A DNA stretch of 64,000 nt, from the NCBI RefSeq assembly GCF_014203355.1, contig NZ_JACHIR010000001.1, positions 372,001 through 436,000 on the forward strand. The letters are read 5' to 3'. The translations under genes were made by a program, and so were the position numbers. Below are positions 1-64,000 of this stretch, piece by piece. Origin of the DNA: Kutzneria kofuensis (GTDB taxonomy: Bacteria; Actinomycetota; Actinomycetes; Mycobacteriales; Pseudonocardiaceae). Numbering within the stretch: the stretch's first letter is position 1; the number at the start of each line of letters is the position of its first letter. The notes under the pieces were generated by a model. The model ran no database searches, was not told the DNA's origin, and saw only the letters and a program-made list of their open reading frames with translations.

Positions 1-590
1 GGCAACGGCGGCAGGGGGCCGGTCGGGGTGCCGCGGAGCAGGTCGGCGAGCAGCACGAGGTAACGCCGCCAGCCGGCGCGGTCGTCGAACGGGATGGTGG
101 CGGCGACCATGGCCAACAGCCGGGGCAGGTCGGCGGCGGCAAGGTCTGGGCGCACGCTGCCTTGTTCCTGTGCACGGGCGAGCAGGGCGCCGAGCCGATG
201 GAAGAATGTCCGGGTGAGGTTGTCGGCGGCGGTGAGCCGCCGGGTGGTGATGACGACGCGCAGGTGCTGAGCGCGGATTTCCAGCGCGGCCTCGAAGCAG
301 CGGAGCAGACCGCGCAATGCGTCGGGGTCGGCGTCCGCCTCGTCGAGGAGGGGAGCCACGTGTTCGTGATAACGCTCGCGGACCACGGCGGCGATCAGGT
401 CGTCCTTGCTGGGGTAGTGCCGGTACAGGGTGGCGGGGCCGACGCCGGCGCGGCGGGCGATCTCCTCCAGCGGGACGTCGTGCCGGCCGGCGGCGAACAC
501 GTCCTCGGCGACGGCCAGGATGCGCTCGGCGTTGCGCCGGGCGTCCGTGCGGGGAGCCCGCTGACCTGCGGAGTTCCGTGACACCGGCAC
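1..590 (-). CDS. TetR family transcriptional regulator (3' end cut by window edge)
   Basis: Transcriptional repressor of the TetR family; the C-terminus lies beyond the left window edge, leaving about 196 residues. The N-terminal helix-turn-helix is clear: RNAERILAVAEDVF leads into the recognition segment GVGPATLYRHYPSKDDL. The rest is a helical ligand-binding domain with no recognisable ligand. I chose the GTG at 590 because a TAGCAT -10-like hexamer sits six bases upstream (597-602), which suggests a leaderless mRNA; a second in-frame GTG lies at 584. The gene is divergent from a cytochrome P450 gene, and a 16-bp inverted repeat lies between them. By family precedent it probably represses itself and the P450. 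The family call is secure; the target and inducer are inferred or unknown. Confidence 0.9.
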   Translation of the reverse strand, partial: MPVSRNSAGQRAPRTDARRNAERILAVAEDVFAAGRHDVPLEEIARRAGVGPATLYRHYPSKDDLIAAVVRERYHEHVAPLLDEADADPDALRGLLRCFEAALEIRAQHLRVVITTRRLTAADNLTRTFFHRLGALLARAQEQGSVRPDLAAADLPRLLAMVAATIPFDDRAGWRRYLVLLADLLRGTPTGPLPPL

Positions 591-596
591 GCGGCG

Positions 597-635
597 ATGC
601 TAGCACTGATAGCGCGCTCTCACTTTTGCTAGGCT
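597..635. promoter_or_regulatory. Divergent promoter with TetR-type operator
   Basis: An imperfect inverted repeat, TGATAGCGCGCTCTCA at 607-622, has half-sites TGATAGCG and TGAGAGCG (one mismatch), the size and symmetry usual for TetR operators. A TAGGCT -10-like box at 630-635 faces the P450 gene, and the repeat then covers the matching -35 position. On the other strand TAGCAT (602-597) serves the repressor gene. A second small palindrome, TGCTAGCA, lies at 598-605. Binding by the adjacent TetR protein is inferred. Confidence 0.55.
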
Positions 636-672
636 TTTCTGAGAGTTCACTACCGCTTCTGGGGGCGCCCCG

Positions 673-1824
673 ATGACCACTCCCCTCGAGATGGCCCGCG
701 ACCGCTTCGACCCCTCGCCCGCCCTGCGCGAGGTGGCGGCCCGCCCCGGCCTGCCCCGCATCACCTCGCTGTTCGGCCCGGCCCGGCTGGCCGTCCGGCA
801 CGAGGACGTGCGGACCGTCTACGGCAACTCCGTCGAGTTCAGCAACGGGATCCAGTCGCGGTTGCAGGGGACCGAGGACGTCGGCTTCATCCTCGGCTAC
901 GACCCGCCCGCGCACACCCGCCTGCGGCGGATGCTCACCCCCGAGTTCACGCTGCGCCGGATGCGGGCCATGCGCCCTCGCGTCGTCGAGATCGTGGACT
1001 CGGCGTTGTCGGCGATGGCCGCCGCCGGTCCTGGCGTGGACCTCGTCGCCGAGTTCGCGCTGCCCGTGCCGTCCCTGGTGATCTGCGAGCTGCTCGGCGT
1101 GCCGTACGAGGATCGGGCCACCTTCCAGCGCCTCACCAGCCGGCAGCTGGACTTCGCCGTGCCGCTGGCCGAACGCACCCAGGCCGGCGAGGAGATGGGG
1201 CAGTACCTGGCCGGGCTGGTCGAGCGGCACATGCGGGCGCCGGGCGAGGACGTGATCGGCACCCTGATCACCCTGCACGGCGACGACCTGTCGTTCGCGG
1301 AGCTGGTCGGCCTGGCCAACATGCTGCTGATCGCCGGCCACGAGACCACGTCGAACATGCTCGGCCTCGGTTCGCTGCTGCTGCTGGAGAATCCCGCGCA
1401 GCTGGCCCTGCTGCGGGACGACCCGGACGTGGTCGAGGGCGGCATCGAGGAACTGCTCCGCTACCTGTCGGTCGTCCACTTCGGCGTCCCGCGCGAAGTC
1501 GTCACCGACCTCACCGTCGGCGGCACCGCCCTCACCGCCGGCGAGCTCGTCCTGTGCTCGATCATCCTCGCCAACCGCGACCCCGCCCTCGTCCCCGACG
1601 CCGACCGCTTCGATGTCACCCGCAAACCCATGCCCCACCTCGCTTTCGGGCACGGCATCCACCACTGCGTCGGCGCTCCGCTGGCCCGCCTGGAGATGTC
1701 CGTCGCCTTCCCCGCGCTGCTCCGGAGGTTCCCCGGCCTGCGCCTCGCGGTGCCGTCCGCGGAGATCGAGTTCCGCACCACCAGCCCCGTCTACGGCGTC
1801 CAGGCCCTGCCCGTGGCCTGGTGA
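673..1824 (+). CDS. Cytochrome P450
   Basis: Soluble bacterial class I cytochrome P450 of 383 aa that should take electrons from a separate ferredoxin and reductase; neither is encoded nearby. All signature elements are present: the oxygen-activating I-helix AGHETT at residues 221-226, the K-helix ExxR as E260-R263, and the heme-binding loop FGHGIHHCVG with thiolate ligand Cys332. Length is normal for actinobacterial CYP families. The ATG at 673 follows a GGGGG stretch at a spacing of about eight bases. It lies divergent to a TetR gene and upstream of a second P450, so it is probably under ligand-responsive repression. No biosynthetic gene cluster is visible, so the substrate cannot be predicted. 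Confidence 0.93.
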   Translation: MTTPLEMARDRFDPSPALREVAARPGLPRITSLFGPARLAVRHEDVRTVYGNSVEFSNGIQSRLQGTEDVGFILGYDPPAHTRLRRMLTPEFTLRRMRAMRPRVVEIVDSALSAMAAAGPGVDLVAEFALPVPSLVICELLGVPYEDRATFQRLTSRQLDFAVPLAERTQAGEEMGQYLAGLVERHMRAPGEDVIGTLITLHGDDLSFAELVGLANMLLIAGHETTSNMLGLGSLLLLENPAQLALLRDDPDVVEGGIEELLRYLSVVHFGVPREVVTDLTVGGTALTAGELVLCSIILANRDPALVPDADRFDVTRKPMPHLAFGHGIHHCVGAPLARLEMSVAFPALLRRFPGLRLAVPSAEIEFRTTSPVYGVQALPVAW

Positions 1825-1840
1825 GGCTCGTCCTCGAGCC
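1825..1840 (+). terminator. Short hairpin after first P450
   Basis: GGCTCG at 1825-1830 and CGAGCC at 1835-1840 form a six-base-pair stem with a four-base loop directly after the stop codon. No T-run follows, so termination is only a possibility. Confidence 0.3.
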
Positions 1841-1952
1841 GGTCCGGTCCTCCCCGCCGGACACGGCCATCAGGCCGGCAAGCCTGCGTAGTGCCCTCCG
1901 GTGAAACCGGTCTGACACCGCCGCGGAACCGCCGGCCGGAACCGTGCGGGGC

Positions 1953-3086
1953 ATGACAACCACCGGCAACGCATTCGTGCACCACGACGAGCGCTCGGGC
2001 ACCTGGACCGTGTCCGGGCACCCGGAGATCCTGGCGGCGCTGAGCGATCCGGCGACCTTCTCGTCCAACGTGCCGCGACTCGTCGGCGGCGACGCCGGCG
2101 ACGACGACGGCAACCTGGTCCAGATGGATCCGCCCGGCCACCGCAAGCTGCGCACCCTGGTCAGCCACGCGTTCACGCCGAAGGTGGTAGCGGGGCTGGA
2201 GCCGCGCATCGCCGCCCTGACCACCGAGCTGCTCGACGACATGGACGGCGACGTGGAGCTGGTGTCGCAGCTGGCCCACCCGCTGCCGGTGATCGTGATC
2301 GCCGAGCTGCTGGGCGTGCCGGCGAGCGACCGGGCCCTGTTCCGGAAGTGGGCGGACGTCCTGATCGCCGGCGACGCCGAGTTCACGGCCAAGGACGAGG
2401 ACGGCGCGCAGAAGCAGCGCTTCGAGAAGCTGGCCAGGGACGTCCAGCCGATGGTCGAGTACCTCATCCGGCACGCCCACGAACGCCGGGCCGAGCCGCG
2501 CCATGACCTGCTGACCGCGCTGGTCCAGGCCGAAGTGGACGGGGAGCGCCTGACCGACGGCCAGCTGGTCAACTTCGCGACGTTGCTGCTGTTCGCCGGC
2601 CACATCACCACGACCCTGCTGCTGGGTAACACCGTGCTGTGCCTGGACGAGCACCCCGAGCAGGCCGCGAGGATCCGGGCCGACCGGTCGCTGCTGCCGG
2701 GTGCCATCGAAGAGTCGCTGCGGCTGCGGAGCCCGTTCACCGTGCTGGCGCGGGTCACCAACACCGAGGTCGAGCTGGGCGGACAGGTCATCCCGGCGGA
2801 CCAGATGGTGCTGCTGCGGGTGCGCACGGCCAACCTGGACCCGCGGGTGTTCGCCCGTCCGGACGAGTTCGACCCGGCTCGCGACCCCAATCCGCACCTG
2901 TCGTTCGGCCGTGGCATCCACTTCTGCCTGGGCGCGCCGCTGGCCCGGCTGGAGGGCCGGATCGCCCTGAACCTGCTGCTCGACCGCTTCCCCGTGCTGC
3001 GCACCGACCCGGCCGACCCGCCGGTGCCGCTGCCGTCGCCGAACATGACCGGCGTGGCCTCGCTGCCGTTGCGAACGGCCTATTGA
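1953..3086 (+). CDS. Cytochrome P450 with atypical I-helix
   Basis: Second cytochrome P450 of about 377 aa, same strand as the first and 128 bases downstream. Counting from an alternative GTG start at 1944, the K-helix ExxR is E257-R260 and the heme loop FGRGIHFCLG contains Cys328. The I-helix reads AGHITT (A218-T223 on the same numbering), so the usual Glu/Asp of the acid-alcohol pair is Ile while the Thr is kept. That acid normally helps deliver protons to bound oxygen; its absence may indicate an altered proton path or unusual substrate-assisted chemistry. I use the ATG at 1953 because it gives a natural N-terminus (MTTTGNAF); the GTG three codons earlier is equally possible. No redox partner genes are near. 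Substrate unknown. Confidence 0.9.
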   Translation: MTTTGNAFVHHDERSGTWTVSGHPEILAALSDPATFSSNVPRLVGGDAGDDDGNLVQMDPPGHRKLRTLVSHAFTPKVVAGLEPRIAALTTELLDDMDGDVELVSQLAHPLPVIVIAELLGVPASDRALFRKWADVLIAGDAEFTAKDEDGAQKQRFEKLARDVQPMVEYLIRHAHERRAEPRHDLLTALVQAEVDGERLTDGQLVNFATLLLFAGHITTTLLLGNTVLCLDEHPEQAARIRADRSLLPGAIEESLRLRSPFTVLARVTNTEVELGGQVIPADQMVLLRVRTANLDPRVFARPDEFDPARDPNPHLSFGRGIHFCLGAPLARLEGRIALNLLLDRFPVLRTDPADPPVPLPSPNMTGVASLPLRTAY

Positions 3087-3093
3087 AACAAGA

Positions 3094-3107
3094 TGTAAAC
3101 GTTTGTA
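3094..3107. promoter_or_regulatory. LacI-type operator-like palindrome upstream of GH28 gene
   Basis: TGTAAACGTTTGTA contains the perfect core AAACGTTT (3097-3104) with the central CG typical of LacI/GalR-family sugar-regulator sites. It lies 12 bases before the GH28 start codon. No LacI gene is in the window, so this assignment rests on sequence shape and the carbohydrate-active target only. Confidence 0.4.
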
Positions 3108-3118
3108 GCCTCCGTCAC

Positions 3119-4672
3119 ATGGACCGGGTGAGTCGTCGTCGCATCGTCACGCTGGGGGCCGCGGGCGCGGCCGGGATGGCCCTGCCGCTGGCCGGCACCG
3201 CCGCCGCGGAGCCGGCCAAGCCGGCCGGAAAACTGTTCGACGTCACGGAGTTCGGCGCCCGTGGCGACGGCGTCACGATCGACACCGCGGCGATCAACCG
3301 CGCCGTCGACGCGGCGGCGGCGCACGGCGGCACGGTGTTCTTCCCGGCCGGCACGTACGCCAGCTACTCCGTGCACCTCAAGAGCAACGTCGCCCTGTAC
3401 CTGGGGCACAACGCGACGCTGCTGGCGGCCGCGCCGGCCGGCGGCAAGGGCTACGACCCCGCCGAGCAGCCCGGCGCCGGCAACAACTACCAGGACTTCG
3501 GGCACAGCCACTGGCACAACAGCCTGATCTGGGGCGAGAACCTGGTCAACGTGACCATCGGCGGACCGGGCACCATCGACGGCAAGGGCCTGGTCAGCGG
3601 CGGCAGCCAGGAGTCCCAGCCGCTGCAGGGCAACAAGGCGATCGCGCTGAAGCTGTGCCGCAACGTGGTGATCAGGGACGTCACCATGGTCAACGGCGGG
3701 CACTTCTGCGTCCTGCCGACCGGTGTCGACAACTTCCGCATCGACAACGTCGTGATCGACACCAACCGGGACGGCATCGACATCGACTGCTGCAGAGGCG
3801 TCCGCATCTCCAACACCACCGTCAACTCGCCCGCCGACGACGCGATCGTGCTCAAGAGCTCGTACGCGCTGGGCTACGTGCGGGACACCGAGAACGTCAC
3901 CATCGACAACTGCTTCGTCAGCGGCTACGACCTGGGCACGCTGGTCGACGGCACGTACAAGACGGCCAACTTCGGCCGCACCGGCCGGATCAAGTGCGGC
4001 ACCGAGTCCAACGGCGGCTTCAAGAACATCGCCATCTCCAACGTCGTCTTCGAGCACTGCCGGGGGCTGGCGTTCGAGACCGTGGACGGCGGGGCGCTGG
4101 AGGACATCACCGTCAGCAACATCACCATGCGCGACGTGCAGATGCCGATCTTCTTCCGGCTCGGCTCGCGGATGCGCGGCCCGGCCGGCATTCCCGTCGG
4201 CACGCTGCGGCGGGTCAGCATCGCCAACCTGATCGCGCACAACTCCGACCCCCGCTACCCGTCCGCGATCGCCGGCATCCCCGGGCACCGCATCGAGGAC
4301 GTGCGGATCAGCAACGTGCGGCACCATATGGTCGGCGGCCTGACCATGGACGGCATCCCGGCCAACCCGCCAGAGGCGGAGAACGCCTACCCCGAGCCGA
4401 CCATGTTCGGCCCGCTGCCGGCGTACGGGTTCTTCATCCGGCACGTCGACGGCGTCACCCTGGACAACGTCGAAGTCCGCTACGAGCAGCAGGACCTGCG
4501 GCCCGCGTTCGCCCTTCGGGACGTCGTCGACGCCGACTTCCACCACGTGAAGGCGGACAAGGCCACCGGCGCGCCGACATTCGTGCTCGACGACGTGACC
4601 GACTTCCGGGTCACGACCAGCCGCCCGGTGGCGGACACGCAACTGGACCAGGCCGGTCACTCAGAGCTCTGA
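3119..4672 (+). CDS. Tat-secreted glycoside hydrolase family 28 protein (pectinase-like)
   Basis: Exported right-handed parallel beta-helix enzyme of the polygalacturonase/rhamnogalacturonase family (GH28), 517 aa, expected to hydrolyse pectic galacturonan-type chains outside the cell. The N-terminus carries a twin-arginine signal (SRRRIVTLGAAG), ending near residue 35. After the opening block DVTEFGARGDGVTIDT the beta-helix rungs follow. The catalytic region shows NRDGIDI with Asp218, a PADDAIVLK segment with Asp240 and Asp241, and RIKCGTESNGG matching the family RIK motif. Start is the ATG at 3119; no convincing Shine-Dalgarno is seen, and a GTG at 3128 is the alternative. A LacI-type operator-like palindrome just upstream suggests sugar-responsive control. 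Exact substrate is not determinable by eye. Confidence 0.88.
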   Translation: MDRVSRRRIVTLGAAGAAGMALPLAGTAAAEPAKPAGKLFDVTEFGARGDGVTIDTAAINRAVDAAAAHGGTVFFPAGTYASYSVHLKSNVALYLGHNATLLAAAPAGGKGYDPAEQPGAGNNYQDFGHSHWHNSLIWGENLVNVTIGGPGTIDGKGLVSGGSQESQPLQGNKAIALKLCRNVVIRDVTMVNGGHFCVLPTGVDNFRIDNVVIDTNRDGIDIDCCRGVRISNTTVNSPADDAIVLKSSYALGYVRDTENVTIDNCFVSGYDLGTLVDGTYKTANFGRTGRIKCGTESNGGFKNIAISNVVFEHCRGLAFETVDGGALEDITVSNITMRDVQMPIFFRLGSRMRGPAGIPVGTLRRVSIANLIAHNSDPRYPSAIAGIPGHRIEDVRISNVRHHMVGGLTMDGIPANPPEAENAYPEPTMFGPLPAYGFFIRHVDGVTLDNVEVRYEQQDLRPAFALRDVVDADFHHVKADKATGAPTFVLDDVTDFRVTTSRPVADTQLDQAGHSEL

Positions 4673-4692
4673 CAGCGCTGTCACCAGGCGAT

Positions 4693-4724
4693 ACAGCCGG
4701 TCACGCCCTATCGTGACCGGCTGT
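4693..4724. promoter_or_regulatory. 13-bp perfect inverted repeat over the ligC start
   Basis: Arms 4693-4705 (ACAGCCGGTCACG) and 4712-4724 are perfectly complementary with a six-base loop. The right arm contains the GTG start codon (4723) and part of a TATCGT -10-like box (4709-4714), eight bases before that codon. If transcription starts at the GTG, this is a DNA operator rather than an mRNA hairpin. It could also terminate the GH28 transcript. The structure is certain; the role is open. Confidence 0.6.
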
Positions 4725-5790
4725 GGACCTTCCAGTGATGCCCCCGGTGCGGCCGATGCTCGCCAAGGCCGTGCACGAGGTGCCGACGGCGGACGGCTTG
4801 CTGTACGAGCCCAAGTGGGACGGCTTCCGCTGCATCGTGTTCCGTGACGGCGACGAGGTGGAGCTCGGCTCCCGCAACGACCGGCCGCTGACCCGGTACT
4901 TCCCGGAGCTGGTCGACCTGCTGCTCGAGGTGCTGCCGCCACGGTGCGTGGTGGACGGCGAGATCGTGGTCGTCACCGGCGACGGGCTGGACTTCGACAC
5001 CCTGCAGAACCGGCTGCACCCGGCCGCGTCGCGGGTGCGCAAGCTGGCGGTGGAGACGCCGGCCAGCTTCGTCGCCTTCGACCTGCTCGCGCTCGGCGAC
5101 GACAACCTGATGGACGAGCCGTTCACCCGGCGGCGTGAACTGCTGGAGAGCGTGCTCGGCGGCGACCTGGCGCGGATCCACATCACGCCGCTGACCCACG
5201 ACCCGGCCGTCGCGCAGGACTGGTTCACCCGGTTCGAGGGCGCCGGCTTCGACGGCGTCATGGCCAAGCCCGGCGACCTGCCGTACGAGCAGGACAAGCG
5301 GGTGATGTGGAAGGTCAAGCACGAGCGGACCGCCGACTGCGTGGTCGCCGGTTTCCGGTGGCACAAGGACGGCAACGGTGTCGGGTCGCTGCTGCTCGGC
5401 CTGTACGACGACGAAGGCACCCTGCACCACGTCGGCGTGGCCAGCAGCATGACCGCCGCCCGGCGCAAGGAACTCGTCGACGAGCTGGCTCCGTTGCGGG
5501 AGAACGCTGTGGAGACGCATCCGTGGCGGGACTGGGCCGTCGCGCAATCCGAGGCCGGCGGGCGGATGCCGGGTGGGCAGAGCCGGTGGAGCGCCGGCAA
5601 GGACCTGAGCTGGGAGCCGCTGCGGCCCGAGCTCGTGGCCGAGGTGCGGTACGAGCACGTGATGGCCGGGCGGCTGCGGCACGGTGGCCGGCTCGTCCGG
5701 TTCCGCCCCGACCGCACGCCCGAGTCGTGCACCTACTCCCAGCTGGACCAGGTCGCGCCCGCCGAGTTGAAGGCGCTGTTCGGGACATGA
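4723..5790 (+). CDS. ligC: ATP-dependent DNA ligase, LigC type
   Basis: ATP-dependent DNA ligase of 355 aa that seals nicks by forming an enzyme-AMP intermediate on Lys31 in EPKWDGFR (motif I). Further nucleotidyltransferase motifs are visible: ELGSRN, DGEIVVV, DGVMAKPGD (motif IV) and WKVKH (motif V), followed by a C-terminal OB-fold ending in a RPDRTPESCTYSQL segment. The N-terminus MDLPVMPPVRPMLAK closely resembles mycobacterial LigC (recalled, not searched), which supports the GTG at 4723 over the ATG at 4738. Mycobacterial LigC is a stand-alone backup ligase in base excision and end-joining repair. The stop overlaps the next gene's ATG (ATGA), so the pair is translationally coupled to a LigD-type polymerase. 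Ku is encoded at 57.6 kb. Confidence 0.93.
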   Translation: MDLPVMPPVRPMLAKAVHEVPTADGLLYEPKWDGFRCIVFRDGDEVELGSRNDRPLTRYFPELVDLLLEVLPPRCVVDGEIVVVTGDGLDFDTLQNRLHPAASRVRKLAVETPASFVAFDLLALGDDNLMDEPFTRRRELLESVLGGDLARIHITPLTHDPAVAQDWFTRFEGAGFDGVMAKPGDLPYEQDKRVMWKVKHERTADCVVAGFRWHKDGNGVGSLLLGLYDDEGTLHHVGVASSMTAARRKELVDELAPLRENAVETHPWRDWAVAQSEAGGRMPGGQSRWSAGKDLSWEPLRPELVAEVRYEHVMAGRLRHGGRLVRFRPDRTPESCTYSQLDQVAPAELKALFGT

Positions 5791-6785
5791 GCGACGCCGT
5801 CGTGGTCGAGGGCGTGACCATCACGCATCCGGAGAAGGTGTTCTTCGGCCGGATCGGGGCGACGAAGCTGGACCTGGTCCGGTACTACCAGGCCGTCGCC
5901 GAGCCGTTCCTCGCCACCGTGCGGGGGCGGCCGCTGCTGCTGGAGCGCTATCCCGAGGGTGCCGGCGGCAAGTCGTTCTTCCAGAAGCGTGTGCCCAAGT
6001 CCGCGCCCGACTGGCTGCAGACCGCCGTCGTCTCCACGCCCAACGGCACCACCAGCGACGCCCTGGTCGCCGCCGACCTCGCGCACGTGCTGTGGGCCGT
6101 GAACATGGGCTGCCTCGGTTTCCACGTGTGGCCCGTTCATGCCGCGAACCCCTCGGTCACCGACGAGCTGCGGATCGACCTCGACCCCTCCCCCGGCATC
6201 GGCTTCGGCCAGATCCAGGAGGCCGCGCTACTGGTGCGGGACTTCCTGGCCGAATGCGGCATCAGGGCGTACCTGAAGACGACCGGTTCCCGGGGGCTGC
6301 ACATCTACGTGCGTTTGCAGGAGCGTTGGGACGGCTACCAGGTCCGGGCCGGCGCCGTGGCCCTGGCCCGGGAGTTGGAGCGCCGGCACCCGACTTTGAT
6401 CACCGCCAAGTGGTGGAAGGAGGAACGGGGCGCCCGGGTGTTCGTCGACTTCAACCAGAACGCCCCGCACAAGACCGTCTTCGGCGCGTGGTGCGCGCGG
6501 CCCCGGGTCGGCGGGCAGGTGTCGACCCCCATCGACTGGTCGCAGTTGGCGACGGTCGATCCGGACTCCCTGACCATTCTCACCGTGCCGACATTCGTTG
6601 CGGAGCACGGCGATGCGTGGGCGGGGATGAACGACGAGCCGCAGTCGCTGGAGCCTCTGCTGGAGCGGTCGGAACGGGACATGGCCGCCGGGCTGATGGA
6701 TGCCCCGTGGCCGCCGGTGTACCCGAAGATGCCCAACGAACCGCCGCGGGTAGCACCGAGCCGGGCACGGCCCACGGACAGCTAG
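5787..6785 (+). CDS. LigD-type polymerase/primase (PolDom) domain protein
   Basis: Stand-alone member of the archaeo-eukaryotic primase family equivalent to the polymerase domain of LigD, 332 aa. These enzymes add preferentially ribonucleotides to DNA ends and fill gaps during end joining and excision repair. The metal-binding DxD lies in ELRIDLDPSPG, the SxGxH nucleotide motif is TTGSRGLHIYV, and the third catalytic Asp is in VFVDFNQN. The N-terminal block ITHPEKVFFG is typical of the family. No ligase or nuclease domain is fused. The ATG overlaps the ligC stop by four bases. Mycobacterium tuberculosis has the same adjacency (Rv3730c beside ligC, from memory), which supports joint action. 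Confidence 0.92.
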   Translation: MSDAVVVEGVTITHPEKVFFGRIGATKLDLVRYYQAVAEPFLATVRGRPLLLERYPEGAGGKSFFQKRVPKSAPDWLQTAVVSTPNGTTSDALVAADLAHVLWAVNMGCLGFHVWPVHAANPSVTDELRIDLDPSPGIGFGQIQEAALLVRDFLAECGIRAYLKTTGSRGLHIYVRLQERWDGYQVRAGAVALARELERRHPTLITAKWWKEERGARVFVDFNQNAPHKTVFGAWCARPRVGGQVSTPIDWSQLATVDPDSLTILTVPTFVAEHGDAWAGMNDEPQSLEPLLERSERDMAAGLMDAPWPPVYPKMPNEPPRVAPSRARPTDS

Positions 6786-6828
6786 CGGTTCAGCACAGGC
6801 CGCACGTCCTCGGCGCGCAGCCGCATGG

Positions 6829-7734
6829 TCAGCCGGCCACGACACGTTCCAGCGTGGCGTAGCCCGCCGGTTCCCAGGTCGGCTTGCCCCCGGGCAGGCC
6901 GAGCCGGCCGTTCCGCCCGATCTCGATCAGGCCCACGGCGCGCAGGACGGCCCAGCCGCGGGCCCGGGCGATGGTCGCTTCGTCGGCCTGCTCGTAGGCG
7001 TCGAAGAACCGATGTGCCGCGCCTGCGGGCAGCAGCATCCAGGCGGCCGAAAGATCGGTCGCGGGATCGCCCGAGCACATCTCACCGAAGTCGATCACTC
7101 CGGCGAGCATCCCGTCCCGGACGACGACGTTGGCCGGATGCAGGTCACCATGCAGCCACAGCGGCGCGCCCGGCCAGGCGGGCGCCGCGACAGCCCGCTC
7201 CCACACCTCCCACACGGCGCCAGCGTCCGAATGGTCGCCGATGAGCTCGAACCAGCCGTCGACATTCGGCATGTCGGCGAGCGGAATGCCGCGCGAAGGG
7301 TTGGCCGGGGCGTCCGCAGGCGCTTCGTGATGCAGCGCCCGCAGGAACCCCGCGAGGACCTCGGCCGCCTCGACGCGGGTGATCGGCGCACGATCGGCCG
7401 GCTCACCCTCGACCCAACGCGCGATCGTCCAGGTGTGCTCGAACAGGTTCGAAGGCTTGCCGACGCGCACCGGGGTGGGCGTCGGCAGCGGCAGGCGTTC
7501 GGCCAACATCGGCAGCCACGTCTGCTCCGTGTGGAGAAGAGCCGGCGCGCGCTCGGTGCGCGGCAAGCGCACGGCCAGTTCCTCCCCGAGGCGCCACAGC
7601 TGGTTGTCCCAGCCTCCGCTGACGTCACGCAGTTCCATGCCGGCGAGATCCGGATGCTGATCCCACAGCAGCGCCCGCACCAGGTCCTGCTCGAACTTCA
7701 ACTCGCCCGTCGATGGGGCTCCACTCGCTGGCAT
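6829..7734 (-). CDS. Aminoglycoside phosphotransferase (APH)-fold kinase
   Basis: Protein-kinase-like phosphotransferase of the APH/choline kinase superfamily, 301 aa from ATG 7734; a GTG at 7752 would add six residues. The Brenner catalytic motif is HGDLHPANVVV with the catalytic base Asp197, and the metal-binding motif is DFGEMCSGDP with Asp215. The N-lobe contains LAVRLPRTE, where a basic residue anchors ATP phosphates, and EHTWTIARWVEGEP. Members phosphorylate aminoglycosides, macrolides or small metabolites, and the substrate cannot be read from sequence. It converges with the polymerase gene and lies downstream of a PI-PLC-like gene on the same strand with a 64-base gap. Whether it confers resistance is unknown. 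Confidence 0.87.
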   Translation of the reverse strand: MPASGAPSTGELKFEQDLVRALLWDQHPDLAGMELRDVSGGWDNQLWRLGEELAVRLPRTERAPALLHTEQTWLPMLAERLPLPTPTPVRVGKPSNLFEHTWTIARWVEGEPADRAPITRVEAAEVLAGFLRALHHEAPADAPANPSRGIPLADMPNVDGWFELIGDHSDAGAVWEVWERAVAAPAWPGAPLWLHGDLHPANVVVRDGMLAGVIDFGEMCSGDPATDLSAAWMLLPAGAAHRFFDAYEQADEATIARARGWAVLRAVGLIEIGRNGRLGLPGGKPTWEPAGYATLERVVAG

Positions 7735-7798
7735 GCGCAGGCACGCTAGCACCGGCCAGATGCAGCAAGCGGAGCACGGCCCTGGTTCGGTCGACTGC

Positions 7799-9190
7799 CT
7801 ACTGCACCGCCCCGGCGTTGGTGATCAGGGTCTGGTACCAGCTCGCCCAAGGGGTGTTGGTGGCCGGGTAGTTGGCCAACGGGTTGGTGGCGTCGCCGGC
7901 GGAGTCGAAGTCCCAGCCGCGGACGAGATGCCCGGACTGCCGGGCGGACACGATGAAGGACGAGTCGGTGGCGGGGGCGGCGTAGAACAGCGCTCCCTGC
8001 TGCAACACGGAATTGTCGCCGTCCTGGAACTCGTCGAAAGCGGTTTGCTGGTAACGGATGCGGCCGCCGGTGAGGGAAGCGGTGGTGTACCGCAAGGTCT
8101 GCGACTCGGTGGGGCCGTCGGCGCCGGTGTAGACGGTGATGCTCCGGCCGGCCGCGGCGGCGGAGGACTTGGCCAGCAGGGCGGCGGAGGTCCTGGCGTT
8201 GCCGGTCCAAGTCACGGTGGAGCCGGACAAGGCGCCCTGCCACGTCCAGTTCTGGCTGCTGCTCTGGCTCTTGTGGATCTCCACCAGCGTGCCGGCGCCG
8301 GTGAAGGCGACGGTGGGAGTGACGCCGTTGTCGTACTGGTGGCTGGCCTGCCAGGTGATCTCGCCGTCGGAACCGAGCTGGCCGACATGGGACCAGAGGG
8401 TGGTGGCGGTCTGCGACTGGTGCACCTCGACCAGCTGACCGGCGTCGTTCAAGGCCACGGCAGGAGTGATGCCGGTGTCGTACTTGCCGTGACGAAGCCA
8501 GGTGACGGTGCCGTCGGCGGCGTAGACGCCGGTCCAGTACCAGAGGGCCCCGGCGCCGGAGTCGTGGACCTCGACGATCTGGCCACGGCTGTTGATCGCC
8601 ACGGCGGGGTGGTAGCCGACATCCCGCTTGTACTCGGTACGGCTGCCGGAGTCGCCGGAAAGCAGGGTGAGCACCCGGCCCCGCAGCGAATCGACGGAAG
8701 GCGAACCGACGTAGTCGGCGGGGTGCAGGAGGCTGGACCCGAAGGCGGCCTGCAGCTCCTGGTTGAGAGCGGTCAGGTTGCCGGCGGCGAAACCGGCGTT
8801 GTCGGTGAGGTTGTCCTTGAGGTCGAGCATGACAACCAGCGGCGCGTGCGTGGGATGGGCGTCGGACCAGCCGGCGATGACGCCGAGCCAGTCGTGCAGC
8901 AGGTTGGACGCGGGGTTGCCGGCATGGTCGACCAGGTCGCCAGGACTGCTGTGCCCGATGGAGTAGTCGTGGTTGGCGGCGTAGTCGTTGTCATGCACGT
9001 CGAGCTCGATGAACCGGGCGCCGTGGTCGAGCTGGTACGGGATGGAGTTCTTGGCGCCGTCCACGTTGCCGGAATAGCTGTTGTGCGTCGCCAGGAACAC
9101 CGAGCTCACGAACGGCTGGCTCGCCTGCGGGCCGGCGACCAGGGCGGAGGCTGCGGTCAATGCGGTCAGTAACGCGCCGAGACGGTTCAT
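7799..9190 (-). CDS. Secreted PI-PLC X-domain protein with three C-terminal repeats
   Basis: Predicted exported phosphatidylinositol-specific phospholipase C-like protein, 463 aa. A signal peptide covers about residues 1-24. The catalytic barrel starts with FLATHNSYSGN, with His36 as likely general acid/base, followed by ARFIELDVHDND and a second His at 80 (SIGHSS), the two-histidine arrangement of the family. After the barrel, roughly residues 205-340 hold three repeats of about 46 aa with the pattern PAVA-N-GQ-VEVH-S-W-TW, then the chain returns to SARQSGHLVRGWDFDSAGDATNP. The repeats look like an inserted beta-propeller or lectin-like module. Bacterial PI-PLCs cleave PI or GPI anchors; substrate here is not established. 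Start ATG 9190. Confidence 0.83.
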   Translation of the reverse strand: MNRLGALLTALTAASALVAGPQASQPFVSSVFLATHNSYSGNVDGAKNSIPYQLDHGARFIELDVHDNDYAANHDYSIGHSSPGDLVDHAGNPASNLLHDWLGVIAGWSDAHPTHAPLVVMLDLKDNLTDNAGFAAGNLTALNQELQAAFGSSLLHPADYVGSPSVDSLRGRVLTLLSGDSGSRTEYKRDVGYHPAVAINSRGQIVEVHDSGAGALWYWTGVYAADGTVTWLRHGKYDTGITPAVALNDAGQLVEVHQSQTATTLWSHVGQLGSDGEITWQASHQYDNGVTPTVAFTGAGTLVEIHKSQSSSQNWTWQGALSGSTVTWTGNARTSAALLAKSSAAAAGRSITVYTGADGPTESQTLRYTTASLTGGRIRYQQTAFDEFQDGDNSVLQQGALFYAAPATDSSFIVSARQSGHLVRGWDFDSAGDATNPLANYPATNTPWASWYQTLITNAGAVQ

Positions 9191-9275
9191 CCTGCGTCCT
9201 CGCTGGGCCGAATGGTCATGGCGCAGCCCATCCTGACGGCCCGGGCGCGGCGGCGGCCATCGCCCGGATGAACAG

Positions 9276-12200
9276 TCACGGACCGGTGTGGATCAGCGAC
9301 GCCCACAGGTCCGGGCGGCCGGGATGGGCCTCGCGGAGGTCCAGCGCGACGCGGCGCAGGGCGGAAGCCGGCGTGTCCTGGTCGACGAAGCGGTAGAAGG
9401 AGCGGGCGGCGACGGCGGCGATCCGGTCCTCCACCGGCCACAGGCTGGCGACGACGTGCCGGAAGCCGGCGAGCTGGAACGCGGACGCCGGATGGATCGC
9501 CTCGTCCTCGGCGCGAATGCCCCGGTTGCCGGTCGAACACGCCGACAGATACGCCAGTTCGGCGCTGCCCAGCCGCAGCTGCCCGATGGTCGGCGCGGAG
9601 AGCACGCCGTCGTGCAGGTGCAGGCCACCGGCGGTCGGAAACATCGGATTCGTGCCGGCGTGGCAGGCGAAGTGGGCCCAGGTGGCCTTGGGCAGTGCCG
9701 CCAGCACGGCGGCCACGGAAGCGCGATCGTCGCGCAACGGCGCCATGTTCCCCCACTGGTCTTGCAGTTCGTCGGCCTCGGCGACGGTGCCGGGAAGATC
9801 GGGCAGACCCGGCGTGTGGCGCAGGGCGACCGTGAGTTGCCGCCGCGCGCCGCTGGGGGTGCGCGTCCGCGCGTCGGCCAGGGTGCGCACGGTCGCGGTG
9901 TACGAGGACGTCACGGCATCCAGAGCGCCGGGCCGGCCGGGATGGCCGGCGGCGTGCAGCGGGAGGACGCCGAGCAAGCCGGTGGGCATCCACCACACCC
10001 GCCGCGTCGGCAACGCGTCGACCACCGGCGAGACCACGGTGTCCCACAACCACGCCAACACCTCGGGCACGATCCGCTGTCTGCGCAACGTGTTGACGAG
10101 ACCGGGCACGTGGGTGACCTCGAGCAGCGAACCGGCGTGCCGCAGGACGTCCGAGAAGCGCAGTTCGGGCAAGGGAATGAGCCGCAAGTCGGACGGTGTG
10201 ACGATCACGGCGTCCGCACGGTGCGAAGAAGCGTTGACGAGAACGATCGCGCCACCGGCCGCGGCCGAACGCAGGTCGGGCAGCGACGGCGCCAGCAGGA
10301 ACTGCGCGAACCCCGGAAGCCGCCGGATTTCGGCCAGCAACTCGTCGTGCCGGAGCCACAGGGCACGGCGCTGCTCGGTGCGCGAGGCGAGCTCGACCGT
10401 CGACCGGCTGGGCCCGTCGATGGCGTTGAGCCGGTCTCGGACCTGGCCGAGCCGACGGGCGAGTTCCGGTTCGACGCGGGCGAGTTCGGACAGATCGGTG
10501 CGGAGATCCAGCCGGGACGCCAGCATGATCCCCCGGCCCGACTCCGCGACCGTCACAGCACCTCCGGCATCGCCGGTGGCGCAGTGCGCGCTGATCGCCG
10601 CGCCGATCAGTCCCGGATAGCTGCCGAGGCGAAACTCCTGGTCCACCCAATCGCCCTCGCGCGGCGGCACCGTCGACAGCAAGGCCACGGCGTCGTCCAG
10701 CAGCGACACCGCCGTTTCCGAGTCGCCGACGTCGAGCGCCAGCTCCCCCACCGCGTAGCCGAACCGGACCCGGTCGGCCGGCGCGGCGGCGGCGAGCTCA
10801 TCGACCACGCGGACAAGACCGCGCAGCCGCACGGGATCGAAGCCGCCCGGATCAGCTTCATGCAGGGCCTGGTAGTTGTGCGCGAGATTGGCCACTGCGA
10901 GGGGGCGTTTCCAGTCGCCGTCCGGGAGAGCCGCCACGGACTGTTCACTCAGCTCGACCGCCCGGTCCAGGTCGGCCCGGTTGCCGTCGCGCCGGTGGCG
11001 AGCGCCGTAGCTGCCGGCCAGGTTGGCCAGTATGCCGGCTCGTTCGGTGTGGGTGTCGGGTATGGCGGCCAGCGCCCGTTCACCGAGTTCGACGGCCCGG
11101 TCGAGATCGGCGGGCAGGTGGTCCCGGAAGTAGCGCCTGACGTACCCGATGCTGAGGTGGGACAGCAGGTCGGGGTAGTCGTAGCGGCCCTCCGGCGTGC
11201 CCTCGACCGCTCGTTCGCCCGCCCAGATCGCCCGGTCGAGCTGCGCCGGCACGCCCGTGCGCTCGAACAGCTCGGTGTACGCCGGTGTGAGCCCGGCCAG
11301 CTGCCTCGCGTGGTCCGGATGGTCGGCCGGCGTCAGCCGCACCGCCAGCTCCGCCAGCTCCACCGACCGCACCAGATCGATCAGCACGCCCAGCCGCCCG
11401 TACCTGCTCCAGTGCGCCCTGCTGAGCCCGGCCAGGCGCTGTGGCCGGGCCGGGCTGCGTTGGGTCAGCGTCGCCATGCCGGCGGCCTGGATGTCCACCG
11501 CGAGGTCCAGATCCGCCGTGTCGCCGTCATGGGCGTAGTGCTGGAGATGGGCGTTGGCGACCGTGCTCGAGCCGCCGTGAGCGGTCTCCGCGCGCGCCTC
11601 CTCCAGGCGTTCGATGCGGCGCAGGTCCTCCGGGTCGCCGCGATGACGGTGACGATGCTGAAGCGACTGGACCAGGTTGCCCACGTACCTGGTCCAGACG
11701 GCGCTCCCCTCGGGCGCCGCCGCCACGGCCCGTTCGCCGACCTCGATCGCCCGGTCCAGGGCGGCGGTGTCGCTGGTGAGCTCGAACCGAGCCCGGTAGG
11801 CGAGGCCGAGGCTGGACAGGTTGTCCAGTCGGACCAGGTGCCGTGGCGGCGCCGTGGCGTCGATCTGCTCGCCGAGTTCGATGGCACGGTCGAGGTCGGC
11901 GAGGTTGCCGGTGCGTTCGTGCCGTTTTCGGCGGAGGTAGGCGAGATTGTGCTGGACACCCGGACGGTGGTGGTCGTTCTCGGGCGTTTCCGCCACCGCC
12001 CGTTCGGCGTGCCGAATGGCCCGGTCCAGGTCCCCCACGTCGCCGGCACGGTCGTAACGCTGCCCGTAAGCGGTGGCCAGGCTCGACCGATAGACCGCGG
12101 CGCCGCCTTTTCGGCCGGACACCGCCTGTCGGCCCAGAACGATGGCCCGGTTCAGGTCGGATCCGTTGTGCAGCAGTTCATACCGTTTCCGGTACACCAC

Positions 12201-12584
12201 GGAGAGGTGGTACAGGGTGTCGGCCCAACCGTGGGCGCGGGGGGACAACGCCGCCAGCACCTGCTCCCCGTAGTAGACGGCGTTGCGCAGGTCGGCGGGG
12301 TCGTCTCCGATGTCGTACCGGGCGGAGTACGCCCGGCTCAGGTTGAACACGCAGCCGGCTCGACGCGGATGCCTTCGCGGGCAACGCCGAACGGCGTCGT
12401 CGAGCAGCGCGATGCAGGCGTCGAGCAGCGCCGGATCGCTGCCGAGCGACTGGCTCGCCGTCAGCAACTCGCCCGCGAGATCGGCCTGCCGGTCGACGGT
12501 CGGCACTTCGCCGGGCACGAGACCCGGGCCGGACGAGGAGAGGATTCCCTTCGCCAGTTCGGCGTAGTACTCCGGATCGCGCAC
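9276..12584 (-). CDS. TPR-CHAT (caspase-like) protease
   Basis: Large 1102-aa protein with a C-terminal CHAT domain, a caspase/separase-related cysteine protease fold. Residues about 1-700 are a solenoid of tetratricopeptide-like repeats with the recurring phrase DLDRAIELGE about every 45-50 residues. The CHAT domain follows: AHFACHAG contains His971 and His975, the latter in the place of the catalytic His, and YLSACSTGN contains the nucleophile Cys1016; ASLWPVED is the usual closing motif. The GTG at 12584 is the only plausible start after an upstream in-frame stop. Family members act in programmed cell death and antiphage systems (Craspase TPR-CHAT, gasdermin activation). The divergent Cys-motif and membrane genes (12687-13949) are candidate partners. 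No signal peptide, so cytoplasmic. Confidence 0.9.
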   Translation of the reverse strand: MRDPEYYAELAKGILSSSGPGLVPGEVPTVDRQADLAGELLTASQSLGSDPALLDACIALLDDAVRRCPRRHPRRAGCVFNLSRAYSARYDIGDDPADLRNAVYYGEQVLAALSPRAHGWADTLYHLSVVYRKRYELLHNGSDLNRAIVLGRQAVSGRKGGAAVYRSSLATAYGQRYDRAGDVGDLDRAIRHAERAVAETPENDHHRPGVQHNLAYLRRKRHERTGNLADLDRAIELGEQIDATAPPRHLVRLDNLSSLGLAYRARFELTSDTAALDRAIEVGERAVAAAPEGSAVWTRYVGNLVQSLQHRHRHRGDPEDLRRIERLEEARAETAHGGSSTVANAHLQHYAHDGDTADLDLAVDIQAAGMATLTQRSPARPQRLAGLSRAHWSRYGRLGVLIDLVRSVELAELAVRLTPADHPDHARQLAGLTPAYTELFERTGVPAQLDRAIWAGERAVEGTPEGRYDYPDLLSHLSIGYVRRYFRDHLPADLDRAVELGERALAAIPDTHTERAGILANLAGSYGARHRRDGNRADLDRAVELSEQSVAALPDGDWKRPLAVANLAHNYQALHEADPGGFDPVRLRGLVRVVDELAAAAPADRVRFGYAVGELALDVGDSETAVSLLDDAVALLSTVPPREGDWVDQEFRLGSYPGLIGAAISAHCATGDAGGAVTVAESGRGIMLASRLDLRTDLSELARVEPELARRLGQVRDRLNAIDGPSRSTVELASRTEQRRALWLRHDELLAEIRRLPGFAQFLLAPSLPDLRSAAAGGAIVLVNASSHRADAVIVTPSDLRLIPLPELRFSDVLRHAGSLLEVTHVPGLVNTLRRQRIVPEVLAWLWDTVVSPVVDALPTRRVWWMPTGLLGVLPLHAAGHPGRPGALDAVTSSYTATVRTLADARTRTPSGARRQLTVALRHTPGLPDLPGTVAEADELQDQWGNMAPLRDDRASVAAVLAALPKATWAHFACHAGTNPMFPTAGGLHLHDGVLSAPTIGQLRLGSAELAYLSACSTGNRGIRAEDEAIHPASAFQLAGFRHVVASLWPVEDRIAAVAARSFYRFVDQDTPASALRRVALDLREAHPGRPDLWASLIHTGP

Positions 12585-12686
12585 CGGCGCGGCCGGCTGG
12601 TGCTCTTTCGCCGCCGGCCGTTCGCCATCGTTCCAGACGGTGTCGATGCGATCATTTTATCGCCGAGCGTCCCGGAAAGGAGCCGA

Positions 12687-13034
12687 ATGGACGCACAGGA
12701 GCGGCTCGCGCTCACCACGCTGTGCTGCGAACTGGCCGAACTCCGGCGGGAGTGCGCGGAACAACCCGAACGGCGGCAACGCCTGCTCGCGCGGATCGAG
12801 GCCGAGGCCGCCGCGCGACGGCCGATCCTGCCGCTGTTGGCCGAACTGCTCGGTGTCGACGGGGAGGAAACCCTGCGCACGGCCGGCGCCGGCCTGCCCG
12901 GCGCCGGGCCGGGACAGGCCGACGAGGAGTCGTTCGCGTGCCCGGACGGCGCGTGCGATCGCGTCGAGGGCACGACCCCGGCGGGCCCGATCCCCCGTTG
13001 CCTGCTGACCGGCCGGCCGATGCGGCGGCGGTGA
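12687..13034 (+). CDS. Small Cys-motif protein paired with CHAT protease
   Basis: I cannot assign a named family. The 115-aa product has an N-terminal helical half (residues 1-60, charged and Leu-rich, LALTTLCCELAELRREC) and a compact C-terminal motif FACPDGACDRV followed by PIPRCLLTG. Cys85, Cys90 and Cys105 could bind zinc with a fourth ligand elsewhere, or form a redox or protease-target motif. A strong Shine-Dalgarno AAAGGAG precedes the ATG at 12687. It diverges from the TPR-CHAT gene and ends three bases before the membrane-protein gene, so the two are co-translated. From context it may be an adaptor or sensor linking the protease to the membrane effector, or a CHAT substrate. Role inferred. 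Confidence 0.8.
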   Translation: MDAQERLALTTLCCELAELRRECAEQPERRQRLLARIEAEAAARRPILPLLAELLGVDGEETLRTAGAGLPGAGPGQADEESFACPDGACDRVEGTTPAGPIPRCLLTGRPMRRR

Positions 13035-13037
13035 CGG

Positions 13038-13949
13038 ATGGGCGACTTCTTCAAGACCCTGGCGACAAAGCTGGCCGAGCGCTGGGTCACGCTGCTCGTG
13101 GTGCCAGGGGCCCTGCTCGTGTTCGCCGCCTGGGTGGGCGGGCGGCTGAGGCAGGCGCACGCGCTGGATTGGGCTGCGCTGCAAGGAGATCTGGCGGCGA
13201 CCGTGGCCGACCTGACCCGCCAGTCCTGGGCGACGCAAGCAGTGCTCGTGATCGCGGCGCTGCTGGTGTCGACCGGCGTCGGTCTGGCCGTGCAGGCGCT
13301 GGCCGGCGTGACGAAGATCGTCTGGCTCGGCCAGTGGCCGCAACCGCTCCGGTGGCTGGCACGGTGGCGGACCTCTCGACGCGTCCGCCGCTGGTATCGA
13401 CGGCTCGAACGGCGACGCGAGCTGGAACGGGCCCATCCGGCGGAACAGCGCACGCCGGAGCAGCAGCGGCAGATCAACGAGGCTGCCGCCCGCGTGAATC
13501 GATTGTGCTGGGCGGAACCCGGGCGGCCGACGTGGATGGGCGATCGGGGCCACAGCGTGGAAAAGATCATCTTGGACCGCCAGGGCCTCGATCTGGCCTT
13601 CGCGTGGCCCCGATTGTGGTTGGTGCTGCCCGAAACTCCGCGTGCGGAGATCACCGCCGCCAACGCCGCGTTCGCGGCCGCCGTGGCGACCGGCACGTGG
13701 GCGGTGCCGTACCTGCTGCTGGGAATCATGTGGTGGCCGGCCGCGGTGGCGGGCCTCGTCGTCGGCGTGACCGGCTGGGTCCGCGGCCGCAGCGCCGCCT
13801 CGGAACTTGCCCTGTTGACCGAGGCGACACTGGACCTGCACGGGCGGACGCTGGCCGTGGCGCTCGGCGTGGCCGCCGAGGACACGGTCGGTCCGCTCGA
13901 ACTCGAGGAGGGTCAGCGGATCAGCACCATGGCGCGCAAGGGACGCTGA
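13038..13949 (+). CDS. Multi-pass membrane protein of the CHAT module
   Basis: Predicted integral membrane protein, 303 aa. Hydrophobic spans are at about residues 15-35 and 67-92, then a long basic cytosolic stretch rich in Arg and Glu (112-160), then a conserved-looking block PTWMGDRG and LDLAFAWPRLWLVLPE (about 170-200), and two further spans around 210-255. The C-terminus is soluble and acidic. The segment WMGDR...WPRLWLVLP recalls conserved hypothetical membrane proteins of actinobacteria; I know no biochemical function for them. It starts three bases after the upstream gene. In a death-module reading this would be the pore or membrane-damaging effector released by CHAT proteolysis. That role is hypothesis. 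Confidence 0.8.
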   Translation: MGDFFKTLATKLAERWVTLLVVPGALLVFAAWVGGRLRQAHALDWAALQGDLAATVADLTRQSWATQAVLVIAALLVSTGVGLAVQALAGVTKIVWLGQWPQPLRWLARWRTSRRVRRWYRRLERRRELERAHPAEQRTPEQQRQINEAAARVNRLCWAEPGRPTWMGDRGHSVEKIILDRQGLDLAFAWPRLWLVLPETPRAEITAANAAFAAAVATGTWAVPYLLLGIMWWPAAVAGLVVGVTGWVRGRSAASELALLTEATLDLHGRTLAVALGVAAEDTVGPLELEEGQRISTMARKGR

Positions 13950-14756
13950 TCACGACAGGAACTTGAGCACCTCCGCATAGAACGCCTCGGGCCGCTCGAC
14001 GTGCCCGATGTGGCCGCAGTTCTCGATGACCCGCAGCCGCGAGGACGGCAGCCCGTCATGCAGCATCCGAGCCCAGCGCGGGCCGCAGATGACGTCCTTG
14101 TCCCCGGCGACGACCAGCGCCGGCGCGGGAATGGTCGGCAGCTGGTCGCGGACGTCGAACGGCACGTCCTGGCCTCGGGAGGGTGCGCTCCAGATGCGGG
14201 TGGCTGCCCGGAACGGCTCGAACTCCGCGCGCCAGTCGGCGAAGTACGCCGGCAGGATGGTGCGCAGCACGCCGGTCAGCTCCTCGTCGGTCATCTCGGC
14301 GTGCTGCGACGTGAACGCGGCGAGGACCTCGCTGCCGCTGTGCTGGATGTTGGCGACGGCGTCGCCGAAGAACTCGGCGCCGGTGACGGGCGAGGTGTCG
14401 TAGAGCACGAGCGCGTCGACGAGGTGCGCCAGCGCGTACTTCAGCGCGACGAAGCCGCCGTGCGAGTGGCCGAGGAGCGCGACCGGGCCGTCGTCGAGGT
14501 CCTCCACGACGGCGTGCAGGTAGCGCACGTAGTTGTCGAGCGTGTAGTCGGCGTCGTTCGCCAGCCGGCCGGACTCGCCGGTGCCGATCGGCTCGACGTA
14601 CACCATGGTCAGGTGCTCCTCCAGCGGCCGCATCCGCATGTACTCCCAGCCGATGCCGGGGCCGCCGGAGTGGGCGACGCAGATCGGGCCGCGACCGGCC
14701 ACGTGGTAGCGCTGCTCGACGCCGTCCAGCTCGATGGTGTGGGTGGTGAGGGTCAT
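13950..14756 (-). CDS. Alpha/beta hydrolase (proline iminopeptidase-like)
   Basis: Cytoplasmic alpha/beta-fold hydrolase, 268 aa. The oxyanion-hole region is SGGPGIGW, the nucleophile Ser lies in the elbow GHSHGGF, the acid is the Asp in GDKDVICGP and the catalytic His is in NCGHIGHVERP. The GGPG motif and overall layout resemble proline iminopeptidases and related esterases. I start at ATG 14756, preceded by GGCGGAG; the longer reading to 14792 would need a TTG. It is the last gene of a likely minus-strand operon after the ECF sigma gene, and its stop abuts the convergent membrane-protein gene with no gap. Substrate unknown. Confidence 0.88.
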   Translation of the reverse strand: MTLTTHTIELDGVEQRYHVAGRGPICVAHSGGPGIGWEYMRMRPLEEHLTMVYVEPIGTGESGRLANDADYTLDNYVRYLHAVVEDLDDGPVALLGHSHGGFVALKYALAHLVDALVLYDTSPVTGAEFFGDAVANIQHSGSEVLAAFTSQHAEMTDEELTGVLRTILPAYFADWRAEFEPFRAATRIWSAPSRGQDVPFDVRDQLPTIPAPALVVAGDKDVICGPRWARMLHDGLPSSRLRVIENCGHIGHVERPEAFYAEVLKFLS

Positions 14757-14838
14757 GGTCTCCGCCTCGATCGGTGCTGTGAACACCGGCAAGATGCGGA
14801 GCCGCGGGCAAAGTTCGACCCGTCTGCCGTGACCGTCG

Positions 14839-15744
14839 TCACACCGGATGGAACAGGCGGAGCCGGGCGATCCGCCCCTCGCGCCGGGTCATCACCCAGA
14901 CCACGCCGGGCGGGCAGTGCTCGGGATCGTCCGGCGGGCTGATCAGGTCCATCGTCCAGATCGTCACGTCCCGGCCGGCGACCGCGTGCACGAACCGCTG
15001 CCGCACCCCTTCGGTCAGGTCCTTGTCCATCCCGTACATCGCCAGGTCCCGGCCGCCGCGGACCGTGCCGTTGCCGGCGATGAACTCGGACTCGGGCAGC
15101 CAGCGGTCGGCGACCAGGGTCGGGAAGTCGCCGCGTTCGGCCACCGCCAGCGTCTCGACGGCCTCGCGGGCGCTGGCGGCGTTGGCCGCGCCGGCGTCGG
15201 CGTGCGCCTGGTCGGCGGTGGCCCGCAGCAACTCGGCCAGCTTGCCGCGGGCCTGGTTGAGCCGGCTGCGCACGGTGCCGACCGGCACCTCCAGCACCTC
15301 TGCGATCTGTTCGTACGAGTTGACGTCGGTGAAGTAGCGCAGCAGCACCGCCTGCCGGAGCGTTGGCGAGAGTTCGTTCACCGCGTGCCAGATCCAGTCC
15401 CGGGAGGCGTGGCTGTCCAGGACGCGGTCCGGCGACAGCGGATCGGCCGGCGGCATCGGGTCCGCCACCGGCACCACGGTCCGGGCTGAGCGCAGCCGCA
15501 GCCGGCACGCGTTGCGCACGATCATCCGCAGCCACGGCCCGACCGACCCGGGTTCCCGCAGGTCGCCGATCCGTCGCAGGGCGGCCAGCGACGCGTCCTG
15601 CACGGCGTCGTCGGCGTCCGGGCCGTAGCCGAGGATGCTCAGCGCCACCGCGCGCATGCCAGCCTCGTGCCGGGTCAGCAGCAGTCCGAGCGCGCCGACG
15701 TCGCCGCCGCGTGCGGCCCGGACCAGTTCCACGTCAGAGAGCAC
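14839..15744 (-). CDS. ECF sigma factor with SnoaL-like C-terminal extension
   Basis: RNA polymerase sigma factor of the extracytoplasmic-function group, 301 aa. Sigma region 2 (about residues 5-75) includes DADDAVQDASLAALRRI, and region 4 (about 120-170) includes the helix-turn-helix YEQIAEVLEVPVGTVRSRL. Residues about 190-301 form an NTF2/SnoaL-like domain, seen in ECF groups that use this tail as a built-in regulator instead of a separate anti-sigma. No anti-sigma gene is adjacent. The start GTG at 15744 overlaps the end of the aminotransferase gene by 11 bases, so translation is coupled. An alpha/beta hydrolase gene follows after 82 bases. Regulon unknown. Confidence 0.9.
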   Translation of the reverse strand: MLSDVELVRAARGGDVGALGLLLTRHEAGMRAVALSILGYGPDADDAVQDASLAALRRIGDLREPGSVGPWLRMIVRNACRLRLRSARTVVPVADPMPPADPLSPDRVLDSHASRDWIWHAVNELSPTLRQAVLLRYFTDVNSYEQIAEVLEVPVGTVRSRLNQARGKLAELLRATADQAHADAGAANAASAREAVETLAVAERGDFPTLVADRWLPESEFIAGNGTVRGGRDLAMYGMDKDLTEGVRQRFVHAVAGRDVTIWTMDLISPPDDPEHCPPGVVWVMTRREGRIARLRLFHPV

Positions 15745-16876
15745 TCGCCATCCTGTCGACGGCCAGCTCCAGGACCTCGACGCTGGTGCCGAAGTTCAAC
15801 CGCACGTAGCCGCTGTGCTCACCGAACCGGGTTCCCGGCTCCAGCGCCACCCCGGCGCCGAGGAACAGGTCGCGTGGCTCGGTTCCGCTGCCCAAGCTGC
15901 GGCAGTCCAGCCAGGCCAGGTACGTGGCCTGCGGCGGCCGCCAGCTGACCGCCGGCAGCCGGTCGCGGACCAGCTTGGCGAGCAGCGTGCGGCGGTCGTC
16001 GAGGGTGACCAGCAGCCGGTCCAGCCACTGATCGCCGTGCGTGTAGGCGGCGGTCGTGGCGAGGACGCCGAAGTGGCCGGTGCGCCACGGCGTGTCCGGC
16101 GGCAGCTTCGCCACCACGTCCCGCATGCGCTGCGAGCCCGTCACGACCATGGCGCACTTGAGGGCGGCGAGGTTGAACGCCTTGCTCCCTGACACCACGG
16201 CCACGCCGATCTCGGCGGCGCCGGGCACGGAGAGGAACGGCGTGAAGGTGGCGCCGGGCAGCGCCAGCGGGGCGTGGATCTCGTCGCTGATCACCGGCAC
16301 CCCGTGCCTGGTGGCCAGCTCGACGACGGCGGCCAGGTCCTCGGGCGTGTGCACGCGGCCGACCGGATTCTGCGGGTTGCACAGCACGAAGGCGGCCGGC
16401 TTGGTCGCGAACGCCCGGTCCAGCGCGGGCAGGTCGAGGCGCCAGCCGTCCTGGTCGGTGTGGGTGAGCGGCACCTCGTGCAGCTCGGTGCGGGCCTCGT
16501 CGAGCCAGTCGAAGAACGGCGGGTAGACGGGGGTGTTGATGACGACCCGGTCCCCCGGGTTCGTGAACAGGCGCAGCATCTCGACGACGCCCGCGCTGAC
16601 GTCGGTGGTCGCCGTGACCGCGGTCGGGTCGAGCCGCCAGCCCCAGCGGCGCTCGGCGAAGCCGGCCAGCGCCTCGCCCAGGCCGTCGGTGGGCATCGCG
16701 TAGCCGGTGTCCGAGCGCCCGACCGCGTCGGCCAGCACGTCCCGGACGGCGTCGGGCAGGGCGAAGTCCATCTCGGCGATGGTCAGGGGCAGCACCTCCG
16801 GGCCGTACGCGCGCCACTTGGCGCTGCGCCGTTCCCGCAGCCGGTGCAGTGGTTCGACGGGGAGCAGCTCGGTCAT
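15734..16876 (-). CDS. PatB/MalY-type PLP aminotransferase / cystathionine beta-lyase
   Basis: Fold-type I pyridoxal-phosphate enzyme of 380 aa resembling MalY/PatB, which cleave cystathionine or other cysteine S-conjugates to a thiol, pyruvate and ammonia. The Schiff-base lysine lies in VSGSKAFNLAALK, with the preceding VISDEIHAPL (Asp contacting the PLP ring nitrogen), LCNPQNPVGRVHT, and YVRLNFGTS near the C-terminus with the carboxylate-binding Arg. Start is the ATG at 16876 (MTELLPVEPL). First gene of an operon with the ECF sigma factor and alpha/beta hydrolase; divergent from a TetR gene 60 bases away that may control it. The thiol-releasing role is by family analogy. Confidence 0.88.
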   Translation of the reverse strand: MTELLPVEPLHRLRERRSAKWRAYGPEVLPLTIAEMDFALPDAVRDVLADAVGRSDTGYAMPTDGLGEALAGFAERRWGWRLDPTAVTATTDVSAGVVEMLRLFTNPGDRVVINTPVYPPFFDWLDEARTELHEVPLTHTDQDGWRLDLPALDRAFATKPAAFVLCNPQNPVGRVHTPEDLAAVVELATRHGVPVISDEIHAPLALPGATFTPFLSVPGAAEIGVAVVSGSKAFNLAALKCAMVVTGSQRMRDVVAKLPPDTPWRTGHFGVLATTAAYTHGDQWLDRLLVTLDDRRTLLAKLVRDRLPAVSWRPPQATYLAWLDCRSLGSGTEPRDLFLGAGVALEPGTRFGEHSGYVRLNFGTSVEVLELAVDRMASAL

Positions 16877-16901
16877 GCGGCCATTCTCACTCGCGGTGCG
16901 T

Positions 16902-16930
16902 TTGACACGGCCAAGACGACTAGTCATATT
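16902..16930 (+). promoter_or_regulatory. Promoter and operator of the second TetR gene
   Basis: TTGACA at 16902-16907, a 17-base spacer and CATATT at 16925-16930 make a near-consensus housekeeping promoter. The palindrome GACTAGTC (16918-16925) sits in the spacer against the -10 box, a classic autoregulatory position. The -10 box ends six bases before the ATG at 16937, so the transcript may be leaderless, although a GAGG at 16931-16934 is present. Confidence 0.6.
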
Positions 16931-16936
16931 GAGGCC

Positions 16937-17509
16937 ATGCCGCGTCACAGCGTCCGGGACGTCATCGTCGAGACCGCGCTCGGCGAGTTCCACCGCATCG
17001 GCTACGCCGCCTGCTCGGTGGACACCATCACGCGGGCCGCCGGCGTGCCCAAGGGCTCGTTCTACAACCACTTCAGGAGCAAGGAAGAGCTCGCCGTCGA
17101 GGTCGTCGCCAAATACGCCGCCCAGGCCGAGTGGCACGGCGTCACCGATCCGGAGCTGACGCCGCTGGCGAAGCTGCGGGCCCAGTTCCGGGTGATGGCC
17201 GACGTGTTCGTGGGCAACGGGCACACGCGGGGCTGCATGATCGGCAACATGGGCGAGGAGCTCGCCGACCACAGCGAGCCGATGCGGGCCCAGGTGCGAG
17301 CCAGCCTCAGCGGTTGGGCCGAGGACATCGCGGCGACGCTGCGCGCGGCGCGGGAGGCCGGCGAGCTGACCGTCGACGCGGATCCGGACGTGCTCGGCCG
17401 GTTCGTGCTCGACGCCTGGGAGGGCGCGCTGCTGCGGGCCAAGGCCGTCAAGAACGACCAGCCCGTCGAGGACTTCTTCACCACGGTGTTCGTGCACCTG
17501 TTGCGCTGA
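16937..17509 (+). CDS. TetR family transcriptional regulator
   Basis: TetR-family repressor, 190 aa. The HTH spans about residues 8-55, with VDTITRAAGVPKGSFYNHFRSK as the core split across helices 2-3. The ligand domain contains GCMIGNMGEELADHS and a C-terminal DAWEGALLRAKAVK segment typical of the subgroup that regulates reductases and quinone or electrophile responses. The start ATG 16937 is fixed by the promoter geometry. It is divergent from the PatB-sigma-hydrolase operon, and the GACTAGTC palindrome in between is its likely operator. Inducer unknown. Confidence 0.92.
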   Translation: MPRHSVRDVIVETALGEFHRIGYAACSVDTITRAAGVPKGSFYNHFRSKEELAVEVVAKYAAQAEWHGVTDPELTPLAKLRAQFRVMADVFVGNGHTRGCMIGNMGEELADHSEPMRAQVRASLSGWAEDIAATLRAAREAGELTVDADPDVLGRFVLDAWEGALLRAKAVKNDQPVEDFFTTVFVHLLR

Positions 17510-17609
17510 GTTTTGTTCACGATCGCGTTGTCCGCCGCAGGTCGGCCGACGCCGAACACCGTCGTTCGGCTAGAAACGGTCGCGTCAGCACCAACTTGCG
17601 GGAGACAAC

Positions 17610-19022
17610 GTGACCCTGTTCCGAGGACGGCGCGCGGCGGCCCTCGCGGTGACCGCGGTGTTGTTCGGCGGCGTGGCCGCGCAGGCGGCGCCCGAGGGCG
17701 GCAGCCACGGGCTCGCCGACGCGCTGCGACACGCCGTGGACGCCCAGAACTTCAAGGACGTCATCGACCTCACGCCGCCCGTGGCCGGGCAGTCCAGGCG
17801 CGTGCCCGCGGCGGAGAAGTACGACCCGACGACCATGCCCGTGGCCAGGCGGGTGTTCGGGCCCGCCGTGACGCCGCAGCCCATTCACCAGACGCCCAAC
17901 ATGGACGCCGCGGTGATCGAGCTCGACGACGCCGGCCGGCCCACCGCCATGGCCGACGTGCTGCTCAGCCCGCAGTACCCGCACGGCGTCTCCGTGCCGC
18001 TCGACCAGCGCCGGCTGGCCACCGACCAGGTCCGGTACCGGTGGTGGGACGACAACGAGTGGGACGAGAACGGTGGTAAGGGCACCCGGGACGTCCTGCC
18101 CGGCCGGGAAAGGGCTGCCCTCGACTTCAGCTCGCCGTATCCCGCGTCCGTGCTCAAGCTGATGGTCGGGTTCGGCATCATGCGGCTGTCCGACCAGCAC
18201 CGGATCGACCTGGACGCCACCTACGACTACCGGCCGGCGACGATCAACCCCGTCTGCGGCGAGGCCACCAGCGAGCCGATCCGGCAGTACTTCGACGAGA
18301 TGATCACCATGTCGAGGAACGAGTCGACCTGCGCCCTGCTCAAGCTGCTGCACGACCAGAAGTACGTCGACACGCTCAACGCCACCTTCACCCGGCTCGG
18401 CCTGCCGACCCTGATGATCACCGGCACCGATCCCGGCAACGGCGGGCACTGGATCGGCTCCAACATGAGCTCCATCGACACGGCCAAGCTGCTGCTCATC
18501 GTCAACGGCGGTCCCGGCACCCTGTGGACCAACGCCGACGGCAGCCGCGTGACCCGTGACGTGCTCAGCTCCTCGGCCCGGCAGTTCTATCTGAAGACCC
18601 TGGGCAACCAGGGCCACAACGAGATGCTGTCCACCACGAACTGGTGCGGACGGGCCTATCCGGCGCCCGGCATCCCGCAGGTCACTCCCCAGCGCTGGAT
18701 CGACCCCACCGACGGCACCATGGACGTCGACGGCCTGTACTACGGGCAGGACGTTCGCCCGTGCAACGCTTCCGCCGAGGTCACCATGGCGCACAAGACC
18801 GGCTGGGTCGACACCACCGGCAGCGACGCCGCCATCGTGCACTCCCTGCCCGGGAAGGCGAAGCGGAACTACATCGTCGTCGTGTTCTGCAACCTCGGCA
18901 CCGACTACGTCGACGTCAACCGCCCGGCCGACCCGCCCGGCGTGTACCCCGTGCCGTACACCCAGAAGTACGCGCAGCTCGGCAAGGCCATCGACGGCAT
19001 CGTGACGAGCATGCGGCACTGA
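17610..19022 (+). CDS. Secreted serine beta-lactamase/DD-peptidase-fold protein
   Basis: Exported 470-aa protein with a signal peptide (about residues 1-27) and the penicillin-recognising serine hydrolase fold. The SxxK motif is SVLKLM (in PYPASVLKLMVGF), the second motif is MSRNES in the place of class A SDN, and the KTG triad is in MAHKTGWVD. The N-terminal 120 residues and a 50-residue insertion before KTG make it much longer than typical class A beta-lactamases, so it may be a peptidoglycan endopeptidase or carboxypeptidase, or an inactive relative. The GTG at 17610 follows GGGAG. Between a TetR gene and a HelD-like gene; no operon link is evident. Resistance is possible but not shown. 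Confidence 0.8.
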   Translation: MTLFRGRRAAALAVTAVLFGGVAAQAAPEGGSHGLADALRHAVDAQNFKDVIDLTPPVAGQSRRVPAAEKYDPTTMPVARRVFGPAVTPQPIHQTPNMDAAVIELDDAGRPTAMADVLLSPQYPHGVSVPLDQRRLATDQVRYRWWDDNEWDENGGKGTRDVLPGRERAALDFSSPYPASVLKLMVGFGIMRLSDQHRIDLDATYDYRPATINPVCGEATSEPIRQYFDEMITMSRNESTCALLKLLHDQKYVDTLNATFTRLGLPTLMITGTDPGNGGHWIGSNMSSIDTAKLLLIVNGGPGTLWTNADGSRVTRDVLSSSARQFYLKTLGNQGHNEMLSTTNWCGRAYPAPGIPQVTPQRWIDPTDGTMDVDGLYYGQDVRPCNASAEVTMAHKTGWVDTTGSDAAIVHSLPGKAKRNYIVVVFCNLGTDYVDVNRPADPPGVYPVPYTQKYAQLGKAIDGIVTSMRH

Positions 19023-19037
19023 GCGTAATTCGGTTTA

Positions 19038-19101
19038 CGGTCACGGCTTCCCCCGATATCCTCGCCCGCCGCGAATTCGGACGAGGGGGAAGCCGTGACC
19101 G
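19038..19101. repeat. 17-bp perfect inverted repeat enclosing the helD-like start
   Basis: Arm 19038-19054 (CGGTCACGGCTTCCCCC) is exactly complementary to 19085-19101, with 30 bases between. The right arm holds both the Shine-Dalgarno (GAGGGGGAA) and the GTG start at 19095. A TATCCT -10-like box lies at 19057-19062 between the arms. Read as RNA it would sequester the ribosome site; read as DNA it is a two-site operator straddling the promoter. A match of this length is far beyond chance. Confidence 0.75.
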
Positions 19102-21077
19102 CCGAGCAGGAACTGGTGTCCGAACGGGATTACCTGGACTACGCGCACGTGTGCCTGAGGCAGAGCCGCAAGCAGCTGCGGGAGCTGGCGGAACGGGCTC
19201 GCAAGCGGCCGGGTGACGAGTTGATGGTGGAGTGGCTGGAGTGGCGGGCGGACCAGCTGCGCGACGCCAACGAGTCGCCGCTGTTCTTCGGACGCATCGA
19301 CGGCCCGGAGCCGAAACCGTGCTACATCGGCCGCCGCTACGTGAGCGACGAGCGCGACGAGCCGGTGGTGATCGACTGGCGCACGGACATGGCCAGCCGG
19401 TTCTACCGGGCCAGCCCGTCGAACCGGATGGAGGTGACGCGCCGCCGCCGGTTCGGCTTCGACGGCGTGGTCCTCACCAGCTTCGACGACGAGCCGCTGA
19501 CCGAGGAAACCGCCGACACGGGCCTGAGCCGGCTGGTGATCGCCGAGATCGAACGCGCCCACTACGGCCCGATGCGCGACATCGTCGCCACCATCCAGCC
19601 CGACCAGGACGAAATCGTCCGCACGGAACTGGCCAGCACGCTGATCGTGCAGGGCGGCCCGGGAACCGGAAAGACGGCGGTCGGCCTGCACCGGGCCGCC
19701 TACCTGCTCTACGAACACAGCCGCCTGCGCCGCGAGGGCGTGCTGGTGGTCGGCCCGAACGACACGTTCGTCCGCTACATCTCCCGTGTGCTGCCGACGC
19801 TCGGTGAGAGCCAGGTGGTGCACAGCTCGGTGGACGGGCTGGTGGCGGACCGCGGGAAACCGGTGGTCGAGGAGCCGGAAGTCGCGACGCTGAAGGGCGA
19901 TGCGCGGATGGCGGAAGTGCTGCGCCGGGCCGTCTGGTCCGGGCTGCGGCTGCCGACCGAGGACATCCTGGTCCGCGAGACCAGTCCGTACGTGCGGATC
20001 CCGCCGTACGTGGTAGCCGAGCTGTGCTCGGATCTGATCGACCGCCAGGTGCCGCTGGCCCGGGCCCGCGAGCACCTGCTCGAACGGGCCGTCAGCCACG
20101 TCCGCCGCAACCTGGAGGAGCGCGGCCACGCCCTCACCGACGGCGAGGCGCGACGGCTGCTCCGCGCGAAGTCGTTGCGGGACTTGGTGAGCACGGTGTG
20201 GCCGACCGTCACGCCGGCCCAGGTGCTGTTCACCCTGCTGACGGACGCCGACGCCCTGCACCGCGCCGCCGACGGCGTGCTGACCGACGAGGAGCAGAAG
20301 GCCCTGCTGTGGCCGACCGTGCCCGCGTCGGCGGGCCGGGCCAAGTGGTCCCCGGCCGACCGGTTCCTGATCGACGAGATCGCCGGCCTGATGACCCCGC
20401 CCGACCGCTACGGCCACGTGGTGATCGACGAGGCGCAGGACCTGTCGCCGATCCAGCTACGGGCGATCATGCGCCGCTGCGCCGGCTCCGCGACCCTGCT
20501 GGGCGACATGGCCCAGCGCACGACGCCGTGGGCCGCGGGCAGCTGGGCGGCGGTCGCCGAGCACCTCGGCGTGGCGACCGATCTCGTACGGCTGACGACC
20601 AGCTTCCGGGTGCCGCGCGAGATCATCGAGGTGGCGAACGCCCTGCTGCCCGCGATCGCGGACGACCTGCCGCCGACCGTCTCCGGCCGGCACGTGCCGG
20701 GCGCGCTGGCCACCGTCGAATGCGAGGACGTGCTGGCCGAGCTGGTGGACGTGCTGCGCGCCGCCGAGCAGCACCCCGACAGTGTCGGGATCGTGCTCGA
20801 CGACGCGCGCTTCACAACCGTGGCCAAGCACCTGGCCAAGGCCGGCGTGCAGACCGGGCTGCCGCACGAGGACGGGGCCGACCACAAGGTGTCCCTGGTG
20901 CCGGTGGGGCTGGCCAAGGGCCTCGAGTTCGACCACGTCGTCGTGCTGGAGCCGGCGGAGATCGCCGCGGCCGGCGCGACCGGCCTGCGGCTGCTCTACA
21001 TCGCGCTGACGCGGGCGATCTCCCGGCTCACCGTGCTCCACTCCCGGCCGCTGCCTCAGCTGTTGGCCAGCAGGTAG
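19095..21077 (+). CDS. HelD-like superfamily 1 helicase (RNA polymerase recycling / rifamycin protection type)
   Basis: UvrD/Rep-type SF1 ATPase of 660 aa with the HelD architecture. An N-terminal coiled-coil (about residues 1-65) that enters the RNA polymerase secondary channel is followed by PVVIDWRTDMASRFYRAS, then Walker A GGPGTGKT at 187-194, Walker B with VVIDEAQDLSP, motif III GDMAQRTTPW, motif IV TTSFR and the motif VI region LYIALTRA. Class II HelD proteins of actinobacteria dissociate stalled RNA polymerase complexes, and the Streptomyces relative HelR displaces rifamycins. I do not recognise a rifamycin-associated element upstream. The GTG at 19095 lies in the right arm of a long inverted repeat. 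The 3' end overlaps the convergent RCC1-like gene by 22 bases. Confidence 0.87.
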   Translation: MTAEQELVSERDYLDYAHVCLRQSRKQLRELAERARKRPGDELMVEWLEWRADQLRDANESPLFFGRIDGPEPKPCYIGRRYVSDERDEPVVIDWRTDMASRFYRASPSNRMEVTRRRRFGFDGVVLTSFDDEPLTEETADTGLSRLVIAEIERAHYGPMRDIVATIQPDQDEIVRTELASTLIVQGGPGTGKTAVGLHRAAYLLYEHSRLRREGVLVVGPNDTFVRYISRVLPTLGESQVVHSSVDGLVADRGKPVVEEPEVATLKGDARMAEVLRRAVWSGLRLPTEDILVRETSPYVRIPPYVVAELCSDLIDRQVPLARAREHLLERAVSHVRRNLEERGHALTDGEARRLLRAKSLRDLVSTVWPTVTPAQVLFTLLTDADALHRAADGVLTDEEQKALLWPTVPASAGRAKWSPADRFLIDEIAGLMTPPDRYGHVVIDEAQDLSPIQLRAIMRRCAGSATLLGDMAQRTTPWAAGSWAAVAEHLGVATDLVRLTTSFRVPREIIEVANALLPAIADDLPPTVSGRHVPGALATVECEDVLAELVDVLRAAEQHPDSVGIVLDDARFTTVAKHLAKAGVQTGLPHEDGADHKVSLVPVGLAKGLEFDHVVVLEPAEIAAAGATGLRLLYIALTRAISRLTVLHSRPLPQLLASR

Positions 21078-23233
21078 ACCTGGTAGCCGCCGGCGGCGAT
21101 GCCGCTGACGTGCAGCCCGTCCAGGCCGGGCACCTTGGACGGCTTCTGGGTGGGCTGCATGTCCGGCGTCTTGAGGGCATCGGCGAACGAGAGGGAACCC
21201 CAACCCCAGACGGCGCCGTCGGCGGTCTGCGCCAGCGCGTAGTTCCAGCCGCCGCCGGCCACGTCGACCACGTTCGACAGCGTCGGCACCTGCTTCGGCG
21301 TGCTGAACCGGTAGGAGCCGCCCGAGGGATAGTCCTGGCCGGACAGGAAGACGCTGCCCCACGCCCACAGCGTCCCGTCCGACTTGACCGCGTACGTCGA
21401 CTCGTTCCTGGACACCGCCACCTTGGTCACCGAGTCGATGCCCACGACCTGGGTCGGCTGGTCGACGTTCGACGCGTCGGAGCCGACGCCCAGTTCGCCG
21501 CCGTAGTTCGAGCCCCACGCCCACAGCGTGTGGTCGTCGCGGATCACGAAGTAGGACGAGCTGTCCGTGGCGACCGAGATGATCCGGCCCGGCATCTGCA
21601 CCGGGGCCGGGGCGTTGTCGAGGTCGCTCCACTTCCACACGGAGCCGTCACGGCGCAGCGCGAGGTGCGTGACCGACGTGCCGCTCACCTGGGTGACGTC
21701 CGACAGGCCGCCCACCTGGGACGCGGTCATCGCGTTGTCCCACCGCCACACGGTGCCGTCGCCCTTGACGGCGAAGCCCCCGCGATAGCCGCCCGTGATG
21801 GACGCGACGTTGTCCAGGCCGCGGATCTGCGTCGGCTGCGGGCTGAGCGCGTTCGTCTCGCCGGTGCGGCCGACCGCCCACACCGTGCCGTCCTGACGCA
21901 GCGCGTAGCCGGCGTCCATGCTGCCGGCGACCTGCTTGACCGCCGTCAGGCCGGGCACCTGCCCGGCGCCGCGCGACCGGTAGGTGGTGGCGGTGCCGTC
22001 GCCGAGCTGGCCGTAGTCGTTGCGGCCGAACGCGTACCAGCACGTGCCGGTGCACGGGGTCGGCGCGGGGCCGAAGTAGCCGGCGACGTCGGTGATCAGG
22101 TCGACCCGGCCGGCGTTGTTGCGCAGCGCCAGCTGGCCGCCCGCGCCGAGCTGGGTGACGGCCAGGTTGGACGCGGTCTGCCCGGCGACCAGGTTCAGGT
22201 TGGACGCGTTCGGCACGGACGTCCCGGCCGGGTAGGCGGTGACGAAGGTGGACCACGTCGTGTTGGTCGCGGTCAGGTTGTAGACCACGGCCTTGGCCGA
22301 GGACGGCAGCCACGGGGACAGGTCGACCACCCGGGACTCGCCGGGGCCGAACGACGGCCCGGTGCGGCTGTCCGTGGCCCGCGTCGGCGACAGCGTGAAG
22401 AACGCGTCGCCGCGGTCGGTCGCGTAGTAGCCGGCGACGTCCACGATCAGGTCGACGCTGCCGGCGAGATTGTTCAGGTCCACCACGCGGTCCGGGCCGA
22501 CCGCGACCGTGACCAGGTTGGGCCGGATGTCGCCGGGCACCAGGTTCAGGTTGGACACCGTGGGCTGCGCGGTGCCGTGCGGCCACGCGGTGATCACCGT
22601 GGCCGCGGTCGGGCTCACGCCGGTCAGGTTGAAGGTGACCGCCTTGGCCGTGCTCGGCAGGACGTTGGACAGGTCCACCGAGATCGTGCCGTTCGGGCCC
22701 AGCGGACTGCTGTCACGGGTGTCGCGCACCCGGAGCGGGCTGATGGACGTGTACCGCGAGCCGGAGTTGTCGTCGACGTAGTAGCCGGCGAGATCGGCGA
22801 TCAGGTCCACCGAGCCGGTGTGGTTGGTCAGGTACACGCCGCCCGCCCAGTCGGCCCGTCCGATCGCGACGGTCACCAGGTTGGCGCGGGTCTCCCCCGG
22901 CCGGAGGTTCAGGTTGGACGCGCCCGAGGCCTCACCGGCCAGCGTCGGCGTCGCCCGGACCGTCGTGGTGTCGGTCGGGTTGGTGCCGGTCAGGTTGAAC
23001 ACCACCGCCGTGGTGTTGGCCGGCACCACGCTCTTCAGGTCGAGCCGGACGTAGTCCTCCGCGCCGACCTTGCGGGTGTTCCGGGTGTCGAGCAGCCGCT
23101 TCGGTGTCACCGACACAAAAGTTGCCCCCGCCGACGGTGGCGGCGGGGCCGCGGCCGCGGCGATGCCGGGCAGCAGCGTCATGGTCAGCGCGGCGGTGAC
23201 GCCGGCGACCGCGAGCGTGCGGAACACAGTCAC
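21056..23233 (-). CDS. Secreted RCC1/ATS1-repeat protein with three N-terminal beta modules
   Basis: Exported 725-aa protein. After a signal peptide come three repeats of about 120-130 residues (roughly 45-420), each opening with a phrase like RLLDTR and closing with VDLI-D-AGYY. The C-terminal third (about 430-725) is an RCC1/ATS1 beta-propeller: blades recur with WAWGSN, GQLGDGT, TQVVGI and VAAG-type motifs. Such propellers bind partners or carbohydrate; no catalytic residues are evident. The start is placed at GTG 23233, preceded by GAGGGGGG; an in-frame ATG at 23251 is less well placed. Probably a cell-surface or matrix protein; function unknown. Its end overlaps the helD-like gene by 22 bases. 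Confidence 0.85.
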   Translation of the reverse strand: MTVFRTLAVAGVTAALTMTLLPGIAAAAAPPPPSAGATFVSVTPKRLLDTRNTRKVGAEDYVRLDLKSVVPANTTAVVFNLTGTNPTDTTTVRATPTLAGEASGASNLNLRPGETRANLVTVAIGRADWAGGVYLTNHTGSVDLIADLAGYYVDDNSGSRYTSISPLRVRDTRDSSPLGPNGTISVDLSNVLPSTAKAVTFNLTGVSPTAATVITAWPHGTAQPTVSNLNLVPGDIRPNLVTVAVGPDRVVDLNNLAGSVDLIVDVAGYYATDRGDAFFTLSPTRATDSRTGPSFGPGESRVVDLSPWLPSSAKAVVYNLTATNTTWSTFVTAYPAGTSVPNASNLNLVAGQTASNLAVTQLGAGGQLALRNNAGRVDLITDVAGYFGPAPTPCTGTCWYAFGRNDYGQLGDGTATTYRSRGAGQVPGLTAVKQVAGSMDAGYALRQDGTVWAVGRTGETNALSPQPTQIRGLDNVASITGGYRGGFAVKGDGTVWRWDNAMTASQVGGLSDVTQVSGTSVTHLALRRDGSVWKWSDLDNAPAPVQMPGRIISVATDSSSYFVIRDDHTLWAWGSNYGGELGVGSDASNVDQPTQVVGIDSVTKVAVSRNESTYAVKSDGTLWAWGSVFLSGQDYPSGGSYRFSTPKQVPTLSNVVDVAGGGWNYALAQTADGAVWGWGSLSFADALKTPDMQPTQKPSKVPGLDGLHVSGIAAGGYQVYLLANS

Positions 23234-23474
23234 TGTCCCCCCTCGGAACATGTGGTACCGAATCGCGCAAACCGTACCTCATGGACATGAACGCCTCACC
23301 GGGACGCGCGTCACAGGCGTCCGCGAGCCAGGCTCAGCATGCGCGGTCGCGACGGCGACTTTGGCTGGCGTTCAGGGAATTCCCGTCGGATCGGGTCGCG
23401 CAGCCCATGACGCCCGGGTCGGCGGGCGGGGAGATTGGGCCGGTCACCATCCCGATCACGAAAGGCGATCGAAC

Positions 23475-24050
23475 ATGGTCAACCGCAAGGTGTTCACGAG
23501 GGCGCTGGTGGGGCTCGCGGCGGCGGCCGCGGCGCTGACGGTGCTGGCGCCGGAGGCCGGCGCGGCGCCGGCACAGGGGGCGAGACAGGCGGCGGTGCAG
23601 CAGGCGCTGGCGGTGACGCCGAACGTGGCCGACTCGGGCTGCACGGGGCGGACGCTGCCGCTGGACTGCTGGGTGCACGAGCCGGTGGTCACGCAGCCGT
23701 CGACGACGTACCCGACGATCCAGTTCCTGCCGGGCGACCACGTGACGGTGGACGCGGGCGGCTGCGTGCAGACCGGCGGGCACGGGGCGACGTGGAAGCG
23801 GTACGTGGATCCGGCCTCGGACAACGGCCTCTACCACGGCCTGATCAACATCCCCGGCGCGACGGCCGGCACGCAGCAGATCTGGACGGCCGTGGGCCGC
23901 ACGTTCACGGTCGGCGGCTCGGGTGGCTCGCTGGTCCTGGGCTACCAGGACGACGGTTACTCGGACAACGGCTACTACTCGCACGACGACGGCACCGGCA
24001 ACCAGTGCAAGGGTGTCGGCAACGCATGGGTGCACATCGTCATCAGCTGA
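23475..24050 (+). CDS. Small secreted protein with lectin-like acidic loops
   Basis: Exported protein of 191 aa with a clear signal peptide (MVNRKVFTRALVGL, cleavage after AGA near residue 31). The mature part has four Cys residues and a beta-rich pattern, with FLPGDHVTVDAGGC in the middle and the acidic loop GYQDDGYSDNGYYSHDDG near the end. The combination of PGD-T-AGG and a GY-DN-type calcium loop recalls PA-IL-like galactose lectins, but I make this comparison from memory with low certainty. The ATG at 23475 has AAAGG about nine bases upstream. Its last eight bases overlap the convergent response-regulator gene. Otherwise unassigned. Confidence 0.72.
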   Translation: MVNRKVFTRALVGLAAAAAALTVLAPEAGAAPAQGARQAAVQQALAVTPNVADSGCTGRTLPLDCWVHEPVVTQPSTTYPTIQFLPGDHVTVDAGGCVQTGGHGATWKRYVDPASDNGLYHGLINIPGATAGTQQIWTAVGRTFTVGGSGGSLVLGYQDDGYSDNGYYSHDDGTGNQCKGVGNAWVHIVIS

Positions 24051-24678
24051 CGGCGGGCTCCGTGTGCACCGGAGGGTGCACACGGAGCTTTTCCCTTGCC
24101 AGCCAAGCGGCTTCGGCCCGGGTCCGGGCGGGCAGCTTGACCAGGATGTTGGACACGTGGTTGCGCACGGTCTTCACGGTGATGCCGAGATGCCGGGCGA
24201 TGGCGGCGGTTCCGGCGTCGCGCACCAGAAGTTCCAACACGTCTTGTTCACGCGGCGTCAACTGGGGGAAGAACGAGTCGACCCGGCCGGCGCCGAGCCG
24301 GTTGCGCACCAGCGGCGCCATGTCGGCCGTGACGAACAACCCTCCCCTTGCCACCACCCGGATCGCGGTGAGGATGTCCTCGGGACCGGCCTGCCTGGTG
24401 ACGTATCCGGCGGCGCCCGCGGACATCGCGGCGGCGACGTCCTCCTCGCGGGTGGACACGCTCACGACCAGCACGGCCGCGTTTTCGGCGGCCCTTTCGA
24501 CGAGGTCGAGGCCGATGCCGAGCACGACGACGTCCGCGTCCGTGGTGCGCAGCAGGTCGACCAGCTCGGCGTGCGTGCCGGCGACGGCGACGACGTCCAG
24601 GTCCGCGGTCCGGACCACGTGCGTGCACAGCCCGTCGACGAACACCGGCTGGCTGTCGGCGAGCAGAATTCTTGTCAT
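24043..24678 (-). CDS. NarL/LuxR-type response regulator with degenerate receiver
   Basis: DNA-binding regulator of 211 aa with a receiver-like domain (1-120) and a C-terminal LuxR helix-turn-helix (about 140-200, LTPREQDVLELLVRD and TVKTVRNHVSNILVKL). The receiver is atypical: the phospho-acceptor Asp expected at residue 54 is Gly (VVLGIG), one of the paired acidic residues after beta-1 is Ser (ADSQP), and the conserved Lys after beta-5 is Arg (YVTRQAG). It cannot be phosphorylated in the normal way and should act as a pseudo-receiver. No histidine kinase is adjacent. Divergent from a large ATPase gene 75 bases away, with which it may form a functional pair. Confidence 0.9.
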   Translation of the reverse strand: MTRILLADSQPVFVDGLCTHVVRTADLDVVAVAGTHAELVDLLRTTDADVVVLGIGLDLVERAAENAAVLVVSVSTREEDVAAAMSAGAAGYVTRQAGPEDILTAIRVVARGGLFVTADMAPLVRNRLGAGRVDSFFPQLTPREQDVLELLVRDAGTAAIARHLGITVKTVRNHVSNILVKLPARTRAEAAWLAREKLRVHPPVHTEPAVS

Positions 24679-24753
24679 ACCCCGTTGGCGTGACGCGGCG
24701 TGTGCCGCGGGACGGCACGTATCCCGGCGAACCGGGCGTACTCCTGTCCCGGT

Positions 24754-27735
24754 GTGGACCGTTTCGTCGGCAGGACAGCGGAGTTACGCCGTCTGGAGTA
24801 CGCCTGGCGCGACGCCGCGAGGGGGCGCCTGGTGGCGGTGACCGGCCCGGCCGGGGTGGGCAAGACGCGGCTGTGCGAAGAGGCGTCCGAACGCGCGCGA
24901 GCGGCGGGACTGCGCGTGCTGTGGGGGCGCTGCTGGTCGGACGGCGGCGCGCCGGCGCTGTGGCCGTGGCAGCCGCTGCTGGCCGAGCTGTGCGGTCCGC
25001 GCGGCGCGGAGCTGTTGAGCTCGGACGCGGAAACCGTTGACCCGGAACGGTTCTCGCGGTTCCAGGCGGTGAGCGACCAACTGGCCCGTTCGGTGGAGGG
25101 GAGGCCGACCATGCTGGTGATCGACGACCTGCACGCGGCCGATCCGGGGGCGCTGCTGCTGACCCGGTTCATCGCCAAGGCGAGGTTGCCGCTGGTCCTG
25201 GTCGTCACGCAGCGACATGCGATCACCGACCTCGGCGACGAGGCGTTGCCGATCACGCTGCGCCCGTTCGACCTCGACGAGACGCGTGATTACCTTGTCA
25301 CGCACGGGATCGAGCGGCTCGACGCGCCGCTGACCGACACCATCCACCGGTTGACCGACGGCAGCCCGCTGTTTCTGCGGCGGCTGCTGGCGCTCGGCGC
25401 GGCCGACTTCGTCGGCGGGCTGCGGGAGGCGATCGACCAGTCGTTCGCCCAGCTCACGCCCGAAACCGTGCGGTTGTTGGCGACGAGCGCGATCCTCGGC
25501 GACTCCGTGTCGTCGGCGGAGGCGGCGGCGTTGCTGGACGTGCGGGCGGCGCAGGTGATCGACACCGTGGACTGTGCCGTGCAGGCCGGGCTGGTGACCA
25601 CCGGCGGCACGGATTCGTTCGAGTACAGCCATGATCTCGTCCGGCAGGCGGCGTTGTCGCGGCTCACCGCGGCGGAGCGGCTGGATGCCCACGCCCGCGC
25701 CGTCGACATCGTCGGCCACAGCGCCCGCAAGGCCCATCATGCGATCAATGCCGCACCGCGGTCGCCGGCGGACGCCCGGCGGGCGATCGAGGTGTGCCGG
25801 TCGGCAGCGGCGACGATGGTGCGCCGGTTCTCGTACGAGCAGGCGGCATCGTTGTTGGCGCAGGCCGCCGCCTACGGCGAGCCGTCGGCGGAACTGTTGC
25901 TGGAGTGGGCCGACGCCGTGCTGGCATCCGGCCGGTTGGCCGAGGCGCGGGTGCTGTTCGACCGGGCGGCCGATGCGGCGCGCGACGAGCACGATCCCGT
26001 GCTGTACGCGCAAACGGCGCTGGGGTTGGGCGGCATTTGGCTCAACGAGCGCCGCGATCAGCTGGAACGGCATCGGATGCTGGGCGCGCAGCGGAAGGCG
26101 CTGGCCGAGCTGCCGGAGCACGAGGTGGCCCTGCGCTGCCGGCTGGAGCTGCGGCTGGCGGCGGAGCTGGTGTACAGCGGCGGCCCCGTCGCCGAGGTGA
26201 TCAAAGCGGTGGACGAGATCCGGCAGCTGAACGACGATCGTGCGCTGGCGGAGGCGTTGTCGCTGTGCCATCACGCGTTGTTGACGCCCGAGCACGTCCG
26301 CGAGCGGCTGTCCATCGCCCGGGAGCTGATGTCGGTTGCGGCCGCCGCCGGTATCGACATCCTTGCCCTGCAAGGACTGTGCTGGCAGACCGTGGACCTG
26401 TTCCATCTCGGCGACCCGCGGGCCGAGCGGTCGCTGGCCGAGCTGCGGACCCGGGTCGACATGCTGGATTGCCGCAGCGTCAGGTTCATCGTCGCCGCGC
26501 TGGACGTGATGCTGCTGATCAGGGCCGGCCGGCTGGCGGAGGCCGAGGAGCAGGCGGAGCGGTGCCTGGCGCTCGGCAACGAGGTCGGCGACGCGGATGC
26601 CGTCGCCTACTACGGGGCGCACCTGTTGGCGATCCGCTGGCTGCAGGGCCGTGGCGGCGAACTCGTCGATCTGGCCGAGGACATGGCCAACTCGCCGACG
26701 TTGATCGAGGCCGAGTTCACGTTCCGCGCGACCGTCGCGCATCTCGCCGCCGACGCCGGCCGGCACGACCAGGCCCGATCGACGCTGGCCCGGCTGACCG
26801 CCGCCGGGCTGGACGCGCTGCCGCAGTCGAGCACGTGGCTGTCCGGGATGCTGGCGATCGTCGAGGCCGCGGCCTCGCTCGGCGACGCGCACGTGGCTCG
26901 GCAGGCCTACGACCTGCTGCTGCCGTTCGCCGACCTGCCCACGATGCCGTCGCTGGGCGTGGTGTGTTTCGGTGCCACGGAACGGACTCTGGGCCTGGCC
27001 GCCGCCACCTTCGGCGACCTGGACCTGGCCGCGGAGCATCTGCGCCGGGCCGTGGCGGCGAACCTGCGGCTCGGCAACAAGCCGATGACCGCCGTCAGCA
27101 AGGCCGACCTGGCCACCGTGCTGCGCCGGCGCGGCGATCACCGTGCTGCCGAGGAGTTGCTGGACAGCGCCGTGAGCGACGCGACGGTGATGGGGATGCG
27201 CCAGCGGGCCATGGTGTGGGCCGCCGCCCGGACGTCCCGGCACGTGGCGATGCGCCGGCGGGATAACCGGTGGCTCGTCGGCTTTCCCGGCCGGGAGGTG
27301 CTGGTCGAGGACCTGATCGGCATGCGGCACCTGGCCCGGCTGCTCGCCCACCCCGACGTGTCGATCCCGGCCGTGGAGTTGGCGCACGGCGGCGCGGAGC
27401 TGTCGTCCGAGCAGTCCGTTCTGGACGACCAGGCCCGGGCGGCGTACACCGCCCGGGCGCACGAGATCGCCGAGGAGATCCCCGACGCCGACCCGGCGCG
27501 GGCCGAGGAGCTGCGGCGGGAACTGGACGCCCTCGCCGCGGAACTGGACGTCACCACCGGGCTCGGCGGCCGCAGCCGCGCCTTCACCGGGCCCGCCGAA
27601 CGCGCGCGGACCTCCGTGCGCAAGGCCATCAAGCGCGCGGTCGACGTCATCCGCGCCGCCGACCCGGAGGTGGCAGCCGTGTTGGACGGCACGATTTCCA
27701 CCGGCTACCAGTGTGTTTACACGCCGGACCGCTGA
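24754..27735 (+). CDS. Large STAND-like ATPase regulator (AAA + TPR)
   Basis: Multidomain NTPase of 993 aa from GTG 24754 (VDRFVGRTAELRRLE, the usual opening of this family); an in-frame GTG at 24700 would add 18 residues. Walker A is GPAGVGKT at residues 31-38 and Walker B is MLVIDDLHAADPG. After the ATPase core, residues about 350-830 are TPR-like helical repeats. It resembles LAL (MalT-like) regulators but ends without their C-terminal LuxR helix-turn-helix. The tail instead reads ERARTSVRKAIKRAVDVI and then TGYQCVYTPD, a pattern I associate with the C-termini of other actinobacterial ATPase regulators, possibly a winged helix. The divergent neighbour supplies a LuxR-type HTH. Ligand unknown. 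Confidence 0.85.
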   Translation: MDRFVGRTAELRRLEYAWRDAARGRLVAVTGPAGVGKTRLCEEASERARAAGLRVLWGRCWSDGGAPALWPWQPLLAELCGPRGAELLSSDAETVDPERFSRFQAVSDQLARSVEGRPTMLVIDDLHAADPGALLLTRFIAKARLPLVLVVTQRHAITDLGDEALPITLRPFDLDETRDYLVTHGIERLDAPLTDTIHRLTDGSPLFLRRLLALGAADFVGGLREAIDQSFAQLTPETVRLLATSAILGDSVSSAEAAALLDVRAAQVIDTVDCAVQAGLVTTGGTDSFEYSHDLVRQAALSRLTAAERLDAHARAVDIVGHSARKAHHAINAAPRSPADARRAIEVCRSAAATMVRRFSYEQAASLLAQAAAYGEPSAELLLEWADAVLASGRLAEARVLFDRAADAARDEHDPVLYAQTALGLGGIWLNERRDQLERHRMLGAQRKALAELPEHEVALRCRLELRLAAELVYSGGPVAEVIKAVDEIRQLNDDRALAEALSLCHHALLTPEHVRERLSIARELMSVAAAAGIDILALQGLCWQTVDLFHLGDPRAERSLAELRTRVDMLDCRSVRFIVAALDVMLLIRAGRLAEAEEQAERCLALGNEVGDADAVAYYGAHLLAIRWLQGRGGELVDLAEDMANSPTLIEAEFTFRATVAHLAADAGRHDQARSTLARLTAAGLDALPQSSTWLSGMLAIVEAAASLGDAHVARQAYDLLLPFADLPTMPSLGVVCFGATERTLGLAAATFGDLDLAAEHLRRAVAANLRLGNKPMTAVSKADLATVLRRRGDHRAAEELLDSAVSDATVMGMRQRAMVWAAARTSRHVAMRRRDNRWLVGFPGREVLVEDLIGMRHLARLLAHPDVSIPAVELAHGGAELSSEQSVLDDQARAAYTARAHEIAEEIPDADPARAEELRRELDALAAELDVTTGLGGRSRAFTGPAERARTSVRKAIKRAVDVIRAADPEVAAVLDGTISTGYQCVYTPDR

Positions 27736-27752
27736 CCCGTTGGGGGTGGCCA

Positions 27753-27768
27753 GCGGTCCGGCGACCGC
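27753..27768. terminator. Hairpin between convergent ATPase and GH3 genes
   Basis: GCGGTC (27753-27758) and GACCGC (27763-27768) pair with a four-base loop, 17 bases after the ATPase stop and immediately next to the GH3 stop on the other strand. Symmetry allows bidirectional use. No T-tract is present, as is common in high-GC actinobacteria. Confidence 0.45.
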
Positions 27769-30700
27769 CTAACCGATGTTCGTCGCGAACAGGTGCAGCC
27801 GCGCGTTGCTCGGCAGGCTGATCGAGGCGACCTGCTTGCCCGCGGTCAGCGGAATCGAGCTCGCGTAGAGGCTCACCGGGTGATCCGCCGGCAAGGTGCT
27901 GCCGGCCGGGCGGTTCCAGTGCGGGGACGTGACCACCAGGGTGCAGCCAGGCACCGCGGCATTGCTGTACCAGTCGGCAAAGGTGATCGTGCCGGTGGAC
28001 GTGGTGCCGTCAGCGTAGGTGACTGTCACCGATCCGGATTGTGTGCCGTTCGTACCAGTGCCGAGGAACGACAGGGTGCTCCCCGAGCCGGTGAGCTGCA
28101 CCAGCTGTCCGGCGGTGGTGACGGTGTCGGCCTGCCCCGCCGGCACCGCGGGCCAGGTGAAGCCGCCGACCGTGGCACCGGGAGTCACACCCACGGTTGC
28201 CAGCGCTTGCGCCGAATAGCTGTAGCCGGAGCCGTCCAGATTGCCGGCGGCCGGGTTGGCGTCGTCGCTGACGCCGACATCGGTGTAGGCGGCGGCAAGG
28301 TTCTGGTACGCAACCTGCACGGTCGCCGAGCCGTCACCGGGCGAGGTGCGGTCGGAGCCCCGGTATCGAGTGCTGCCCTTCAACGTCGCCGAACCAGGCT
28401 TGGCGTCGTTGGGCACGGTCACCGACCAGGTGGTCGACACCGACCGGCCGGAGCGGACGACCCGGAAGTTCGCCGGCGACTTGGGGGTCGCCTTCCAGCC
28501 GTCCGGGACGCTCAGCGAGCTGACGGCGTCTCGGACGTCCTCGGTGGCGCCGTTGGTGAACGTCGTCGTCACGGACAGCGTGCCGCCGCCAAGAGCCGAC
28601 GCGGGGGCGTTGACCTTGGTGTAGCGCGGGCCGGAGGTGCGGTCGACCCGGAAGCTGTCCGACAGCGGCAGGTTCCGCGACGAGTCTCCGATGTGGACGG
28701 TGTACTTGCCGGCGCCGAGCGTCCATTCCTGGGCATCGGTGTTCCAGTACGACGCGTCCTGGGCGCTGAGCTCGAAGGTGACCCGCCTGGTCTGCCGCGG
28801 AGCGAGCTCCACCTTCTGGAAACCCTTGAGCTGGTTGGCAGGTTCACCGACGGAAGCCGGGGCGGACAGGTACAGCTGCGCCACCTCGGCACCGGACCGC
28901 CTACCGGTGTTGGTGACGTCGGCGCTGACCCGGATCTTGCCGTTCTCCCGCAGCGTGGAGCCGTCCACGTGCAGGTGTGAGAACGCGAAGCTGGTGTACG
29001 ACAACCCGTAGCCGAACGGGTAGGCCGGCGTGAGGTCCTTCGCGTCGTACCAACGGTATCCGACGTTCAGGCCCTCGGAGTACTGCACCTGGCCGCCGGT
29101 TCCGGGCCACTGCGCGGCGGTCGACGCCGGCACCTGCTCCAGCGAGGTCGGGAACGTGACCGGCAGCTTGCCGGACGGGTTCACGTCGCCGTACAGCAGC
29201 CGGGCGATGGCGTTGCCCGACTCCTGGCCCGGGTACCACGCCTCGAAGACGCCCTTCACCTTGTCCAGCCACGGCATCGTGACCGCGGACCCGGTGTTGA
29301 GCACGACGATGGTGTTCGGGTTGGCCGCGGCGACGGCCGAGATCAGCTGGTTCTGCGTGCCGGGCAGCTCGATGTCGCCCAGGTCGCTGCCCTCGGTCTC
29401 GAAGTCGTTGGCGTACACGATCGCGACATCGGACTTGGCGGCCAGTGCGACGGCCTCGCCCTGCAGGTCCTGGTCCGGTTGCGCCCAGCCGAGATTCACG
29501 GTCGCGTCGCCGCCGGACTGGTAGTAGTCCACCTCGATCTGCGCGGGCGTGCCGGCGGTCAGGTCGACCGTGGCGGTCTCGGTGTGGCTGGCCTGGTCCC
29601 GCCAGTTGTCGATGACCTGCTTGCCGTTGACGAACAGCCGGCTGCCGTCGTCGCTGGACAGGCCGAAGGTGTACGTGCCGGTGGCCGGCGGCGTGAGCGT
29701 TCCCGTCCACTTCACCGAATAGTTCGTCGTGGACAGCCCGGACGCCGGCGACTTCCCGGTCCAGTCGAAGGAAACCGTCGGGTCGGTCCGGGTGGCGGCG
29801 GGCGTGCCGTCGAGGGTCTTGTTGGTGAAGTACTCCCCCTGCAGGCCGTGCCCGGCGCCGGACGGTGGCGTGAGGTAGGAGCTGTCGATCGCCGGCAGCT
29901 GCCCGTTGGAGCTCAGGTTGCCCTGCGCGTACTGGACGTTCGCGGTGGAACCGGCCCGGGCCTTGATGCCGTCGAACGGCGTGACCACGCCCGTTCCGGC
30001 GACGACCGCACTGCCGCCGCCGGCGGTGAGGGCGTCCTTGCCGGCCCCGTCGCCGATCACGGCGATCGAGTGGACCTTCTTGGCGTCCAGGGGAAGCACG
30101 TTGTCCTGGTTCTTCAGCAACACCACGCCGTCCTCGGCGACCTTGCGCGCGGTGGCCACGTTGGCCGGCGTCGACGCGACCGCGGTGGGCGTGTCCGGGG
30201 ACGGGTGGTCGAACAGCCCGAACCGGAACTCCTCGCGCATGATCCGGGCGACCATGTCGTCGACCCGGCTCTGCGCCACCTTGCCGCTCTGCACGGCGGC
30301 CTTCAGCGCGTCGCCGAAGTAGGTGCCGTCGGGCATCTCCATGTCCATGCCGGCGTTGGCCGAGGCGACGGTGCTGTGCGTGCCGCCCCAGTCGGAGGTG
30401 ATGAAGCCGTCGAAGCCGAACTTGTTCTTCAGGATGTTGTTCAGGTACGCGTTCTCGCAGGCGAAGACGCCGTTGATCGCGGAGTACGAGCACATCGCCG
30501 AGGACGGCTTGGCCTGGTCGACGATCGTGCCGAACGCGGCCGTGTAGATCTCGTGCACGGTCCGGTCGTCGACGATCGCGTTGTCGGTGATGGTGTTGCG
30601 GTTGGTCTCCTGGTTGTAGACCGCGTAGTGCTTGACCTGCGCCATCACGCCCTGGGACTGGATGCCCTCGATGTCGGCGGCGCCGATCTGCCCGGTGAGG

Positions 30701-31191
30701 TACGGGTCCTCGCTGTAGCTCTCGAACGCCCGGCCCCAGCGCGGGTCGCGCACGATGTTGACGGTCGGCCCGAGGTCGACGTCGACGCCCTTGGCCTTGT
30801 CCTCGGCGCCGATGACCTGGCCGTAGCTGTGGGCCAGACCGGAGTCGAAGGTCGCCGCGAGGTCCGCGGCGGCGGGCAGCTGGGTGGTGTCGGCCATCCG
30901 GACGCCGACCGGTCCGTCCTGCATCTTCAGCGCCGGGATGCAGAGCCTGGTATTGCCGGGGATGTAGCCGGTGTAGGCGGAGCCGGCGGCCCCGTGCACC
31001 ATGGTGATCTTCTCGTCGAGGGTCATCTTCCCGAGCACCCGCGACACCTTGGCGTCGACCGGCGCATGGGAGCCCACCCAGGGGCACGCCGGGTCAGGGC
31101 CGGAGTCCGGCGCGGCTGCCGCCGTGACCGGGACGGCTGTGCCCAGCACGAGCACGGCGCCGACCGCTAATGCTCTTCGCAGTTTCCGCAT
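27769..31191 (-). CDS. Secreted GH3 beta-glucosidase with PA14 domain
   Basis: Exported glycoside hydrolase family 3 enzyme of 1140 aa. Signal peptide about 1-27; GH3 N-terminal TIM barrel about 50-340 with the nucleophile Asp267 in GFITSDWGG and substrate-binding motifs QDGPVGVR and KHYAVYNQE; GH3 C-terminal domain interrupted by a PA14 carbohydrate-binding insert (about 435-590, YTFGLSSDDGSRLFVNGKQ). A fibronectin-like domain (about 780-860), an NPCBM-associated/NEW3-type beta domain (GGTLSVTTTFTNG) and a final jelly-roll-like region follow. It releases glucose or related sugars from beta-glucosides; the exact linkage is unknown. Start ATG 31191 follows AAGGGGG. Its leader can fold into a stem that includes the first part of that ribosome site. 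Confidence 0.92.
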   Translation of the reverse strand: MRKLRRALAVGAVLVLGTAVPVTAAAAPDSGPDPACPWVGSHAPVDAKVSRVLGKMTLDEKITMVHGAAGSAYTGYIPGNTRLCIPALKMQDGPVGVRMADTTQLPAAADLAATFDSGLAHSYGQVIGAEDKAKGVDVDLGPTVNIVRDPRWGRAFESYSEDPYLTGQIGAADIEGIQSQGVMAQVKHYAVYNQETNRNTITDNAIVDDRTVHEIYTAAFGTIVDQAKPSSAMCSYSAINGVFACENAYLNNILKNKFGFDGFITSDWGGTHSTVASANAGMDMEMPDGTYFGDALKAAVQSGKVAQSRVDDMVARIMREEFRFGLFDHPSPDTPTAVASTPANVATARKVAEDGVVLLKNQDNVLPLDAKKVHSIAVIGDGAGKDALTAGGGSAVVAGTGVVTPFDGIKARAGSTANVQYAQGNLSSNGQLPAIDSSYLTPPSGAGHGLQGEYFTNKTLDGTPAATRTDPTVSFDWTGKSPASGLSTTNYSVKWTGTLTPPATGTYTFGLSSDDGSRLFVNGKQVIDNWRDQASHTETATVDLTAGTPAQIEVDYYQSGGDATVNLGWAQPDQDLQGEAVALAAKSDVAIVYANDFETEGSDLGDIELPGTQNQLISAVAAANPNTIVVLNTGSAVTMPWLDKVKGVFEAWYPGQESGNAIARLLYGDVNPSGKLPVTFPTSLEQVPASTAAQWPGTGGQVQYSEGLNVGYRWYDAKDLTPAYPFGYGLSYTSFAFSHLHVDGSTLRENGKIRVSADVTNTGRRSGAEVAQLYLSAPASVGEPANQLKGFQKVELAPRQTRRVTFELSAQDASYWNTDAQEWTLGAGKYTVHIGDSSRNLPLSDSFRVDRTSGPRYTKVNAPASALGGGTLSVTTTFTNGATEDVRDAVSSLSVPDGWKATPKSPANFRVVRSGRSVSTTWSVTVPNDAKPGSATLKGSTRYRGSDRTSPGDGSATVQVAYQNLAAAYTDVGVSDDANPAAGNLDGSGYSYSAQALATVGVTPGATVGGFTWPAVPAGQADTVTTAGQLVQLTGSGSTLSFLGTGTNGTQSGSVTVTYADGTTSTGTITFADWYSNAAVPGCTLVVTSPHWNRPAGSTLPADHPVSLYASSIPLTAGKQVASISLPSNARLHLFATNIG

Positions 31192-31198
31192 GAGGCCC

Positions 31199-31261
31199 CC
31201 TTGCCTGCCGCGACCACGTTCGCTGAATCGTTCTTACGACGTGGATCGGCGGCAGACAAGG
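31199..31261 (-). promoter_or_regulatory. Leader hairpin upstream of GH3 gene
   Basis: Read as minus-strand RNA, CCUUGUCUGCCGC (from 31261) pairs over 13 bases with GCGGCAGGCAAGG (ending 31199) using one G-U pair, then after a small internal loop CCACGU pairs with ACGUGG; the apical loop is about 19 bases. The 3' arm runs into the GH3 Shine-Dalgarno. It could be a translational control element, or a terminator of the upstream polyprenyl synthase transcript. Confidence 0.5.
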
Positions 31262-31306
31262 CGGCGCGACCGACTTGTCCGGAACCGGTCACGGTACCGG
31301 TCCCGG

Positions 31307-32359
31307 TCACCACTTCCGGTGGCAGGCGAAGTGGGCGGCGTCCACGAGCGAGTCACGGCCGTGCGCCGCCATCGGCACCTCGTCCAGGGCGCTGACGGCC
31401 TGCGCCACCAGCGCGTCGATCTTGCACTCCAGTTCGTCGACCGCGCCGCTGCGGACCAGCAGCGAGCGGACCGTGGCCAGGTCGATGTCGTTGGCCTCCA
31501 ACCGGGTCAGCAGCTCACGGTCGCGGCCGGTGGCGCGGGTGCGGACGATGTCCAGCAGCCGGGTCGCCTTGTGGTGCACGATGTCGCCGCCGACCGGTTT
31601 GCCGGTCTCGGCCTCGTCGCCGAAGATGTCCAGCAGGTCGTCGCGCAGCTGGAAGGCCTGGCCGACGGCCCGGCCGTAGGTTCGCAACTGCGAGGAGATC
31701 TCCATTCCGCGCGGGGCCAGCGCCGCGCCGATCAGCAGCGGGCCCTCCACGGTGTAGCTGCCGGTCTTGAGCAGCGCGGTGCGGGCCGCGATCTCGCTGT
31801 TGAACTCGCCGGACGCCGTCGTCTCCAGGTCCAGGTACTGACCGTGCATCAGCTGGGTCGCCGACCAGTAGAAGGTGCGCAGCGCGTGCCGCGGCAGCAT
31901 GGTGGCCAGTTCCGTGCACATCAGAAAGGCGAAGTCCCCCAACAGGATCGCCATGTTCTCGCCGTAGCGCTTCGGGCAGCCGCGCATCCCCAGCGCGCGG
32001 TGCCGTTCGGCGAACGTGACCTGCAGCGTCCGCATGCCGCGGCGGGTCGGCGACTCGTCCATCACGTCGTCGTGGACCAGGGCGAAGGTGTGCAGCATTT
32101 CCAGCACCGAGCCCGCGTCGATGGCACAGTTGTCGTCGGGGTCGCCGCCGCCGGCCACGAACGCCCAGTGCACGAAGGCCGGCCGGATGCGTTTCCCGCC
32201 GGCCAGCGCCATGCCCCGTAGCTCCGACAGGCCGAACATGCTGGGACCGATGCCGTCCACCAGGGCCCGCTCGAACAGGGCGGACAATTGCTGGTCGACC
32301 CGGCGGCGGATGCGGTCGAGGTCGGTCTGGAAACGGTCGAGCGTGGCTAACTGGTTCAC
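31307..32359 (-). CDS. Polyprenyl diphosphate synthase (likely geranylgeranyl type)
   Basis: Trans-isoprenyl diphosphate synthase of 350 aa that condenses isopentenyl diphosphate with allylic diphosphates. GGKRIRP precedes the first Asp-rich motif DDVMD (in LVHDDVMDESPTRRG), and the second is DDLLD in QLRDDLLDIFGDE, with the Lys/Gln motifs KTGSYT and FQLRDD. The residue five before the first motif is Phe and the fourth is Ala; by the chain-length rule for this family that favours a C20 product, though this is inference. GTG 32359 is chosen because GGAGG lies five bases upstream; the frame stays open to 32695 without a better start. No terpene cyclase is adjacent. It diverges from the DyP-encapsulin operon across 573 bases. 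Confidence 0.9.
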   Translation of the reverse strand: MNQLATLDRFQTDLDRIRRRVDQQLSALFERALVDGIGPSMFGLSELRGMALAGGKRIRPAFVHWAFVAGGGDPDDNCAIDAGSVLEMLHTFALVHDDVMDESPTRRGMRTLQVTFAERHRALGMRGCPKRYGENMAILLGDFAFLMCTELATMLPRHALRTFYWSATQLMHGQYLDLETTASGEFNSEIAARTALLKTGSYTVEGPLLIGAALAPRGMEISSQLRTYGRAVGQAFQLRDDLLDIFGDEAETGKPVGGDIVHHKATRLLDIVRTRATGRDRELLTRLEANDIDLATVRSLLVRSGAVDELECKIDALVAQAVSALDEVPMAAHGRDSLVDAAHFACHRKW

Positions 32360-32570
32360 CCTTGCCTCCACGACTAGAGACTGGCTACAGCGACGCGACA
32401 CAGGTTCGGACAATTCGAGGACGACCGCCCCCGACCACGTATTCGGAACTATTCCGACGAGATCCCCAGGGTTGTGCTGGCGAAAGCTATTACAGCGGTG
32501 TGCACCCCGCAAGCCGGTCGGGGTATCCACGTCCGCTGTGCGGTGCCCATAATTACCTACCGAGAGGGGC

Positions 32571-32647
32571 GCATACGCCACCCAGACTGGGTAAACGCAT
32601 AGTTGTGCGACCCCAGGGGGTACACCCCCTGTTTCCCCAGCGTATGC
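32571..32647. promoter_or_regulatory. Cluster of nested palindromes
   Basis: GCATACGC (32571-32578) and GCGTATGC (32640-32647) form outer arms. Inside are ACCCAG-A-CTGGGT (32580-32592) and CAGGGGGT-AC-ACCCCCTG (32614-32631). A further ACCCCCTG half-site follows at 32650-32657. The arrangement looks like multiple operators or a folded RNA leader. Confidence 0.45.
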
Positions 32648-32767
32648 CATACCCCCTGCTTCGGCGGCATCGAGGTGACGAAGGACCCGGGTCACGCCGC
32701 CGAACGCCGGAAGGCACTACCGAAAAAAGAAGGCCGGACCGCGCTAACTATACGCACGTACATACAT

Positions 32768-32798
32768 CCCGCGAGTCCCGCCCAGCGTCACACCGAAT
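32768..32798 (+). repeat. Partial copy of the post-Ku inverted-repeat element
   Basis: CCCGCGAGTC (32768-32777), an 11-base spacer and CACACCGAAT (32789-32798) match the left half of the element at 58507-58626 in sequence and in exact spacing. ACATTCG and TGCC follow at 32814-32825, recalling that element's right arm. The remainder has diverged, so this appears to be a decayed or truncated copy. Confidence 0.6.
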
Positions 32799-32812
32799 CC
32801 CGCCGCGGCGCA

Positions 32813-32822
32813 CATTCGAATG
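32813..32822. promoter_or_regulatory. 10-bp palindrome upstream of DyP gene
   Basis: CATTCGAATG is a perfect palindrome 110 bases before the DyP start. It may be an operator, or part of the decayed repeat beginning at 32768. No regulator gene is adjacent. Confidence 0.3.
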
Positions 32823-32932
32823 CCACATGACCGTCGTTGTCGCCGCCACGGGCCACATCCGGCCGCATGTGGCCGAACTTCGGTGGGCGGCGCGGGGGCG
32901 GAAAGCGGGGGTTCGTGCCTAAGATCACCGGC

Positions 32933-33940
32933 ATGGCGAGTGTGGAGCCGCAGGCGGTGCTGACGCCGTTGACGGAAGCGGCGATCTTCCTGGTGGCGAC
33001 GGTCGCCGACGGCGGCGAGCAGGACGTGCGTGACGTGCTGGGGGACGTCGCCGGCATCACCCGGTCGGTGGGATTCCGCATCCCCGACGGCGGCCTGACC
33101 TGCGTGGTGGGCATCGGCTCGGACGCCTGGGACCGGCTGTACCCCGGCATCGGCCGCCCGCGGGGCCTGCATCCGTTCGTGGAGCTGCGAGGGGCCAGGC
33201 ACACGGCCCCGGCCACGCCGGGGGACCTGCTGTTCCACATCCGGGCCCGGCGCATGGACCTGTGCTTCGAGCTGGCGGACCGGCTCACCAAGAGGCTGGG
33301 CGAGGCGATCACCGTCGTGGACGAGGTGCACGGGTTCAAGTACTTCGACCGGCGGGACCTGCTGGGCTTCGTGGACGGCACGGAGAACCCGACCGGGAAC
33401 GCGGCCGCCGCGGCGGTGACGATCGGGGACGAGGACCCGGACTTCGCCGGCGGCAGCTATGTGATCGTGCAGAAGTACCTGCACGACATGACGTCGTGGA
33501 ACGCGCTGGCCACGGAGGAGCAGGAGCGGGTGATCGGCCGCACCAAGCTCGGGGACATGGAGCTGGCCGACGACGTGAAGCCGGCGGACTCGCACGTCGC
33601 GCTGAACACCGTGACCGACTCCAACGGCGAGGAACTGGAGATCCTCCGGGACAACATGCCGTTCGGACGGGTCGGCAGCGGCGAGTACGGCACCTACTTC
33701 ATCGGCTACGCGTCCACCCCGGACGTCATCGAGCTGATGCTGCGCAACATGTTCATCGGCCGTCCCGAGGGCAACACGGATCGGGTGCTGGACTTCTCGA
33801 CCGCGGTCACGGGAACGCTGTTCTTCGTGCCCACGGCCGATTTCCTGGAGGACCCGCCCGAAGCCGAACCGGTCGAGGAACAAGAACCGGTGACGTTCTC
33901 GCTGCGCGTAGGAAGCCTGAGAGGGAGTCAAACACTGTGA
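32933..33940 (+). CDS. Dye-decolorising peroxidase with encapsulin-targeting tail
   Basis: Heme peroxidase of the DyP family, 335 aa, oxidising bulky substrates with hydrogen peroxide. The diagnostic distal motif is GFVDGTENP with the catalytic Asp, the proximal heme ligand is the His in ADSHVALN, and the conserved Arg region includes EILRDNMPFG. No signal peptide, so cytoplasmic. The last residues, FSLRVGSLRGSQTL after an acidic Pro/Glu linker, match encapsulin cargo-loading peptides of the type SLxIGSL, so the enzyme should be packed inside the shell encoded next. Its stop overlaps the shell gene start (GTGA), coupling synthesis of cargo and cage. Start ATG 32933. Confidence 0.95.
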   Translation: MASVEPQAVLTPLTEAAIFLVATVADGGEQDVRDVLGDVAGITRSVGFRIPDGGLTCVVGIGSDAWDRLYPGIGRPRGLHPFVELRGARHTAPATPGDLLFHIRARRMDLCFELADRLTKRLGEAITVVDEVHGFKYFDRRDLLGFVDGTENPTGNAAAAAVTIGDEDPDFAGGSYVIVQKYLHDMTSWNALATEEQERVIGRTKLGDMELADDVKPADSHVALNTVTDSNGEELEILRDNMPFGRVGSGEYGTYFIGYASTPDVIELMLRNMFIGRPEGNTDRVLDFSTAVTGTLFFVPTADFLEDPPEAEPVEEQEPVTFSLRVGSLRGSQTL

Positions 33941-34740
33941 ACAACCTGCACCGGGAACTCGCGCCGATCTCCGAGGCGGCGTGGGCCGACATTGAGGCGG
34001 AGGCGCGCCGCACCTTCACCCGCCACGTCGCCGGCCGCCGCGTGGTCGACCTGGTCGGCCCGGCCGGCGAGACGCTGTCGGCGGTCGGCACGGGCCACCT
34101 GCGGCAGCTGGACCTGGCCCCGGACGGCGTGCTGGTGCGCTGCCGCGAGGTGCAGCCGATCGTGGAGATCCGGGTGCCGTTCACGGTCAGCCGCCGCGCG
34201 GTGGACGACGTGGAGCGCGGAGCGAAGGACGCCGACTGGGATCCGGTGAAGGACGCGGCCAAGCGGATCGCGTTCGTCGAGGACCGGGCGATCTTCGAGG
34301 GCCTGTCCGGCGCGGGCATCGCGGGCGTGCGGGCCGCCACCACCAACGACGCGCTGACGCTGCCGTCGGACGTGCGCGAGTACCCGAACATCGTCGCGCA
34401 GGCGTTGAGCGCGCTGCGGCTGGCCGGCGTCGACGGCCCGTACACGCTGCTGCTGTCGGCCGACGACTACACCGCCGTCGAGGAGACCACCGACCACGGC
34501 TACCCGATCCGCGAACACCTCTCGCGGGTGATCAAGGGCGGCGACATCATCTGGGCGCCGGCGATCAACGGCGCGTTCCTGCTGTCGGCTCGCGGTGGCG
34601 ACTACGAGCTGCACCTCGGGCAGGACCTGTCCATCGGCTACCTCTCCCACGACGCCGAGAGCATCCAGCTGTACTTCCAGGAGTCGCTCACGTTCCAGGT
34701 GCACACGGGCGAGGCCGGAATCGCCCTGCAGCACGGCTAG
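33937..34740 (+). CDS. Family 1 encapsulin shell protein
   Basis: Encapsulin nanocompartment shell protein (linocin M18-like, HK97 fold) of 267 aa. Family features include the N-terminal NNLHRELAPISEAAWADIE, which forms the cargo-binding helix, then RRVVDLVGPAG, the E-loop region around EIRVPFTVSR, DWDPVKDAAKRIAFVED, IFEGL, and a C-terminal LGQDLSIGYLSHD and LYFQESLTFQV. The GTG at 33937 overlaps the DyP stop by four bases. Subunits should assemble a roughly 60-mer cage around the DyP cargo. Its stop overlaps the convergent Nudix gene by four bases. Confidence 0.95.
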   Translation: MNNLHRELAPISEAAWADIEAEARRTFTRHVAGRRVVDLVGPAGETLSAVGTGHLRQLDLAPDGVLVRCREVQPIVEIRVPFTVSRRAVDDVERGAKDADWDPVKDAAKRIAFVEDRAIFEGLSGAGIAGVRAATTNDALTLPSDVREYPNIVAQALSALRLAGVDGPYTLLLSADDYTAVEETTDHGYPIREHLSRVIKGGDIIWAPAINGAFLLSARGGDYELHLGQDLSIGYLSHDAESIQLYFQESLTFQVHTGEAGIALQHG

Positions 34741-35135
34741 ATCAGCTGGCGGCGGTGCAGGTCGTCCACGATGGCGTGGACGACCGGCGCCGTCTCCGCC
34801 ATCGCCGAGTACTCGTCGTACGTGTGGTACCCGCACTCGGCGATCTCCGAGCTGGCCGTGGGCTCGCCGGTGAATTCCCCGAAATAACAGGTGATCCGGA
34901 CCTCCGTGCCCGGCGGCTGGCCATGTGCCGTACCTTCGAACACGCCGTACGGCCGGACCGTCTCCGGCAGCAGCGCGCAGCCGGTCTCCTCGGCCACCTC
35001 CCGGGTCAGCGCCGCCAGGTCCGTCTCCCCCGGCTCGTACTTGCCGCCCGGCAGGTAGAACGCCTTGCGCCCGTGGGTGCGCACCAGCAGCACCCGCAAG
35101 TCCCGGACATGCACCAGCGCCACGGTCTCGATCAC
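34737..35135 (-). CDS. Nudix hydrolase
   Basis: Small Nudix-fold pyrophosphohydrolase of 132 aa. The Nudix box GGKYEPGETDLAALTREVAEETG is complete across residues about 30-52 with its Glu pair for metal binding (split here: GGKYEPGETD, then REVAEETG). These enzymes hydrolyse nucleoside diphosphates linked to another moiety; the substrate (oxidised dNTP, ADP-ribose, NADH or other) is not predictable from the box. ATG 35135. It follows the RHS protein 1 gene on the same strand, but a strong hairpin in the 60-base gap suggests a separate transcript. It converges on the encapsulin gene. Confidence 0.92.
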   Translation of the reverse strand: MIETVALVHVRDLRVLLVRTHGRKAFYLPGGKYEPGETDLAALTREVAEETGCALLPETVRPYGVFEGTAHGQPPGTEVRITCYFGEFTGEPTASSEIAECGYHTYDEYSAMAETAPVVHAIVDDLHRRQLI

Positions 35136-35148
35136 CCAATAGACGCTA

Positions 35149-35181
35149 CCGGCCCCGGCGACTGGCTGTCGCCGGGGCCGG
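35149..35181 (-). terminator. Perfect 14-bp-stem hairpin after RHS protein 1
   Basis: CCGGCCCCGGCGAC (35149-35162) pairs perfectly with 35168-35181 around a five-base loop, 15 bases after the RHS stop in the direction of transcription. There is no T-run, but the stem is exceptionally stable and lies exactly in the RHS-Nudix gap. Confidence 0.7.
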
Positions 35182-35195
35182 CACGCGCTCAGCCG

Positions 35196-38100
35196 CTAGA
35201 AGAAGGCCAAGCCGTGACCGTCCGTGCGGTGGAAGAACCCGTCAGTGGTCTGGTAGATCCCGGTTCTGTTCGCCTCCGCGCTGCCATAGGTGGAACGACT
35301 CGGTCCTCGCTGCGGGCCGAGGTTGTACGACGGCCTCCGCACCGGCGGACCGGCCACCCGCTGACCCCTGATCCGCTCGGCCGTCTCCGTGTCGACGCAG
35401 ACACACATGCCGCTGGAGCTGCACCAGTTGTTGTCCAGCGGATCCGGCACCTTCTGCGCGCACGGCAGCGCCGCGGTCGGGCCGGGATCGATGCAGCTGT
35501 CGGCCACCATACCCTCGGCGACGGTCCCCATGCCGGCGAGGTTGGTGGCCCCGCTCAGCGCGGCGTGGTCCTCGGCCACACCCGCCAGTTTTCGCCCGGC
35601 CCCCATGTCGCGGGGGTAGATGGCCGCCGCGTCGTCGTGGATGTTGTTGCCGAGGCTGCCGTGCGCGGCGGACGCGCCGCCCAGCGCCAGGCCGACGGCG
35701 TCGACGCCGAACAGCAGGTCCTGTTTGGTCGTCGACAACCCGGCCTTCTCCCGGGCCCGCTTCTGCTCCGTGAGGTCCTTCATGTCCCACACGGTCAGGC
35801 CGGTGCTGGCCACCGCCAGTCCCATCGCGATCGCCGCCGGCCAGGTCGCCGGAATGCAGATGGCGAGCATGCCGAGGCCGATCGCGGCCAGGCCCTTGTT
35901 GTTCTTGACCTGGTTGTACACGTAGCTCGCGCCGGAGGCCACGGCGCTGCCCACTGCCTTGGCAGCGGTGCCCACCGCCGATGTGACGCTGTTCCACGCG
36001 CTGGACAGCCAGTTCTTGCCGGACGGATCCATCTTGCTGATCGGGTTGTTGTCGGCGTAGGTGTAGCCCTGCAGCTGCTGCGGGTCGGTCAGGTCCATCT
36101 GCGGGTCGACCGACAGGAACCGGCCCAGCGTGGGGTCGTACTCGCGGGCGCCGAGCTCGGTCAGCCCCACCGACTTGTCGATGGTGCCGCCGACGAATCC
36201 CTTGTCACCGGGGAAGTCCACCGCCCCGCCGCGGGGTTCGCCGAACGGCGTCTGCCGTCGCTGGGTCACCTTGAGCGTGTTGCTGTCGATGGAGATCTGC
36301 GCGGTGCCCTGGTGGTCGGAGGCCAGCCAGGTCAGGCCGGTGTGGTCCCGCACGGCCACGGTCGAGCCGCCGCACTGGTAGTACCGCGTGGTCGTGACGG
36401 CGCCGGCCGTGGTCAGCTGGAGCTCCTGGCCGTCGAGGAACAGCGTGCTGCCGGTGGCGTCGCGGCGGATCAGCCGGGAGCCGTCGGCGTCGTACACGAA
36501 CTCGGTGACGTCGCTGCCCTGCGTGACCTTGGCCAGTCGGCCCTCGCCGTCCCACACCAGCTGCTGCGTCGTGCCCGGCAGCTCCCGGGTGATCGTGTTG
36601 CCGGTGGCGTCGTAGACGAACTTGCTGGTCTTCGGGCCGCCCGGGCCGGTGGTGGACACCGAGGTCAGGCTGTGCCCGGCGGCCGGGAAGGCGCCGGTGC
36701 TGACGGTGTCGCCGGCGGCCGCGTGCTGCGTCTCGGTGAGCCGGTTGCCGATCTTGTCGTAGGTGAAGGACTGCCAGTACGGCGCCGGGCCGGTCAGCCC
36801 GGCCGCCGTGGGAGCCGCCGAGCAGTCCCCGGCCGGGGTCCACGCCTCGGTGATCCGCTGCTGGTAGTCCAGCGTGAAGCACTGCACGTCGGCCGGCTTG
36901 CCCTGCGGCGTGTCGGCGATGGAGGTGATGTTGCCGGACTTGTCGTAGCTGTAGTGCACGTCCGACTGCATCGGCGACGGGACCTCGGCGTCGACGATGG
37001 CCCGGGTCAGCCGGCGGGTGTGATCGTCGTAGTAGTTGGACAGCCACACGCGCTTGCCGGTGTCGCCCAGCTGCGTGCGCGCGACCTCGCCGTAGCGCGT
37101 GTACTGCGTGTCGGTGACGTAGTCGGCCGTAGCGCCGTCGAGGCCGCCGGACAGCGTCGTCAGCTGGGCGAGATCGTCGTAGCCCAGGGTGAGCGACTCG
37201 GCCGGCAGGTCACCGGCCGCGGCGTAGCCGTAGCCGGACAGCGTTCCGTCCACATTGTACTTGCGGCTGGTGGTGTACGTGCCGGCCAGCGCGCCTTCCG
37301 AGTCCGGAATGGTGATCTGCGTGCTGATCGCCTTGTCCAGCGCGTTGTAACCCAGCACGGTCGAGGTGTAGGCCTTGCCGTTGACGTAGCGGGTGCTGGT
37401 CGCCGGCTGGCCCTTGCCGAACGGCGCGGTGTCGTAGGTCCACTGCGCCTGGATGGTCCCGGTGGCCGAGCCGGTGCGCTCGGTCAGCTTCCGGCCGAGC
37501 TTGTCGTAGTCGTAGAACAGGCTGGTGCCACGGGCATCCGTGCTGGACAGCAGCTCGTTGGCGGCGTCGTAGGTCATGGTCGACGTGCCCTTGTCCACGT
37601 CGTCGTCCCGGGTCTGGTTGCCCCGCAGGTCGTACGACCGGCGCCAGGTGTTGCCGGCGGGGTCGGTCGTGGTCAGGAGCTTGTCGTTGGGGCCGTAGGT
37701 GTAGGTGGTGACGTCGTAGTCGCCGGTCGGCACGTTGCCGTGGTACTGGCGCAGTTCGACCGTGTGCCCGCGGGCGTCGGTGATCGCGGTGCTGGCCATG
37801 CTGCCGGTGGGCGGCGAGACGGTCACCCGGTCGCCGTCGTAGGAGTTGACCGTGCGCCAGATCTCGTCGGCGCCGCCCTTGACGATGTCGGTCGCCTCGC
37901 GGTCAGCACCGTCGTACAGGGTCACGGTCTGCTGCGGAACGTCCACATCGGACGCCACCCACAGTTTGTCGTCGACCGGGGCGTCGTTGAAGTACGGATG
38001 CGTGGTCTTGTAGGTCCGGCCCTGCGAGTCGTACTTCGTGTCGGTGATGAGCCGACCGCCGCCCGTCGCGGGAGACTGCGTCTGCCGCAGCCGAAGCAGG

Positions 38101-40889
38101 CCGTCGTACAGCTCGTTGCTGACGGTGTAGTTGCCGTTGGGGCCCAGCGTCGAGGTGGTGACCACGCTCGGCGCGTCGTTGTGGTAGGCGTAGGAGAACT
38201 TCACGTTGCCGCTCTGGCTGGCGCGGGACCGGTTCGGGTACCACACCTCGGTCTTGTTGCCGAGCGCGTCGTACGCGGTCTCGGTGACCCGGCCGTTCTC
38301 GTCGACCTGCTTGGTCTGCTTGCCGGACACCGTGTCGTAGCTGGACGTGATGGCCTGGCCCAGCGGGTTGGTCACCACGGTCTGCGTGAGCGGTCCGCCG
38401 GTCGCCGGGGTGTAGGCGGTGGTGGTCGTGCGCCCGAGCGCGTCGGCGGTAGCGGTCTTGCGGCCCATGGCATCGAAGGCTGCGGTACCCGAGGTGATGT
38501 AGACGGCCCCCGTGGCGGGATAGCTGTCGAGCACCTCGGTCTTGGTGACGTCGCCGGCGCTGGGCGCGGTGCCGAAGGCGTTGCCGTCGTACGAGTTCCG
38601 GGTGCCGGAGACGGCGTTGTCCGGGTACTTGGCCGTCGCAGTGCAGGCGACTGACACCGTTTCCGTCTGGGACGGGTAGGAGATCAGCCACTTGTCGGTG
38701 TTGCGGGCGTAGGTGGTGCGGGTGCACCGGTCGTCGGCGGCGGTGGCGACGTCGCCCAGGTCGTTGGTGGAGACGACCTGGCCGAGGTCGTCGTAGCCCA
38801 GCTCGGTCCTGGTCGTGCGCCAGCCGCCGGCGGACAGCGCGGCGTAGCTCACGGTCGTGCCGGTCTTGACGAGGTACGCCTTGAGGTTGCCGCGGGTGGC
38901 GGTCGGTCCCTGCACGGACGGCGTCATGACGGACTTGGACACGATCTGCTCGCTGGTGCCGTTGTGGGCCTGCGACTCGTACTCGAAGCCCTGCAGCCAG
39001 GCGTCGTCCTTGCGCACGCCGCCCTCGGAGTCGGTGACGGTGACCGACCGGGCGCCGGTGGGCAGGTGGTCGCCGTCCATGCCGCGGTAGAACCGCTGCT
39101 CGGTCATGGTCTGCGGACCGGCCGGGTCGTCGGCCTTGCCCTTGGTGATCCGCACCCGGCCGTAGCCGCGGAACTCGTTCCAGTTCCGGTCGGCGTCCTT
39201 GGTGAACTCGGAGGTGTCGTACGCCCACGCCGCGCCGTCGAGGTAGGAGTAGCTGGTGACGTCCTCGGTGTTCGCGGCGATCATGTCGGATTCGGCGACC
39301 TGCGCGACGACGTACTTGTTGAAGTAGTCGGTGCGCTCGGAGAAGTCCTTCTTGGCCCACTTCGCCGGATAGCAGCGCTGGGTGTTGGTCTCCGGCTTGG
39401 CCGGCAGGGTCGTCGGCGAGCAGTCCGGGTCGGCGTAGGTGATGGTGGTGACGCCGCCGGTCTCCGAGACCACGGCCGTCACCCGGTACCGCAGCAGCGG
39501 GCCGAGACCGTCCACCTTGTCCACCCGGTTGGGGAACTTGGTGCCCTCGAAGCGCACCGACGGCAGGGTGATCGGGGTCAGCCCGTGGGCCTTGCCGGTG
39601 TGCGTGATGGACTTCAGCCACAGCGCGGGCTTCTCGCCGTCGCCGCTGGCCGGGAACTGCTGGTCCAGCGTCCACGACTCGACGTCCTGATAGGACGATC
39701 CGGCCAGCACCTGCGTGGTGACCTGGGACAGCCGCTTGGTCGACCAGAAGGTCGGCGAGTTCTTGTCCTTGCAGGTGGCCGTGTCGCACTTGTCGTCCCA
39801 GGCGACGTCCGGCCAGTTGTCCTTCTTGTCGGGCGTGCAGTCACTGCCGGGAACGCAGCGGTCCGCGCTGGTGAACACTACCCGGTCGGTGGCCTGCGCC
39901 CCGGAGCCCTCACGAAGACCGTACAGGGCCTCCTTCAGGACGCCGCCCCGGGTGTACGAGGCCGCCGCGTCCTGGTTGTTCAGGCCGTAGGAGTTGGTTT
40001 CCTTGTCGTAGTCGTACTCGATGACGTTGCCGTGCCGGTCGATCACCTTGTCCAGGTTCCACCGCCACGCCTGCACGCAGTGCGAGTCGGCGAAGGCCGC
40101 GGCGTGGCAGGGCTCTCCGCTGTCGTTGCCGAACACCGGGACGGTCCACGTGGAGTTCGACTCCGGCCGGGACCCGAACAGGTACTGGGTGCCGTCGACG
40201 GTGGTGATCTTCCACGACTCGCCGTCGTTGTCGCCGTTGGCCGTGCCGGTCAGGCGCTCGATGCGCGACCCGTCGTCGGTCTTGTTGCGCCAGGCCCCGG
40301 TCTTGTCGTCACGGATGAGCTGGCCGCCGCCACCGCCGTAGGAGGCGAAGGCGTTGTCGCTACGCCAGCACAGGTCGCCGACCTTGACCGGCGTCGTGTC
40401 GCCGGCGCACGGGATGTAGCTGCGCTCGATGAACCCGACCGACAGGTCCCAGCCGTCGCCGATCCACGACGCCTGGTTGTTCGTGGCACTGGTTCGACCG
40501 TCCACACTGGACGATGTGTAGCCGATGGCGAGCTTGGGGTCGAGCTGCCCGGCCGACGGCGGCACGCGCAGCGGGTAGGACCAGCTGAAGTCGCCGGTCT
40601 GCGCCGAGACGTCCCACGACGCCGACGGGGACAGCGGGCTGGCCTTGTCGGTGCCGCCGCCGTCCACCGTGCCGGTGCTGGCCGGTTGGTTGCCGTGCAG
40701 CTCGCTGCTGGTCGCCTGATCAGCCGGCCGGCTGCCCATCTGCTGCTGGCTGACCGGGGTCGACGGGGTGCCCGGCAACGGAACGGACGGCTCTCCCGCC
40801 CACGCCGCGGTCGGCGTGAGCAGCGAGAGCATGGTGGACACGAGCGCCACGGGCAGCACGCCCGCGACGACCCGGGTTCTTCTTCGCAT
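35196..40889 (-). CDS. RHS-repeat polymorphic toxin protein 1 (orphan tail)
   Basis: Secreted RHS/YD-repeat protein of 1897 aa, a large beta-cocoon that encloses and delivers a C-terminal toxin. Signal peptide about 1-33 (MRRRTRVVAGVLP...AWAG). The YD repeats run through most of the chain and finish with the RHS-associated core (ARYDPTLGRFLSVDP-like) and MDPSGK near residue 1620. The variable tail of about 276 aa starts with amphipathic and hydrophobic helices (LAAIGLGMLAICIPATWPAA) and ends in a Cys-containing region and HRTDGHGLAFF; I recognise no toxin family. The N-terminal portion is a close paralogue of RHS protein 2. ATG 40889 follows a GGGGG site. No immunity-like gene is evident downstream. 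Confidence 0.88.
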   Translation of the reverse strand: MRRRTRVVAGVLPVALVSTMLSLLTPTAAWAGEPSVPLPGTPSTPVSQQQMGSRPADQATSSELHGNQPASTGTVDGGGTDKASPLSPSASWDVSAQTGDFSWSYPLRVPPSAGQLDPKLAIGYTSSSVDGRTSATNNQASWIGDGWDLSVGFIERSYIPCAGDTTPVKVGDLCWRSDNAFASYGGGGGQLIRDDKTGAWRNKTDDGSRIERLTGTANGDNDGESWKITTVDGTQYLFGSRPESNSTWTVPVFGNDSGEPCHAAAFADSHCVQAWRWNLDKVIDRHGNVIEYDYDKETNSYGLNNQDAAASYTRGGVLKEALYGLREGSGAQATDRVVFTSADRCVPGSDCTPDKKDNWPDVAWDDKCDTATCKDKNSPTFWSTKRLSQVTTQVLAGSSYQDVESWTLDQQFPASGDGEKPALWLKSITHTGKAHGLTPITLPSVRFEGTKFPNRVDKVDGLGPLLRYRVTAVVSETGGVTTITYADPDCSPTTLPAKPETNTQRCYPAKWAKKDFSERTDYFNKYVVAQVAESDMIAANTEDVTSYSYLDGAAWAYDTSEFTKDADRNWNEFRGYGRVRITKGKADDPAGPQTMTEQRFYRGMDGDHLPTGARSVTVTDSEGGVRKDDAWLQGFEYESQAHNGTSEQIVSKSVMTPSVQGPTATRGNLKAYLVKTGTTVSYAALSAGGWRTTRTELGYDDLGQVVSTNDLGDVATAADDRCTRTTYARNTDKWLISYPSQTETVSVACTATAKYPDNAVSGTRNSYDGNAFGTAPSAGDVTKTEVLDSYPATGAVYITSGTAAFDAMGRKTATADALGRTTTTAYTPATGGPLTQTVVTNPLGQAITSSYDTVSGKQTKQVDENGRVTETAYDALGNKTEVWYPNRSRASQSGNVKFSYAYHNDAPSVVTTSTLGPNGNYTVSNELYDGLLRLRQTQSPATGGGRLITDTKYDSQGRTYKTTHPYFNDAPVDDKLWVASDVDVPQQTVTLYDGADREATDIVKGGADEIWRTVNSYDGDRVTVSPPTGSMASTAITDARGHTVELRQYHGNVPTGDYDVTTYTYGPNDKLLTTTDPAGNTWRRSYDLRGNQTRDDDVDKGTSTMTYDAANELLSSTDARGTSLFYDYDKLGRKLTERTGSATGTIQAQWTYDTAPFGKGQPATSTRYVNGKAYTSTVLGYNALDKAISTQITIPDSEGALAGTYTTSRKYNVDGTLSGYGYAAAGDLPAESLTLGYDDLAQLTTLSGGLDGATADYVTDTQYTRYGEVARTQLGDTGKRVWLSNYYDDHTRRLTRAIVDAEVPSPMQSDVHYSYDKSGNITSIADTPQGKPADVQCFTLDYQQRITEAWTPAGDCSAAPTAAGLTGPAPYWQSFTYDKIGNRLTETQHAAAGDTVSTGAFPAAGHSLTSVSTTGPGGPKTSKFVYDATGNTITRELPGTTQQLVWDGEGRLAKVTQGSDVTEFVYDADGSRLIRRDATGSTLFLDGQELQLTTAGAVTTTRYYQCGGSTVAVRDHTGLTWLASDHQGTAQISIDSNTLKVTQRRQTPFGEPRGGAVDFPGDKGFVGGTIDKSVGLTELGAREYDPTLGRFLSVDPQMDLTDPQQLQGYTYADNNPISKMDPSGKNWLSSAWNSVTSAVGTAAKAVGSAVASGASYVYNQVKNNKGLAAIGLGMLAICIPATWPAAIAMGLAVASTGLTVWDMKDLTEQKRAREKAGLSTTKQDLLFGVDAVGLALGGASAAHGSLGNNIHDDAAAIYPRDMGAGRKLAGVAEDHAALSGATNLAGMGTVAEGMVADSCIDPGPTAALPCAQKVPDPLDNNWCSSSGMCVCVDTETAERIRGQRVAGPPVRRPSYNLGPQRGPSRSTYGSAEANRTGIYQTTDGFFHRTDGHGLAFF

Positions 40890-40908
40890 GAATCCCCCTG
40901 CTGACGGT

Positions 40909-40945
40909 GCGGCGCCGGGACCAACGGGGGTGGTCCCGGCACCGC
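40909..40945 (-). terminator. Hairpin between immunity gene and RHS protein 1
   Basis: GCCGGGACCA (40914-40923) pairs with TGGTCCCGGC (40931-40940), and after one mismatch four to five further pairs extend the stem to 40909-40945. It lies between the putative immunity stop and the RHS protein 1 start, suggesting that the latter is separately transcribed. Confidence 0.6.
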
Positions 40946-40954
40946 GGCTCGGGA

Positions 40955-41458
40955 TTACTTGGGCCTGGCCTGGGCCAGGAACAGCTCGTACCGGGCACGG
41001 TCGGTCTCGACGTAGTCGAGGATCTCCTCGGCGTACTCGGCGTTGGCCGCGGACCCGTGCAGCAGCTCGCGGTAGAACAGCCACAGGCCGGCCCGCGCGA
41101 GTTCCTGGGCCTGCTCGGGCAGATCCGGCCGGCCCGCCTCGATCTCCGAGCAGTGGGTGTCACCGCGGACGATCTCGGCGATCAGCCGCAGCACCTCCGA
41201 GTGGGCCGCGACCGGCATCTCGTCGGCCAGCGCCGCGCACAGCACCGACACCAGCGGCACCGCCGCCTCGAACAGGTTGCCCTGCACCACGACCACGTTG
41301 TCGAGGCTGGTCTCGCTGTAGATGTGCTCGGCCTCCGCCTCGGTGGTGGCGGCGACCAGCGCCGCCACCGCCGCGGGCACGCCGTCGGCTGTGCCGTGGA
41401 CGGTCCTGAGTGAACCCCAGTCGTGGCGGCTCAGCTCGATCGACACAGCAGACAACAC
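40955..41458 (-). CDS. Putative immunity protein for the RHS2 deaminase toxin
   Basis: Protein of 167 aa, predicted all-helical (SAVSIELSRHDWGSLRT, then repeated helices such as AAVAALVAATTEAEAEH and EVLRLIAEIVRGD), HEAT-like in appearance, acidic, without signal peptide or membrane span. I do not recognise a named family. A very strong ribosome site AAGGAGG precedes the GTG at 41458, which starts 24 bases after the RHS protein 2 stop, the classic position for a cytoplasmic immunity gene. By that context it should bind and neutralise the deaminase tail. The call rests on position, size and strong expression signal. Confidence 0.72.
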   Translation of the reverse strand: MLSAVSIELSRHDWGSLRTVHGTADGVPAAVAALVAATTEAEAEHIYSETSLDNVVVVQGNLFEAAVPLVSVLCAALADEMPVAAHSEVLRLIAEIVRGDTHCSEIEAGRPDLPEQAQELARAGLWLFYRELLHGSAANAEYAEEILDYVETDRARYELFLAQARPK

Positions 41459-41482
41459 GGCGTCCTCCTTCTCGTCAACGGG

Positions 41483-44400
41483 TCACCACTCCGGCGGATT
41501 CTCCTCGAACGGACCGCCCATCTTGGGCCCGGGGCCGTTGTTCGTCGATGCCTTGAACCGGCCGTCCCAGTCGCCGTTGGGCATGCCGAACACACCCCGG
41601 ACGAACCGCCACGGTCCCCACTTGGTCTGGCAGACCGGGCACACGTACTTCGTGACGACCCCGTTCTTCTCCATCCGGATGGTCGAGATGAACCCGGCCC
41701 GCTCGCGGACCCCCTCGTCGCCGGTCTCCTTGGCGAGGTTGTTGAGCGCGTTGCCCTCGGCGCACTGACCGCCGCCGGAGCAGCCCACCGCCCAGGAACC
41801 CGTCTCCGGGTCGTAGGCCGCGGTGACCGAACGGCTCCGTTCCTTCTTGCTGTACTCGTCCGGGTTCTGGCGAGTCATCAGGGTCGAGTTGCGGGCGTTC
41901 TCCATCTCGCGCTGGATGTCCGGCGGGATCTCGAAGCGGAGCGCCTGCGGCGCCTCCTCGGTCGGCCCGCCGACCGAGAACGCCTCGTTGCCGGCCGCGA
42001 CCACCGCCCGGGCGCCGCCGCCACAGCTGTTGTCGACGGAACAGCCGTTGAGGAAGATCTGCGTGCTGTCGCCGGGCAGCAGCAGGCCGACCTGGAAGAG
42101 GGTCGAGATGCCGTCGTCCTCGCACATCTTCGACTGCTCACGACAGATGTCGTTCCAGGCCTGGTCCTCGATGTCGCTCGGGATGGCCTCGCCGGGCTTG
42201 AGCGCCGGCGCGAGCTTGCCGACCTCGGCCGCGTACAGCTGCCGCAGGTGGTCCGCGACCTTCGCGTCGGCCGCCACGTGCGTGCTGACCGGCTTGTACA
42301 CCGGGCCGGCGACGTGCGGCTCGACATGCTGGGGCGAGCCGCTGGGATAGATCCCGTAGCCGCTCAGGCCGGGGCTGTTCGCACCGGCGTCCATGCACGC
42401 CTGGGTGACGCACCAACTGCCGGCCGTCAGGCCGCTGGCGTCGGTCTTGTTGACCGGGTTGGCGTTGGCGTAGCCGTACGGGTTGAGCTGCTGCGGATTC
42501 CCCGTCTGCATGACCGGGTCGGCCGACAGGAACCGGCCCTGGCCCGAGTCGTATTCGCGGGCGCCGAGCTGGGTCAGCCCGATCGAGGAGTCGACGGTCC
42601 CGCCCAGGAATCCCTTGGTGCCGGGGAAGGTCACCGTGGGGCCGCGCGGTTCGCCGTACGGGGTCTGCCGGCGCTGGGTCACCTGGAGCGTGTCGCTGTT
42701 GATGGCGACCTGCGAGGTGCCCTGGAAGTCCGGCGCCAGCCAGGTCAGCCCGGTGGCGTCCCGCATGCCGATCGTGCGCGGGCCGTACTGGTAGTACCGC
42801 GTGGCCTTGCCGGCGGTGCTGCCCTTGGCGACGTGGAGTTCCTCGCCGCCCAGGTACAGCGTCGTGCCGGTGCTGTCGTGCCTGACGAGGCGGGTTCCCT
42901 CGGCGTCATAGACGAAGTCCGTGACGTTGCTGCCCTCGGTCACCTTCGACAGGTGGCCTTCCGGGTCCCAGTCCAGGGTCTGGGTGGAGCCCGGCAGCTT
43001 GCGGGACACGGTGTTGCCGGCGGCGTCGTACACGTACTGGCTCGACGACGTGCCGGCCGGGCCGGTGGTGGACGTCGAGCTGAGCTTGTGGCCGGTCGCC
43101 GGGTACGTGCTGGTGGTGACCGTGTCGCCGGCGGCCGCGTGCTGCGTCGCGGTCTGCCGGTTGCCGACCTTGTCGTAGCTGTAGGACTGCCAGTACGGGG
43201 CCGGGCCCGCCAGCTTCGCCGTCGACGGCGCGTCGGCGCAGCTGCCCGACGGCGTCCAGGCTTCGGTGAGTCGTTGCAGGTAGTCCTGCTTGAAGCACTG
43301 GACATCGGCCGGTTTGCCCTGCGGCGTGTCGGCGATCGAGGTGATGTTGCCGTAGTCGTCGTAGCTGTAGTGGGTGTCGGACTGCATCGGCGACGGCACT
43401 TCGGCGTCGATGATCGTCCGCTGGATCCGGCGGGTGCTGTCGTCGTAGTAGGTGGACAGCCAGGTGCGTTTGCCGGTGTCGCCGAGCTGGACCCGCTGGA
43501 CCTCGCCGTAGCGGGTGTACTGGGTGTCGGTGACGTAGTCGTAGGTGTTGCCGTCGTAGCCGCCGCTGGTGGTCAGCAGCTCGCCGAGATCGTCGTAGGT
43601 GTAGGACAGCGGCTCCGCCGGCAGGTCGCCGGCGGCGGCGTAGGTGATGCCCTTCGCGCTGCCGTCCACGTTGTACGACATGTTCTGCGTGTAGCTGCCC
43701 GCGATCGCGCCTTCGCTGTCCGGCACGGTGAGGGTGACGGCGATCGGGTGGTACAGGGCGTCGTACCCGACGGTGGTCGACGTGTAGGCGTGGCCGTCGA
43801 CGAACCGCGTGGTGGACGCGATCTCGCCCTTGCCGAAGGTGGCGGTGTCGTAGGTCCACTGCGACTGCACCGCGTCGCCGATCTTGGTGTCGATCTTGCG
43901 GCCGAGCTTGTCGTAGTCGTAGGTCAGCGTGACCCCGCGCGAGCTGGTGGTGCTGGCCAACTCGTTCGCGGCGTCATAGGTGCTGGTGGTCGTGCCGGTG
44001 TCGACGTCCTCGTCGCGCACCAGGCGGCCACGCAGGTCGTAGGTCTTGTGCCAGGTGTTGCCGGCGGGATCGGTGATCGTCGCCAGCTGACCGGCCGGCG
44101 TGTAGGTGTACGTCGTGGTGTCGTAGGCGCCGGTCGGTTGCGAGCCGTGGTACTGCCGCATCTCGACCGTGTTGCCGCGGGCGTCGAGCACCGTGGTGGT
44201 AGCGGTGCCGCCGGCCGGCGGGGTGACCGTGGACCGGTCGCCGTCGAATCCCGTTACGGTGCGCCACTTCTCGAACGCGCCGCCCTTGACGATCTCGACC
44301 GTGGCCCGGCCGAGGCCGTCGAACTCGTGATCGGTCTGCAACGGCACGTCGACGTCGCTGGCGATCCACAGCTGCTCGTCGACCGCGGCGTCGTTGAAGT

Positions 44401-47254
44401 ACGGCTGCGTGACCTTGTACTGCCGGCCCTGCGAGTCGTACCTGGTGTCGGTGATCAGCCGTCCGCCGCCGGTGGCCGGCCGTTGCTCCTGGCGCAGCCG
44501 CAGCAACCCGTCGAACAGCGCGTTGCTGCTGACGTAGCTGCCGTTCGGGCCGATCTTGGTGGTGGTGATGACCGTCGGCGCGTCGTTGCGGACGTGGTAG
44601 GAGAACTTCGCGTTGCCGCCGACACCTGGGGTGCGGGCGCGGTTGGGGAGCCACACCTCCGTCTTGTGCCCCAACGCGTCATAGGCGATCTCGGTCTTGC
44701 GGTTGTTGGCGTCGACCGTCTTGACGGGATTGCCGTAGGCCGGATCGACGGTGGTGGTGACCGACTGGCCGAGCGGGTTGGTGGCCACCGTTTGCGTCAG
44801 CGGCCCACCGGTCGCCGGCGTGTAGGCCGTCGTGGCGGTTCTGCCCAGCGCGTCGGTTCTGGAGACGACGCGGCCGAGGGCGTCGTAGCCGGTGGTGCTG
44901 GCCGTGACGTAGTTCGCGCCGGACGCCGGGTGGCTGTCCAGCACCTCGGCCTTGGTGGCGTCACCCTTGTCGTTGTAGGAGGTCCGGGAGCCGGTGATGG
45001 CGTTGTCCGGATAGGACGGTGTCTTGTCGCAGGCGACGGACACGGTCTCCGACTGGTTGGGGAACGCGATGAACCACTTGTCGGTGTCACGCGCGTAGGT
45101 GACGCGGGTGCACCGGTCGTCGGCCGCCGTCGAGGTGTCGCCCAGGTCGTTGGTGGACGTCACCTGGCGGTACTCGTCGAAGGTCTGGTCGACCCGCGTG
45201 CTCCGCCAGCCCCCGCTGGACAGCGCCACATGGTCCACGGTGGAGCCGATGTTGACCTGGTATGCCTTGAGGCTGCCCCGCGTGGCCACCGGGCCGCGCA
45301 CCGAAGGCGTGGTGATCGACTTGTCCAGCACCTGCTCACTGGTGCCGTTGTGGGCCTGGGACTCGTAGTTGAAGCCCTGGAGCCAGGCGTCGTCGGTGCG
45401 GACGCCGCCCTCGGAGTCGGTGACGCTGACCGACCGGGTGCCGCTGGGCAGCTTGTCGCCGTCCATGCCGCGGTAGTACCGGGTCTCGGTCATCGTCTGC
45501 GGGCCGGACAGGTCGCCCGGCTTGCCCCGGGTGACGCGGACCCGGCCGTAGCCGCGGAAGTCGTTCCAGGTGCGGTCGGACTCCTTGGAGAACTCCGAGG
45601 TGTCGTAGGCCCAGCCGGCCCCGTCGAGATAGTCGTAGCTGGTGACCTGCTCGGTGTTGCCGGCGATCATGTCGGACTGGGCGACCTGCGCCACGACGTA
45701 CTTGTTGAAGTAGTCGGTGCGCTCGGAGAAGTCCTTCTTCGCCCAGGTCATGGGATAACAGCGCTTGGTGTTGCTCTCCGGCGCGGCCGGCAGGGCGGTG
45801 GCGGTGCAGTCGGGGTCGGCGTAGGTGACGGTGGTGACGCCGCCGGCCTCCGACACGATGCCGGTCAGGCGGTAGCGCAGCAGCGGCCCGAGACCGTCCA
45901 CCTTGTCCACCCGGTTGGGGAACTTCGTCCCCTCGAACCTGACCGGTGGCATGGACAGGTCACCGGCGCTGTCGGTGACGGACTTCAACCACAGCGCCGG
46001 CTTCTCGCCGTCGCCGCTGGCCGGGAACTGCTGGTCCAGCGTCCACGACTCGACGTCGGTGTAGTTCGAGCCGCTCAGCACCTGCGTGGTGACCTTGGAC
46101 AGGCGCTTGGTCGACCAGAACGTCGGCGAGTACTTGTCCTTGCAGGTGGCCGTGTCGCACTTGTCGTCCCACGGGACGTCCGGCCAGTTGTCCTTCTTGT
46201 CCGCCGTGCAGTCGCTGCCGGGGACACAGCGGTCGGCGGTGGTGAACTCGACCCGACCGGTGGCCTTCTGCCCGTCGCGGATGCCGTAGCGGGCCTCCTT
46301 GAGCGTGCCGCCCCGGGTGTAGGACGCGGCCGCGTCCTTGACGTCGAGGCCGTAGGAGTTGGTCTCGGCGTCGTAGTCGTACTCGATCACGTTGCCGTGC
46401 CGGTCGACGACCTTGTCCAGGTTCCACCGCCACGCCTGCACGCAGTGCGAGTCGGCGAAGGCGGCGGCGTGGCACGGCTCCCCGTCGTCGTTGCCGAAGA
46501 TCGGCACCGTCCACGTGGACTTGGACTCCGGCCGGTCGCCGAAGAAGTACTGGGTTCCGTCGACGGTGGTGATCCGCCAGTACTCGCCGTCGTTGTCGCC
46601 GTTGGCCGCGCCGGTCAGGCGCTCGATGCGCGACCCGTCGTCCTCCTTGTTCTTCCAGACGCCGGTCTTGTCGTCACGGACGAGCTGGCCGCCGCCACCG
46701 CCGTAGGCCGCGGTGGCGTTGTCGCTGCGCCAGCACAGGTCCCCGACGTCCTTGACCGGCTTGACGTCGTTGGCGCACGGAATGTAGCTGCGCTCGATGA
46801 AGCCGACGGACAGGTCCCAGCCGTCGCCCACCCAGGAGGCCTGGTTGTTCGTCGCGCTGGTGCGACCGTCCACACTGGACGACTTGTAGTTGAGGGAGAT
46901 CCGCGGGTCGAGGCCGCCGGCCGACGGCGGCACCCGCATCGGGTAGGACCAGCTGAAGTCGCCGGTCTGCGCGGCCACGCTCCAGGACGCCGACGGGGAC
47001 AGCGGGGTGGCGGTGTCGACGCCGCCACCGTCCTTGGTGGTGGAGCTGGGCTGGTTGCCGTGCAGCTCGCTGCTGGTGGCCTGGTCGTTGGGACGGTCGG
47101 TCTTCTGCTGCTGGCTGACGGGCGTCGAGGCGACGCCGGGGAGCGGGACGGAGGGCTCCCCCGCCCACGCCACGGACGGCGTGAGCATGCAGAGCGCACC
47201 GGCCGCGAGCACCGCGGGCAGCACGCCCGCGACGCCGCGTCTCAGTCTTCGCAC
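41483..47254 (-). CDS. RHS-repeat polymorphic toxin protein 2 with C-terminal deaminase
   Basis: Secreted RHS/YD-repeat toxin carrier of 1923 aa. Signal peptide about 1-30, conserved entry block LSPSASWSVAAQTGDFSWSY, then YD repeats and RHS core ending at FLSADPVMQ and KTDASGL. The C-terminal region of about 270 aa ends in a cytidine-deaminase-like fold: QCAEGNAL provides the zinc Cys1831 and catalytic Glu1833, and VCPVCQT supplies Cys1872 and Cys1875. Such domains deaminate nucleic-acid bases or nucleotides in target cells. GTG 47254 is chosen from a GAGGGG site and alignment with RHS protein 1; a GTG at 47278 overlaps the LamG stop. Followed by a putative immunity gene. Confidence 0.9.
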   Translation of the reverse strand: MRRLRRGVAGVLPAVLAAGALCMLTPSVAWAGEPSVPLPGVASTPVSQQQKTDRPNDQATSSELHGNQPSSTTKDGGGVDTATPLSPSASWSVAAQTGDFSWSYPMRVPPSAGGLDPRISLNYKSSSVDGRTSATNNQASWVGDGWDLSVGFIERSYIPCANDVKPVKDVGDLCWRSDNATAAYGGGGGQLVRDDKTGVWKNKEDDGSRIERLTGAANGDNDGEYWRITTVDGTQYFFGDRPESKSTWTVPIFGNDDGEPCHAAAFADSHCVQAWRWNLDKVVDRHGNVIEYDYDAETNSYGLDVKDAAASYTRGGTLKEARYGIRDGQKATGRVEFTTADRCVPGSDCTADKKDNWPDVPWDDKCDTATCKDKYSPTFWSTKRLSKVTTQVLSGSNYTDVESWTLDQQFPASGDGEKPALWLKSVTDSAGDLSMPPVRFEGTKFPNRVDKVDGLGPLLRYRLTGIVSEAGGVTTVTYADPDCTATALPAAPESNTKRCYPMTWAKKDFSERTDYFNKYVVAQVAQSDMIAGNTEQVTSYDYLDGAGWAYDTSEFSKESDRTWNDFRGYGRVRVTRGKPGDLSGPQTMTETRYYRGMDGDKLPSGTRSVSVTDSEGGVRTDDAWLQGFNYESQAHNGTSEQVLDKSITTPSVRGPVATRGSLKAYQVNIGSTVDHVALSSGGWRSTRVDQTFDEYRQVTSTNDLGDTSTAADDRCTRVTYARDTDKWFIAFPNQSETVSVACDKTPSYPDNAITGSRTSYNDKGDATKAEVLDSHPASGANYVTASTTGYDALGRVVSRTDALGRTATTAYTPATGGPLTQTVATNPLGQSVTTTVDPAYGNPVKTVDANNRKTEIAYDALGHKTEVWLPNRARTPGVGGNAKFSYHVRNDAPTVITTTKIGPNGSYVSSNALFDGLLRLRQEQRPATGGGRLITDTRYDSQGRQYKVTQPYFNDAAVDEQLWIASDVDVPLQTDHEFDGLGRATVEIVKGGAFEKWRTVTGFDGDRSTVTPPAGGTATTTVLDARGNTVEMRQYHGSQPTGAYDTTTYTYTPAGQLATITDPAGNTWHKTYDLRGRLVRDEDVDTGTTTSTYDAANELASTTSSRGVTLTYDYDKLGRKIDTKIGDAVQSQWTYDTATFGKGEIASTTRFVDGHAYTSTTVGYDALYHPIAVTLTVPDSEGAIAGSYTQNMSYNVDGSAKGITYAAAGDLPAEPLSYTYDDLGELLTTSGGYDGNTYDYVTDTQYTRYGEVQRVQLGDTGKRTWLSTYYDDSTRRIQRTIIDAEVPSPMQSDTHYSYDDYGNITSIADTPQGKPADVQCFKQDYLQRLTEAWTPSGSCADAPSTAKLAGPAPYWQSYSYDKVGNRQTATQHAAAGDTVTTSTYPATGHKLSSTSTTGPAGTSSSQYVYDAAGNTVSRKLPGSTQTLDWDPEGHLSKVTEGSNVTDFVYDAEGTRLVRHDSTGTTLYLGGEELHVAKGSTAGKATRYYQYGPRTIGMRDATGLTWLAPDFQGTSQVAINSDTLQVTQRRQTPYGEPRGPTVTFPGTKGFLGGTVDSSIGLTQLGAREYDSGQGRFLSADPVMQTGNPQQLNPYGYANANPVNKTDASGLTAGSWCVTQACMDAGANSPGLSGYGIYPSGSPQHVEPHVAGPVYKPVSTHVAADAKVADHLRQLYAAEVGKLAPALKPGEAIPSDIEDQAWNDICREQSKMCEDDGISTLFQVGLLLPGDSTQIFLNGCSVDNSCGGGARAVVAAGNEAFSVGGPTEEAPQALRFEIPPDIQREMENARNSTLMTRQNPDEYSKKERSRSVTAAYDPETGSWAVGCSGGGQCAEGNALNNLAKETGDEGVRERAGFISTIRMEKNGVVTKYVCPVCQTKWGPWRFVRGVFGMPNGDWDGRFKASTNNGPGPKMGGPFEENPPEW

Positions 47255-47274
47255 GAATACCCCTCGGGTGGAGG

Positions 47275-50200
47275 TCACGACGTGGGATCGGTCTGGAACT
47301 CGCCGCCGGTCGGGGCGGTCGAGCGGGCGTAGCCGAGCGCCTTGTCCACGGCGACGCCCTCACAGTTGGCGGCCAGCGACACCATGCTGTCCGCGGGCGG
47401 CACGACGCACCGGGTCAGCCGGACGCCGGCCGACGGGTCGACCGGAGCCGCCGCGAACACGTACCCCTGCGCCGACACCACGGTCTTGCCTTCGCAGGCG
47501 GTGTCGTTGGAGGCGAAGGAGTCCGGCCCGTTGCTGCACCGCATGAGCGGCTGCAACCCGTCACCGGGCACCAACGACACGTACCCCTGCCAGCCCTCGT
47601 TCTTGAAGGCGGCCGGCGCCCCGTCGATGGTCGTCACGTGGTCAAAGCCGGGGTTGGCGTACCGGGTCAGCACCGCGTAGCCCACGGTGTAGCCCAGCTG
47701 GCCCTCCACGGTCTTGCCGCCGCACGTGGCGTCCCGCGACTCGAAGTGGTCGTTGGTCCCGGAGTTGCACCGGTAGAGCGGAATCGTCGGAATGTTGTTG
47801 GGCTGCTGGGTGAACACCAGGCCGGCGGTGCCGATCTTGGTCTTGCCCTCGCAGTCGTCCCGCAACGACGTGAAGGAGTCGTTGCCGTCGGCGCAGGCGT
47901 ACAGCGTCCGGGTGTTGTCGCCGGCCGCGGCGGGCATGCCCAGCGCGGACTCGAAGTGGTAGCCGGGGCGCACCGAGTCGGTCAGGCCGGTGTAGTGGTC
48001 CCCGGCGCTGTTGACGAAGCTGCCCAGCTGGCCCTTGAGCGGCGCGCCGAAGCTGCCGCGGTCGGTCAGCACGGCGTCGGTCGCCACGCCCTCGCCGGCC
48101 CGGACCTCGTCCACCGAACCCGGGAAGTACGCCGTCAGCTGCCCGTCGGTCTTGCCCCGGCCGATGACCATCTTGCCGGTCGCCTTCCACAGCACCACGT
48201 TGTTGCGGGTGCCGACCAGCTGGCCGTCCACGTAGAGCCGCAGCTGCCTCGCCGGGTAGTCGTAGACGCCGGCCAGGCTGGTCCACTGGTTCACCACCGG
48301 CGCCGCCACCGAGGCGGCGTACGCCTTGGCCGCGCCGTCGGTGTCCGAAGTGGACGAACCGAAGACCCAGCGCTTGATGTCGGCCCGGTAGCCCAGGGCG
48401 AAGCCGCTGTTGCGGTCGCCGTCCTGGCTGACGATCGTGGCGTCCTTGTCGTCACGGGACAACTTCGCCCAGCCCGACACCGTGAAGCTGTCGTGCATCG
48501 GCAGCCCGGACGGCGTGGTCAGCGCCCCGGAGGTGCCGTCGAGCTGCAGCGCCTTGCCGCCGCCCGCGTCCGGCCCGAAGCTGGTGCCGCCGCTGAGCGT
48601 GCCGGTGTAGCTCCGCCAGCTGGAGTCCTTGCCGGTGCCGTCGTTGAACTGGTAGTAGCCCCAGTCCGCGTCGTAGATGTCGTCGTGGATCTTGCGGGCC
48701 TCGCCGTCGCTGATTGCCTTGGCGTACACCCTTGTGTCGTCGACGACGCCGTTGAGCAGCGCGGAGGCGTTGCCGTTCCACTTGGCGCGGGCGATCGACA
48801 TCGGACCGGTCGCCGGCAGCAGGGAGACGCCGACCTGCGCGCCGGAGAGCAGCCCGTTGACGTAGAGCCGAACCTGGTGCAGGTCGGCGTCGTAGGACAT
48901 GGCCAGGTGCGTCCACTCGCCGGGGTGCGCCGCCTCGGACGAGTTGAGGATGGCGACCGCGCTGCCCGGGTTGTCCTTGTCGGCGGTGGGCATGATGACC
49001 GCCCACTTGCCGGCGGGACCGTTGTAGGCCAGCGAGAACGGACTGAGCCAGTTGCCGTCCTGGGCGATCACGGTCTGGTTGTCGGTGCCGCCCTTGAGCA
49101 GGTACACCCAGGACGCCAGCGAGAAGCTGTGGCCGGTGTCCACCACCGGGGCGGCGGTCTGCGCGAACGCGGTGGTGCCGTTGTAGTTGGTGGCGTACAT
49201 GTCCCGGCCACCGATCCACGTCGTGTTGGTCAGCGTGAGGTCGAGGCCCCGACCGCTGCTGTCCTTCGACGTGGCCCCGGTGTTCTCGTCGAACTTCCAC
49301 TGCGCCGCGTCCGCCTTGGGCAGCGCGGACGCGCTCACCGCCGGGTAGGAGTGGTACAGGGCGCTGACCCGGTCCTTGTCCAGCTGTCCGGTGTACATGC
49401 GGACGTCGTCCACGCTGCCCGGCCAGTACTCGGCGTTGGCGCTGTTGACCTTGCCGCGCCCGATGACCAGGCCGCCGCTCGGCTGCCACGGCGAGTTCAG
49501 CGTGCCGTCGCCGACGCGGGTTCCGTTGACGTACAGCCACACCTTCTTGGTCGCCGGGTCGTACACGCCGACCAGGTGCGTCCAGGTGTTCACCTCGGAC
49601 GGCAGCGTCGACACCGCGGCCTTGGTCACCACGGCGTTGTCCGCGTCCGACTCGGGCATCTCGAACGTCCAGGCGCCGAGCTGGTTGTTGTCCGCGTCGA
49701 TGATGTGCCCCAGCCGGAACTTGCTGGAATGCGCGCCATCGACGGTGACCGCGTCCACCTTGCACGCCGAGACGGTGCTCAGGTCGCAGTCCTTGTTCGG
49801 CAGCAACACCCACGCCGACACCGTGAACGACTGGTCCAGCCGCAGGTCGACGCCGGTGGTGGCGGCCGCGCCGTTGACGCCGTCGAAGCTGGCGGCGTTG
49901 CCGACCCGGCCCGGGACGAAGCTCGAACCGCCGGTCAGGGTCGCACCCCGCGCGCCGACCGCGTCGGCGGCGTTGCGGCCGCTGGACTCGTCCAGCGGAT
50001 AGTTGTGCACCAGCGTCAGGTCACGGCCGGCCATCGCCTGGATCTCGCTGGCGAACAGCGCCCGCGAGTACACCGACACGTCGTCGATCGAGCCGGCGAG
50101 GTACTCCACCGGCGCGCCCGCCCACTTGGCCCGGCCGATCTGCAGGCCGCCGGAGGCGTTCCAGGTCTGCGTGTGCGCGACGGAGCCGACCAGCGAGCCG

Positions 50201-53200
50201 TTGACGTACAGCTGCAGCTGGTGCGCGCTGGAGTCGTACACCGCGACCAGGTGCGTCCACTGTCCGATTTGGACGGAGCCGCCGATCACCTCGTCCCGCT
50301 GCGTCCCGTCGTCGGGGGCGTCCTTGGCGAACATCACGAAGCCCCACCGGCCGTCCTGCCGGGCCCGGAGCTTGAACGCGCTGTCCTGCGTGCCGTCCTC
50401 GGAGACCACGGTCGCCAGCGCGGACGCGCTGTCCACCTTGGCCCACGCCGCCACCGAGAAGCTGCGGTCGACGTCGATCACGTGCGGCAGGCTGACCGCG
50501 GAGGTGCTGCCGTCCAGCCGCGCCGCGAGGTCGTTCGGGTCCGGCATGGACGACTGGCCGCCGGTGTAGTCGACCTGGCCGACGGCGGTGCCGTCGACGG
50601 CCTTCGGGGAGGCGTCCTTGAGGTTGCCGTCCAGCTTCCAGTTGCCCTGGGTGACGCTGGCCTGGCTGACGATGCCGCGGATCTCCTCGTCCGACAGCAC
50701 GCGGCTGTAGGCCCGGACGTCGTCGATCGCGCCCCAGAACTGGTTGGTCTGCGTGCCCTGCCACATGCTGCGGCCGAACACCAGCGGTCCGGTGCCGTTG
50801 AACGCCGACGTCTGCGGCGCCGTGCCCGCGAGCACACCGTTGACGTAGATGCGGATCTGTTTGTTGGGCACGTCGTCCACGGCGGTGACCTGCGTCCACT
50901 CGCCGAGCTTGGCGGTGCCCGACGCGCTGTGCACCGACGCGTCGCCGGGGTGGGTCATCGTGTCGGCGCCGGTGGTGTAGAACTCCCACCAGTCGCCGGC
51001 GGAGTTGTTGCGGTAGCCGAGCATGAACGGGCTGTTCACGGCGCCGTTCTGGGCCACAACCGTGTGGAAGGCGTTGGTCGACCCGCCGTCCAGCCGGGCC
51101 CATGCCGAAACCGTGAAGCTCTGATCGGTACGCAGCACCGAGGAGCCGGTGGAGACGTAGTCGGCGTCGGCGCTCAGTTGCACCGCACCGTTGACCGCGC
51201 CGTTCGGGATGAAGTGCGCGCCGCCCTGAAGCACACCCGCGCTGCCGCCCGGAATGGTGTTGGCGGCGGTGTTTCCGTTCGGGTCGTCCAGCTTCCAGTA
51301 GCCGACCTGCACGTTGTCCCGGCTCACCGCGGCGCTGACCTCGCTGTCGGTCAGGCTCCGGTCGTACACCTTGACCTCGTCGACGGCCCCGGTGACGTAG
51401 TCGCGGTTCGGGTCGGAATCCCACAGCGTCCGGCCCACCCGCAGCTGGCCGGCGACGAACGGCACGACCTGGGTTCGCGGCACCGTGGTCGACAGCAGGC
51501 CGTTGACGTAGAGCTTGAGTTGCTTGCTCGGCGCGTCGTAGACGGCGGTGAGCTGTGTCCACACGCCCAACTGGGCCGCGCTCGGCGAGACGGCCATGTC
51601 GGTGCCGACCGGGTTGTAGACGCCGAACACCCAGTGCCCGCCGTTGTCCGGGCGGTACCAGAGGTCGAAGCCGGCGAACTTGTCGCCGTCCTGGCTGACG
51701 ATCGCCTGCGCGCCCGCGGGGTTGGTGATCTTCGCCCACGCCGACACGCTGAAGCTGGTGTCGGTGCGCACGGTGTTCGCGGCGCTCATGTAGCCGGTGC
51801 CGTCCAGCGCCAGCGAGGAGCCCACCGCGCCCGGCGTGTAGGTCGCGCCGCCCGACAGCGTGCCGTTACGGCTGCCCAGGTAGGCGGTGTCGTTGGTGTT
51901 GCCCTCGAAGGACCACTGCGCCACCGGGCCGTTGCCGGCCCGCACGTAGATGTGCATCTTCTTGGTGGGGCTGCGGTGGCCGGCCCGGTCCACGCTCTGC
52001 ACGTACAGGTCCTGCGGGCCGTCGCTCGGCGGCGCGATGCTCACGGTCGCCTTGCCGCCCAACGCGTCCGCGTCGACCTGGGTCGCCGGCGGGTCGCTCC
52101 AGCCGTACAGGTAGTGGTCGATGTCGGACACGCCGGCGGCGTCGAAGGTGAACGTGCCGGGCACGTCCTTGCCGCCGTGCCACTGGTTGTCCTCCTGGTA
52201 CAGCCCGCCGGTGACGCCGGGGGCCGTGTTCACGCCGACCCGGTCCACGATGAACGGCCCGGGCCCGTTCTTCCAGTCGCCGCCGTCCGGCCCGTCGGTG
52301 CCCCACAGCGTCCAGCTGACGTTCTGGCCGTCCCGGTTGCGCAGGTCGACGTCCTGGGTGAAGACGCTGCCGGAGGCCAGCGTCGGCCCCCTGTGCTCCT
52401 CGACGCTCGGGCCGCCGTAGACGTCCCAGATCGCGGTCAGCTGGTCGTTGTCCGGGTCGGACAGCGTGCCCTGCAGCCGGATCGTGTCGTCGCCGACGTA
52501 GGCCTCGCCGCCGCACCACTTGCAGATGTGCAGCGGCGGCTGGGTGGCCATCGCCGACGGCGGGTTCGGCCGGGTGTTGTAGTTGACGATGATCCGGGTG
52601 GCGCCGGCGTCCAGCTTGCGCCACGCGTACTTGTCACCCTCGTCGGAGGCCTTGATGAAGTAGGCCGACCACCCGCTGGGGTTGATGTACTGGCCGACGT
52701 CGAAGCCGAGGCCCTTGTTGCCGGCGCAGCCGCTGTAGGCGCTGTCGCCGGGGCTGGTGTCGACGTGGGTGCCGGCCGGCTGGTTGTTCCAGGTGATGCC
52801 GGCGTCGAACGTGCTGTTGGCGATGAACAGGTCGTAGTTGCGGGTGTTGCAGCTCGGCCCGTACACGATGGTGGCGTCGAACTCGGAGCTGATGATCCGC
52901 TTGCCGGCCAGGAAGCTGGTGTCGAACTGCCAGAAGGTGCGCGCCGTGCCGACGCCGGAGCAGCCCGCCCAGCCGTTGCAGGTGCCGAGCTTGCCCCAGG
53001 TGTCCACGTCGTTCGCGCCGTACCAGTGGGTGCTGTTCGGCGTGGCGGTGAACACCTTGGCCCAGTCGCTGCGGTCGAAGGTGTGCCAGTCCGGGTCGAT
53101 GACGATCGGGAACTGGGCCTTCGGATCGGTGAGCAGCTTCTGGTCCGGCACCAGGGTCAGCGAGGTCTGGTCCAGCTTGACGCCGACGGTCGCCCGGCGC

Positions 53201-53943
53201 TCGGAGCTGGCGTCCCACATCGTCGACGGCGGCGTCTGGAAGACGACGTCGCCCTTGGCGTCGAGCGCCCGCACCACGCCGTTGTCGGCGGGCTTCACGG
53301 TCAGGCCGTCGGCGGTCAGGCCCAGCCGGATGTCGCCGACCTTGGCGGCCGCGGCCGGGTTCTTCACCACGAGATGCTGGTTGAAGCCGGTGGCCAGGGC
53401 GGACAGCACGAGGTCGACGCCCGGCAGCACCTCGGCGTAGGTGGCCTCGCCGCCGTCCAGCTCGGGCTTGGGCAGCTTGCCGGGCCAGCTCAGCGTGAGC
53501 GACCGGCCGGGCGCGCCGAAACGCACCAGCGGCGTGTCCCCGCCCCCGGAGAACACGACGTCGGTGGTGACGGTCTTGGGCGCGACCACATTTCCGGCGG
53601 CCGGCGCGAGCTTGGTGTCGACGGGGGCCCAGGTGTTGCCCCGCTTGACCTGCATCGGCTCGCTGGACAGCTCCGCGACGAGGGAGCCGTCGGGCTTGGC
53701 GGACACCTTGCGGGTCGGCGTGCCCAGGGAGGTGACGACGATGTTCTGGTTCTGCCGCTTGGCCGCGGCGAAGGCGATCCCCGGATCGGCGGTCTCGGTG
53801 ATCGGGGCGACAGCCTCGTGCGGGCCGTCCTGCGGGAACAACACTCCGGTGGGGACGCCCACCGCCACTGCCGCGGCAACCGTGAACGCCACGGTCGCGA
53901 CCAACCATCTCAACCGGTGTTTCGGCGTAGATCTGCGCGTCAA
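47275..53943 (-). CDS. Giant secreted LamG-repeat surface protein
   Basis: Exported protein of 2222 aa. After a signal segment (KHRLRWLVATVAF and following) comes a beta-rich N-terminal region (about 40-500) containing DPDWHTF and a conserved Cys pair, then six concanavalin-like LamG domains of about 180-210 residues, each opening with W-FD/LD and closing with IDDV-VYSRAL-type motifs. The last 230 residues carry Cys repeats of about 45 aa with the phrase CEGKT...GY. No catalytic motif is seen. I place the start at TTG 53943 behind GGGGGG, by analogy with the downstream RHS genes; GTG 53988 would add 15 residues. It leads the RHS2-immunity operon and may display or anchor the toxin at the surface. 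Confidence 0.85.
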   Translation of the reverse strand: MTRRSTPKHRLRWLVATVAFTVAAAVAVGVPTGVLFPQDGPHEAVAPITETADPGIAFAAAKRQNQNIVVTSLGTPTRKVSAKPDGSLVAELSSEPMQVKRGNTWAPVDTKLAPAAGNVVAPKTVTTDVVFSGGGDTPLVRFGAPGRSLTLSWPGKLPKPELDGGEATYAEVLPGVDLVLSALATGFNQHLVVKNPAAAAKVGDIRLGLTADGLTVKPADNGVVRALDAKGDVVFQTPPSTMWDASSERRATVGVKLDQTSLTLVPDQKLLTDPKAQFPIVIDPDWHTFDRSDWAKVFTATPNSTHWYGANDVDTWGKLGTCNGWAGCSGVGTARTFWQFDTSFLAGKRIISSEFDATIVYGPSCNTRNYDLFIANSTFDAGITWNNQPAGTHVDTSPGDSAYSGCAGNKGLGFDVGQYINPSGWSAYFIKASDEGDKYAWRKLDAGATRIIVNYNTRPNPPSAMATQPPLHICKWCGGEAYVGDDTIRLQGTLSDPDNDQLTAIWDVYGGPSVEEHRGPTLASGSVFTQDVDLRNRDGQNVSWTLWGTDGPDGGDWKNGPGPFIVDRVGVNTAPGVTGGLYQEDNQWHGGKDVPGTFTFDAAGVSDIDHYLYGWSDPPATQVDADALGGKATVSIAPPSDGPQDLYVQSVDRAGHRSPTKKMHIYVRAGNGPVAQWSFEGNTNDTAYLGSRNGTLSGGATYTPGAVGSSLALDGTGYMSAANTVRTDTSFSVSAWAKITNPAGAQAIVSQDGDKFAGFDLWYRPDNGGHWVFGVYNPVGTDMAVSPSAAQLGVWTQLTAVYDAPSKQLKLYVNGLLSTTVPRTQVVPFVAGQLRVGRTLWDSDPNRDYVTGAVDEVKVYDRSLTDSEVSAAVSRDNVQVGYWKLDDPNGNTAANTIPGGSAGVLQGGAHFIPNGAVNGAVQLSADADYVSTGSSVLRTDQSFTVSAWARLDGGSTNAFHTVVAQNGAVNSPFMLGYRNNSAGDWWEFYTTGADTMTHPGDASVHSASGTAKLGEWTQVTAVDDVPNKQIRIYVNGVLAGTAPQTSAFNGTGPLVFGRSMWQGTQTNQFWGAIDDVRAYSRVLSDEEIRGIVSQASVTQGNWKLDGNLKDASPKAVDGTAVGQVDYTGGQSSMPDPNDLAARLDGSTSAVSLPHVIDVDRSFSVAAWAKVDSASALATVVSEDGTQDSAFKLRARQDGRWGFVMFAKDAPDDGTQRDEVIGGSVQIGQWTHLVAVYDSSAHQLQLYVNGSLVGSVAHTQTWNASGGLQIGRAKWAGAPVEYLAGSIDDVSVYSRALFASEIQAMAGRDLTLVHNYPLDESSGRNAADAVGARGATLTGGSSFVPGRVGNAASFDGVNGAAATTGVDLRLDQSFTVSAWVLLPNKDCDLSTVSACKVDAVTVDGAHSSKFRLGHIIDADNNQLGAWTFEMPESDADNAVVTKAAVSTLPSEVNTWTHLVGVYDPATKKVWLYVNGTRVGDGTLNSPWQPSGGLVIGRGKVNSANAEYWPGSVDDVRMYTGQLDKDRVSALYHSYPAVSASALPKADAAQWKFDENTGATSKDSSGRGLDLTLTNTTWIGGRDMYATNYNGTTAFAQTAAPVVDTGHSFSLASWVYLLKGGTDNQTVIAQDGNWLSPFSLAYNGPAGKWAVIMPTADKDNPGSAVAILNSSEAAHPGEWTHLAMSYDADLHQVRLYVNGLLSGAQVGVSLLPATGPMSIARAKWNGNASALLNGVVDDTRVYAKAISDGEARKIHDDIYDADWGYYQFNDGTGKDSSWRSYTGTLSGGTSFGPDAGGGKALQLDGTSGALTTPSGLPMHDSFTVSGWAKLSRDDKDATIVSQDGDRNSGFALGYRADIKRWVFGSSTSDTDGAAKAYAASVAAPVVNQWTSLAGVYDYPARQLRLYVDGQLVGTRNNVVLWKATGKMVIGRGKTDGQLTAYFPGSVDEVRAGEGVATDAVLTDRGSFGAPLKGQLGSFVNSAGDHYTGLTDSVRPGYHFESALGMPAAAGDNTRTLYACADGNDSFTSLRDDCEGKTKIGTAGLVFTQQPNNIPTIPLYRCNSGTNDHFESRDATCGGKTVEGQLGYTVGYAVLTRYANPGFDHVTTIDGAPAAFKNEGWQGYVSLVPGDGLQPLMRCSNGPDSFASNDTACEGKTVVSAQGYVFAAAPVDPSAGVRLTRCVVPPADSMVSLAANCEGVAVDKALGYARSTAPTGGEFQTDPTS

Positions 53944-54110
53944 AGCCCAGCCCCCCTGTCGGGTAAACAGATCCCAATGACAGCGCACGGATCGTGCCAG
54001 CCGGGGCGACGGCCGACATTGTGGAAACCTTGAATCCGCAGGTGACCGCGCACCCTCTGTGGGAATTTCTTGACCGTTGTCGGGCTTGTTTGCGCATGAT
54101 CGTTGTAAAC

Positions 54111-54141
54111 TTGCGAAATTTAATGCCGATATTGCATATCG
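54111..54141 (+). promoter_or_regulatory. Promoter-like region and palindrome upstream of GH99-like gene
   Basis: In an AT-rich patch, TTGCGA (54111-54116) and GCATAT (54134-54139) are 17 bases apart. CGATAT-TGC-ATATCG (54127-54141) forms an inverted repeat over the -10 position. The rest of the 264-base gap between LamG and the GH99-like gene shows no gene. Confidence 0.4.
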
Positions 54142-54207
54142 TTGTCGAGCTGCCTACAGTTCGAGGTCCCTGCCCATCTCGTGCAATGACGGACGAGAGG
54201 AACACCC

Positions 54208-56145
54208 GTGACCATCTCCCGCAGGAGGTTCCTAGGCTCCACGGCGGCGGCGACCGCGTTGGCGGCGTTACCCCTGACCGCCGGCCGAGCCGGTGCGGCC
54301 AGTCCGCCGGGCGACGTCGTCGGCAAGATCACCGTCGGCTACCAGGGCTGGTTCGCCTGCGCCGGCGACGGCGCGCCGATCAACGCCTGGTGGCACTGGA
54401 GCAACGACTGGGGCCAGCCGCCGTCGCCCACCAACAACTGGATCAACGTCTGGCCGGACATGCGCGAGTACACCCGCGGCTACCCGACGGCGTACGCGAA
54501 CCTCGGCAACGGCCAGCCGGCCACGCTGTTCTCCTCCTACGACCAGCAGGCCGTGGACACGCACTTCGCGTGGATGCGCCAGTACGGCTGCGACACCGCC
54601 GCGCTGCAACGCTTCAACCCCAACGGCGGCGAGGGCGCCACCCGGGACGCGGTGGCGGCCAGGGTCCGCTCGGCGGCCGAAAGCCACGGCGTGAAGTTCT
54701 ACATCATGTACGACGTCTCGGGCTGGACGACCATGCAGCCCGAGATCAAGGCCGACTGGACCAACAAGATGTCCGCCCACACGGCGTCGTCGGCCTATGC
54801 CCGGCAGAACGGCAAACCCGTCGTCTGCATCTGGGGATTCGGCTTCAACGACGGCAATCATCCCTGGGACGCCGGCACCTGCCTGGACGTGATCAACTGG
54901 TTCAAGGGCCAGGGCTGCTACGTGATCGGCGGCGTGCCAAGGGAATGGCGCGTCGGCGGCGCCGGCACCCGCACCGGGTTCATCGACACCTACCACGCGT
55001 TCAACATGATCTCACCGTGGATGGTCGGCGCCATCAGCGACGCGGCCGGCTCCGACAACATCTACAACACCATCAACATCGGCGACCAGGCCGACTGCAA
55101 CAGCCACGGCATCGACTACCAGCCCTGTGTGCTGCCCGGCGAGGTGCACGCCCGGCAGCGCGCGCACGGCGACTTCATGTGGCGGCAGTTCTACAACATG
55201 GTCCGCGTCGGCGCGCAGGGCATCTACATCTCGATGTTCGACGAGTACGGCGAGGGCAACCAGATCGCCAAGTCGGCGGAGAACTCCTCGATGCTGCCGA
55301 CGAATTCGGGCATGCTGGCGCTGGACGAGGACGGCACGCCCTGCTCGTCCGACTACTACCTGCGGCTCACCGCCGACGGCGGCCGGATGCTCAAGGGCCA
55401 GATCGCTCTGACCCCGACGCGTCCGACGCCGCCGGTGATCGGCAGCGGCGACACGCAGGCGCCGTCCGTCCCGAGTGGACTGCACGTCACCGCGCACACG
55501 GCGACGTCGGTCAGCCTGGCCTGGACCGCCGCCACGGACAACGTCGGCGTCACCGGCTACCGGATCTTCGCCAACGGGACCCAGGTCGGCAGCACGGCGT
55601 CGACCTCCTTCACCGTCAACGGGTTGACGCCGTCGACCGGGTACAGCTTCACCGTCACCGCGCAGGATGCCGCCGGAAACTCCTCCCCTGCCTCGGCGGC
55701 CGCCTCCGTGACAACCGATCCCGGCGGCAACACCAACCTGGCGCTGAACCGGCCCACCGCCGAGTCCAGCCACACCCAGGTGTACGGGTCCGGCAACGCT
55801 GTCGACGGCAACTCCGGCACGTACTGGGAAAGCGCCAACAACGCGTTCCCGCAGTGGCTCCAGGTCGACCTCGGCGCGGTGACACCGGTGAGCCGGATCG
55901 TGCTCGCGTTGCCACCGTCACCGGCCTGGGGCGCCCGCACGCAGACACTGACCGTCGCCGCGTCGAACGACGGCGGCAACTTCAGCACCCTGGTCGGTTC
56001 CGCCGGCTACACCTTCGATCCCAACACCGGCAACACGGTCACCATCCCCGTGCCGGCCGGCAGCCGGCGGTACCTGCGGCTGACGTTCACCGCGAACACG
56101 GGCTGGCCGGCCGGCCAGGTCTCCGAGTTCCAGGTGTACGCCTAG
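54208..56145 (+). CDS. Tat-secreted GH99/GH71-like glycoside hydrolase with Fn3 and F5/8 domains
   Basis: Exported protein of 645 aa. The N-terminus is a twin-arginine signal (SRRRFLGSTAAA). Residues about 35-400 form a TIM-barrel resembling the GH99/GH71 group: VGYQGWFACAGDG at the first strand, YDVSGWTT, VCIWGFGFND and GIYISMFDEYGEG with likely catalytic acids. A fibronectin type III domain (about 425-505) and a C-terminal discoidin/F5-8-type carbohydrate-binding domain (about 515-645, LALNRPTAESSH...) follow. Such architecture suits an alpha-mannan or alpha-glucan endo-hydrolase; specificity is inferred. GTG 54208 has AGAGGA six bases upstream. The stop overlaps the convergent aldehyde dehydrogenase gene by four bases. 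Confidence 0.83.
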   Translation: MTISRRRFLGSTAAATALAALPLTAGRAGAASPPGDVVGKITVGYQGWFACAGDGAPINAWWHWSNDWGQPPSPTNNWINVWPDMREYTRGYPTAYANLGNGQPATLFSSYDQQAVDTHFAWMRQYGCDTAALQRFNPNGGEGATRDAVAARVRSAAESHGVKFYIMYDVSGWTTMQPEIKADWTNKMSAHTASSAYARQNGKPVVCIWGFGFNDGNHPWDAGTCLDVINWFKGQGCYVIGGVPREWRVGGAGTRTGFIDTYHAFNMISPWMVGAISDAAGSDNIYNTINIGDQADCNSHGIDYQPCVLPGEVHARQRAHGDFMWRQFYNMVRVGAQGIYISMFDEYGEGNQIAKSAENSSMLPTNSGMLALDEDGTPCSSDYYLRLTADGGRMLKGQIALTPTRPTPPVIGSGDTQAPSVPSGLHVTAHTATSVSLAWTAATDNVGVTGYRIFANGTQVGSTASTSFTVNGLTPSTGYSFTVTAQDAAGNSSPASAAASVTTDPGGNTNLALNRPTAESSHTQVYGSGNAVDGNSGTYWESANNAFPQWLQVDLGAVTPVSRIVLALPPSPAWGARTQTLTVAASNDGGNFSTLVGSAGYTFDPNTGNTVTIPVPAGSRRYLRLTFTANTGWPAGQVSEFQVYA

Positions 56146-57515
56146 CCGATCCACACCGCCTTGGCGTTGCAGAACTCCTTGATGCCCACGGCGGAGAGCT
56201 CCCGGCCGTAACCGGAGTTCTTCACGCCGCCGAAGGGCAGGTGCGGGTACGAGGTCACCATGCCGTTCACGAAGACCAGGCCCGCCTGCAGATCACGGAC
56301 GAAGCGGTCGCGCTCACCGGCGTCGGACGTCCAGGCGTTCGCACCGAGACCGAAGGTGGTCGCGTTGGCCAGCGCGACCGCTTCGTCGTAACTGTCCACT
56401 CGGTACAGTGCGGCGACCGGCCCGAAGACCTCCTCCTGGAACATCCGCATCCGCTCGGTGACGCCGGTGACCACCGTCGGCGGGTACCACCAGCCGTCCT
56501 GTTCCGGCACCTCGCCACCGACCAGCACCCGCGCGCCGCCCTCGACGGCGTCCGCGACCAGCTCGGCGACGTCGGACCGGCCCTGCTCGGTCGCCAGCGG
56601 CCCCACGTCGGTGGACTCGTGCATCGGGTCGCCGACCGTCAGCTGGGACATCGCCTTCACGAAGTGCTCGGTGAACTCGTCGTAGGCGTCCTTGTGCACG
56701 ATGAAGCGCTTCGCGGCGATGCAGCTCTGGCCGTTGTTCTGGCAACGCGCCGTAGCCGCGACCTCGGCCGCGCGGGCCAGGTCGGCGCTCGGCATCACCA
56801 CGTACGGGTCGGATCCGCCCAGCTCGAGCACCGTTTTCTTGAGATGCTTGCCGGCCTCCGCGGCCAGCGACCGGCCGGCGCCCTCACTGCCCGTGAGCGT
56901 CGCCGCCTGCACGCGATCGTCCGCGATGATTCCGGCGACGGCCTGCGAGCCCACCAGCAGGGTCTGGAACGCCCCGTCGGGGAAGCCCGCCCGGGCGAAC
57001 AGTTCGCCCAGGTAGAGGGCCGTTTGCGGGACGTTGGAGGCGTGCTTGAGCAGCCCCGCGTTGCCGGCCATCAGTGCCGGCGCGGCGAAGCGCACCACCT
57101 GCCAGAGCGGGAAGTTCCAGGGCATCACCGCCAGCACCACACCCAGTGGCTGGTACGTCACGTACGCGTTCTTCGCCTTCACCGCCTCGGCGTCCGCCGG
57201 CACGTCGGCGAGGAAGGCCTCCGCGTGCTCCGCGTAGAACCGCATCGCCGTCGCGCACTTCGTCGCCTCCGCCTTGGCCGCGGCCAGCGTCTTGCCCATC
57301 TCCGTCGTCATCGTCCGGGCGATGTCGTCCCCGTCGGAGTCGAGAAGATCGGCCGCCGCCCGCATCCAGACCGCGCGCTGGGCGAAGGTGGTTCGGCAGA
57401 GCTCCTCGAAGCCCGCACGGGCGTTCGCGATCCGGCGCTCGACCTCGGCGTCGGTGTGCGGCTCGAAGGTGCGTTCCGTCTGCCCCGTGGTCGGGTTCAC
57501 CGTAGCGATCGCCAT
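56142..57515 (-). CDS. NAD(P)-dependent aldehyde dehydrogenase (succinate-semialdehyde type)
   Basis: Aldehyde dehydrogenase superfamily enzyme of 457 aa that oxidises an aldehyde to its acid. The catalytic Cys lies in NNGQSCIAAKRF and the general base Glu in LELGGSDPYVV; the nucleotide-binding segment includes LTGSEGAGRSLA and MPWNFPLWQV. The sequence resembles GabD-type succinate-semialdehyde dehydrogenases, with a short N-terminus for the family. ATG 57515 (MAIATVNPTTG) is chosen, with GGAGGGG upstream; the frame extends to 57554. No partner pathway genes are adjacent: it sits between convergent GH99-like and divergent Ku genes. Confidence 0.92.
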   Translation of the reverse strand: MAIATVNPTTGQTERTFEPHTDAEVERRIANARAGFEELCRTTFAQRAVWMRAAADLLDSDGDDIARTMTTEMGKTLAAAKAEATKCATAMRFYAEHAEAFLADVPADAEAVKAKNAYVTYQPLGVVLAVMPWNFPLWQVVRFAAPALMAGNAGLLKHASNVPQTALYLGELFARAGFPDGAFQTLLVGSQAVAGIIADDRVQAATLTGSEGAGRSLAAEAGKHLKKTVLELGGSDPYVVMPSADLARAAEVAATARCQNNGQSCIAAKRFIVHKDAYDEFTEHFVKAMSQLTVGDPMHESTDVGPLATEQGRSDVAELVADAVEGGARVLVGGEVPEQDGWWYPPTVVTGVTERMRMFQEEVFGPVAALYRVDSYDEAVALANATTFGLGANAWTSDAGERDRFVRDLQAGLVFVNGMVTSYPHLPFGGVKNSGYGRELSAVGIKEFCNAKAVWIG

Positions 57516-57631
57516 GCCGACGGGTGCCCCTCCGGCCGTTCGCCAAACCCCCACGCCTGGCGCTTCCGACCGATCTCGCTCACCATGGTGGGGACCGTCA
57601 GCCCTGGTCAGCGGCCGGAGGGGTGAGCACC

Positions 57632-58507
57632 ATGCGGGCGATGTGGAAGGGGACGGTGGCCTTCGGTCTGGTCGCCATCCCGATCAATCTGTACGCGGCC
57701 ACCGAGAACAAGGGCGTGCAGCTGCGGCAGGTGCACGAGAGCGACGGCGGCCGCATCCAGTACAAGCGGTGGTGCTCCGTCGAGGACGTCGAGGTGCCCT
57801 ACGCCGAGATCGCCAAGGGCTACGAGCTCGAGGACGGGCGCATGGTCGTGCTCACCGACGCCGAGCTGTCCAGTCTGCCCCTGCCCACCCAGAAGACCAT
57901 CGACGTCGTCGAGTTCGTGCCGCTGGCCGCCATCGACCCCCTCTTCTTCGACAAGGCCTACTACCTGGAACCCCAGAAGGCCGCCGTCAAGCCCTACGTG
58001 CTGCTCCGCGACGCCCTGCACAAGTCCGGCCATGTCGCCATCGCCAAGGTCGCCTTGCGGCAGCGGGAGGTGCTCGCCGTCCTTCGCGTGCACAACGACG
58101 TGCTGACCATGTCCACCATGCTCTGGCCCGACGAGGTTCGCACCCCCGACTTCTCCTTCCTGCAACAGGATCCGCCGCAGGTGCGGGAGCAGGAGCTCAC
58201 CATGGCCGGGCAGCTCATCGACTCCCTCGCCGAGCCCGTGTTCGAGCCCGACCGCTACCAGGACAGCTACCGCCAGGCGCTGGAGAACCTGATCGAAGCC
58301 AAGGTCGAGGGCGAGGAAGTCACCACGCCGCCCGGCGTCGAGCAGACCGCCGAGGTGGTGGACCTGATCAGCGCCTTGCAGGCCAGCGTGAACGCCGCCA
58401 GCCGGTCCAAGACGCCGGCGAAGTCCCGCAGCCGCAAGCCGGCGGAGAAGAAGGCGACGCCCGAGAAGAAACCCCCGGCGAAGCGCCGCCCGACCCGCAG
58501 CGCCTGA
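57632..58507 (+). CDS. ku: Bacterial Ku, non-homologous end-joining protein
   Basis: Homodimeric DNA-end-binding protein Ku of 291 aa. The core begins MWKGTVAFGLVAIPINLYAA and continues through YKRWCSVEDVEVPYAEIAKGYE, LFFDKAYYLEP and the QELTMAGQLIDSL region, all standard for bacterial Ku. It ends in a Lys/Arg/Pro-rich tail (about 255-291, SKTPAKSRSRKPAEKK) like those that modulate DNA threading and LigD recruitment. ATG 57632 follows GGAGGGG; an internal ATG at 57641 is possible. The window also encodes LigC and a LigD-type polymerase at 4.7-6.8 kb, but no full LigD. A large inverted repeat begins at the last base of the Ku stop codon. Confidence 0.95.
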   Translation: MRAMWKGTVAFGLVAIPINLYAATENKGVQLRQVHESDGGRIQYKRWCSVEDVEVPYAEIAKGYELEDGRMVVLTDAELSSLPLPTQKTIDVVEFVPLAAIDPLFFDKAYYLEPQKAAVKPYVLLRDALHKSGHVAIAKVALRQREVLAVLRVHNDVLTMSTMLWPDEVRTPDFSFLQQDPPQVREQELTMAGQLIDSLAEPVFEPDRYQDSYRQALENLIEAKVEGEEVTTPPGVEQTAEVVDLISALQASVNAASRSKTPAKSRSRKPAEKKATPEKKPPAKRRPTRSA

Positions 58508-58626
58508 CCCCCGCGAGTCACGTTCTGGGGCACACCGAATGGAGGTTTCGAGCAGAACTGAGTCTCGAGGCTCAGTTCTGCTCGGTTCTTACATTCGGTG
58601 TGCCTGAAAGCGTGACTCGCGGGGGT
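58507..58626. repeat. 120-bp MITE-like interrupted inverted repeat
   Basis: The whole segment folds on itself. Outer arms ACCCCCGCGAGTCACG (58507-58522) and its exact complement (58611-58626) are followed inward by GCACACCGAATG with CATTCGGTGTGC and by GAGCAGAACTGAG with CTCAGTTCTGCTC, around the centre TCTCGAG, so over 40 base pairs form with short bulges. I see no target-site duplication or coding capacity. It starts at the last base of the Ku stop, so it may also serve as a terminator. A partial copy is at 32768. Confidence 0.85.
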
Positions 58627-58757
58627 TCCATACACCTACTCACCTCCGAGCCGTCGGGCACCCCGGCCGCGACACGCCGGGTGGTTGTGCGAGACTCTTC
58701 GGCCTCGCGGTGGTAGCAAGAAAACCCGTGAGAGCCAATCGCACGGAGGGCACAACG

Positions 58758-58973
58758 ATGGAGTGCGTGAACTGCACTCGGGGTCTGGACCACTGCCACG
58801 GCACGCTGATCGTGCACACCACCGAGTTCACCGAGTGCACCGAGCTGATGTGCGAGAACCTGGACGGGTCGCGCCACCTGGCGATCGTGGACTGCAGCGC
58901 GGTGGACGGCGGCTGCGACTGCGTGTCGGTGCTGGACGTGGAGATCCACGAGCACCACGACAACGTGGCCTAG
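58758..58973 (+). CDS. Small Cys/His-rich protein
   Basis: Mini-protein of 71 aa with eight Cys and five His residues, beginning MECVNCTRGLDHCHGTLIVH and containing TECTELMC and DGGCDC, then a His-rich end EIHEHHDN. The pattern suggests metal binding, probably zinc. I recall similar conserved actinobacterial hypotheticals but no function. ATG 58758 follows GGAGGG at good spacing; the frame extends to 58710 without a better start. It converges with a DUF1206 gene two bases away. Confidence 0.78.
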   Translation: MECVNCTRGLDHCHGTLIVHTTEFTECTELMCENLDGSRHLAIVDCSAVDGGCDCVSVLDVEIHEHHDNVA

Positions 58974-58975
58974 AA

Positions 58976-59791
58976 CTACATCCGACGGCAGCGGGCGTCG
59001 CCGAAGCAGTAGACGCCGAAGGCGGCGAAGCCCAGGGCGACGGCGACGAGCAGCACGACGCCGAACGGCTGGCCGGCCAGGGTGTGCAGCGCCTTGTCCA
59101 AGCCCCCGGTCTGGCTCGGGTCGGCGGTGATCGCGGCGATGGCGGTGAGCACGCCGATCACGCCGTAGGCGACTCCCTTGGCGATGTAGCCGACGATGCC
59201 GAGCAGCTCGACGATGTGTCCGGTCTTCGGCGGCAGCTTCGTGAGCTCCAGGTCCTCGAGGAACTTCCGCGACGCCCCACGGTAGGCGATCACCCCGGCG
59301 GCGATCAGGATCACCACGGCCACGGCGACCACCAGCGCCTGCCCCGCGGGCAGGCCGAGCAGGGTCGCGGTCGCGTCCTGCTCTCCCTGGTTGCCGGAGC
59401 TGCCACCGCCGGAGACGGTCAGCTTGATCGCGTACGCCGCGAGCCCCAGCACCACCACGCCGCGGCCGGCGACCCCGAGCCGGCGCCGCAGTCGCTTCTT
59501 CTCGTCCTGCATCCACTGGTAACCGGCCGCCGCGGCGAGCAGCTGCCACAGGCCGAACCCGAGCAGGGCCACGGCCAGGATCCATAACAGCACCTCGCCG
59601 AAGGGCTGTGCGGCTATCGCCGACACCGCGCCCTTCTGGTCGGCCTCGCCACCGCCGCCGAACGCCACCTGGGCCGCGAGCCACGCGACCACCAGGTGCA
59701 CCACGCCGTATCCGCTCATGCCGAGCCGGCCGATGATCTGCACCGGCCGGCTCGTCTCCGCCTGTCGCGCTTCTTGCGTCGCTCTACCCAT
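58976..59791 (-). CDS. DUF1206 family membrane protein
   Basis: Integral membrane protein of 271 aa with six hydrophobic segments arranged as three repeats of two helices, the hallmark of DUF1206: each repeat has GRLGMSGYGVVHLVVAW-like, GVAGRGVVVLGLAAYAI-like and LGIVGYIAKGVAYGVIG-like starts. Function unknown. ATG 59791 (MGRATQEARQAET) is preferred as typical for the family; ATG 59818 is possible. Last gene of a minus-strand run with the DinB-like and dehydrogenase genes. Confidence 0.88.
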   Translation of the reverse strand: MGRATQEARQAETSRPVQIIGRLGMSGYGVVHLVVAWLAAQVAFGGGGEADQKGAVSAIAAQPFGEVLLWILAVALLGFGLWQLLAAAAGYQWMQDEKKRLRRRLGVAGRGVVVLGLAAYAIKLTVSGGGSSGNQGEQDATATLLGLPAGQALVVAVAVVILIAAGVIAYRGASRKFLEDLELTKLPPKTGHIVELLGIVGYIAKGVAYGVIGVLTAIAAITADPSQTGGLDKALHTLAGQPFGVVLLVAVALGFAAFGVYCFGDARCRRM

Positions 59792-59828
59792 GCCGCCGGG
59801 ATTCCCTTGGCGCGACATGGCCAAAACG

Positions 59829-60332
59829 TCAACCAGGCAGAATGCCGCGGATGAACGCCGCCTGACCGGCGTGCTGGATGTCGTCGTCGAGCACGCTCAC
59901 CAGGCGCACACCGAGCGTCACGGGCGGGTCCCAGTTGTCGTCGACGACGCGGTCCAGGTCGGGATCGGTCAGCTTCGCGACGTACGCGATGGTCCGCGCG
60001 TACACGGCGTCGAAGTAGCCGGCCAACAGGTCGGCGTCGACCGACACCGCCGCGACCTCGTCGGAGTCCTGCGCGTAGCCGGTGGCGTCCTCGGCGAAGG
60101 GCAGCGCGAAGCGGCCGGCCCAGCCGTCGGCGATCCACGCCTGCTCGGCGCCGGCGACCTCGGACACGTGGTCGTCCTGCACGCGCGTGAGGTGCCACAC
60201 CAGCCAGGCGATGGAGTTGGCCTCCGGGGTGGCCCGCCACGACAACTGGTCGGCGTTGAGGCCGTCCAGCACCTCATGCACGACGCCGTGCACCCGGCCG
60301 AAGCCGTCGGTGAGCAGCTCGGCAACGTTCAC
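59829..60332 (-). CDS. DinB/DUF664-like four-helix protein
   Basis: Protein of 167 aa with the DinB/YfiT-like metal-binding four-helix fold; mycothiol- and bacillithiol-dependent transferases share this fold. Visible ligands are the His in WLVWHLTRVQDDH and a later DDDIQHAGQAAFIRG, giving the usual three-histidine set. The GTG at 60332 overlaps the upstream dehydrogenase stop by four bases (GTGA) and is preceded by GGGAGGGAG. Translational coupling suggests related metabolism. Substrate unknown. Confidence 0.87.
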   Translation of the reverse strand: MNVAELLTDGFGRVHGVVHEVLDGLNADQLSWRATPEANSIAWLVWHLTRVQDDHVSEVAGAEQAWIADGWAGRFALPFAEDATGYAQDSDEVAAVSVDADLLAGYFDAVYARTIAYVAKLTDPDLDRVVDDNWDPPVTLGVRLVSVLDDDIQHAGQAAFIRGILPG

Positions 60333-61201
60333 TGCGTGTTCTCCCTCCCATGGGCCAGGAACACGGCGGACATGTCGCTGTCGCCGTGCCCGGCGGCAGC
60401 CGCGGCGCGGTACTGCTCGTGAATGGCGGTCATCAGCCGGTCGTCGGCGCCGGCGTCCCGCAGCGCGGCGGCGATCAGCCCGGCGTCCTTGACGGCGCCG
60501 TCGAGGCTGAACGCGGCCGGGAACTCGCCTGCGATCATCGCCTTGCCCTTGAGCTGCGCATACCCGTTGTCCAGGCCGCCGCCGGAGATCAGGTCCAGGA
60601 ACAGTTGCGGGTCCAGCCCCAGGTTGCGGGTCAGCGCCAGCGCCTGCGCGGTGCCGGCGGTCAACGCCAGTACCCACGAGTTGGCGGCCAGCTTGAGCCG
60701 GTGCCCGTCGCCGGGCCGCGGCCCCACCCACAAGGTGCGCGTGCCGATGGCGTCGAGAACGGGGTCGAGGCTGCCTCGCAACGACGGGTCGCCGCCGGCG
60801 AGCACGATGAGCTTGCCGTCCTCGGCGGGCTGGCGGCTGCCGAGCACGGGGGCGTCCACGAACGGCACATTGTGCTTTGCTGCCAAGGCGGCAAGCGCGT
60901 CCACGCCGTCGAGGCCGACGGTGGCGCACTGCAGCCACACGGCGCCGGGCTTGAGCGAGCCGACGGCCTCGGCCATGACGGCGCCGACGGATTCGGCGTC
61001 GAACAGCATGGTCACCACGACGTCGGCGCCGGACACCGCGGAACCCGGGTCCTCGGCGACGGTCGCGCCGTCGGCGGCCAGCGGACGGGCCTTCTCCGCA
61101 CTGCGGTTCCACACCGTCACCGCCAACCCGGCCCGGAGCAGGCTGCGGGCCATGCCGGCCCCCATCAACCCGGTCCCGAGCAGCGCCACTGCCTTCGTCA
61201 C
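60329..61201 (-). CDS. 3-hydroxyisobutyrate/6-phosphogluconate dehydrogenase-family protein
   Basis: NAD(P)-dependent beta-hydroxyacid dehydrogenase of 290 aa. The Rossmann motif is LLGTGLMGAGMARSLL, the substrate motif is DAPVLGSRQPAEDGKL (family DAPVSGG), and the catalytic Lys lies in GHRLKLAANSW. The C-terminal helical domain follows, with QLKGKAMIAGEFP. Members also include imine reductases, and the GSRQ variation leaves the substrate open. GTG 61201 is chosen from an AGAGGAG site; it overlaps the DinB-like gene at its stop. Confidence 0.9.
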   Translation of the reverse strand: MTKAVALLGTGLMGAGMARSLLRAGLAVTVWNRSAEKARPLAADGATVAEDPGSAVSGADVVVTMLFDAESVGAVMAEAVGSLKPGAVWLQCATVGLDGVDALAALAAKHNVPFVDAPVLGSRQPAEDGKLIVLAGGDPSLRGSLDPVLDAIGTRTLWVGPRPGDGHRLKLAANSWVLALTAGTAQALALTRNLGLDPQLFLDLISGGGLDNGYAQLKGKAMIAGEFPAAFSLDGAVKDAGLIAAALRDAGADDRLMTAIHEQYRAAAAAGHGDSDMSAVFLAHGRENTQ

Positions 61202-61265
61202 GACCACGACTCCTCTCCCACGCGAGCGGTACAGCTGTACCGCAGCGTCAGCGTCACGGGCAAGA

Positions 61266-62270
61266 TCACTGCAGGGCCGGCGCGACGCCGTACGCGGCGC
61301 GAGCGTAGGCGCGTGACGTGTCCGCGGCCACCCGTTCCCAGGAGTAGCGGGCACAAGCACGGTCCCGGCCGGCGGCGCCGAAAGCCTCCCGCAGCGCGGA
61401 ATCGGCCAGCATGTGTCGAACAGCACGCAGCAGGTCGGCCGGACGTAGCGGCGGCACGAGCATTCCGGTCACCTCGTGGACGACGGTGTCGACCAAGCCG
61501 CCGACCGCGGAGGCGACAACCGGCACACCGCTGGCCATCGCCTCCAACGCGATGGTGCCGAAGGTGCTTCGGGCCGGCGTGCACACGACGACGTCGGCGG
61601 AACGGTACAGGGCGGGCATGTCGTCGACCGGCCCCAGCAGGTGTACCCGGTCCTCGACGCCGTAATGTCGAGCACACCGCATCAACCGGTTGGCCTCGGG
61701 ATTGGCGTCGACGGGGCCGCCGGCGATGACGAACTCGGTGTCCGCGAGGGCGGGCAGCACGCTGACGATGAGGTCGAACCGGTTGTGCACGGCCAGATCG
61801 CCGACGGCGAGCAGCCGAAAGTGCTCGCCCTTGGCCGCGGCCGGCCCGTACGGGGTGAACAGCTCGTGATCGACGCCATGAGGAACGATCGTGATCCGGC
61901 TGCGCGGCACTCCCAGCGCGGCGAGCCGCCGGACCTGCGCGCCGCCGGCCGCCAGCACCCGGTCGATCCGCCGGCACACCAGGCGTTCCAGGCGCCGTAC
62001 GTCGGCGTCGCCGCTGGCGGCGGTCGGCACGGTCAGCACCTTGGCGATGGGCCGGTCCCCGATCGCCAGCGCGGCCGCCATGCCGGACAGCCAGGAATGC
62101 GCGTGCACCACCTCGGGCGGTTCCGTCCGCCAGCTCTCGCGCAACCGGTCCACGAGGTCGGCGTCCACCCCGTCGTGACCGTGCACGACCACCTCGTGTC
62201 CCTGCGCGGCCAGCGCCGAGGTCAGCGCGGTGAGGGGCCGCGACCGGTCGCCGACCATCGCCACTCTCAC
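61266..62270 (-). CDS. GT4-family glycosyltransferase
   Basis: Retaining GT-B glycosyltransferase of 334 aa. N-terminal acceptor domain VAMVGDRSRPLTALTSALA, with VVHAHSWLSGMAAAL; C-terminal donor domain with VPHGVDHELFTPYGP, LLAVGDLAVHNRFD and FGTIALEAMASGVPVVASAVGG. The EX7E motif keeps its second Glu, but the first position is Ser (STFGTIALE). GTG 62270 start. Probably transfers a sugar from a nucleotide donor to a glycolipid, glycan or small-molecule acceptor; no acceptor clue nearby. Divergent from the STAS-HATPase gene. Confidence 0.88.
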   Translation of the reverse strand: MRVAMVGDRSRPLTALTSALAAQGHEVVVHGHDGVDADLVDRLRESWRTEPPEVVHAHSWLSGMAAALAIGDRPIAKVLTVPTAASGDADVRRLERLVCRRIDRVLAAGGAQVRRLAALGVPRSRITIVPHGVDHELFTPYGPAAAKGEHFRLLAVGDLAVHNRFDLIVSVLPALADTEFVIAGGPVDANPEANRLMRCARHYGVEDRVHLLGPVDDMPALYRSADVVVCTPARSTFGTIALEAMASGVPVVASAVGGLVDTVVHEVTGMLVPPLRPADLLRAVRHMLADSALREAFGAAGRDRACARYSWERVAADTSRAYARAAYGVAPALQ

Positions 62271-62335
62271 CCCGGCAGGCTTTCCGGTGTGCGGTCAGCC
62301 AAAACCTCGCGCAGGTCGAGGTCCATTGGAGACGG

Positions 62336-62361
62336 GTGTAAGCCGAGGCGGGCACGGGTAA
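62336..62361 (+). promoter_or_regulatory. SigB/SigF-like promoter upstream of STAS-HATPase gene
   Basis: GTGTAA (62336-62341), 14 bases, then GGGTAA (62356-62361) resembles the GTTT-N14-16-GGGTAT promoters read by actinobacterial SigB/SigF-type stress sigma factors. It ends 12 bases before the ATG at 62374. The product is itself a sigma-regulator-like protein, which fits feedback control. Confidence 0.5.
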
Positions 62362-62373
62362 CCCCCGACCGTC

Positions 62374-63132
62374 ATGAGAGGGTCGAATCTCACAGTCGAG
62401 GTGACGCATCGGGGGGACGCGGCGATCGTCCGGCTCAGCGGCGAGATCGGCCTGCGCACGGTGGCGCACCTGCGGTCCGCGCTGCTCAAATGCCTGGCCG
62501 ACGAGCCGTCCGGGGTGATCGTGGAACTCGACGGGACGACCGTCGGCGCGCCGATCGCGCTGGGCGCCTTCGGCGCGCTGGCCCGCAAGGCCGCCCAGTG
62601 GCCGGGTGTGCTCGTCGCGCTGGCCGTCTCGGACGGGCCGGTGCGGGATCTGTTGCATCACATGGCTTTGGACCGTGTCGTGCCGACGTTCGCCACCGTC
62701 GCGGAGGCCCTTCGATCGCTGGGAGCGATGCCACCACGCCGGCACGCCGCCGTGGACCTGCCCGCCGATGTCTCCAGCGCGGCGCTGGCCCGCCGGTTCG
62801 TCACGGACACGTGCGCCGGCTGGGGTGTCGACGGGTTGGCCGCGGACGCCTGCTTCATCGCGTCGGAACTGGTGGAGAACGCCGTTCGGCACGGGCAGTC
62901 CCGCCCCCGGCTGCGAATGAACCTGCGCCGTGGAGTCCTCACCATCGCGGTCCGTGACGACGCTCCCGCGCGGCCGGAGCGCCGCGCGGTGGGCGCGGCG
63001 CCGACCGGTGGCCGCGGCCTGTTCATGATCGACGCCATCGCCCGGGCCTGGGGTTATGCGCCGACCTGGGCCGGCGGCAAGGTCGTCTGGGCGGTGCTCG
63101 CCGACACTGCTTGCGCCGACAATCACCCGTAA
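62374..63132 (+). CDS. STAS-HATPase fusion (anti-anti-sigma plus anti-sigma-like kinase)
   Basis: Single polypeptide of 252 aa joining a STAS domain (about 1-115) to a GHKL/RsbW-like histidine-kinase-type ATPase (about 125-248). The ATPase N-box is ELVENAVRHG and the glycine motif is GGRGLFMID. In the STAS half the usual phospho-acceptor Ser of the D-S-S-G region is replaced (ELDGTTVGAPIALGAF), so it cannot be regulated by phosphorylation at that site. In partner-switching systems these activities are on separate proteins. Here the STAS half may sense or dock another partner while the ATPase binds a sigma factor. ATG 62374. Confidence 0.87.
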   Translation: MRGSNLTVEVTHRGDAAIVRLSGEIGLRTVAHLRSALLKCLADEPSGVIVELDGTTVGAPIALGAFGALARKAAQWPGVLVALAVSDGPVRDLLHHMALDRVVPTFATVAEALRSLGAMPPRRHAAVDLPADVSSAALARRFVTDTCAGWGVDGLAADACFIASELVENAVRHGQSRPRLRMNLRRGVLTIAVRDDAPARPERRAVGAAPTGGRGLFMIDAIARAWGYAPTWAGGKVVWAVLADTACADNHP

Positions 63133-63140
63133 GGGTGGAT
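63122..63140 (+). terminator. Hairpin spanning the STAS-HATPase stop
   Basis: ATCACCC and GGGTGGAT pair around GTAA with one bulged base, overlapping the TAA stop. The stem is short and lacks a T-tract; weak evidence. Confidence 0.3.
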
Positions 63141-63210
63141 TGGCCCGCTCTTCATCGGTCCACTTGGGACGGTGGTGCGACGCTGGTGATCCACGCGGAG
63201 GAGGTCGCCC

Positions 63211-64000
63211 ATGCGAATCGGCCGCATCCTGTCCCTGTCCGTGCTGCTGGTCGCCACCGTGGCGGTGCCGGTCGTGCGCGCCGGCGCCGACCAGGGCCCG
63301 CCGGCCGCCGCCCCGCTGCCGGCCGATGCCACCGCGCCGCTGCCCGGCGCGCCCACCTCACCGGCCGCGCCGCCGCCGGCCACCGCGCCCTCCCCGTCCA
63401 CCACCGCTTCTCCCCTGCCCGACCAGCCGCCCGCACCCTCCGCTTCCCCGCTGATCCCGCCCCCACCCGTGGCCGGCGGCTCGAACTACGACTTCTACTA
63501 CCTCAACGGCTGCTACCGCGAGCCGTACAACGTGATCAGCGGCTTCGCCAAGGCGCCGGACATGATCCGCTACCAGCTCGGCCAGATGCGCGCGGCCGGC
63601 CAGGACCGGCTCACCATCGGCGTTTTCCACCACCACGGCGAGGAATCCGGCGCGGTGATGGACTCCTCCGGCGGCACGCTGTCCGAGGCGGACCTGAAGA
63701 ACCTGGCCGACCTGCTGGCCACCGTGAAGACGGCCGGCTTCGCCGAGGTGACGGTGGCGTTCAACTCCCAGTACCCCAGCAATCCCGACGGGTGGCGCAG
63801 CTGGCAGCAGAGCCTGTACGACGAGAACTGGCAGCTGATCCAGAAGGTGCGGGACGTCGTGGTCGCCGCGAAGCTGCCGTACCGGATCGATCTCGGCAAC
63901 GAGCTGACGCCGTCCACCGGGCAGAGCCTGGTCGTCCGCTACGACCAGCAGCTGTGGCGGGACTACACCGCGAAGTACGGCCGCGACGACACCGTCGGCT
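63211..64000 (+). CDS. Secreted (beta/alpha)-barrel-like protein (3' end cut by window edge)
   Basis: Exported protein, 263 residues visible, continuing past the right edge. ATG 63211 follows GGAGGAGG. Signal peptide about 1-28, then a Pro/Ala/Thr-rich linker to about residue 90 (APLPADATAPLPG and similar), then a globular start NYDFYYLNGCYREPYN. Later segments RLTIGVFHHHGEESG, VTVAFNSQYPSNPDGW and RIDLGNELTPS resemble strands of a glycosidase TIM barrel, with NE in the place of a clan GH-A acid/base. No family name is certain. The linker suggests attachment or spanning of the cell wall. Confidence 0.8.
   Translation, partial: MRIGRILSLSVLLVATVAVPVVRAGADQGPPAAAPLPADATAPLPGAPTSPAAPPPATAPSPSTTASPLPDQPPAPSASPLIPPPPVAGGSNYDFYYLNGCYREPYNVISGFAKAPDMIRYQLGQMRAAGQDRLTIGVFHHHGEESGAVMDSSGGTLSEADLKNLADLLATVKTAGFAEVTVAFNSQYPSNPDGWRSWQQSLYDENWQLIQKVRDVVVAAKLPYRIDLGNELTPSTGQSLVVRYDQQLWRDYTAKYGRDDTVG

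What the first reader, a model, noticed from the sequence alone, without database searches (positions are those of the whole stretch)
9276..13949. Divergent TPR-CHAT protease / Cys-motif adaptor / membrane protein module
Seen: an 1102-aa TPR-CHAT protein with intact His975 and Cys1016, divergent from a 115-aa protein with CPDGAC...RC and a three-base-spaced multi-pass membrane protein. Known: TPR-CHAT proteases switch on cell-death effectors in type III-E CRISPR and gasdermin systems. Inferred: the TPR solenoid senses a trigger, CHAT cleaves the small or membrane protein, and the membrane is breached. Neither partner is a gasdermin, so this could be a new bacterial caspase-like suicide circuit.
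Basis: partly seen in the sequence, partly recalled or inferred. Interest (0 to 1): 0.78.

Follow-up and report, generated by a model that had tools for sequence, protein, structure and literature searches.

The report
Conserved CHAT protease, zinc-adaptor, membrane-protein module
Many soil actinobacteria carry the same three-gene set, a separase-like protease, a small zinc protein that it probably cuts at one conserved arginine, and a membrane protein, which looks like an undescribed protease-triggered membrane switch, perhaps a suicide switch.

Summary
In detail: genes at 9276-12584 (-), 12687-13034 (+), 13038-13949 (+), protease His/Cys intact. The module is real: of 156 distinct loci found through the membrane protein, 141 have a CHAT gene nearby, 142 the small Cys gene just upstream, 135 both, against about 0.014 CHAT expected. 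The His/Cys pair is kept in all 142 distinct CHAT proteins. Four same-genus genomes have an empty site exactly where the three genes sit.

New here: an arginine in the small protein's otherwise variable linker (137 of 143). The four small proteins that lack it beside a CHAT gene all meet a CHAT without Asp1053; with the Arg, 5 of 132 lack Asp1053. Asp1053 ranks first of 342 CHAT columns. So the small protein is the likely substrate or active-site ligand. Three independent losses are too few for a tree-aware test.

Membrane breach and cell death are inferred; no defence neighbourhood was seen here. The window's two partner proteins match no Pfam, NCBIfam or PADLOC family above cut-off.

The parts
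9276..12584 (-). TPR-CHAT protease gene, 1102 aa; His975/Cys1016 dyad; Asp1053 in LWPVED
   Evidence: CHAT 2.8e-44; His/Cys 152 of 152; Asp1053 143 of 152; duplicates included
12585..12686 (.). 102-bp divergent intergenic region between the CHAT gene and the small gene; no sigma-70-type or terminator match
12687..13034 (+). 115-aa small protein: N-terminal part (helical by my reading) with Cys13, variable linker with Arg64, C-terminal zinc-ribbon-like part (Cys85, Cys90, Cys105)
12876..12878 (+). codon of Arg64, the proposed CHAT cleavage (P1) or active-site docking residue
   Evidence: conservation; correlation with CHAT Asp1053; cleavage itself is inference
13038..13949 (+). 303-aa multi-pass membrane protein; its start overlaps or closely follows the small gene's stop in most relatives; conserved PTWxGDR and WPRLW motifs in the long middle loop and a C-terminal RKGR in close relatives
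9258..13949 (.). whole module as an insertion/deletion unit, about 4.69 kb; absent at the same site in four same-genus genomes

Best explanation
The three genes are one functional module. The TPR solenoid holds the CHAT protease off until it binds a trigger (inferred). The active CHAT then cuts the small protein in its linker at the conserved arginine (Arg64), between the N-terminal part and the zinc ribbon (supported by conservation and correlated change, not shown). The small protein is made just before the membrane protein and probably binds and gates it (inferred from gene coupling). The cut changes the state of the membrane protein, most likely opening or perturbing the cytoplasmic membrane and stopping the cell's growth, as an abortive stress or anti-invader response (inferred). 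Rough likelihoods: one module 0.95; small protein is the CHAT substrate 0.6; membrane protein is the effector 0.5; defence or suicide is the use 0.4.
For: Co-occurrence: CHAT in 67 of 80, 15 of 16 and 59 of 60 distinct loci of three sets, with expected 0.014 per window. CHAT position varies (124 divergent upstream, 7 same-strand upstream, 14 same-strand downstream, 7 opposite-strand downstream of the membrane gene, window and duplicates included), so the link is kept through rearrangement. The small genes were picked by a Cys pattern at the expected place, which alone hits 53 of 788 other gene starts; but a profile from 26 small proteins recognises all 117 others at E 0.01 or better and none of the 53 control frames. 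Small homologues: 19 of 21 places lie beside the membrane gene. Empty site. Plasmid copies. Dyad 152 of 152. Linker Arg in 55 of 58 aligned rows while the six neighbouring columns vary (entropy 0.38 against 2.6-3.5 bits), and in 137 of 143 distinct small proteins. Loss of that Arg goes with loss of CHAT Asp1053: 4 of 4 against 5 of 132, Fisher p 9e-6. Asp1053 is first of 342 CHAT columns; second is A973, two before the catalytic His; the best of 279 membrane-protein columns reaches only p 0.0097. Craspases cut Csx30 after Leu, Met or Ala (PMC11106740, abstract and passages), and the two distinct Csx29 sequences displayed have Ser at the 1053 place; I did not match those chains to the cut sites one by one.
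Against: Only three independent losses of the linker Arg exist and one sits on a long branch; the tree-aware pair test cannot reach significance with so few. With Arg hidden from the aligner only 17 of 60 Arg fall in column 64. Shuffled linkers hold an Arg in 49 of 60 cases anyway, so its presence alone is a modest signal, and Thr shows a similar excess. Five Arg-bearing loci also lack Asp1053. After thinning to 75 representatives p is 3e-4, about 0.1 after correction for the columns tested. Asp1053 is not the separase P1 residue: D2151 aligns to our position 1057, which is Ala here (the residue count is mine). No effector activity, trigger or phage link was shown. The window's neighbours are not a defence island.
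Confidence: 0.5

Rival explanations
1. The small protein is a securin-like inhibitor: its linker Arg sits in the CHAT active site as a pseudo-substrate and keeps the protease off; the real substrate is the membrane protein or another protein.
For: The same correlated changes between linker Arg and active-site columns are expected. CHAT resembles separase, which securin inhibits (PMC9729208, passages).
Against: In linkers with a single Arg the next residue is Gly, Thr, Ser or Ala in 30 of 38, as in a cut site, but this is weak because the linker is rich in Gly and Ala.
Confidence: 0.2
2. CHAT cuts the membrane protein in its basic middle loop, and the small protein is only an adaptor.
For: Long middle loop rich in Arg/Lys (24 K+R between residues 86 and 225), with conserved PTWxGDR and WPRLW motifs.
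Against: The basic stretch is missing in many of the homologues shown, and no membrane-protein column follows the loss of the linker Arg as CHAT 1053 does (best p 0.0097 of 279); the second point bears only indirectly on this rival.
Confidence: 0.1
3. The module is a regulatory or developmental protease circuit of filamentous actinobacteria, for example membrane-stress signalling, and not a suicide or defence system.
For: Found only in actinobacterial genera in a scan for close relatives over one genome per bacterial and archaeal species and rare in a phylum sample (2 of 198 genomes, this one included, both of the window's class); no defence system recognised beside the window copy; no phage or viral-contig copies found.
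Against: Patchy within genus and family (74 of 297 genomes), empty sites, several copies in some genomes and plasmid copies fit accessory conflict genes better than core signalling.
Confidence: 0.25
4. The neighbourhood is inherited by descent only and the three genes do not work together.
For: CHAT genes are common in these genomes (186 matches in 30 genomes).
Against: CHAT changes side and strand while staying close, the unit is gained or lost whole, and replication in a second family gave 59 of 60.
Confidence: 0.03

Closest known systems
Type III-E CRISPR Craspase (Csx29 TPR-CHAT with substrate Csx30)
   Same: TPR-CHAT protease of the separase-like group with His/Cys dyad, paired with a dedicated partner protein; best solved relatives of our CHAT profile
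   Different: NCBIfam Csx29 model scores 13.5 bits against a cut-off of 300; Craspase cuts non-conserved sites after Leu, Met or Ala (PMC11106740, abstract and passages), whereas here one Arg is conserved
Bacterial gasdermin with a TPR-CHAT protease (recalled; mentioned in passages of PMC9729208)
   Same: CHAT protease beside a protein that could act on membranes
   Different: The membrane protein here is multi-pass, with no family match in Pfam above cut-off and no solved-structure match; a separate small zinc protein is present
Eukaryotic separase with securin and Scc1
   Same: CHAT resembles separase (weak profile matches to 5fc2, 5fby and 5fc3, E 0.75-0.92); separase cuts Scc1 after Arg (PMC4626109, passages and one section)
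   Different: The separase P1 residue D2151 aligns to an Ala here; the acidic residue that changes with the linker Arg lies four residues earlier
Borvo (CHAT phage-defence protein; named in a table passage of PMC10952713)
   Same: CHAT domain
   Different: Borvo's partners are not described in the passage seen; P0003 has no PADLOC match, and I did not check whether that library holds Borvo
Caspase/TPR multi-gene conflict systems of multicellular bacteria (EACC and MoxR-vWA ternary systems; PMC8195603 and PMC7159879, passages)
   Same: Multi-gene, protease-centred systems in filamentous bacteria
   Different: In the passages seen neither paper describes a CHAT, zinc-ribbon small protein and multi-pass membrane protein set; the word search found no CHAT domain in PMC7159879

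Membership tests
CHAT peptidases (PF12770) | CHAT domain over the curated cut-off | tested here: met
   152.2 bits against cut-off 24
CHAT peptidases (PF12770) | Catalytic His and Cys | tested here: met
   H975 and C1016; 152 of 152 module CHAT proteins, 142 of them distinct
CHAT peptidases (PF12770) | TPR repeats fused to CHAT | tested here: inconclusive
   TPR_10 20.1 bits against 27.5; TPR_2 and TPR_14 also below cut-off
Type III-E Craspase / Csx29 | Csx29 model NF041237 | tested here: not met
   13.5 bits against 300
Type III-E Craspase / Csx29 | Cas7-11 and Csx30 encoded beside it | not tested
   no dedicated search; ten window neighbours carry no PADLOC match of that name
Bacterial gasdermin system | Gasdermin-fold partner | tested here: inconclusive
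   no sequence match to gasdermin for either partner; the fold could not be predicted
Zinc ribbon | Cys pattern able to bind zinc | tested here: met
   three Cys in 60 of 60 dereplicated small proteins, partly by construction because a Cys pattern picked them; 117 of 117 non-seed small proteins match a profile of 26; Zn_ribbon_8 matches 3 of 40 members, best E 3.2e-6; zinc itself not shown
Separase-type Arg-cutting protease | Acidic residue equivalent to separase D2151 | tested here: not met
   position 1057 is Ala in P0003 and Ala, Val, Thr or Pro in 118 of 152 module CHAT proteins (equivalence counted by hand)

The most novel reading that the evidence does not exclude
An undescribed actinobacterial protease-triggered membrane switch: a CHAT protease whose residue 1053 reads the substrate cuts a zinc-stapled adaptor after a conserved arginine, and this unlocks a new family of membrane effector, a third CHAT-driven death circuit besides gasdermin and Craspase. 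The zinc may be shared between Cys13 of the N-terminal part and the ribbon: of 56 aligned small proteins the four with another residue at column 13 (L108, L110, L111, L112; one clade by their membrane proteins and Cys pattern) are those with a complete four-ligand ribbon.
Probability: 0.38. Interest if true: 0.85.

Novelty: new variant of a known kind. Interest (0 to 1): 0.7.

Why it matters
CHAT proteases are common in these genomes (0 to 24 matches per genome in 30 genomes), and few of their substrates are known (recalled). A conserved partner with a predicted single cut residue, and a matching position in the protease, turns this into a test that one gel could decide. If the membrane protein is the effector, it would be a membrane-acting output of a bacterial caspase-like protease that is not a gasdermin by sequence.

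Tried and rejected
Cleavage site in the membrane protein's basic linker: rejected as the main idea because the stretch is missing in many of the homologues shown. Separase-like P1 pocket at the D2151 position: rejected, Ala here. Arg conservation alone as proof: weakened by the masked-alignment test (17 of 60 at column 64 when Arg was hidden) and the shuffle test (56 of 60 linkers with Arg against 49 expected, 4 of 2000 shuffles as high; Thr gave a similar excess). Defence-island enrichment: only ten window genes were scanned (a UvrD-like helicase and a weak CARF3-type match were the only hits), so the general question is open. Known family for the partners: the window's own two proteins have no Pfam, NCBIfam or PADLOC match above cut-off (DUF5798 16 bits against 27 for the small one); some distant small proteins match zinc-ribbon models; no membrane-protein family; solved structures gave only chance-level matches for the small profile (best E 0.12) and none for the membrane profile. 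First named-genome scan with one protein found nothing. Literature: nine searches, of which seven bear on this gene set (two searches were on separase); their listings showed no paper on this set, and the library lacks most subscription papers and all preprints.

Selections and drops: about 90 distinct places in 74 genomes matched; 80 were fetched and about ten weak ones were not. In one search the best 60 places of 82 matching genomes were fetched. Eleven named loci were removed as duplicates before the distinct counts, recognised by equal contig lengths; still include them. L055 was counted as Arg-bearing by hand because its Arg lies just outside the counting window; otherwise the count of Arg-lacking loci without Asp1053 is 4 of 5. 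Small genes were picked by a Cys pattern and later checked with a profile and a control. Distinct loci without a CHAT match (15): L042 and L132 cut by contig ends (TPR part present), L049 and L084 at contig ends, L047 and L080 with a broken or partial membrane gene, L100 with an NB-ARC-CHAT protein about 2.5 kb away, and L056, L075, L079, L089, L102, L103, L104 and L165 without one. L114 was counted as lacking the small gene although tblastn finds it.
Full report
What is there. The three genes are as described. The CHAT gene runs 9276-12584 on the minus strand, the 115-aa gene 12687-13034 and the 303-aa membrane gene 13038-13949 on the plus strand, with three bases between the last two. Pfam finds CHAT in the first at E 2.8e-44 and nothing over its cut-offs in the other two; PADLOC finds nothing, and NCBIfam only a sub-threshold Csx29 match to the CHAT protein. 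The window lies in a 10.4 Mb genome whose family holds Amycolatopsis, Saccharothrix, Lentzea and Actinokineospora (equal contig lengths), so probably Pseudonocardiaceae (family name of a named Amycolatopsis locus).

Is it a module? I searched the membrane protein in 297 genomes of the family: 74 have it. Eighty places were fetched with about 9 kb on each side where the contig allowed. A second family was searched as a replication: 82 of 297 genomes, and the best 60 places were fetched. One contig of this family has the length of a named Streptomyces contig. A scan of named genomes gave 27 loci in Amycolatopsis, Nocardia, Lentzea, Actinomadura, Saccharothrix, Streptomyces, Nonomuraea and Actinokineospora, of which 16 were not duplicates. 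A CHAT gene is present in 67 of 80, 59 of 60 and 15 of 16 of these, the small Cys gene in 70 of 80, 57 of 60 and 15 of 16, and both in 135 of 156. The background is 186 CHAT matches in 30 picked genomes of 256 Mb, or 0.014 per 18.9-kb window. In 137 of the 141 CHAT-bearing loci the CHAT frame lies within 1.5 kb of the pair (stop-to-stop frames, a lower bound on distance). CHAT is usually divergent and upstream, but can be downstream or on the same strand.

Are the small genes real relatives? They were picked as frames ending near the membrane gene's start with a three-Cys pattern. The same pattern at 788 other gene starts in these loci hits 53 (6.7%), so the pattern alone is not proof. A profile built from 26 of the small proteins recognises all 117 other distinct ones at E 0.01 or better (114 at 1e-3) and none of the 53 control frames at E 1.

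Reverse test. The small protein was sought in 294 genomes of the family: 21 places, of which 19, the window's own included, lie just before a membrane-protein hit; the other two are weak (E 3.7e-4 with three stops inside, and 8.9e-4). In most relatives the small gene's stop overlaps the start of the membrane gene by four bases or lies within a few bases of it (overlap of four in 73 loci, duplicates included), which suggests translational coupling.

Mobility. In four same-genus genomes the two flanking genes are adjacent: the window's left flank aligns up to 9192-9257, the right flank resumes at 13944-13950, and the three genes are absent. Gain and loss cannot be told apart, but the unit is exactly the three genes. 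Eight Streptomyces plasmid records carry the membrane protein. Of the two opened, one shows the divergent order beside transposase genes and the other CHAT, small and membrane genes in one direction. No phage record or viral contig matched. A class sample gave 8 of 148 genomes and a phylum sample 2 of 198, both counts including this genome.

Anatomy of the small protein. Three Cys (85, 90, 105) are present in 60 of 60 dereplicated sequences, partly by construction, and P86, R92 and P103 in 56, 52 and 57. Distant members match Zn_ribbon_8 (3 of 40, best E 3.2e-6). Column 13 is Cys in 52 of 56 filled rows; the four others (L108 F, L110 I, L111 M, L112 V in some order) are those with a complete four-ligand ribbon of the CxxC...Cxx[CH] type. 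A looser count, any Cys 50-110 residues before the ribbon, gave 140 of 143 and is less telling. My inference, from one clade, is that Cys13 is the fourth zinc ligand and that the zinc staples the two halves together across the linker.

The linker arginine. In the 60-sequence alignment column 64 is Arg in 55 of 58 while neighbours vary. The linker length varies, so the aligner itself helps to line up the Arg: with Arg hidden, only 17 of 60 fall in that column. Counting without alignment of the Arg, 56 of 60 linkers hold one against 49 in shuffles (4 of 2000 shuffles as high; Thr is similarly enriched). Conservation alone is therefore suggestive only.

Correlated change. The sharper test asks which CHAT residues change when the linker Arg is lost. 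Of 136 distinct loci with both genes, the window included, four small proteins lack the Arg: L081 and L092 (Lys), L180 (Lys) and L095 (none). Their CHAT proteins carry Ala, Ala, Glu and Ser at position 1053, where 127 of the other 132 have Asp (Fisher p 9e-6). Of 342 CHAT columns 1053 ranks first and 973, two before the catalytic His, second (p 5.5e-5); the best of 279 membrane-protein columns reaches p 0.0097 (146 loci with duplicates). After thinning to 75 representatives the count is 3 of 3 against 3 of 72, p 3e-4, about 0.1 after correction for the number of columns. On the tree the Arg was lost three times and Asp1053 changed six times; L095 sits on a long branch of unsure place, and the pair test has too few pairs to be significant. 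L075 and L079, whose small proteins also lack the Arg, have no CHAT match nearby, but L056 and L089 keep the Arg without one. I read this as evidence that the linker Arg touches the CHAT active site, as substrate or as pseudo-substrate.

What is not supported. Asp1053 is not separase's P1 residue. PMC9729208 (passages) says that separase D2151 is replaced by K670 in Csx29; counting along the alignment, K670 falls on our position 1057, which is Ala. The two distinct Csx29 sequences displayed have Ser at the 1053 place, and Craspases cut after Leu, Met or Ala (PMC11106740), which fits a role of 1053 in accepting a basic residue but does not prove it. The membrane protein's basic linker is absent in many relatives.

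Membrane protein. Three segments are clearly hydrophobic (17-35, 67-85, 226-244), with a long Arg-rich middle loop, motifs PTWxGDR and WPRLW, and a C-terminal RKGR in close relatives. No Pfam model matches more than one of 34 members, and then only at E 0.01 or worse; no solved structure matches. That it is the effector is inferred from its kind and from its coupling to the small gene.

Verdict. A real, mobile, widely kept three-gene module, confirmed in a second family. The likeliest mechanism is cleavage of the small zinc protein by CHAT at Arg64 with the membrane protein as output. The suicide reading is plausible and untested. Seven literature searches on the set found no description of it (listings only, with passages of the papers named above).

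Noticed in passing
L056:11833-15135 (-): Small and membrane genes without CHAT, but near an 1100-aa protein with trypsin-like, nSTAND1, histidine kinase and receiver domains: a possible exchange of the protease, or chance.
   Followed up: partly
L100:3161-6478 (+): NB-ARC-CHAT protein near a membrane gene whose small gene seems broken.
   Followed up: partly
L075 and L079: Small and membrane genes without CHAT and without the linker Arg, followed by a protein-kinase gene (kinase domain checked for L075 only) and a conserved set of further genes.
   Followed up: partly
window 19095-21077 (+): UvrD-like helicase with weak similarity to GajB models, probably an ordinary helicase.
   Followed up: no
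window 7799-9190 (-): Protein matching PI-PLC-C1 (Ca2+-dependent phosphoinositide phospholipase C), conserved at the flank in four same-genus genomes.
   Followed up: no
window 13938-13949: The membrane protein ends in RKGR in all 12 sequences of the close alignment; a Lys/Arg-Gly end recurs in many distant ones shown. Role unknown.
   Followed up: no
G260, G158, G295 and G706: Some genomes hold several copies of the membrane gene (four distinct places in G260; three each in G158, G295 and G706).
   Followed up: no
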